IMG/VR virus record: IMGVR_UViG_3300032092_000280
Location: 1-22,701 of that record
DNA: 22,701 nucleotides
Strand: one strand, 5' to 3'
Source of the DNA: a virus
The notes beneath the pieces are model-generated. The model searched no databases. It was not told where the DNA came from and was given only the letters and a program-made list of their open reading frames with translations. Positions 1-22,701 of the stretch are shown here, in pieces (within the stretch, counting starts at the first letter, position 1; every line of letters starts with the position of its first letter). Both the position numbers and the translations under genes were made by a program.

Positions 1-920
1 TCCGCAACGCCACGATCTTCAAGGACACCGTCCTCAACAAGCAGATCAGCAACGGACGATCCCACCAGTTTATCCACACTGGTCGGATTACTGCAGCCTA
101 CCACACCCCTGGTACTGCCATCCTTGGATCCGGCGATCCCCCGTCCGCCGAAACCACGATCGAACTGGACGACCTTCTGGTTGCCAGTGCCTTCGTGTAC
201 TCCCTGGATGAGGTGATCTCGCAGTACGATGTGCGGGGCCCCATTGCCCGTCAGATCGGTCAGTCCCTGGCTGAGTTCTATGATCGGCGCATCGGCCGCA
301 CCCTGTCCCGTGCTTCTGGCCTTGCGGCGCCTGTGACCGGCGAACCTGGTGGCTTCCGCATCAACATCGGTGCAAGCCAGGAATACAACGCCCAGGCTCT
401 GGTGGATGGCTTCTTCGAAGCCGCTGCTCGTCTGGATGAAGTGTCAGCGCCCAAGGATGGTCGCTTTGCCTGCCTAGCACCTCGGCAATACTACGCCCTG
501 ATCTCACAGGTCGACACCAACATCCTCAATCGGGAGTATGGCGGCAATCAGGGTGATCTGAACAGCGGCGAAGGCCTCTACTCGATCGCCGGCATCAAGA
601 TCCGCAGATCCAACAACATACCCTTCCTGGGTCGTTATGGCTCGGCATCTGGTGTTGCCATTGAGACAGATACTGCTGGCGGCTCCGGCACCTATGGCGC
701 CCGCAACACCTACGGTGTGGCTGCCGACTTCAACAACAGCTGTGGCCTGATCTATCATCGGGATGCTGCTGCTGTGCTTGAGGGTATCGGCCCTGCCATC
801 CAGACCACTGGTGCCGACACCAAGGTCATCTACCAGGGTGACGTAATTGTTGGCCGCTTGGCCATGGGCACTGGCCCTGTCCGGGTTTCCGTGGCAGGCG
901 AGTTCCGCAACGTTGCCTGA
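1..920 (+). CDS. Major capsid protein, 5'-truncated (T7 gp10-like)
   Basis: This reading frame is open from position 3 and stops with TGA at 918-920; the start lies upstream of the window. It encodes the HK97-fold major capsid protein that builds the icosahedral head. Seen: the visible N-terminal part contains a segment like FKDTVLNKQISNGRSHQF followed by TGRITAAYHTPG, then the central block VYSLDEVISQYDVRGP and IGQSLAEFYDRRI. These match the order of conserved blocks in T7 gp10 (Q-F-P-V-L-G-R-T-Q-A-A-Y-x-A-P-G, then Y-D-I-E-D-A-M-x-H-Y-D-V-R, then LGESLA). The C-terminus ends in GTGPVRVSVAGEFRNVA. The GTG at 195 is internal and is not the start. It is followed directly by a strong terminator and the tail genes, the same order as T7 genes 10, 11 and 12. 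No sign of a frameshifted minor form was found in the short space before the terminator. Confidence 0.93.
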   Translation, partial: RNATIFKDTVLNKQISNGRSHQFIHTGRITAAYHTPGTAILGSGDPPSAETTIELDDLLVASAFVYSLDEVISQYDVRGPIARQIGQSLAEFYDRRIGRTLSRASGLAAPVTGEPGGFRINIGASQEYNAQALVDGFFEAAARLDEVSAPKDGRFACLAPRQYYALISQVDTNILNREYGGNQGDLNSGEGLYSIAGIKIRRSNNIPFLGRYGSASGVAIETDTAGGSGTYGARNTYGVAADFNNSCGLIYHRDAAAVLEGIGPAIQTTGADTKVIYQGDVIVGRLAMGTGPVRVSVAGEFRNVA

Positions 921-933
921 TCTAGTTTTATTT

Positions 934-965
934 GGCCTGGGCTTATTCAAGCCTGGGCCTTTTTT
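934..965 (+). terminator. Rho-independent terminator after the capsid gene
   Basis: An 11-base stem, GGCCTGGGCTT (934-944) with AAGCCTGGGCC (949-959), includes two G-T wobble pairs, closes a four-base loop, and is followed by six T residues (960-965). It sits 13 bases after the capsid stop. T7 has its late terminator T-phi at the same place, so it probably boosts capsid mRNA over the tail genes by partial termination. Confidence 0.9.
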
Positions 966-1002
966 CCTTTCTGCGCCCAGAACGGCGCTCTCCTTTCTAA
1001 CC

Positions 1003-1608
1003 ATGACAACTGAGCTGCAGGCGGTTAATACGATGCTGACCGCTATTGGTCAGGCACCTGTAACGGGACTCGATCAGGCGAACCCGGAGATAGCTGTAGC
1101 CACACTTGTTCTCAACACTACGCGAGAAGAGGTGCTAGGTGAAGGCTGGGACTTCAACTCAGAAAAAGGCTACAAACTGCAGGCTGATGGCAGCGGGAAC
1201 CTTATCGTCCCTGCTGGTGTCCTCAACCTCTCAGTCAACCGGGAAGACAGTCAGTTCAGAGTGCGAGCCGTGCAGCGAAGTGGCAAGCTCTACAACACCC
1301 TCACTCACAGCTTCAACTGGGGCGCCGGAGCCACGATCAGCCTTGATGTGGTATGGGACTACCTATTCACAGACATCCCTGCTGTATTTCAGAACTACAT
1401 CGTCCAACGAGCTGCCAGGGTGTTTGCGGGGCGTGTCTTGGGATCCGACAAGATGGTCCAATTCAATGCCCTGGATGAGCAGACATTGAGAGCCACCTGT
1501 CTTTCCTATGACTGCACCACTGGCCGCCACAATGCCTTGGTTCAGGGAGACAAGGGCAAGTATTACATGGCTCCAACCCAGACTGCACTCTCCATCCTTT
1601 CTAGGTAA
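1003..1608 (+). CDS. Tail tubular protein A (T7 gp11-like)
   Basis: This 201-residue protein is the head-to-tail adaptor that forms the ring between the portal and the nozzle. Seen: it begins MTTELQAVNTMLTAIGQAPV, and later has LVLNTTREEVLGEGWDFN and a C-terminal YIVQRAARVFAGRVLGSDKM. These are the hallmark blocks of gp11 (SAVNDILASIGEPPV, RGWTFN, and the YWIVTKASRQFNNRFFG-type helix). Length agrees with T7 gp11 (196 residues). The ATG at 1003 is chosen over the longer open frame from 847 because homology starts here and the longer frame would run through the capsid gene and its terminator. No clear Shine-Dalgarno precedes it. The tail tubular B gene begins two bases after its stop. Confidence 0.93.
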   Translation: MTTELQAVNTMLTAIGQAPVTGLDQANPEIAVATLVLNTTREEVLGEGWDFNSEKGYKLQADGSGNLIVPAGVLNLSVNREDSQFRVRAVQRSGKLYNTLTHSFNWGAGATISLDVVWDYLFTDIPAVFQNYIVQRAARVFAGRVLGSDKMVQFNALDEQTLRATCLSYDCTTGRHNALVQGDKGKYYMAPTQTALSILSR

Positions 1609-1610
1609 TT

Positions 1611-4109
1611 ATGCCCGCTGTCTCTCAGAAGATCGACAACCTGATTGGGGGAGTCTCCCAGCAGCCTGACTCATTGAAGTTACCAGGCACACTCGTTACC
1701 TGCGACGACTACCTGCCAGATCCGTCCTTTGGTCTTGCCAAGAGACCAGGGGCCAAGCACATCTCTCTCCTGTCTGGTGCCCTGCCCGGTGCCTCCCGGT
1801 GGGGCCACATCGATCGTGACGATGAAGAGAAGTACCTGGTCCAGATTGGACGTTCAGGATCGGCCGCCATGGTCAAGGTATGGGATGCCCAGTCTGGAGA
1901 GGCCCAGACGGTTAACTCGATTGCCTCTGGAGCCGAATTCTACCTGACACACACCAACGACGACGACCTGGAACTGCTCACGGTCGGAGATTACAGTCTC
2001 ATCCTGAACAGGAAGGTCAAGGTCCGCCAGGGGTATGACTCCAGCCCCACTGACACTCCCTATGCGATCGTCAGTATCAATGCCATTGGATACAATAGCC
2101 GCTACGAGTTTACCCTCTTACCTTCGACTCTCTACACCTTCAACAGCTCAGCCACCACCACCGATCGCCTGAGTGTACGGGATGTCGCCGGAGGGTTGGC
2201 AGCCGTGATAAATGCGGGAGGTATCCTTACAGCCACGGTGGTTGGACCTTACCTGTATGTGCGCAGGAATGATGGAGGGCAATTCGATGCAATGACTTCT
2301 GGTGGGCAAGGAGGATTAGCCATTTCCATTGCCAAGGGTAAGGTATCAAGCCCAGCTGACCTTCCTAGGCAATTCATCAACAATGCCCGCATGCAGGTCC
2401 TCAGCAACGATGGATCAGATGGGGACGACTACTGGGTGACCTTCAAAACCGATAACGGAGCCACTTCAGGCGTCGGTGTATGGGAAGAGACGATCGGACC
2501 TGGAGTCATCAACGGATTCGACATTGACACCCTTCCCCATGCCCTCATCCGTGAGGCCAACGGCTCCTTCACCGTGCGCCGTTTGGGTCTTGCGGAGGCC
2601 CTGGCCACCTTGCCGAGCGTATCAACTACTGGGACCGTCATTACCGTCACTGTGCAGAGCTCCACCCGAGGGCGCTACATGGTCGGACAGACCTTTTATG
2701 TGAAGGGGGGCACCGGCAAGAATCTGCGGCTCCGGGTCATCACTGTGGATGCCTCTGGGAACATCCTGACCGTACAACCCTCCCGAGCAGGCCAGGGGTT
2801 TACGTTCTTAGACGTGGTAACCAATGAGTTCGGCGATACCTTCACCATCGCGGCTGTGGCTACAGCCACCACTGAGGTGGATCCATTTGCCAAACTCTAC
2901 TGGGTAGATCGGCAGTCCGGGGACATCGAATCCAACAGCTGGCCCAGCTTCAAAGATAATACCATCGACGGAATTTCATTCTTCAAGAACAGGCTGGTTC
3001 TTTCGAGCCAGGACAACATCATAACCAGCGTGGCTGGCGACTACTTCAACTTCTTCCGAACCACAGCTGCTACCGTCCTGGCATCTGATCCGATTGATAT
3101 TTCTGCAGGATCCACAAAGCCACTGAGATTCCGCCGTATGCTCCCATATCAGCAGGGCCTTCTCTGTTTCTCCGACAATGGACAATACAGCCTGGAAACC
3201 ACCACAGAGGCATTCAGTTCCACCACCGCTGAGCTGACCCAGGTAGGGTCCTACGATCTTCACGCCCAACTGGCTCCAGTCGACATTGGGCCAAGCATTG
3301 TCTTTGCCTCTCAGAGTGCCAGGTCTACATCAATCTTTGAAGCCAAGTTTACAGCCGAGGGCAATACACGTTCTTTGGTGTCTGAACTGACCAGGAGCAT
3401 CCCAGGGTATCTACCTCTTAGCATACAGGCCATGGCGTCCTCTACGTCAGCCGGATTGCTTGTTTTGAAAGGCGAGACTTCACCAACAGCCCTACCGCCC
3501 ACGCCCCCTCCCACGCCCACATCAGAAGTTGTATTTGGATTTAATTCGGCTCCTGTCGTAGGAACAAGCGAAGTCATAGTAAACGACGGACCTTATGTTC
3601 TGGGCTACCATTTTACTACGGAAGCTGCTCGGAAACTGACTCGCATAGGGATATACAAGCCAACACAGGCCGGCGTCAACCAGCCGACCACTATGGATCA
3701 TTCGGTTGGCATATGGGACTGGTCGAACACTTATGCCCCAAACTTCGGAGCACCTACGCTTATATGGCAGCAAGATTTTCCAATTTCAGGCACTTGTGTT
3801 GCAGGTGCTAACTCAACGGTGGCACCGTACTACTGCTGGTTTGACATCGCCAACGGCCCAGAGCTGGATCCAGACGTTGATTACGTTGTGGCCGCTACCT
3901 GGAACGAGCTTTCCCCGGTTGCAGTGCCACTTGGAACCGTGAACCTTATTATTCAAGATTTCAAATTAAACGAAACAGCAGCCACACAGCAAGGCGCCGT
4001 TCCGGGTATGCTTATTGACCTTGACAGCGAGTCGTACTATGCGCCAACTATAAATACGTCGCCTCAAAAAGGCTTCTTTACCGTCAACATGGAACTGTTG
4101 CGGCTGTGA
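1611..4109 (+). CDS. Tail tubular protein B, N-terminal part, fused to a DUF4082-like module
   Basis: This 832-residue protein is the nozzle component of the short tail. Seen: the start MPAVSQKIDNLIGGVSQQPD with CDDYLPDPSFGLAKRPG is the typical N-terminus of gp12-like proteins, and residues 1 to about 621 follow the family to the stretch ending GLLVLKG. Here the normal protein would continue with the LYCFKWYN block. Instead a Pro/Thr linker (about residues 622-638, PPTPPPTPTS) leads into a roughly 195-residue beta-rich module with YVLGYHFTTEA, RIGIY, HSVGIWDW and a closing DYVVAATW block, like DUF4082 domains. The frame ends in tandem stops TGA TAA (4107-4112). The missing C-terminal part of gp12 is encoded by the next gene in a different frame. 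The module uses more A/T-ending codons than its surroundings, which suggests transfer. ATG at 1611 has an AGGT just upstream. Confidence 0.9.
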   Translation: MPAVSQKIDNLIGGVSQQPDSLKLPGTLVTCDDYLPDPSFGLAKRPGAKHISLLSGALPGASRWGHIDRDDEEKYLVQIGRSGSAAMVKVWDAQSGEAQTVNSIASGAEFYLTHTNDDDLELLTVGDYSLILNRKVKVRQGYDSSPTDTPYAIVSINAIGYNSRYEFTLLPSTLYTFNSSATTTDRLSVRDVAGGLAAVINAGGILTATVVGPYLYVRRNDGGQFDAMTSGGQGGLAISIAKGKVSSPADLPRQFINNARMQVLSNDGSDGDDYWVTFKTDNGATSGVGVWEETIGPGVINGFDIDTLPHALIREANGSFTVRRLGLAEALATLPSVSTTGTVITVTVQSSTRGRYMVGQTFYVKGGTGKNLRLRVITVDASGNILTVQPSRAGQGFTFLDVVTNEFGDTFTIAAVATATTEVDPFAKLYWVDRQSGDIESNSWPSFKDNTIDGISFFKNRLVLSSQDNIITSVAGDYFNFFRTTAATVLASDPIDISAGSTKPLRFRRMLPYQQGLLCFSDNGQYSLETTTEAFSSTTAELTQVGSYDLHAQLAPVDIGPSIVFASQSARSTSIFEAKFTAEGNTRSLVSELTRSIPGYLPLSIQAMASSTSAGLLVLKGETSPTALPPTPPPTPTSEVVFGFNSAPVVGTSEVIVNDGPYVLGYHFTTEAARKLTRIGIYKPTQAGVNQPTTMDHSVGIWDWSNTYAPNFGAPTLIWQQDFPISGTCVAGANSTVAPYYCWFDIANGPELDPDVDYVVAATWNELSPVAVPLGTVNLIIQDFKLNETAATQQGAVPGMLIDLDSESYYAPTINTSPQKGFFTVNMELLRL
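3525..4106 (+). other. Inserted DUF4082-like beta-sandwich module within the nozzle gene
   Basis: This is the coding segment, after the Pro/Thr linker, that interrupts the tail tubular B gene. The order of blocks (FGFNSAPV, LGYHFTTEAARKLTRIGIY, SVGIWDW, PTLIWQQDF, YCWFDIANG, DYVVAATWNE) resembles DUF4082 domains, which carry a jelly-roll-like fold and occur in secreted carbohydrate-active proteins and phage fibres. Base and codon use are more A/T-rich than in the flanking nozzle sequence. A role in receptor or polysaccharide binding is inferred. The exact family assignment rests on pattern similarity only. Confidence 0.65.
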
Positions 4110-4155
4110 TAATCTCCCTTGCACTCGCGCAGCTTTTCCCAAATAGTCAGATGCC

Positions 4156-5016
4156 ATGAGCAACAACGGACAACTATACTGCTTCAAGTGGTATAACGCA
4201 TCAGAGGAGCGGGTACAGGCTGCCTGGTTCCGCTGGACGATGCCAGGCCAGATAGAGTACCACTTCTTTTCCTCTAATGTCCTGACCCTTGCGGTCCGAT
4301 CCGCAACAAGCCCTAATACCCTGATACTGGTCAGCCTCACCATCGACAACAACAATAACTCCAATGGGCCCCTGTTTTTCCAGGGAGACCAGGTGGATGT
4401 AAGGCTGGACCTCCACACATACAACCCAATGGTGGCCTACAATAGCACCAACAATACCACAGAAGTGGGCATCCCTGATCACCTGGCAGACTTCCAAAAT
4501 CAAACCTGGGAATGCGCCACCTTGGGGTCCGCAACCCCTGGGATCACCTTTACGGGCCCCTTGATCAATACCCCAGCAAACCCAGTCGGGAGACGTTGGC
4601 ACCTAAGGATCCCAGGGAACCTCAGCTCTAACCGGTTTGCCATTGGAGCGCGATACATCCCTGAGGCCACCCTGCCTGCCTTCTATGTAGCCGACAAAGA
4701 GGGCAGGAGGAGAGACACCCGCAACGTTCCCATCGTCCATCGGCTGACCCTATCCAGCTTCGACTCTGGACCCTACCAGGTAGAGGTCCGTAGTCTAGGG
4801 AGAAATCCATTCATCTCTACCCTGGAGCAGAAGGTGACCGGGGCCAATGTGCCCAATACCATCCCACTTGTCCGCAACCGAACCAATACTGTGCCAGTCA
4901 TGGCCAAGGGAGATGCCACCGAGATCAAGATCAAGGCCCCCTTCCTGTTCCCTGTGGCTGTGAACAGTGTATTGTGGGAGGGAACCTACGACACCTTTGG
5001 TCAGAAGCAAGTATGA
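4156..5016 (+). CDS. Tail tubular protein B, C-terminal part as a separate gene
   Basis: This 286-residue protein corresponds to the C-terminal third of gp12-like nozzle proteins. Seen: it opens MSNNGQLYCFKWYN, followed at once by EERVQAAWFRWTMPGQIEY. In intact gp12 homologues this block (tyrosine-rich strand, then QxxWxRW) directly follows the block that ends the previous gene's nozzle part. It closes with the NPFISTLEQKV and LWEGTYDTFGQKQV blocks expected at the end of gp12. It lies in frame 1 while the upstream part is in frame 3; a TAG at 4144-4146 stops any extension upstream, so ATG 4156 is the first usable start. No Shine-Dalgarno is visible. The two halves together (about 621 plus 286 residues) give a normal-size nozzle protein, so they probably assemble as a split protein. 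Confidence 0.85.
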   Translation: MSNNGQLYCFKWYNASEERVQAAWFRWTMPGQIEYHFFSSNVLTLAVRSATSPNTLILVSLTIDNNNNSNGPLFFQGDQVDVRLDLHTYNPMVAYNSTNNTTEVGIPDHLADFQNQTWECATLGSATPGITFTGPLINTPANPVGRRWHLRIPGNLSSNRFAIGARYIPEATLPAFYVADKEGRRRDTRNVPIVHRLTLSSFDSGPYQVEVRSLGRNPFISTLEQKVTGANVPNTIPLVRNRTNTVPVMAKGDATEIKIKAPFLFPVAVNSVLWEGTYDTFGQKQV

Positions 5017-5468
5017 GCTACACCCTCTTCCCGGCAAAACTCAAGGACGCCCTGGGCCTCTACAGTTGCCTCAGTGTGCCTGATCTGGAGGAGCTGAAGG
5101 TGAGCCAGGTGCAGCCCTTCGAGGCCATCTGGACAGGCATCCGGGCCTCAACAGCGCCGGTGGCCATCTACGATGGGGCTGGATCCATTGCAGCCATTGC
5201 AGGAGTCGTGTGTGTGTCAGAGGCCGTGGGAGCTCCCTGGATGCTCAGCACTGAGGCAGCCAAGACGGAGCCCATCGCCTTCGTGAAGCAGGCCCGGAAA
5301 TGGGTGGAGGAGCAGCTCACCATCTACCCTGTTCTTACTCATCAGGTCTACCGCCACAACCATCCTCACATCAAACTTCTCAGGCTCCTGGGGTTTGAGG
5401 TCGAATCCCCCACGTCACCCCTCCAGTTGTTCCTCCCGTTTGTCCAATGTGCGCCCCACTCGCAGTAA
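5013..5468 (+). CDS. Internal virion protein, gp13-like with GNAT-type fold
   Basis: This 151-residue protein resembles the small internal virion protein A encoded after gene 12 in T7-like phages, which has an acetyltransferase-like fold. Seen: a central segment IWTGIRASTAPVAIYDGAG, a strand AAIAGVVCVSEAVGAPWML, and a C-terminal stretch HNHPHIKLLRLLGFEVES. The NxxHIxxLxxLGF pattern is the typical final helix and strand of GNAT domains. Catalytic acetyl transfer is not implied; in gp13-like proteins the fold is thought to be structural. The start ATG at 5013 overlaps the previous stop as ATGA, indicating coupled translation. The true start is this ATG rather than an earlier in-frame codon at 4974, because the extra residues fall inside the nozzle gene and show no family resemblance. 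Confidence 0.75.
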   Translation: MSYTLFPAKLKDALGLYSCLSVPDLEELKVSQVQPFEAIWTGIRASTAPVAIYDGAGSIAAIAGVVCVSEAVGAPWMLSTEAAKTEPIAFVKQARKWVEEQLTIYPVLTHQVYRHNHPHIKLLRLLGFEVESPTSPLQLFLPFVQCAPHSQ

Positions 5469-6121
5469 TCGCTCCTGTTGCTCTTGGTGTAGCCTCCTTC
5501 GCTACACAAGCCGTAGGGTCGATTGCCAGCTATAGTCAAGAGGCCAACCAGGCCAGAGCTGAAGCCCAGGCTCAAAACGAATACCAGCAGAAGCAATATG
5601 AGCTGCAGGCACAGGCTTGGGCTCGGCAAGAGGAGGCAGCCAATCGTCAGGAAAGGCTGAATCAAGAGGCTGCGTCCAAGGCCTATATGTCGGCACAGAT
5701 CAAGATCAACAATGAGTACAAGCAGGCAGCCATTGAAGCTGATAACCTACGGCTCAAGTCCATGCAGGACGCTGCCAACATTCAAGCCAGCGGCAAATCT
5801 GGCCGCAGCATCGGAATCCTGGCCATGGACCCCGACCGAGAATACGGGCGAGACCTGGCCATCTTGGGCTTGAATCTAGGGTACGCCAGAGACGATTACT
5901 TCCAATCGATCGATTCCATCTTCGATCAGGCAACCAGCGCCAACGCTCAAGTTGCGTCCACCCGTGGTCCTACTCCCTCTACTCCTACCAAGGTAGAGGC
6001 GAAGGGCCCCAGCTCGCTTGGATTGGTTTCTGGCCTGATAGGCTCTGGTCTATCTGGAATTAGTACATACAATTCCCTCAAAGCTCCTAGCAGCACTGCA
6101 CCGAAGCCCAAACCTAGTTAG
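5447..6121 (+). CDS. Internal virion protein, gp14-like
   Basis: This 224-residue protein is like T7 gp14, which on infection leaves the virion and forms the outer-membrane pore of the ejection channel. Seen: a hydrophobic N-terminal segment (about residues 5-26, APLAVIAPVALGVASF and so on), then a long Ala/Gln/Glu-rich helical region (about 30-115) with heptad-like spacing, an ASGKSGRSIGILAMDPDREY block (about 115-135), and a Gly/Ser-rich C-terminal segment. The SGRS block and the helix before it are characteristic of the family. Length is close to T7 gp14 (196 residues). The start overlaps the preceding gene by 22 bases. No Shine-Dalgarno is visible, so coupling to upstream translation is likely. 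Confidence 0.85.
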   Translation: MCAPLAVIAPVALGVASFATQAVGSIASYSQEANQARAEAQAQNEYQQKQYELQAQAWARQEEAANRQERLNQEAASKAYMSAQIKINNEYKQAAIEADNLRLKSMQDAANIQASGKSGRSIGILAMDPDREYGRDLAILGLNLGYARDDYFQSIDSIFDQATSANAQVASTRGPTPSTPTKVEAKGPSSLGLVSGLIGSGLSGISTYNSLKAPSSTAPKPKPS

Positions 6122-6127
6122 TGAACC

Positions 6128-9100
6128 ATGGCCATTGATTACAGTCCTCAAGGCCGTCGGGTATCCCTAGGCGGCACCACATCCCGTGGGTTCAACCCCG
6201 TTCAAGCTGTCGACAATTCCGATAGGGTACTCAGGCAGGGGCAGGACGCCCTTGCGAGCTTTGCCAAGGCCCAGGAGTACAATCTGGCCAACCCGGATAA
6301 GAGCCTGGAAGCCTTGGCTGGGCTGTCCAAGACGGTCACCGAGTTCATGGTCGAGCGTCAAAAAGGGGTAAATGAGAACGACCGCAAGCTCGGCATAGCT
6401 GACATCCTCAATGGGGACATTCAGCCTAAACCTGAGGCCCTACAGACCTATCGGGAAAATACCACCCAGCTTCGAGCTGCAGCTCTCGATGAGCAGAGTG
6501 CGCTCAATGATCTCGAGAATACTCGACCCGACGTGGCTGTAGAGATTCGAGCCAATGACCCCGTGGTAAGTGGATGGCGTCAGTATGGTCGGGCCCAGGG
6601 CACTGCCATGAAGGCTGCCGCCAGCGCCGAGATGCTCTTCGAGCAGGCGATGGAGTCCACCACCAAGAACATCCCGATCATCGCCGCTGATGGCAGCGTC
6701 CGGATGATCGCACCGTCCCAAGCAGAATCTATGGCAGAATTGAACGCCGTCTGGTCCGTGGTCCTTCAGGGGTTCATTGGAGCCAGCGGTCTCGATGGGA
6801 TCAATCCCCTCCTCTTGGCTGAGCACGTCACTCCCAAGATCATGGACATCAAGACCAGGGTCTTCTCTGCCGGTGCCAAGAAGATCGCCGCCGTTCAGAA
6901 GGATCGAGCTGTCAGCGAGGTCAACGCCAGGCTGGGAGGTGCGCTGGCCAACAGCCGCATGGATGATCCTAGAAACCTGGCCTCTATCTTCCAACTTGGT
7001 GGAGCCGAATGGGCCGCTGCCGAGGGAATCAGCCGCTCTGAAGCAGACAAGAAGGTCTTGGATCGGATGGTCACGGAGGCCGTCCTTCGACAGGATGCTG
7101 CTGCTGTCGCACGCCTCAAGAGGCTTCCCCGGGCGGAAGATGGGAGCATGTCACTAGGGACACTGGAGAACAGCTTCCCCGACGTGTTTGATAATGCTCT
7201 CACTCGCATCAAGGCACTGAACAAGCAAGAAGCCGATGAGCGAAAGGCGGCCCAACTCGCCACAGTCGAGAATGCGGTCCAAGCCTATGAGAAATCAATC
7301 ATCAATGCTACGCCTGATGAAGCTGAAAAAGCCTGGAAGATAACACAGCAAACACTGACTGAAATGTCAAGAATGGGACTTGCAGGCTCCGATGCTGCTC
7401 TCATCTTGCATAATCAGAAGCCGAAGCGACGTGCAGGCATCGCCTTCGAAGATAGCTTTGTCGAGCAGTTCAATCGGAACCCCGCTCGATGGAGCAAGGC
7501 CCAGGTGCAGAAGTCCATCGCTGATGGAGAGTTCAGTCCTGGCATCTTGAACCGCCTCTCGTTTCCTGAGGATCTGGCACCAGGTAGGAAAAAGGAGTTC
7601 ACCAAGATCACCCAGGATGCAGCCAAGGCAGCCATTGCTGCTCAGCTCAAAGGAAAGGGATTCACCACTACTGATCTCGAGGGAGCAGAAGTGGTCACTC
7701 GTTCTGCTCAGTTTGCTTTTGAGATGGAGACGGAGCTACTGAAACTTGCTGCTCAGAAGCCCGACTTCTCCACTGAGGACGCCAACGCCCATATTGAGAA
7801 GATGATCTCCCGGGTTCTCAATCCAAAGACCGGAGACCGTCGATTCATTGTAAGTCCAGTTCGGGCTAACACCCCTGGTCGCCCAGTGCAGTTCCTGGCC
7901 CCCCTGGTCAACAAAACCGCAGGGGTCAATTTCACCCAGACCGGAAAAACAGCGGACATTGATTACTCTCAGATCAAGCCTGCCGATCTGAGGGGAGTCA
8001 CCGTCAAGCCCAGAGATCGGGTTATGACAAACGATACCCTGCAAACCGGCGCGGAAATCTACAGAAAAACCGGCTCCTTTCCTGGAGAGCAAAAGGATGC
8101 CATCAGGCTCAGTGGGCTCACCCAGACCGAGTTCATCAGGACTCAAAATGGTGAACCCCGGAGCCTAGCTGATCTGGCCCAGGGCCTACAGCTGGCCATC
8201 AAGGACAATCCCCGCTCCACTCCGGTTGAGCTATTCAGGGCCGACTGGCAGATCGAGCGAAAAAGGCTGCTACTCCAGAACACACCGACGCTTTCAGGCG
8301 GTGTTGCTCCAGAAACAGCCGAGCTTTTGAGAGACCTTGGCAAAAAGGAAGGGGGAGCCATGGAGTATGAGGCTGCAAACAGCGGCACAGCCGACGACAT
8401 GCGCCAAGGCATCCCAGGCCTAACCAGCATGACCATCGATCAAATTCAAGGAACCAAGGCCCACCACGTTGGGAAGTATCAGCTTCAACTGGGCAAGGGT
8501 CGCACCCTGGATCTCCTCAAGCAGAGGATGGGTCTCACTGGCACTGAACCCTTCACCCCCGAGCTTCAGGACCGCATGGCCTCTGAGCTGATCTGGGGAG
8601 GCTGGAAGCGTCCAGCCCTCACAGCCTACCTCAAGGGTGGTGGCAACCTGGAGAAGGCGGTTGCGGACTTCAACGACGAATGGGAGGCCGGCAAGCTGAG
8701 CTTCGATGCTAGGCCCTACCTCAGAAGAATGCGGGCTGCCTACCAGGTCCGTGGTGGTAGTGCTGTTGGCCTGACCGGAAACTTCCGCAAGGAGAATGTC
8801 CCCGTAGTCAACTGGGAAACCAAGGGACGAGGTGATTCCTACCAGAAGGGTGGGGTTGACATCTACTTCAACGACAAGCAGTTCCCTGCCATTGCTCCAG
8901 GTAAGGTGGTCGACATCGGGCGCCAACCTGAGGGCAAAACCAGCTATGGAATCTATGTAGTTACCGAACACAAAGATCCCAAGACCGGTCAACTCTTTCA
9001 CCTCATCAACGCACACCTCGATGCGGTCCACGTCAATGTGGGCGACTCCATCCAGGTGGGCACCATCCTCGGACGGCAGGGTTCCACAGGCAGCACGTCT

Positions 9101-9217
9101 GCCGGCGGGATCGCCTCCATTGACCCTCTTGAGCCTGCCCCCCGTGGCTCTAAGCAGACCATCCCTTATCGGCGGCCTGAAGTCCTCAAGGAGCTTCTGC
9201 TGCCCCTTCTCCGGTGA
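6128..9217 (+). CDS. Large internal virion protein, gp15-like with lysozyme-like and M23-like domains
   Basis: This 1029-residue protein is an ejected core protein by position (after gp14-like, before gp16-like). Seen: a start MAIDYSPQGRRVSLGG, a long Ala/Glu/Lys-rich helical body (about 1-700), then a lysozyme-like region (about 730-870) with KKEGGAMEYEAANSG, VGKYQLQ (from Val781) and FTPELQDRMASELI followed by KRPALTAYL and VADFNDEW. The likely catalytic Glu is E741. The last part (about 890-1029) follows the M23 metallopeptidase plan: GGVDI with Asp911, APGKVVDIG, YGIYVVTEH, NAHLD with His963, VNVGDSIQVGTILGRQGSTG. The first zinc-ligand His is replaced by Lys907 and the HxH motif by an Ala/Gly/Ser stretch, so M23 activity is doubtful. 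In T7 the peptidoglycan-cutting domain is in gp16, not gp15. Role: local cell-wall digestion and channel formation during DNA entry. Confidence 0.85.
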   Translation: MAIDYSPQGRRVSLGGTTSRGFNPVQAVDNSDRVLRQGQDALASFAKAQEYNLANPDKSLEALAGLSKTVTEFMVERQKGVNENDRKLGIADILNGDIQPKPEALQTYRENTTQLRAAALDEQSALNDLENTRPDVAVEIRANDPVVSGWRQYGRAQGTAMKAAASAEMLFEQAMESTTKNIPIIAADGSVRMIAPSQAESMAELNAVWSVVLQGFIGASGLDGINPLLLAEHVTPKIMDIKTRVFSAGAKKIAAVQKDRAVSEVNARLGGALANSRMDDPRNLASIFQLGGAEWAAAEGISRSEADKKVLDRMVTEAVLRQDAAAVARLKRLPRAEDGSMSLGTLENSFPDVFDNALTRIKALNKQEADERKAAQLATVENAVQAYEKSIINATPDEAEKAWKITQQTLTEMSRMGLAGSDAALILHNQKPKRRAGIAFEDSFVEQFNRNPARWSKAQVQKSIADGEFSPGILNRLSFPEDLAPGRKKEFTKITQDAAKAAIAAQLKGKGFTTTDLEGAEVVTRSAQFAFEMETELLKLAAQKPDFSTEDANAHIEKMISRVLNPKTGDRRFIVSPVRANTPGRPVQFLAPLVNKTAGVNFTQTGKTADIDYSQIKPADLRGVTVKPRDRVMTNDTLQTGAEIYRKTGSFPGEQKDAIRLSGLTQTEFIRTQNGEPRSLADLAQGLQLAIKDNPRSTPVELFRADWQIERKRLLLQNTPTLSGGVAPETAELLRDLGKKEGGAMEYEAANSGTADDMRQGIPGLTSMTIDQIQGTKAHHVGKYQLQLGKGRTLDLLKQRMGLTGTEPFTPELQDRMASELIWGGWKRPALTAYLKGGGNLEKAVADFNDEWEAGKLSFDARPYLRRMRAAYQVRGGSAVGLTGNFRKENVPVVNWETKGRGDSYQKGGVDIYFNDKQFPAIAPGKVVDIGRQPEGKTSYGIYVVTEHKDPKTGQLFHLINAHLDAVHVNVGDSIQVGTILGRQGSTGSTSAGGIASIDPLEPAPRGSKQTIPYRRPEVLKELLLPLLR

Positions 9218-9254
9218 TGTAGGCGGTCTTCTGCCCTCACCTCCCGATCACACA

Positions 9255-9282
9255 CCCCGCTGGATGCGTCTGGCGGGGTTTT
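9255..9282 (+). terminator. Rho-independent terminator between the two large core-protein genes
   Basis: A ten-base stem, CCCCGCTGGA (9255-9264) with TCTGGCGGGG (9269-9278), includes two G-T wobbles, closes the loop TGCG and is followed by four T residues. It lies 37 bases after the gp15-like stop and 24 bases before the gp16-like start, so the downstream gene needs read-through or its own promoter. Confidence 0.82.
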
Positions 9283-9306
9283 CGGCTTACCATTGCCTCC
9301 CCCTCC

Positions 9307-12300
9307 ATGCCCCAGCCCTCACGGTCTTTCGGCCTCCCAACCATCACTGAGAGTACCGATGCCAACATCGCCGCCGAGAAGGAGCGCCAGCGCCTCGAGG
9401 AAGAGAAGCGCCGGAAGACTGCGGACAACCTCGCCAAGGGCATGGATCCCTCTGGGCGCAAGCTCAAGGCCAAAGACAGGCCCATCGATCCGAACGCCCC
9501 CAAGCCCAGGAAGCTGATCCCCGATAAGCCGACCTGGAAACCGCTCATCCCCAATCCCGTCGACCTGGTCCGCAAGGCCATCGCCAACGATGGCAATGAA
9601 GGCGGTATGGCTGTGATCAAGGAGCCACTACGGGCCCTGGATGCTGGCCTGACCCAGATCGTCGAGGGTATTGGCGAGACGGCCATCTGGGGCGGCCTGG
9701 GTGCCTACAGCGCATCCGAGAAGGCCCTCAAGAAGGTCTCTGGCATGGCCCTCCCGGAACTGCCCAAGTCCTGGGATCCCCTGGAGAAGGAGTACCGGGA
9801 CATCCGGTTCAACTCCATGGCCCCAGAGAATCGCCCCAGCACGACAGCTGGTCAGCTGGGAGCCGACATCATCTCCTTCGCCCTCACCACCTTCTCGGTG
9901 GCCCGGAGGCTGCCCCAGACTGGCCTGATCGCTGGAGCTGCCAGCAAAGGTAAGCTGGCACGAGCCGGCGCACAGGCAGCCTCTGGCATCCCAGCCGGTG
10001 CTGCTGCAGACTTCCTGCTCACCAAGGCCGGCGATCCCAATGCCGCCAACCTGATCCGAGACCTCCCCTTCGTCACCCCAGAGACCGAAGAGCTGTGGTC
10101 TTTGGGTTTGGCCTCCAGCCGGACCGACAACGCCTTCATCTCCAAGCTCAAGGCCACCATCACCGGGGGTGCCGTGGGTGCTGGTGCTGATGCCGTCAGC
10201 TACCTCATATTCGCCCGCAAGGCCACCCAAGCCTTCCTGAAGCAGGGCATGCCTCCTGAGGAAGCCATGGCCCGTGGGGTTGCCCAGGGTGCTGAAGAAG
10301 CTCAGGCGGACAAGGCGGCCAAGACAACCCTGTCCGACAAGCAGTGGTCGGTGGCCACCAACGGCCGGGTGAGGGAACTCGAGACCCGCCGCATCGAGCT
10401 GGAGACCGAGCTTGATAGTCTCAAGAACAAGCAGCTGGAACTGCCCCTCAGGGATGTAACCCCATCTCCGCCTCTTACGCCTGAATTGCGAAGAGAGCTG
10501 TCTAATCTTCCTATTGAGAACCCAGAGCGCAGGCTTGAAATAGCAAAGGATAATCTCAAAGAAGTGGAAGAGGGGGATCCTTATTGGAGCCCCGAGTATG
10601 CAGCAGCCAAGGCTGAGGTCGAAGATGCAACCAAAGCGGTAGCAGCAGATGCCCCAGAGCCGAAGCAGCTCGAGATTGGTCTGGATGCTCCTGCAAAGCA
10701 ACTCGATCCGGAATCCCAGCGCATCAAGGATCTGGAGCAGAAGCTGGCCGATCTAGCCGAGGAACGGGCCCAGCTGGAGATGGATCTCTCTAATGATCCT
10801 ACCACCATGCGTGCTGAGGAGCTGGCCACCTTCAACGACTCGATCCCACCCAGTGCAGCCGTAGTCGATCAGATCCGACTCGAGACCTCCGTGCCCAAGG
10901 TGGCCCGCAGGCCTGATGCCGATCCCTCCATCCTGAAAGGCGCCACAAGCCCAACCATGGGCAAGAGCCCCTCGGTGTTCACCGACGCCTTCTACAAGAT
11001 CATATCCACAGCACCCGATGTCAACAAGGCCACCCTTAGTACCCTCAAGTCCTTCGTGGACGACATGGATCTGAGGAATATCGCCAAGCAGACTGGCAGG
11101 TCCGTGGCCGAGAACCTTGAGCATTCGGCACGCATTGTCCAGGGCTTCCGTGAAGCCGTTCAGATAGCAGGCGACTACACCCCCGATGGTGAAGAGATCG
11201 TGGCCCTGCTACGCTCCCAGGGGGCCCTCCGCAACGTCACCGAAGAAGGTGTTACCAAGGAACTACTGAGTGCCAAGGGTGTCATTGCCACCAAGACGTT
11301 CATCACCGACACGGCCAATCAGATCTACGAGCTGTCAAAGAGCCTCGACGAGCTGTATGCTGCTGGTCGCAACCCAGGGAACCAGATGGATCGCCTTGTC
11401 GATCGCCTGACCACCCTAAGTGAGCTCCACAAACTCAGCGGCTACGACAGCGGCTATAACCTGCGGATGTTCCAGGAGGTCCTAGGGGCCGACGGGAAGC
11501 CCCTCAAGGGGCCATCACCCATGACCCCAGCCCAGAAGGCCAAGGTCGAGAATCAGAAGGTCAAGGCCTGGGTTGAAAAGATCCACCGGTTGTCCCGGGC
11601 TGGCCAAGATGCTGATGCTATGGCCGAACGAACTGCCCTGGTTCGGGCTCTCGTCCTCAACGGAGGGGATCCGGCCGGCACCCTCAAGCACATCGACGTG
11701 ATGATAGAGGTAGGCTGGCAGAATGCCATGAATGGCCTTTACAATTCCATCCTGTCAGGCCCCATCTCTCAGCTGCGGAACCTCGCTGGTAATACCTATG
11801 CCTCCGTCGAGAAGCCCCTCAGTTTGGGCCTCATGGGAATCAAGGATCCGCGAGCACGCTACGCCGCAATTTCAGCCTACAAGGGCATTGCCACATCCAT
11901 AAGTGACGCCTTAGTCGTGATGCGGAGGAGTTTTGCCACGGGCGAGCCTCTACAGCTGAACACCAAGTTCATGCTGGAGGAGACCAAGGCACTGGCCAAG
12001 CTCGAGGCAATTCGAATCCTGGCTAAGGACAGTGGCAACACGGCTGAGGAGATGGCCCTGGGAATCATCGACACCCTCTACAGGGTCCAGGACAACAAGC
12101 TCTTCAGCTGGGGCAGTAGGGCCTTGGTGGCTGGGGATGACTTCTTCAAGATCATCAACAGCCGCATGAAGATCGCCATGGATGCGGCGTATGCGGCCTT
12201 CGACATGGGGCTATCACCGAAAGAGCTCGATGCTCGGTTTGGTGAAATCTACGCCCAGAAGTACAAGGCCAGCTTCCACGACGACTTCCAGATCAAGGAC

Positions 12301-13632
12301 GAGCATCTACTTGACTGGGCAGATGCTTCCACATTCCAAGACAACCCCGGAAGCGTGATCAATGCCATCTCTCAGCTGAGCAATGCCGCTCCAGTCCTGC
12401 GTCTGGCTATGCCTTTCGTGCGGACACCCTACAACCTGGCCGTCTATGGTGCCCAGCACCTCCCCCTGCTCAACCAGGCAAGCAGCCGTGCCAGGGCTGT
12501 CCTCAACTCCATGCCAGGAGACGAGGGATTCGACCCCGTGGCCAAGGCCATTATGCAAGGCAGGCAGGCCACAGGATCCCTGTTCATAGCCGCAGGGGGC
12601 ATGGCTGCCCTCAATGGCAACCTCACGGGCAACGGCCCGCCTCCAGGCCCCGCCAGGGAGCTCTGGCTGCAGGGGCACCGCCCCCGCTCCATCAGGGTGG
12701 CAGGGAAGTGGGTCTCCTTCGAGTCGATTGAGCCCGTCAACAACCTAATGGCCCTCATGGGCGACATTGCCATGCTGGGTCGGATGGGTCACATCGACGT
12801 GGCAGAGCAGTTTATGTCTCAAGCACTGTTTGCCCTCTCTATCTCCATCGTAGACAAGAGCTACCTCAGCGGACTCACGGTCGTGGCTGGATTCTTGGAC
12901 CCTAAGACCTATACCACACCAGATCCTGTTGCCAAGGGCCTGATCTCGACGGCCAACAACTTCCTGCCGATGGCTGGTGCTCGTCGGGCCATGGCCAACA
13001 CCCTGAATCCATACATCCGAGAGATCGATGGTGAGCTTCAGAAGGTCCTGGCTGCCGCCGCTCCAGGCTTTGCCCTAAATGAGCCAGTCAAGATCGATCC
13101 ATTCACCGGAAAACCCTTCACGTCGCTTGCAGGGGGCTGGTATAATTCCGTCTCTCCCTTCAGAATCTACGACGCAGAGTTCCCCAAGGGCACCCCTGAG
13201 GCTCTGGGACAGTCCGTGGCCTCGAACCTGACCGATGCCGGGTGGGATTCCAGCCTCCTCACCACTAAACTCGACCAAGGAGAGGAGATTGCTAAGGACG
13301 AGCGAGCGGACTTCGCCAAGGCGCTTCACCAGGTCAAACTGGCCGAACGACTGGATGAGCTATTCAACAGTCCCACATATCAGCAGGCCCTGGAGGGCTG
13401 GAAATCCCGCACCTCCTCGCAGATTGCTGAGGATTCCCAGCACCATGAACTAATTACCGCAGCCGTAAATCAAGCCAAGGCTGAGGCTAGAGCTTTGATG
13501 CTCAACAACTCCGAAAAATGGCGGATCCGCACTGATCTGGTGCGACAACGCCGAATCCAACAAGGCCGTGGAGATGTAAACGCAGCTACCCAGACCCAGG
13601 AAGCAATCGACGCTCTTAACGATGTCAATTAA
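9307..13632 (+). CDS. Very large internal virion protein, gp16-like
   Basis: This 1441-residue protein matches the position and size of T7 gp16 (1318 residues), the inner-core protein ejected to span the cytoplasmic membrane. Seen: a charged N-terminus (EKERQRLEEEKRRK, about 25-40), Ala/Gly-rich segments able to contact membranes (about 185-320), a charged coiled-coil and linker zone (about 350-500), and a conserved-looking block from Trp804 with NAMNGLYNSILSGPISQLRN, typical of podoviral core proteins. Hydrophobic stretches recur near 1080-1200. No lysozyme motif was found; that domain sits in the preceding protein. Two copies of a hexapeptide like bacterial sliding-clamp ligands occur, QLELPL (376-381) and QLEIGL (454-459), with QLEMDL nearby. 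The stretch between them is more A/T-rich than the rest of the gene. ATG 9307 is the first start after the terminator. Confidence 0.88.
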   Translation: MPQPSRSFGLPTITESTDANIAAEKERQRLEEEKRRKTADNLAKGMDPSGRKLKAKDRPIDPNAPKPRKLIPDKPTWKPLIPNPVDLVRKAIANDGNEGGMAVIKEPLRALDAGLTQIVEGIGETAIWGGLGAYSASEKALKKVSGMALPELPKSWDPLEKEYRDIRFNSMAPENRPSTTAGQLGADIISFALTTFSVARRLPQTGLIAGAASKGKLARAGAQAASGIPAGAAADFLLTKAGDPNAANLIRDLPFVTPETEELWSLGLASSRTDNAFISKLKATITGGAVGAGADAVSYLIFARKATQAFLKQGMPPEEAMARGVAQGAEEAQADKAAKTTLSDKQWSVATNGRVRELETRRIELETELDSLKNKQLELPLRDVTPSPPLTPELRRELSNLPIENPERRLEIAKDNLKEVEEGDPYWSPEYAAAKAEVEDATKAVAADAPEPKQLEIGLDAPAKQLDPESQRIKDLEQKLADLAEERAQLEMDLSNDPTTMRAEELATFNDSIPPSAAVVDQIRLETSVPKVARRPDADPSILKGATSPTMGKSPSVFTDAFYKIISTAPDVNKATLSTLKSFVDDMDLRNIAKQTGRSVAENLEHSARIVQGFREAVQIAGDYTPDGEEIVALLRSQGALRNVTEEGVTKELLSAKGVIATKTFITDTANQIYELSKSLDELYAAGRNPGNQMDRLVDRLTTLSELHKLSGYDSGYNLRMFQEVLGADGKPLKGPSPMTPAQKAKVENQKVKAWVEKIHRLSRAGQDADAMAERTALVRALVLNGGDPAGTLKHIDVMIEVGWQNAMNGLYNSILSGPISQLRNLAGNTYASVEKPLSLGLMGIKDPRARYAAISAYKGIATSISDALVVMRRSFATGEPLQLNTKFMLEETKALAKLEAIRILAKDSGNTAEEMALGIIDTLYRVQDNKLFSWGSRALVAGDDFFKIINSRMKIAMDAAYAAFDMGLSPKELDARFGEIYAQKYKASFHDDFQIKDEHLLDWADASTFQDNPGSVINAISQLSNAAPVLRLAMPFVRTPYNLAVYGAQHLPLLNQASSRARAVLNSMPGDEGFDPVAKAIMQGRQATGSLFIAAGGMAALNGNLTGNGPPPGPARELWLQGHRPRSIRVAGKWVSFESIEPVNNLMALMGDIAMLGRMGHIDVAEQFMSQALFALSISIVDKSYLSGLTVVAGFLDPKTYTTPDPVAKGLISTANNFLPMAGARRAMANTLNPYIREIDGELQKVLAAAAPGFALNEPVKIDPFTGKPFTSLAGGWYNSVSPFRIYDAEFPKGTPEALGQSVASNLTDAGWDSSLLTTKLDQGEEIAKDERADFAKALHQVKLAERLDELFNSPTYQQALEGWKSRTSSQIAEDSQHHELITAAVNQAKAEARALMLNNSEKWRIRTDLVRQRRIQQGRGDVNAATQTQEAIDALNDVN

Positions 13633-13659
13633 CACTCACGTTCTTTACGAGTAACTCCC

Positions 13660-13893
13660 ATGTTCACCTCTATTCTCGTCCTCAAAATTGCTGGTCTGGT
13701 TATTTCCACTGAGCAGCTCTTTTCTGCTGCTTGGTTTTCTTTCTTCATTACCTCAGAGTACCTAGCTAATAATCCAAAAATCAAAGCCAACTCTATTTTC
13801 CAACTCATCACTGGTTACCTCAGGTCGGTCCGGCATGAGGACGATCAGATCAACGCGATCAAACAGATTCTCAGAGGCAAAGGCCGCCGATGA
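13660..13893 (+). CDS. Small hydrophobic protein upstream of the lysin, possible holin
   Basis: This 77-residue protein has a hydrophobic N-terminal half (about residues 3-36, with LVLKIAGLVI and SAAWFSFFIT) interrupted by one Lys and one Glu. An NSIFQLITGYLRS amphipathic segment follows, and the tail is strongly basic (GKGRR). It overlaps the lysin gene by four bases (ATGA). Position next to a putative lysin, small size and hydrophobicity fit a class II-like holin or another membrane-active lysis protein, but the charges within the hydrophobic part make a transmembrane assignment uncertain. I do not recognise a named family. The coding sequence is more A/T-rich than its neighbours. A weak GAG lies upstream of the ATG. 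Confidence 0.6.
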   Translation: MFTSILVLKIAGLVISTEQLFSAAWFSFFITSEYLANNPKIKANSIFQLITGYLRSVRHEDDQINAIKQILRGKGRR

Positions 13894-14438
13894 CGAACAT
13901 CCTCTGGAAGGTTCCTCAATACTACAGCCAGGTTGATTCAACCACAAGCCATGGCCAGCGAATGTGTCGCTCCAGTACCAACGCCATGGCCATCAAGTTC
14001 TTCAGGCCTGATGCACTCAAAGGCTCTAATGCCGACGACACTTATCTCAAGTCGGTGTTGAAGTACGGTGACACCACCGAACCGATGCCTCACGAGAAAG
14101 CCGCCCTGGAGTACGGGGTCAGACTCCGCAGCTTCACCAACGGCACCTTCAAAGACCTCCTAGAAGCCCTGAAACTGGGTCCGGTAGGTGTAGGCTTCCT
14201 GCACCACGGGCCCGTCTCAGCCCCCCGTGGAGGGGGCCACTGGGTCCTTCTGATCGGGGCCACCGCAACCCATGGCATCTTCAACGATCCCTTCGGAGAG
14301 CTGGATGTCGTGAATGGGGGCTACATCAGAATTGGCTCAGGAGGCAAGGAAGTCAGGTACAGCTGGAAGAACTTCCTCCCCAGGTGGGCCAGTGCGTCCA
14401 TTGGTCCTGGTTTCTACACCACATACGAACGTAGTTGA
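13890..14438 (+). CDS. C39-like cysteine peptidase, putative endolysin
   Basis: This 182-residue protein shows the plan of the peptidase C39-like (C39_2) papain-fold family. Seen: VPQYYSQVD with the oxyanion Gln14, then MCRSSTNAMAI with the nucleophile Cys26, GGGHWVLLIGA with His117, and FNDPFGE with Asn132/Asp133. All expected catalytic positions are present in the right order and spacing. There is no signal peptide. It follows a small hydrophobic gene with coupled translation and lies just before the small terminase, where lysis genes are expected in T7-like phages, so a peptidoglycan cross-bridge or stem-peptide hydrolase is the best guess. T7 itself uses an amidase (gp3.5) in the early region; this would be a replacement. 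Alternative: a virion-associated protease. Confidence 0.75.
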   Translation: MTNILWKVPQYYSQVDSTTSHGQRMCRSSTNAMAIKFFRPDALKGSNADDTYLKSVLKYGDTTEPMPHEKAALEYGVRLRSFTNGTFKDLLEALKLGPVGVGFLHHGPVSAPRGGGHWVLLIGATATHGIFNDPFGELDVVNGGYIRIGSGGKEVRYSWKNFLPRWASASIGPGFYTTYERS

Positions 14439-14442
14439 AATT

Positions 14443-14676
14443 ATGGCCAAGGCCACCGAAACTGATTTAGATGCGCTCCATGGTATGGTCACCCGTGAGA
14501 TGACTGCCAGAGTCCGCAAGGGAGAGGAGTGCTCAACGGCTGATCTGAAGGCCGCAGCTGAATGGTTGGTTAAAAACAACTGGACAGGCACCATCAAGCC
14601 GGGCACCCCCCTGGCTTCCCTGCTGGAGGGCCTCACTGAAGGGGACACAGCCTACCTTGAGAGACTCACCCAGTGA
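14443..14676 (+). CDS. terS: Small terminase subunit (T7 gp18-like)
   Basis: This 77-residue protein is probably the DNA-recognition subunit of the packaging motor. Seen: TETDLDALHGMVTREMTARV followed by KGEECSTADLKAAAEWLVKNNWTG and a short tail with PLASLLEGLTEGD. This two-helix plan (helix, short loop with a small-residue cap, second helix with a NN/KNN end) is typical of T7-type small terminases, which are similarly short (89 residues in T7). It begins four bases after the lysin stop and overlaps the next gene by GTGA. In T7 the order is also small terminase, Rz-like protein, large terminase, although here ten more genes separate the two terminase subunits. Confidence 0.75.
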   Translation: MAKATETDLDALHGMVTREMTARVRKGEECSTADLKAAAEWLVKNNWTGTIKPGTPLASLLEGLTEGDTAYLERLTQ

Positions 14677-14906
14677 ATGAACAGATCCGGGGCGCCATCC
14701 TGGCCGCCATTGCGTCAGTGATGGGGTGGCTCGCTATTACTTCGATTGGACTTCTCATCCAGGTGTCCAGTCTGCAAGCCACCACCACCGCCCTCAAGGA
14801 TGCACTGCAGACTAACGCCGATCGAGATCATCGTCTGGAGGATAAACTTCGAGACGAGCTGAAAGAGCTCAGGTCCATTATCGAGGAGTTCCATGGCCGA
14901 AAGTAA
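14673..14906 (+). CDS. Membrane-anchored coiled-coil protein in the Rz (spanin) position
   Basis: This 77-residue protein has one clear hydrophobic segment (about residues 8-30, ILAAIASVMGWLAITSIGLLI) after a short polar N-terminus. A helical segment rich in Leu, Asp, Glu, Arg and Lys follows (about 31-75, with DRDHRLEDKLRDELKEL), suited to a coiled coil. That is the architecture of an inner-membrane spanin (Rz/T7 gp18.5), which links to the outer membrane in the last lysis step. Its place directly after the small terminase is the T7 gp18.5 position. The start is GTG at 14673, overlapping the previous stop; no in-frame ATG is nearby. No lipobox-bearing Rz1 partner was found inside or after it. 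It could instead be a small holin with a cytoplasmic coiled coil. Confidence 0.65.
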   Translation: MNEQIRGAILAAIASVMGWLAITSIGLLIQVSSLQATTTALKDALQTNADRDHRLEDKLRDELKELRSIIEEFHGRK

Positions 14907-15171
14907 GTCTGCCAAGTATTACGCCCAAAATCCCAAGGCCGCTGCTAAGAAAGCAGCCTACCAACGCAAGCTCAATAAGAAGCCAGCCGTAAAGGCAGCC
15001 TCAGAGGAGCGATGGGCAGAGCGCAAGCGGCGTGGGATTGCTGGGAAGGGAGGCAAGGACCTCTCACACACGACCGACGGCCGGATGGTCCTCGAGTCCC
15101 CAGCCAAGAACCGAGCTCGCAATGGGGCTGGCAACAACGGCATTCGGAAACCAGTCAAGAGGAAACGCTGA
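14893..15171 (+). CDS. Small basic phage protein of unknown function
   Basis: This 92-residue protein is extremely basic, with Lys and Arg clusters in the first 50 residues (AKKAAYQRKLNKK, RWAERKRR) and at the C-terminus (KPVKRKR). The middle reads KDLSHTTDGRMVLESPAKNRARNG. The pattern D-L-S-H-T-x-D-G-x-M-V-L-E followed by K-N-R-A-R-N-G is one I associate with small conserved proteins of many marine and freshwater phages, without a known function. Nucleic-acid binding is inferred from charge. It overlaps the upstream gene by 14 bases in another frame and has no hydrophobic segment, so it is not a spanin partner. It is followed by the HNH gene. Confidence 0.7.
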   Translation: MAESKSAKYYAQNPKAAAKKAAYQRKLNKKPAVKAASEERWAERKRRGIAGKGGKDLSHTTDGRMVLESPAKNRARNGAGNNGIRKPVKRKR

Positions 15172-15178
15172 ACTTCTC

Positions 15179-15484
15179 ATGCCAAGTTTGACTCCGGATC
15201 ACCTTCTCCAGAGCCTCCAAGCCATGACCAGCTCCGAAGCAAAACGCATGTGGCGTGAGTCTATCAAGGCTCACTACAACCACCGCTGCGTCTATTGTGG
15301 TTCCGATTCCAATCTTACCCTTGATCATGTCAAGCCACGATGCCGTGGGGGCCGCAGCGAGGCCTCCAACCTCGTGGCTGCTTGTCAAGATTGCAACCAA
15401 AGCAAGGGTTCCAGCGACGTTCTTGATTGGTTCTTGAGCCAGCCCTTCTTCAATTCTTCCATCCTTCAGAGTCTTCCATTATGA
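15179..15484 (+). CDS. HNH endonuclease
   Basis: This 101-residue protein is a compact HNH nuclease. Seen: a zinc knuckle C37-V-Y-C40, the catalytic block LTLDHVKPRCRGG with Asp49/His50, NLVAAC with Asn64, and C69-Q-D-C72-N-Q-S-K-G. All ligands and the general base are intact. The HNH core occupies residues 33-78, with a short Trp-containing helix before it and a hydrophobic tail after it. Such single-domain nucleases occur beside phage packaging genes, where some are needed for terminase cleavage, and also as free-standing homing nucleases. The start ATG at 15179 is chosen because the longer open frame (from 15032) lies inside the preceding basic gene. Its stop overlaps the next start (ATGA). 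Confidence 0.88.
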   Translation: MPSLTPDHLLQSLQAMTSSEAKRMWRESIKAHYNHRCVYCGSDSNLTLDHVKPRCRGGRSEASNLVAACQDCNQSKGSSDVLDWFLSQPFFNSSILQSLPL

Positions 15485-15822
15485 CCGCTGTTGTTCTCAC
15501 TCCCGAGGTTTCGACTCGCCGTGCGATTGAAAACGCCTCTTTCCCCTCCTTGACTCGACGCTCTACCACCACTACCGCATCGCAAAACATTGCGCTGACA
15601 AGGGGTATTAGAGCTGTTTCTCTTCACGCTTTGGGTGCCGCTTGTCGTGTTGCAATCGGCGCAGGCGTCCAGACGGCCAATGCCTCCACCAGCATCCACC
15701 TTGCCGCCAACCACAACGTTACCTACGCCGTTCCCATCGATGGAGGAGCCAACATCGCCGTGATCCGCGACATTACTGCGGTGACCGACGGCACCATTGA
15801 AATCACTGAACTCCGCTCCTAA
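15481..15822 (+). CDS. Small beta-rich virion-type protein
   Basis: This 113-residue protein is Thr/Ala/Val-rich and appears to be all beta. Seen: IRAVSLHALGAACRVAIGAGV, then STSIHLAANHNVTYAVPIDG, then ANIAVIRDITAVTDGTIEITEL. The alternation of a strand ending in AIG, a polar stretch, a strand with VPIDGG, and a final AVIR...GTIEITEL is a pattern I associate with small beta-sandwich proteins encoded near fibre genes in phages, probably decorations or fibre adaptors. No catalytic motif is visible. It is translationally coupled to the HNH gene upstream, and the next gene begins three bases after its stop, so it belongs with the fibre cluster. Confidence 0.65.
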   Translation: MTAVVLTPEVSTRRAIENASFPSLTRRSTTTTASQNIALTRGIRAVSLHALGAACRVAIGAGVQTANASTSIHLAANHNVTYAVPIDGGANIAVIRDITAVTDGTIEITELRS

Positions 15823-15825
15823 TTC

Positions 15826-16044
15826 ATGAACCTTACCCCTCGCGCTGGCGTAACGTCTTCCCAGCAAACAGAAACTGGGATTAGTATTCCCAAGCACGAC
15901 TACATTGCCCTCACCTACAACTCAAACAACGACCCCACGGCGGTCACTTACCGCATCGGAGGTCCTTCAGGATCAATCGTCGCTACGCTGTCTCTGGGAT
16001 ACGATGCGTCCTTTAACCTAACTTCCGTACAAAGGATTTCCTGA
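15826..16044 (+). CDS. Small conserved phage protein at the start of the fibre cluster
   Basis: This 72-residue protein contains the block KHDYIALTYNSNNDPTAV followed by TYRIGGPSGSIVATLSLGYD and NLTSVQRI. This reads as a short beta-meander and recurs in small proteins next to tail-fibre genes in many phages. No enzymatic motif is visible. It starts three bases after the previous stop and overlaps the collagen-like gene by one base (TGATG), so it is co-translated with the fibre genes. A role as virion adaptor or fibre-associated protein is inferred. Confidence 0.65.
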   Translation: MNLTPRAGVTSSQQTETGISIPKHDYIALTYNSNNDPTAVTYRIGGPSGSIVATLSLGYDASFNLTSVQRIS

Positions 16045-16634
16045 TGCTTCGATTCAACCCTGTCACCGGAGAGATCGAGCTTGCTCCCACGTCATCCCAA
16101 CGGCCAGGACCTGATGGCGAGCCCGGGAAACCAGGTAGGCATGGCAAAGATGGTAAAGATGGTCGCGACGGCAAGGATGGCGTTGACGGACGCAATGGCA
16201 AGGACGGTGTCGACGGACAAAACGGCAAAGATGGCGTTGACGGACGCAATGGCAAGAATGGCCGTGATGGAAACACCATCCGTTATGGCAGTCAGCCACC
16301 TGGGACTACTGACGGGACACCCGGCGATCTCTACATTGACATCTCCCGTTGGGTGATCTATGGTCCAATGCAATCCGACCTTTCATGGCCTGGGGGTGTT
16401 TCCATGATTGGCCCTCCTGGGCCCACAGGAGAAACTGGGGAACCGGGAAAAAACGGACAAGATGGAAAGAACGGGCAACGAGGAGAACGTGGAGAACGCG
16501 GGCTGCAAGGCGAACGAGGATCTACAGGCCTTTCCGACCCTGAATCCAAACTGCACCAACTTGCCATAGCGGTTGTGCAAGAAGCAGAATCACGCAGTAC
16601 CCCCAGAACTCCAATCACCCTGAAGGTCAGTTGA
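16044..16634 (+). CDS. Collagen-like fibre protein 1
   Basis: This 196-residue protein has two blocks of Gly-X-Y triplets. Block one (about residues 20-77) is charged, with repeated GKDGVDGRN units. Block two (about 128-163) is GPPGPTGETGEPGKNGQDG and further charged triplets. Between them lies a globular link (about 78-127) with TPGDLYIDIS and WVIYGP, a short module common in phage fibres. The Lys-Asp pairing within triplets is the type that stabilises bacterial collagen triple helices without hydroxyproline. A trimeric fibre or whisker is therefore expected. The C-terminus is a short helix (SKLHQLAIAVVQEAESRS). AAGGA lies seven bases upstream of the ATG, one of the few clear ribosome sites here. 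The stop overlaps the next start by one base. Confidence 0.82.
   Translation: MLRFNPVTGEIELAPTSSQRPGPDGEPGKPGRHGKDGKDGRDGKDGVDGRNGKDGVDGQNGKDGVDGRNGKNGRDGNTIRYGSQPPGTTDGTPGDLYIDISRWVIYGPMQSDLSWPGGVSMIGPPGPTGETGEPGKNGQDGKNGQRGERGERGLQGERGSTGLSDPESKLHQLAIAVVQEAESRSTPRTPITLKVS
16170..16250 (+). repeat. Three tandem 27-base in-frame repeats encoding collagen triplets
   Basis: Units lie at 16170-16196, 16197-16223 and 16224-16250. Each encodes GKDGVDG followed by RN or QN. The copies differ by a few third-position changes. A fourth, diverged unit follows. Gain or loss of a unit would keep the frame, so fibre length could vary. Confidence 0.9.
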
Positions 16635-17707
16635 TGCCTTACACATTTAATCCCCTTTCGGGCAATTTCGATTTTTTCGAATCAAGCAATGGTGGTGGTG
16701 GTTTTACTATCAACGCATCTGGTCTGCTAAGCGGTAGATCCGCCTACGATTCTGAGCCTGCAGGCTTTGTCTATCTAGCTACAGATAATGGAAACCTCTA
16801 CATTAAACAAACCGGACTAGGAGTCTGGAGTGCAGGGGTGCCTTACGTTGGTCCACCAGGGCCACCAGGACCAGCAGGGCCAGCAGGAGCCAACGGAACC
16901 AACGGAACCAACGGAACCAACGGAACTGACGGTATTGATGGAACTGACGGTATTGATGGAACTGACGGTATTGATGGAGCTGACGGAACCAATGGCACCA
17001 ACGGCACATCCGCAACAGTTACGGTCGGAAGCACTACAACTGGAGCCGCTGGAACCTCTGCCAGCGTCACCAACGTTGGCACCAGCAGCGCAGCCATCCT
17101 CAACTTCACGATCCCGAGGGGTGATCCCGGAGTCGGGGGAGCATCCAATGAATTGTACGCACTAAACAAATCGTTCTGCCCTTTCCAGAGCGCGGTTGCA
17201 GCCGGAGCCGCAAACCCTGCCAATACGCTAGCAATCATTCCGTTCAAAGTTGAGCGTTCTGGGCGTGTTGATGCGCTGCAGTTGAGGGTTATCACGTCTG
17301 TTGCTTCATCGTTGTTTCAAATCGCCTTTTATGCTTCATTGAACGGCGTACCTATTGGCACGCCTATAGGCGTAACGCCTTCAATGAGTGGCGCGGCGGG
17401 GGCAAACCTAAGCGAAACATTTGGGACACCGTTTAACCTAATTGCGGGTCGTACGTATTTTCTAGCCGTAAACGTCAGCACCGGCACCACTCTGACATTC
17501 CTGGCGCTACCAGCAGGAAGCTTGCATTCCTGGAACCTGTGTGGACCTGCGTCTATTACTGGCGTGAATAACACTAATGCAATGTTCAATTACACCATAT
17601 CTCAACCGTTCGGCACCTGGCCCGACTTGACCGGGGCAACACTGGGAACAGTTTTTGGACTAAGCCGAGCACCAATTGCGTGGCTGCAATACGGGGCGTT
17701 TGTGTAA
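16634..17707 (+). CDS. Collagen-like fibre protein 2 with C-terminal jelly-roll-like domain
   Basis: This 357-residue protein has an N-terminal globular part (about 1-72, with MPYTFNPLSGNFDF and FVYLATDNGNLYIKQ). A collagen-like stem follows (about 76-124: GPPGPPGPAGPAG, then GTN and GTDGID triplets). Next is a Thr/Ser/Ala-rich neck (about 125-170) and a C-terminal beta-rich domain (about 180-357). The C-terminal domain has the order NTLAIIPFKVERSGRVDALQ, FQIAFYASLNGVP, AGRTYFLAVNVS, as in jelly-roll tips of phage fibres. It probably forms a trimer with a receptor-binding tip. GAAGG seven bases upstream supports ATG 16634 over the TTG at 16631. The tip-coding DNA is more A/T-rich than the late genes before it, consistent with horizontal exchange of tips. 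Its stop overlaps the next start by one base. Confidence 0.8.
   Translation: MPYTFNPLSGNFDFFESSNGGGGFTINASGLLSGRSAYDSEPAGFVYLATDNGNLYIKQTGLGVWSAGVPYVGPPGPPGPAGPAGANGTNGTNGTNGTDGIDGTDGIDGTDGIDGADGTNGTNGTSATVTVGSTTTGAAGTSASVTNVGTSSAAILNFTIPRGDPGVGGASNELYALNKSFCPFQSAVAAGAANPANTLAIIPFKVERSGRVDALQLRVITSVASSLFQIAFYASLNGVPIGTPIGVTPSMSGAAGANLSETFGTPFNLIAGRTYFLAVNVSTGTTLTFLALPAGSLHSWNLCGPASITGVNNTNAMFNYTISQPFGTWPDLTGATLGTVFGLSRAPIAWLQYGAFV
16892..16981 (+). repeat. Nested 9-base and 18-base tandem repeats in the collagen stem
   Basis: Four 9-base units (AACGGAACC type, 16892-16927) encode NGT triplets. Three 18-base units (GACGGTATTGATGGAACT type, 16928-16945, 16946-16963, 16964-16981) encode DGIDGT/A. 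Near-identity of the copies suggests recent expansion by slippage or recombination, always in frame. Confidence 0.93.
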
Positions 17708-18198
17708 TGGCCATAAGCTATGATGCCAATACTGTAACAATCACCGACCCGTTCGGCAACCGTTCGCCCGTCGTTTTGTCGCGCAGTCTGCCGCCTGAGG
17801 AGATTGAGGAGGCGATAGTCCTCTACCACCCTCCCACAGACCCAGAGCCCGACTGGGGCGGCTTTCTTCAGCAGTTGCTGCAATCACCCATGTTGGGTGC
17901 CGCGCAGTTGGGTGCCGAGGCGATCATTGGTGCGGAGCTGCCGACAGCCAACGCCGAGCGAGCGGACCAGCTGCTCAGGGCGGTAAATGCCTTGACCAGC
18001 CTCACAAGCGGGCTCGCGGTTGCCTCGTTGCCATTCGGCGATTCCGGCTTGTTTGTGGGTGCCTGGCTGCTGCTGCGCGAGGCGAGTCTCGTCGCGCCTG
18101 AAATCGCTGCGGCTATGACGCAGCTTGCCGTGAGCTACCACATACCCCAGAACCTGATCGATTCGCTCGGGGCCCCTGTTGAGCCTCCTCAGTCATGA
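17707..18198 (+). CDS. Unrecognised protein in the fibre cluster
   Basis: This 163-residue protein was not recognised. Seen: a short beta-like N-terminus (MAISYDANTVTITDPFGN), a Pro/acidic stretch (about 28-50, LPPEEIEEAIVLYHPPTDPEP), and then an Ala/Leu-rich mainly helical part (about 52-152) with moderately hydrophobic stretches GLAVASLPFGDSGLFVGAWL and APEIAAAMTQLAV. No clear transmembrane helix or signal peptide is visible. The one-base overlap (TAATG) with the fibre gene suggests it acts with that fibre, for example as an assembly chaperone or capping protein. This is inferred from position alone. A holin-like role cannot be excluded given the semi-hydrophobic helices. Confidence 0.6.
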   Translation: MAISYDANTVTITDPFGNRSPVVLSRSLPPEEIEEAIVLYHPPTDPEPDWGGFLQQLLQSPMLGAAQLGAEAIIGAELPTANAERADQLLRAVNALTSLTSGLAVASLPFGDSGLFVGAWLLLREASLVAPEIAAAMTQLAVSYHIPQNLIDSLGAPVEPPQS

Positions 18199-18240
18199 CT
18201 CTCAACAGCTGCTCCATTTCAAACTCTTTCTGAGAATCTC

Positions 18241-18831
18241 ATGTCTACTCTTCCCGCTGGCGGTTCCGCCTACGGTGCCTTTCCTAGCACCACTGTAGCT
18301 GGTGCCTCGCGCACCACGGTTCAAGATCCGTTTTCCAACCAAGTCACTTCTGGTTTTGACTTTCGGAAGACCAGGATCGAGAAGCACCGCCTCAACCGCA
18401 CCATCCAGACCACGGCCACCGTGGCTGTGGTGAACGCTTCCGTGGCCGTGGCCACCGATGCCATCAACACCGTCCGCCAGGCTGACCGGGTTCCCGCAAC
18501 CCTCGTGAACGGCAAGCGAACTGGCCGCATCCGTCGTGTTGCACAGGGCGCCATTGCCACTCTGGGTTCCATCACCGGGGGCACCGGCTACACCAATGGC
18601 TCCTATACCAACGTGCCCCTGGTTCGCACCACAGGCTCTGGCTCCCAGCTGCTGGCCTCGGGTGCTGCTGCAAACATCACCGTGGCCGGTGGCATCGTGA
18701 CCGTCTGCACCCTAGTGGCGGCCCGCAACGGCGAAGGCTATGCCGTGGGCGATATTCTCACCGCCGCAGGCGGCTACCTCGGAGCCGGAACCGGCTTCAG
18801 CATCCCCGTCGCTACCACTGCCGTAGGTTAA
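18241..18831 (+). CDS. Virion structural protein with Gly-rich repeat-type C-terminus
   Basis: This 196-residue protein has a polar N-terminus (about 1-50), an Ala/Val/Thr-rich middle with basic residues (about 50-105, VNGKRTGRIRRVAQG), and a C-terminal block (about 108-193). That block reads SITGGTGYTNGSYTNVPLVR, NITVAGGIVTVCTLV and GEGYAVGDILTAAGG, ending GTGFSIPVATT. It is a two-part beta motif (GGTGYTNGxYTNVPL / GxGYxVGDxLTA) that I associate with phage structural and fibre proteins. A decoration or head-fibre role is plausible. It starts 42 bases after the preceding stop and is followed after three bases by the basic protein gene. No Shine-Dalgarno is visible. Confidence 0.65.
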   Translation: MSTLPAGGSAYGAFPSTTVAGASRTTVQDPFSNQVTSGFDFRKTRIEKHRLNRTIQTTATVAVVNASVAVATDAINTVRQADRVPATLVNGKRTGRIRRVAQGAIATLGSITGGTGYTNGSYTNVPLVRTTGSGSQLLASGAAANITVAGGIVTVCTLVAARNGEGYAVGDILTAAGGYLGAGTGFSIPVATTAVG

Positions 18832-18834
18832 ATC

Positions 18835-19410
18835 ATGGCACCAGCAAAGAAACCCACATCCAGTTCCGATCGCTCGAAGCGGGCGGCCAAGTCCACGGCC
18901 AAGGTTTCAGGGGCCAAGCCCTCCAACCGGGCCAACCGGGCAGCTGCTTCCACAGCCAGGGTGACCTCGGACATCAAAGGCAAGGCCTCCGGATCGGGCA
19001 AAGCCCGCGTGACATCAAGCTCTGCGCGTGACGCCCTACAGCAAGGCAGGGCCAACGTTGTGGCCGCACAGACCCGACGGGTCGCCAAGGCAACCAGCGC
19101 CACCATGGCAAGCAAGATCGCCAAGGCACGAGCACTTCGGAGTGCTTCCAGTCTAGGTCGTGCTGGAGTGATGGGTGCAGTCGCTGCTGAGACTCTCAAG
19201 GCTAGGCCTGCAGCCGATGGAACCCTCACCGCAGCCATGAAGCGCGGCGACTACAAACCCAAGCAGGGTCCTGCCGTGCCAGCTCGAATGACCCAGGGCG
19301 GCATGGACAAGGGATCCTTCAACAGCGCCTTCAAGGCCTCACGCACCGCCGGAAAGAAGACCTTCTCCTGGCGTGGCAAGAAGTACACCACCAAGAAAGC
19401 CGGCGAGTAG
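18835..19410 (+). CDS. Basic Ala/Lys/Ser/Arg-rich protein with C-terminal KKTFSWRGKKYTTK motif
   Basis: This 191-residue protein is strongly basic and low-complexity over the first 130 residues (SKRAAKSTAKVSGAK, RANRAAAS, ARVTS repeated). It ends in a compact conserved-looking block GSFNSAFKASRTAGKKTFSW followed by RGKKYTTKK. That final block (F-x-x-A-F-x-x-A-R/S-x-x-G-K-K-x-F-x-W-x-G-K-x-Y-x-T) is one I associate with the C-termini of several phage virion proteins. The histone-like composition suggests DNA or capsid-interior binding, which is inference. It ends 25 bases before a strong terminator, so it closes this transcription block before the large terminase. Confidence 0.65.
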   Translation: MAPAKKPTSSSDRSKRAAKSTAKVSGAKPSNRANRAAASTARVTSDIKGKASGSGKARVTSSSARDALQQGRANVVAAQTRRVAKATSATMASKIAKARALRSASSLGRAGVMGAVAAETLKARPAADGTLTAAMKRGDYKPKQGPAVPARMTQGGMDKGSFNSAFKASRTAGKKTFSWRGKKYTTKKAGE

Positions 19411-19435
19411 GTTCCCGGCTGCAGTTCGCCTTATG

Positions 19436-19456
19436 AGGGCCTTCGGGCCCTTTTTT
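19436..19456 (+). terminator. Rho-independent terminator upstream of the large terminase
   Basis: The stem AGGGCC (19436-19441) with GGCCCT (19446-19451) closes a TTCG tetraloop, a very stable combination, and is followed by a T run to 19456. It stands only seven bases before the terminase ATG, so the terminase must be reached by read-through. Confidence 0.9.
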
Positions 19457-19463
19457 CATTCCT

Positions 19464-21284
19464 ATGGCTCTATCCCAAGAACAGCTTCAGACCAAGCTAC
19501 TCTCGGATTTCTCTTTCTTCTTGCGGATCCTCTGGCGACACCTTGGCCTGCCTGAGCCTACCCGGGCACAGCTGGCGATGGCCCGCTACCTCCAGTATGG
19601 CGGGCCAAGGATCCAGCTTCAGATGTTTCGCGGGTGCGGCAAGTCCTGGGTGACAGCAGCCTTCGTGATCTGGACCCTCTACTGCGACGTGAACAAGAAG
19701 GTCCTGGTCGTTTCCGCATCCAAGCAGCGAGCCGACGACTTCAGCCTCTTCGTCCAGCGGTGCATCGTGGACTTCCCATTTCTACAGCACCTCGACAACT
19801 CAGGCAAGGACAACCGATGGAGTCGGGTGGCCTTCGACGTGAAGGGTGCCGAGCCGTCCCAGAGCCCCAGCGTCAAGAGCGTGGGCATCACGTCGGCCAT
19901 GGTGGGCTCGCGTGCCGACCTCATCGTCCCTGACGACATCGAGTCGCCCATCAACAGTGCCACCGACATCCAACGGGAAAAGCTGCTGCAGCTCACGACC
20001 GAGTTCGAGTCGATCCTGATCCCCAAACCCAGCTCGCGGATCATCTACCTGGGGACTCCACAGAGCCTCTTTACGGTCTACTCCAAGCTCGAGGTGCGAG
20101 GCTACAAGGCCCTCGTGTGGCCCAGCCGGTATCCTTCCGAAGAGTCCATCTCGAGCTACGATGGACGGCTGGCTGAGGAGCTCGAAACCGACATCAGGGA
20201 GTCGACTTTGTCTGCATTGGCGGGCCAGCCGACCGACACCCGATTCACCGACGCCCTGCTGCGGGAACGGGAGATCGTGATGGGCAAGGCCAACTTCCAG
20301 CTGCAGTTCCAGCTCGACACGTCGATGTCGGACATGCTCCGGTATCCCCTGAGGCTGGGCGATATACCGGTGGTGAGCCTGGATCCCAGGAAGTGCCCCG
20401 GCACGGTGATCTGGTCCCAGGACCCAGCCAACCGGATCGGCGACCTGGAGGCCATCTCCCTGCCCGGGGACCACTGGTTCCGACCGGCACGCCTTGGGGA
20501 CGACTGGCTGGACTGGCCCGCCGACACCATTGTGGCCGTAGACCCCTCTGGCCGTGGCAAGGACGAGACGGGCGTGGTGGTGCTGAGCCAGCTGGCCGGC
20601 AACATCTACCTGCGGGCCCTGCGGGGATTCCGGGAGGGCTACTCCGACGCTACCCTGACGGCCATCTTGAAGATGGGCCTGCAGTACGGGGCCACCCTGT
20701 GCCTCGTGGAGTCCAACTTCGGCGACGGGACCGTTGTGGCCCTCCTCCAGAAGCACGCACGGGAGATGCAGATCCCCATGACCTTCGAGGAGACCCGGGC
20801 CTTCGTCCGCAAAGAGGAGCGCATCCTGGATGCCCTCGAGCCAGTCACCACCCAGCATCGACTGATTGTCGATCGGGGTGTCGTGGAATACGACCTCGCC
20901 TCCAACCAGGACCTGCCGTTGGAGGAGAGGCTCCAGAAGACGCTGGCCTACCAGCTCACCCGCCTCAGCCGGGACAAGGGCGCCCTGAAGCACGACGACC
21001 GGGTCGATGCCTTGGCCATGGGCGTGGCCTACTTCACCGATCGGCTCAATGTGAGTCAGTTCGAGGAGTCTAAGAAGATCTCCCAGGAGGCCTACTCTGC
21101 CATGCTCCAGAGGATGGAGGAGGATCCCACGAGGTTCGTGGACGACCTGGTGCTGGGGGATGCCCGGCAGAGGCTGCAGAGGGCGGCGGAGAGGGTGGAA
21201 CAAGCTCGAAATCGACCCAGGCATGGAGGCAACGTGTCGGCCCAGGTCAGAAAGGCCATGGGAGGGGGCCAGAAAGGGCCTTGA
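19464..21284 (+). CDS. terL: Large terminase subunit (T7 gp19-like)
   Basis: This 606-residue protein is the packaging motor ATPase and nuclease. Seen: Walker A RGCGKSW (56-62), the conserved VVSASKQRADDF block, SPSVKSVGITSAMVGSRADL, Walker B L153-IVPDD with Asp157/Asp158, and the coupling motif RIIYLGTPQSL. The nuclease domain has Asp360 in VAVDPSGRGKDETG, Glu416 in VESNFGDG, and HDDRVDAL with Asp511, Asp512 and Asp515. All catalytic residues are intact, and the match to T7 gp19 (586 residues) is clear along the length. The C-terminal tail (about 560-606) is Arg/Gln/Gly-rich and unlike the acidic T7 tail. The gene begins seven bases after a terminator, without a clear Shine-Dalgarno. A long antisense open frame inside it (19800-21224) is a GC-bias shadow. 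Confidence 0.97.
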   Translation: MALSQEQLQTKLLSDFSFFLRILWRHLGLPEPTRAQLAMARYLQYGGPRIQLQMFRGCGKSWVTAAFVIWTLYCDVNKKVLVVSASKQRADDFSLFVQRCIVDFPFLQHLDNSGKDNRWSRVAFDVKGAEPSQSPSVKSVGITSAMVGSRADLIVPDDIESPINSATDIQREKLLQLTTEFESILIPKPSSRIIYLGTPQSLFTVYSKLEVRGYKALVWPSRYPSEESISSYDGRLAEELETDIRESTLSALAGQPTDTRFTDALLREREIVMGKANFQLQFQLDTSMSDMLRYPLRLGDIPVVSLDPRKCPGTVIWSQDPANRIGDLEAISLPGDHWFRPARLGDDWLDWPADTIVAVDPSGRGKDETGVVVLSQLAGNIYLRALRGFREGYSDATLTAILKMGLQYGATLCLVESNFGDGTVVALLQKHAREMQIPMTFEETRAFVRKEERILDALEPVTTQHRLIVDRGVVEYDLASNQDLPLEERLQKTLAYQLTRLSRDKGALKHDDRVDALAMGVAYFTDRLNVSQFEESKKISQEAYSAMLQRMEEDPTRFVDDLVLGDARQRLQRAAERVEQARNRPRHGGNVSAQVRKAMGGGQKGP

Positions 21285-21301
21285 AGGGGGCCGAAGGGGG
21301 G
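21264..21301 (+). other. G-quadruplex-type G-run cluster at the terminase stop
   Basis: Four G runs (21264-21268, 21276-21278, 21286-21290, 21296-21301) are separated by 7, 7 and 5 bases, which fits the classical G4 pattern. They span the terL stop codon on the coding strand. The last run can also pair with a six-C run at 21335-21340, forming a stem between the two convergent genes. Folding is predicted only from the pattern. Confidence 0.55.
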
Positions 21302-21349
21302 AATTACCCGATCGACCCTGGAAGGGCCTTCCTGCCCCCCGTTTACTGG

Positions 21350-21658
21350 CTATTTCCCTGAAGAAGCCCTGGCTGCCGACAGACGCTCCCCTGCAGCTGC
21401 CCGGTTGACCTTCTCCTCCTCGGTCAGGAACTGATCCCGAGCTGACCCGTCGGAGAGGACCAGGAGCTTGTCGACCCCTCGGACCTGCTCCAAGGGGTAG
21501 GTGACCTCGTAGCCGGGGTTGAGCTCGTGGGCCTTGAGGTACTGGGGGTTCCGGTGGACCAATCCCAAGAAGACCGACCGCTTGGTGGTATAGAAGTTGA
21601 CCGTGCGGTGGGTGTGGTCGATCTGGACGGTGGTTTCAGCAATGTCGAAGGCAGGCAT
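21350..21658 (-). CDS. Minus-strand gene of unknown function, convergent with terL
   Basis: This 102-residue protein is encoded on the opposite strand to all other genes here. Seen: MPAFDIAETTVQIDHTHRTV, then NFYTTKRSVFLGLVHRNPQY, then KAHELNPGYEVTYPLEQVRG and KLLVLSDGS, with a charged C-terminal helix (TEEEKVNRAAAGERL). The balanced composition, and a sensible alternation of beta-like segments ending in a helix, support real coding. I associate similar short proteins (with an ELNPGYEVTYPL-like block) with T7-like cyanophages, but no function is known to me. The start at 21658 is preferred because the open frame upstream (to 21739) reads a basic, unstructured stretch. No Shine-Dalgarno is visible. 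It ends 66 bases from the terL stop. Confidence 0.68.
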   Translation of the reverse strand: MPAFDIAETTVQIDHTHRTVNFYTTKRSVFLGLVHRNPQYLKAHELNPGYEVTYPLEQVRGVDKLLVLSDGSARDQFLTEEEKVNRAAAGERLSAARASSGK

Positions 21659-21854
21659 GGAAGGGGTGACCCATGGATGTGGCCCCTTGATCCTAGCGCC
21701 CCTTCGGGTCTTTTGTCGACCCCCTTGATGGATCGACACCCAAACCAGTCATGCTAAGGGTTTTCAGAGCTTTCCACCTAAAGGAGAGGCGCGAAACCGC
21801 GACCCACTGGGATGGAAGTTTGGGGAGATGAGAAAAAAACCTCCTTTCATTTAA

Positions 21855-21964
21855 TCCCGTCATCCCATACATGTAACTTGTCTATATCCAGATATATCCT
21901 ATTATAGCTGCTCTAGGTCCTCCCATCCCCATCTCTAGCTCTAGGAGGGGTAGGGATGATGGGA
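21855..21964. repeat. Spaced inverted repeat enclosing the promoter-like element
   Basis: TCCCGTCATCCC (21855-21866) is complementary to GGGATGATGGGA (21953-21964) with a single G-T wobble. The arms enclose 86 bases that include the promoter-like hexamers. It could be a cruciform, an operator pair, or chance in a purine/pyrimidine-skewed stretch. Confidence 0.45.
21878..21905 (+). promoter_or_regulatory. Candidate sigma-70 promoter for the downstream small genes
   Basis: TTGTCT (21878-21883, four of six matches to the -35 consensus) is separated by 16 bases from TATTAT (21900-21905, five of six matches to the -10 consensus). It lies in the most A/T-rich part of the window, 111 bases before the start at 22017. 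The complementary strand reads TATAAT at 21906-21901 but has no good -35 partner. Confidence 0.45.
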
Positions 21965-21994
21965 CCCAGCAGAACATGCTCAGAATCCCTTCGT

Positions 21995-22007
21995 GTGCCA
22001 GTGGCAC
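21995..22007. promoter_or_regulatory. Perfect dyad GTGCCA-G-TGGCAC just before a start codon
   Basis: The two six-base half-sites are perfectly symmetric around G22001. The dyad ends nine bases before ATG 22017, where a ribosome binding site would be expected, and no Shine-Dalgarno is present. It may be an RNA hairpin that limits translation or a repressor site. Confidence 0.4.
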
Positions 22008-22016
22008 TCCTGTCCT

Positions 22017-22262
22017 ATGACCCAGATCAACCGCCACCTGACAGTGTGGCAAGGTCCGAATGATGTCCAACTCCACCTGACCGATCCTTATGGCCATGTC
22101 AACGGCGTGGTCTCCCTGAGCCTGACCGAGTGCCAAGACCTGAGCGAGGCCCTGGATTCCCTTCGACCCATCGAGGTGATTGATGTGGAAGCCGTGGTGG
22201 TCGAGTCCGAGCCTGAGGAAGAAACTGAGGAAGACGACGACCTTGAGTACGGTGTGAAGTGA
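22017..22262 (+). CDS. Small acidic protein of unknown function
   Basis: This 81-residue protein has a compact first part (TQINRHLTVWQGPNDVQLHL, then GHVNGVVSLSLTECQDLSEA) that looks like a small beta-strand/helix fold, and a very acidic C-terminal tail (SEPEEETEEDDDLEYGVK). About a quarter of all residues are Asp or Glu. The ATG at 22017 is preferred to a GTG at 21993, because the latter would place the dyad hairpin inside the gene. I do not recognise a family. The acidic tail recalls phage DNA-mimic or host-polymerase-binding proteins, which is speculative. The stop overlaps a GTG start of the next small frame (GTGA). Confidence 0.62.
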   Translation: MTQINRHLTVWQGPNDVQLHLTDPYGHVNGVVSLSLTECQDLSEALDSLRPIEVIDVEAVVVESEPEEETEEDDDLEYGVK

Positions 22263-22384
22263 CCCCAGAGCAGGCACGGAAGGTCCTCGCTGCGGCGCCG
22301 GCCGGGTCGGTCTATGCCGAGATGGCACGAAAGGTCCTCAAGGAGGCTGCAGGGTCTGCCCCTCAACCTCCGGTGAAATTCTAG
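22259..22384 (+). CDS. 41-residue protein, coupled to the acidic gene
   Basis: A short open frame begins with GTG at 22259, overlapping the previous stop as GTGA, the same coupling seen at 14673, and ends with TAG at 22382-22384. The product is a mostly helical peptide: TPEQARKVLAAAPAGSV, then YAEMARKVLKEAAGSA, then a Pro-rich end PQPPVKF. Two ARKVL motifs 22 residues apart suggest two short similar helices. The composition is protein-like and the frame is clean, but the length leaves real doubt. No family is recognised. Confidence 0.45.
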   Translation: MTPEQARKVLAAAPAGSVYAEMARKVLKEAAGSAPQPPVKF

Positions 22385-22460
22385 CAGAAAAATCCGTTGG
22401 GGGTACGCCTGCTGGCGGCGGCCCCAATCCCCCCCATGCCCCCCTTCGATCCTGGATTGG

Positions 22461-22490
22461 GCGGGCCAATCGCGGGCCAAGGCGGGCCAA
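22461..22490 (+). repeat. Three iteron-like copies of GCGGGCCAA
   Basis: Exact nine-base copies lie at 22461-22469, 22472-22480 and 22482-22490, separated by two and one bases, so they repeat every 10 to 11 bases and fall on one face of the helix. This spacing is typical of protein-binding iterons at origins or packaging sites. Confidence 0.75.
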
Positions 22491-22542
22491 TCATGCCGCC
22501 GATGCCTGCAAACCATTGGTATCACTGGGATCTCAGCCTCTC

Positions 22543-22569
22543 GCGTACCTGCTTCATAGACAGGTACGC
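22543..22569. repeat. Perfect nine-base inverted repeat
   Basis: GCGTACCTG (22543-22551) and CAGGTACGC (22561-22569) flank a nine-base spacer. As RNA it would form a hairpin with a nine-base loop. No T run follows on either strand, so it is not a standard terminator. An operator or a site for DNA processing is more likely. Confidence 0.7.
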
Positions 22570-22571
22570 AT

Positions 22572-22651
22572 GGTTGGCCGGCCTGTCTCATAAGCTGAGC
22601 TTATCGTAAAATTCTCTATCTATAATTTGGGCTTATACCACGGTTGGCCGG
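22572..22651 (+). repeat. Two direct copies of GGTTGGCCGG flanking a promoter-like element
   Basis: Identical ten-base copies lie at 22572-22581 and 22642-22651, 70 bases apart, on either side of the 15-base dyad and the TATAAT box. The first copy overlaps the palindrome GGCCGGCC (22576-22583). Confidence 0.65.
22590..22626 (+). promoter_or_regulatory. Candidate host-type promoter with an operator-like dyad
   Basis: TATAAT (22621-22626) is a perfect -10 hexamer in an A/T-rich patch. The -35 position (about 22598-22603, AGCTTA) is poor but coincides with the perfect dyad ATAAGCT-G-AGCTTAT (22590-22604). A protein bound there could repress or activate. Its direction would drive genes beyond the right edge of the window. 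Confidence 0.45.
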
Positions 22652-22701
22652 TGGGGATTGTGTGGTTTTGTGTTTGGTGGATCAGTCGCGTTTTTCTCAA
22701 T

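Follow-up and report, generated by a model that had tools for sequence, protein, structure and literature searches.

Can a core protein of a phage tail be encoded in two pieces, and what might the domain that separates them be doing there? The question is raised by the stretch of DNA analysed here (the window), an IMG/VR record of 22,701 bases with T7-like genes in the order capsid-like gene, tail tube A, nozzle, internal proteins, tail genes and large terminase, the adaptor or tail tube A gene (PF17212) lying upstream of the nozzle. The terminase is nearest to those of Synechococcus T7-like phages (~52% identity to S-CBP42), and the hosts of the window phage, like those of the other phages described below, are probably of the Synechococcus type, as assigned through relatedness. 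Elsewhere in the window, the internal virion protein (6128–9217) ends in an M23 peptidase domain (PF01551, 1.7e-8), and a C39-like peptidase was recorded at 13890–14438 (PF13529, E 0.0019, under the curated cut-off).

A nozzle gene in two open reading frames

The ORF at 1611–4109 encodes 832 aa and closes with the tandem stops TGA TAA at 4107–4112, whereas the ORF at 4156–5016 (286 aa) starts with ATG in a different frame and contains no internal stop; both lie on the plus strand. Profile searches matched PF25675 (Phage_nozzle) to the two at 5.4e-122 and 5.5e-27, respectively, and phrog_457 continued from one to the other, its positions 1–524 corresponding to residues 1–623 of the first ORF and positions 526–787 to the second (1.7e-35). 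A full-length match to the nozzle profile is thus obtained only from both ORFs combined. The initial annotation, made from the sequence alone, had placed the end of gp12 conservation at about residue 621 and its resumption in the next gene, and had proposed that two polypeptides make up the nozzle, a new domain hanging from the new C-terminus; the analysis supports this two-polypeptide coding, the restart and a terminal domain that is rich in beta structure. As two ORFs in different frames, parted by tandem stops, take the place of the single polypeptide expected of the family, we filed them as a split nozzle rather than a standard one.

The N-terminal part (residues 1–621; 1611–3473), delimited by PF25675, phrog_457 and alignment to T7 gp12 (PMC6702177), comprises the propeller as far as its closing blades and the N-terminal platform strands. 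It is followed by a Pro/Thr-rich linker, ETSPTALPPTPPPTPT (3474–3521), which is missing from intact homologues, and by a mobile module of 195 aa (3522–4106), modelled as a beta-sandwich and outside known families, after which the tandem stops end chain 1. Another 43 nt (4113–4155) precede the restart, with no clear Shine–Dalgarno sequence before the ATG; few genes of the window have one. The C-terminal part (4156–5016) supplies the end of the propeller, the fibre dock and the platform. This succession of linker, module of ~195 residues, tandem stops and restart in another frame is as originally described, the beta-sandwich now being backed by a model. GC3 of the module (0.49) is unlike that of both nozzle halves (0.63 and 0.68), matching the expectation for a foreign piece.

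When aligned to solved nozzles, the junction falls at about residues 518–524 of T7 gp12 and 519–523 of P-SCSP1u gp23. In T7 gp12, C504 belongs to blade 7 and C554 to blade 1, at the closure of a seven-bladed propeller, and 45 N-terminal residues supply three strands of the platform barrel (PMC6702177). Since the junction lies between the equivalents of these two cysteines, the break occurs in the closing-blade region, in a loop probably flanked by two beta-strands. The two halves of the window nozzle jointly span the whole fold, as do T7 gp12 and P-SCSP1u gp23, although each of these is one chain and the window nozzle has a break in its closing blades and an added domain. Chains tied to each other at the closing blades and at the platform would make a two-chain nozzle plausible.

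The break is a gain of 682 nt

Comparison with intact relatives upheld the view of an interrupted gene: all 74 fetched viral-contig homologues with both nozzle parts read through the junction in one frame and free of stops, with no residue extra or missing in 73 of them and three missing in the other. The closest relatives over the N-terminal part (L111–L113, 77–81% identical) likewise have an intact gene. Given the unbroken gene in the 74 homologues, the insert of 682 nt (3474–4155), a multiple of three plus one base, is a clean gain in the window, and conservation of the module as a protein domain elsewhere excludes a chance reading frame. Judged from the sequence, the nozzle split is real, and it is known from one metagenomic contig. 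The contig of one relative (L002, 4519 bp) stops at nozzle residue 620, exactly at the insertion point, either by chance or because assembly broke off at a site that varies in the population.

An unclassified domain family

The module was found in 13 other viral (IMG/VR) contigs at 58–76% identity, three sets of peptide patterns returning the same 13. Comparison with Pfam, PHROG, NCBIfam, PADLOC and PDB sequences gave chance-level matches only, and there was no match in 50,697 named phage records. The label 'DUF4082-like', given in the initial annotation, had to be dropped: at E ≤ 1, PF13313 matched nothing in seven carrier records, nor did it appear in an hmmscan of 10 module members. Membership in the Ig-like, Big or FN3 families was rejected as well, the only hit, of a single member against an Ig-like model, having an E-value of 0.2, which is chance level. 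A cellular origin was also considered and set aside, two scans of GTDB genomes, which depend on short exact peptides, having returned no relative.

Two AlphaFold models of the module (pLDDT 59.5 and 66.5; pTM 0.62 and 0.73) both show a beta-sandwich. Foldseek searches with these models returned nothing at E ≤ 0.001; weak matches were to the phi812 baseplate, TNF-like jelly rolls, CBM35 and mycobacteriophage tail proteins, and no confident fold or ligand match pointed to a binding partner. For this reason, our claim on the fold stops at the beta-sandwich, and we regard the module as a family of its own with a predicted beta-sandwich structure of modest confidence.

Carriers of the module and a second split gene

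In every carrier the module is C-terminal, and the carrier records searched have a single copy apiece. At least four types of carrier protein were distinguished, besides a free ORF: the nozzle of the T7-like window phage; the baseplate wedge initiator gp7 of a T4-like phage (L106 and L093, which are one contig); a small protein encoded close to a J-like tail protein (phrog_27845; L096, L105 and L094); a minor tail protein (phrog_15525; L097); and, in L099–L104, the module as its own ORF directly before a tail-fibre gene. Wherever a carrier protein could be named, it is a tail protein. Among named phages, the carriers of the third and fourth types are akin to S-LBS1, S-CBS1 and S-CBS3, L099–L104 to S-CBWM1 (terminase 53.5%), and L106 to Synechococcus and Prochlorococcus T4-like phages; by sequence kinship, the carriers are thus relatives of T7-like, T4-like, S-CBWM1-like and siphoviral Synechococcus phages. 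The minor tail protein of the L097 type also occurs in S-LBS1, without the module, and L199–L201 encode the small protein of the L096/L105/L094 type with a different C-terminus. A partial homologue of the C39-like peptidase of the window is present in the S-CBWM1-like carrier L102 (53% over 75 aa).

The T4-like carrier repeats the layout of the window in another core gene. In L106, the N-terminal part of gp7 runs to ...VTIDGVID; after it come a Pro-rich linker, the module and a stop and, 50 nt further on, an ATG that opens the remaining gp7. Both parts match, in order, one intact annotated gp7 gene in S-SM2, SynMITS9220M01 and others. At 77 other loci the gp7 junction was visible, and 75 of these have a short in-frame stretch there, typically of ~11 residues (e.g. 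GVSTLSGQDFN). L135 and L136 are the exceptions, with ~235 in-frame residues made up of three repeats of a unit unrelated to the module, and this insertion at the split site of L106 indicates that the gp7 loop tolerates additions. The repeat unit reads TATxGQTxFxF..LLDVFxNGVRLxxxDY (L135, 4290–5000; L136, 4299–5000). By these gene layouts, the module has entered a core gene twice, in nozzle and gp7, with stop and restart both times and with one contig for each case. Both the gp7 split and the mobile family on unrelated tail proteins had been overlooked in the initial annotation, and we judge them to be more important than what it described.

Exchange between phages

The module tree is at odds with the carrier proteins. 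In it, the window clusters with the siphoviral carriers L096 and L097 (99/96), and the J-like proteins of L096 and L105 are 90% identical while their modules come from different clades. Within the module, a run of 48 nt is identical between the window and L096. DNA similarity among carriers is essentially limited to linker and domain, which gives no indication of a transposable element, and one with conserved DNA ends was rejected on this ground. A CTTG-type motif after the stop, spotted by eye, was inconsistent and was also discarded. Transfer of the module likely occurred by illegitimate or short-homology recombination.

A second traded tail cassette was noticed at 17135–18176, covering the C-terminal end of a collagen-like tail gene and the next gene; it is 86.6% identical in DNA to positions 15–1059 of the siphoviral carrier L097 over 1,046 bp, indicating that these phages trade tail parts. 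The window also encodes a free-standing HNH endonuclease (15032–15484; PF01844, 7e-12), near tail genes and outside the nozzle insert, which might promote recombination locally.

Weighing the explanations

Our preferred reading, to which we assign a probability of about two in three, is that a promiscuous surface domain was gained in the middle of the nozzle, with a stop and a restart, that the two resulting chains form one subunit, and that the domain probably contacts the host. Such a domain, traded among otherwise unrelated Synechococcus-type phages, would have landed in a loop of a T7-like nozzle gene and brought its own stop, the remaining gene being translated from the new ATG as chain 2; a C-terminal domain with its own stop can stay in mid-gene only if the remainder restarts. 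The two chains would reassemble as one nozzle subunit joined at the closing blades and at the platform barrel, which also requires the N-terminal strands of chain 1, and the gp7 halves, like those of the nozzle, presumably still find each other. Six copies of the module would then hang off the tail by the flexible Pro/Thr linker, and their display would probably add a contact with the host surface.

Several other accounts of the same layout were weighed. An assembly chimera, in which the module of a foreign phage was misjoined into the nozzle gene, might be suspected from the single contig and from the 48-mer in common with L096, but it requires two false joins 682 nt apart; past the 48-mer, the window runs on to its own stop and the C-terminal part of the nozzle rather than to the flank of L096, the junctions have no other long exact match, and L106 repeats the stop-and-restart layout in gp7. 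We consider such an artefact very improbable. Little more credence is due to the idea of a defective phage, or of one relying on a different nozzle, in which the C-terminal part is a decaying remnant, even though the interruption of the core gene is out of frame and the phage was not isolated. Against decay, the C-terminal part is free of stops and frameshifts, its ATG coincides with the junction, and its dN/dS relative to L023 is 0.136, a value that spans time before the split too and is therefore supporting evidence only; full-length halves are, moreover, kept in two independent cases, nozzle and gp7. The N-terminal part has a dN/dS of 0.094 against the same relative, and module members have values of ~0.07–0.21 where dS is unsaturated, all of which points to purifying selection on the module and on both nozzle halves. 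Removal of the insert by splicing, which would restore a whole nozzle, is hardly credible. The flanks of the module measure only 48 and 49 nt, which is too short for a group I or II intron core, and an intein is excluded by the stops and the frame change within the insert. Clean insertions in conserved genes are nonetheless typical of both kinds of element, and phage genes split by introns and inteins are known (PMC3322345, PMC5618024). No Rfam intron was found at E ≤ 1, nor any other RNA element, and there was no Pfam match within the insert, nearly all of which is a conserved domain that elsewhere forms the ordinary C-terminal domain of unspliced genes.

The architecture may also be accepted and the role of the module disputed: it could stabilise the tail or be a neutral decoration, an option that we rate as unlikely, if worth keeping in mind. 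It would fit the absence of a confident Foldseek fold or ligand match, and certain phage Ig-like domains are dispensable for infection (PMC9022992). Yet the carriers are structurally unrelated while their probable hosts are related, the carrier proteins that can be named belong to tails, and the second tail cassette of the window recurs, 86.6% identical in DNA, in a siphoviral carrier. We therefore favour the surface-contact reading, in which the module is probably a tail-tip domain and host-surface adhesin, as its position, mobility and shared host type suggest; exposure on the tail and binding to a receptor or glycan, both proposed at the outset, seem likely.

Relation to known systems

Phage Ig-like domains are often C-terminal on unrelated structural proteins, are acquired through non-homologous recombination, whether in frame or out of frame, and have a proposed role in adsorption (Fraser et al. 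2006, via PMC9022992 and PMC5009743). The module behaves in the same promiscuous way, being a C-terminal beta-sandwich on unrelated structural proteins of unrelated phages, but it differs in having no sequence match to any Ig-like family. Out-of-frame Ig-like domains follow a complete gene and are reached by a frameshift at its end, whereas the module sits inside a core gene whose remainder restarts as a second ORF. We accordingly liken it to Ig-like domains in behaviour without filing it as one, the splitting of core genes being what it adds to that precedent.

A genes-in-pieces ribonucleotide reductase offers another parallel, an insertion in an essential phage gene having left two cooperating chains (Friedrich et al. 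2007, as cited in PMC3322345). The insertion in the nozzle gene also leaves two chains, which here would work together; as that citing source presents it, however, the reductase insert is a homing endonuclease and the product an enzyme, whereas the nozzle insert encodes a structural domain that extends the first half of the protein, itself part of the virion structure. Mosaicism of receptor-binding and tail proteins, with fragments common to unrelated tail proteins across taxonomic boundaries, is described in PMC10684548, and the presence of the module on otherwise unrelated tail proteins resembles it; the section consulted gives no case in which a core conduit or baseplate protein is split. 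A search of the open literature returned neither a split nozzle nor a split gp7, in keeping with the initial statement that no described split nozzle of this kind was known.

Implications for core tail proteins and host recognition

Within their respective phage groups, the nozzle, through which DNA is ejected, and gp7 rank with the most conserved parts of the machinery. That the same traded domain cuts both suggests that two-chain core tail proteins are possible, and the split sites mark loops that tolerate additions. Stop-and-restart splitting could be a repeatable route by which a C-terminal-only adhesin is mounted inside essential tail proteins, with nozzle and gp7 loops as landing sites for a domain traded among podo-, myo- and siphoviruses of one host group; we regard this generalisation as evenly balanced between right and wrong. 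The module points to a domain jumping between phage morphotypes with a common host group, and, if it binds the host surface, cyanophage host recognition would become testable with one small soluble domain.

Follow-up and report, generated by a model that had tools for sequence, protein, structure and literature searches.

A candidate picocyanobacterial dif site carried at the predicted genome end of a T7-like cyanophage

Introduction

IMEX phages, namely CTXphi-type filamentous phages and gokushoviruses, lack an integrase of their own and carry a dif-like site that is used by the XerCD recombinases of the host, while phage P1 has a loxP site near pac and a recombinase of its own. At loxP, as at the cer site of ColE1, site-specific recombination serves to resolve redundant DNA or to close it into a circle. 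Other dif systems work with a single recombinase, one paper naming XerS and XerH and also ascribing accessory sequences to cer (PMC5357621). The closest precedent for the locus described here is the single-recombinase system of Legionella, in which a dif mimic on a mobile element reportedly led to the discovery of the site, whose arms are perfectly symmetric (PMC9765430). In a further paper (PMC8776855), T7-like cyanophages with an integrase are described as integrating transiently at tRNA-Leu, and P-SSP7 and S-TIP37 as undergoing recombination with the chromosome but not stable lysogeny.

For cyanobacterial dif, a large survey by Kono and colleagues states that prediction failed in all Cyanobacteria tried (PMC3025954), and a 2019 genome paper gives no predicted dif sites in cyanobacteria (PMC6416890). 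In Prochlorococcus MED4, another study marks dif by position within 826,000–832,000 and places the highest vesicle-DNA peak at that position (PMC10913375). In the open-licence literature that we searched, we found no report of the 27-bp picocyanobacterial site described below.

Here we analyse the right end of a freshwater T7-like phage fragment of 22.7 kb (the whole stretch studied, hereafter the window). Comparison with viral and host sequences suggests that an inverted repeat in this region is probably a phage-borne copy of picocyanobacterial dif, serving as a site for the recombinase of the host.

Results and Discussion

The terminase, nozzle, internal virion and major capsid proteins of the window match T7-type families, and the best named relatives of the terminase are phages of Synechococcus and Prochlorococcus. 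A phage DNA similarity search gave weak matches only, nearly all under terminase genes; a tRNA scan found none, and Rfam recognised no family in the window, its relatives or 10 host loci. The right end contains the following features.

19464–21284, plus strand: terminase large subunit of T7 type; its stop precedes the core by 1,259 bp
21350–21739, leftward: ORF after the terminase
21993–22262: 89-aa ORF after the terminase
22259–22384, plus strand: conserved 41-aa ORF, the last gene ahead of the intergenic stretch
22461–22490, minus strand: three GCGGGCCAA copies (TTGGCCCGC on that strand), poorly conserved
22516–22536, minus strand: A-box TTGGTATCACTGGGATCTCAG, matching CAGTSRTAGCAA at 11 of 12 positions
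22543–22569, no strand assigned: core, a 27-bp dif-like site, GCGTACCTG-CTTCATAGA-CAGGTACGC
22552–22560, plus strand: 9-bp central region CTTCATAGA, the proposed crossover region
22572–22581, plus strand: first GGTTGGCCGG copy, which has TTGGCC in common with the three repeats
22621–22626, plus strand: TATAAT hexamer with no matching -35, kept in L004 only among aligned relatives
22642–22651, plus strand: second GGTTGGCCGG copy, within the partly conserved block TATACCACGG..GGTGGGGATTGTGTGGTTTTG
22691–22701, plus strand: left arm TTTTTCTCAAT of a second dyad; the contig stops inside the arm

No conserved coding sequence was found from 22384, where the last small ORF stops, to the end of the window, and the reading frame over the repeats is broken in relatives (by a 2-base indel in the alignment with L004), confirming that 22422–22651 is intergenic, as the preliminary description had proposed. 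In T7-like phages, the interval from the terminase to the early genes is where the terminal repeat is located. Two circular relatives, G003 and G004, have the equivalent non-coding stretch in just this interval, running on into early genes in G003 and carrying the equivalent site downstream of the terminase in G004, and because of this arrangement the flagged bases appear to hold the T7 genome-end place. Synteny thus supports the earlier suggestion of a genome end. The exact end overlaps of these two records (99 bp in G003, 127 bp in G004) look like assembler overlaps. Across viruses, 7 of 49 sites lay no more than 300 bp from the end of their contig, against 2.9 expected (P ~0.03), an excess too weak to point to the terminus.

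Several repeats had been reported within these 230 bases. Exact GCGGGCCAA copies start at 22461, 22472 and 22482, phased at spacings of 11 and 10 (a triple 9-mer arose in 0.03% of 3,000 base shuffles); the perfect nine-base inverted repeat occupies 22543–22551 and 22561–22569 around a 9-nt spacer; and two GGTTGGCCGG copies and a TATAAT hexamer are present, starting at 22572, 22642 and 22621, respectively. The supposed 15-base dyad does have a dyad-like match, but one of only 14 nt and 79% (22551–22564/22582–22595). The functions first suggested for these elements fared less well. We rejected the GCGGGCCAA copies as iterons of a replication origin, bound by a replication protein, because the phased array is not conserved: it is degenerate in L010 and L005, appears as three inverted copies in L004, and is absent in the aligned G003, L003 and L002. 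A sigma-70 scan of 21285–22701 placed no site inside 22422–22651; the TATAAT hexamer thus lacks promoter context, and the proposed early promoter is not supported.

The inverted repeat GCGTACCTG-N9-CAGGTACGC itself is kept in L004, L005 and L010, with a varying 9-nt centre; in the complete G003 its right arm has decayed, and the site was found in 0 of 18 cyanopodovirus isolates. Scanning IMG/VR with spacers of 7 to 11 allowed, we recovered the two arms in 52 viral stretches, with a spacer of exactly 9 in 49 of them (~0.75 expected) and spacers of 7, 8, 10 and 11 in 1, 0, 0 and 2. Of the 52, fifteen have a gene for a T7-like terminase or RNA polymerase, and others have a different terminase or a portal. 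A control palindrome, GCGTGCCTG, which consists of the core arms with one symmetric change, occurred in 6 stretches, none of them with a spacer of 9 or a TGTCCA box. From the window by itself, the repeats could be put down to chance, or the palindrome to the hairpin of an intrinsic terminator, as shuffling the 230 bases 3,000 times gave a perfect 9-bp inverted repeat at a comparable distance in 1.4% of cases; yet chance is contradicted by the spacer-9 excess, the control palindrome and the host genome scan described below, no terminator-like site is present, and we regard this explanation as barely credible.

The viral centres are diverse. For these and the box counts below, L045, L072 and L073, which duplicate the contigs L004, L010 and L005, were counted once, and L054, L062 and L085 (spacers 11, 7 and 11) were excluded. 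The 50 sites used hold 38 distinct centres, one of which matches a host centre; that of the window differs from those of hosts, and the host-identical centre CTGTAGACA was found in phages in L063, L068 and L081 only.

The same pattern was matched by 80 genome stretches. By title, 65 are cyanobacterial, and the genera named among these are almost all Synechococcus, Cyanobium, Vulcanococcus or Prochlorococcus. The 15 stretches with non-cyanobacterial titles were excluded from the host counts of J-domain genes, centres, A-boxes and TGTCCA; L148, which bears such a title, has the same flanks as phage contigs L057 and L074. At up to two mismatches, 195 of 400 picocyanobacterial-family genomes were positive and 205 gave no match, perhaps being incomplete or having more diverged arms, while the reversed pattern used as a control matched in 17 of the 400. 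Copies per genome, counted by eye, numbered exactly one in 186 of the 195 positive genomes and two or three in the remaining 9, where the extra copies mostly have a broken arm. One copy per chromosome is what a chromosomal dif should show. The size and structure also agree with a dif of ~28 bp having two arms and a polar centre: the host site spans 27 bp, its arms covary (GCGTAACTG..CAGTTACGC, GCGTATCTG..CAGATACGC, GAGTACCTG..CAGGTACTC), varying by lineage with complementarity mostly kept, and its centre reads C-T-g-t-A-G-A-C-A, where 9 bp is the span between the conserved arms and the length of the crossover may differ.

The chromosomal site also has a fixed setting. A J-domain protein gene was found at 53 of the 65 host loci, always reading towards the site, which lies 210–1,210 bp downstream in all 53, with the same polarity of the centre in each. 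Using dnaN as a proxy for oriC, the site was 0.385–0.489 of the circle away in 8/8 testable chromosomes (P ~8e-6 if position were uniform), as expected near the replication terminus; dnaN was on the contig of the site in 7 of 17 genomes picked by eye for large contigs, and G007 was the eighth. GC skew was weak, with a local maximum near 2.52 Mb in G007, ~10 kb from the site at 2.53 Mb, and a noisy profile in G014. A palindrome in intergenic space with other repeats nearby could instead be an operator for a DNA-binding regulator of host or phage. That reading is quite unlikely, as it is at odds with the single copy per host genome, the constant placement past the J-domain gene and the position opposite dnaN, and a uniformly oriented polar centre would not be expected of an operator.

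When the host-arm variants were in turn searched in viruses, 3 + 2 matches were obtained, every one with a spacer of 9. The sole genuine-looking one is a single virus, L378/L379, with Prochlorococcus-type arms and two TGTCCA; the other three, which lack an accessory box, could be chance matches.

We looked for a host enzyme that could serve this site. A divergent core tyrosine recombinase of ~390 aa was present in 10 of 10 inspected genomes, the nine others having orthologues 54–67% identical to the G042 protein. Columns R, K, RH..R, H and Y, which we take to be the catalytic residues of tyrosine recombinases, are conserved in seven aligned sequences. In G042 this protein is the only PF00589 match. 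The core recombinase scores 32.3 bits with PF00589 (cut-off 27.1), 21.7 with XerA (220), 19.4 with XerS (267) and 14.7 with XerD (329.6). Since it falls far under the Xer cut-offs, we describe it as working like Xer rather than as being XerCD. Its gene lies hundreds of kb away from the site in G014, G042 and G063, and none of the viral loci L001–L087 and L258–L262 encodes it. That this enzyme acts on the site is our proposal.

One conserved tyrosine recombinase together with a short intergenic site near the terminus, built of inverted arms on either side of a centre, resembles the arrangement of XerS/difSL, XerH/difH and XerL of the Legionellales. Among the differences, the site and the recombinase gene are unlinked, unlike in XerS and XerH, the recombinase falls under every Xer cut-off, and TGTCCA boxes stand beside the chromosomal site. 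We know of no arm similarity between the picocyanobacterial site and the dif sites of XerS, XerH or XerL systems.

These boxes are common to host and phage. Within 150 bp of host cores TGTCCA is 16.6-fold denser than elsewhere in the loci (56 of 65), and beside phage cores it is 13.2-fold enriched (28 of 41 loci, nine look-alikes among the 50 having been removed by eye); two control hexamers showed no enrichment beside cores. The window has no TGTCCA. It does have five copies of TTGGCC, in the three GCGGGCCAA repeats and the two GGTTGGCCGG copies, which may represent diverged TGTCCA boxes, and the GCGGGCCAA array is thus a possible set of diverged accessory boxes. An A-box is present, TTGGTATCACTGGGATCTCAG being the reverse complement of the CTSAGATCCCAGTGRTASCAA block at host cores L108 and L114. 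With the query CAGTSRTAGCAA, defined on host sites, A-boxes matching at 10 or more of 12 positions stand beside 16 of 50 phage sites (0.98 expected) and 9 of 65 host sites (1.5 expected). Near the core of L061, L064 and L080 we also observed a palindrome, TGAGAAT..TTCTCA, presumably resembling a Fur box.

If the host site is dif, the phage copy might still act as a decoy, titrating the host recombinase so as to block division, without being a recombination substrate. Phage centres, mostly unlike those of hosts, would fit such a role, but many phage copies retain the accessory boxes and the three contigs noted above have the exact host centre, and we think a decoy very unlikely.

We then considered whether the phages encode a recombinase. 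PF00589 was found in 0 of 5 T7-like records with the site (G000, G001, G004, G408 and G409), a small sample in which two records are fragments of ~23 kb. By comparison, 4 of 6 T7-like isolates lacking the site have the domain; site and domain are both missing from G003, P60 and DSL-LC07. Among all site-bearing records searched, several of them fragments, the window included, 1 of 15 had a match (G418). The site-bearing T7-like phages resemble IMEX phages in having a dif-like site with accessory context and no integrase of their own, which suggests that they may use the recombination enzyme of the host. IMEX phages, however, are small ssDNA phages with proven integration, whereas these are tailed dsDNA phages for which integration is putative: no T7-like provirus was found at the site, and a search of viral contigs found no provirus flanked by the J-domain gene. 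P-SSP7 and S-TIP37, marine T7-like phages of related hosts with int and attP, differ in having their own integrase.

The position of the core near a terminase in several lineages could also indicate a packaging or concatemer-junction element, either pac/cos, as the preliminary description offered, or a T7-type end-processing hairpin, with the likeness to the host being secondary. The core lies ~1.3 kb downstream of the terminase in the window, 1.4–1.6 kb from it in L079 and L035, ~1.2–1.8 kb upstream in L043, L056, L063, L080 and L083, and 0.2–0.5 kb away in L044, L046 and L070. In L057, by contrast, the distance is ~8 kb, and 18 isolates with homologous terminases all lack the core. Moreover, the inverted repeat extends to unrelated phages, plasmid-like DNA and the chromosomes of hosts, where the same core, accompanied by its boxes, is present in single copy; a circular plasmid-like contig has it as well. 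A packaging element is therefore unlikely.

There are signs that mobile DNA exploits the site. Contig L367 of Synechococcus Cruz-7E5 (10,387 bp) looks circular, with a 127-bp end overlap, has one site, encodes a 1057-aa DUF3854 protein and is probably a plasmid. In G180, a 9.45-kb Prochlorococcus-like island (1036572–1046052; L363 3573–13053) lies between two dif-like sites, adjoined by a gene for its own 529-aa PF00589 tyrosine recombinase. A gene of this island looks, in our judgement, like a photolyase.

Returning to the interpretation of the repeat as a phage-borne dif, the two 9-bp arms would be bound by a tyrosine recombinase and strands exchanged within the 9-bp centre, with TGTCCA and the A-box as accessory boxes beside the core, and the host site, present once near the replication terminus, would be the target of the one divergent ~390-aa enzyme. 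Because the site-bearing T7-like records checked have no integrase, the host enzyme would act on the phage site. Copies on concatemers or repeated ends could in this way be resolved or circularised, as with loxP and cer, although P1 supplies its own recombinase and cer is a plasmid site; alternatively, the phage site could recombine with the host site, leading to transient integration. Recombination between phage sites may be at least as likely as integration, since the host-identical centre is confined to L063, L068 and L081.

More tentatively, and with somewhat less conviction than doubt, picocyanobacteria could have their own single-recombinase dimer-resolution system, made up of a 27-bp dif, TGTCCA accessory boxes and a core recombinase that belongs to none of the known Xer families, with several unrelated cyanophage lineages, lytic-looking T7-like phages included, carrying its dif near their genome ends and relying on the host enzyme, in place of an integrase, for circularisation, resolution or transient integration. 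Having a candidate site and recombinase makes chromosome segregation directly testable in Synechococcus and Prochlorococcus, which are abundant photosynthetic bacteria. The two would also offer an explanation of how integrase-less T7-like cyanophages interact with the host chromosome, and the site would provide a sequence tag linking uncultured phages to picocyanobacterial hosts.

Three further elements were observed around the right end. The right arm of the second dyad, TTATTGAGAAT, was found in L010, L005, L002, L001, L017 and G003, and the conserved dyad ATTCTCAATAA..TTATTGAGAAT is seen at L010 6895, L002 7183 and L030 765. A conserved C-rich block, CCCCAATCCCCCCCATGCCCCCC, at 22423–22446 has G-quadruplex potential on the minus strand and lies near an invariant GGGGTACGCCT. 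Lastly, a 64-bp intergenic stretch at 21746–21809, which is conserved among the aligned close relatives, matches G003 7040–7103, within the RNA polymerase gene (SHAKVSQSFPVKGETRNRDPL), at 86% identity and has a weaker match in G004, likewise inside the polymerase frame; duplication of a promoter or of a structured element is a possible explanation.
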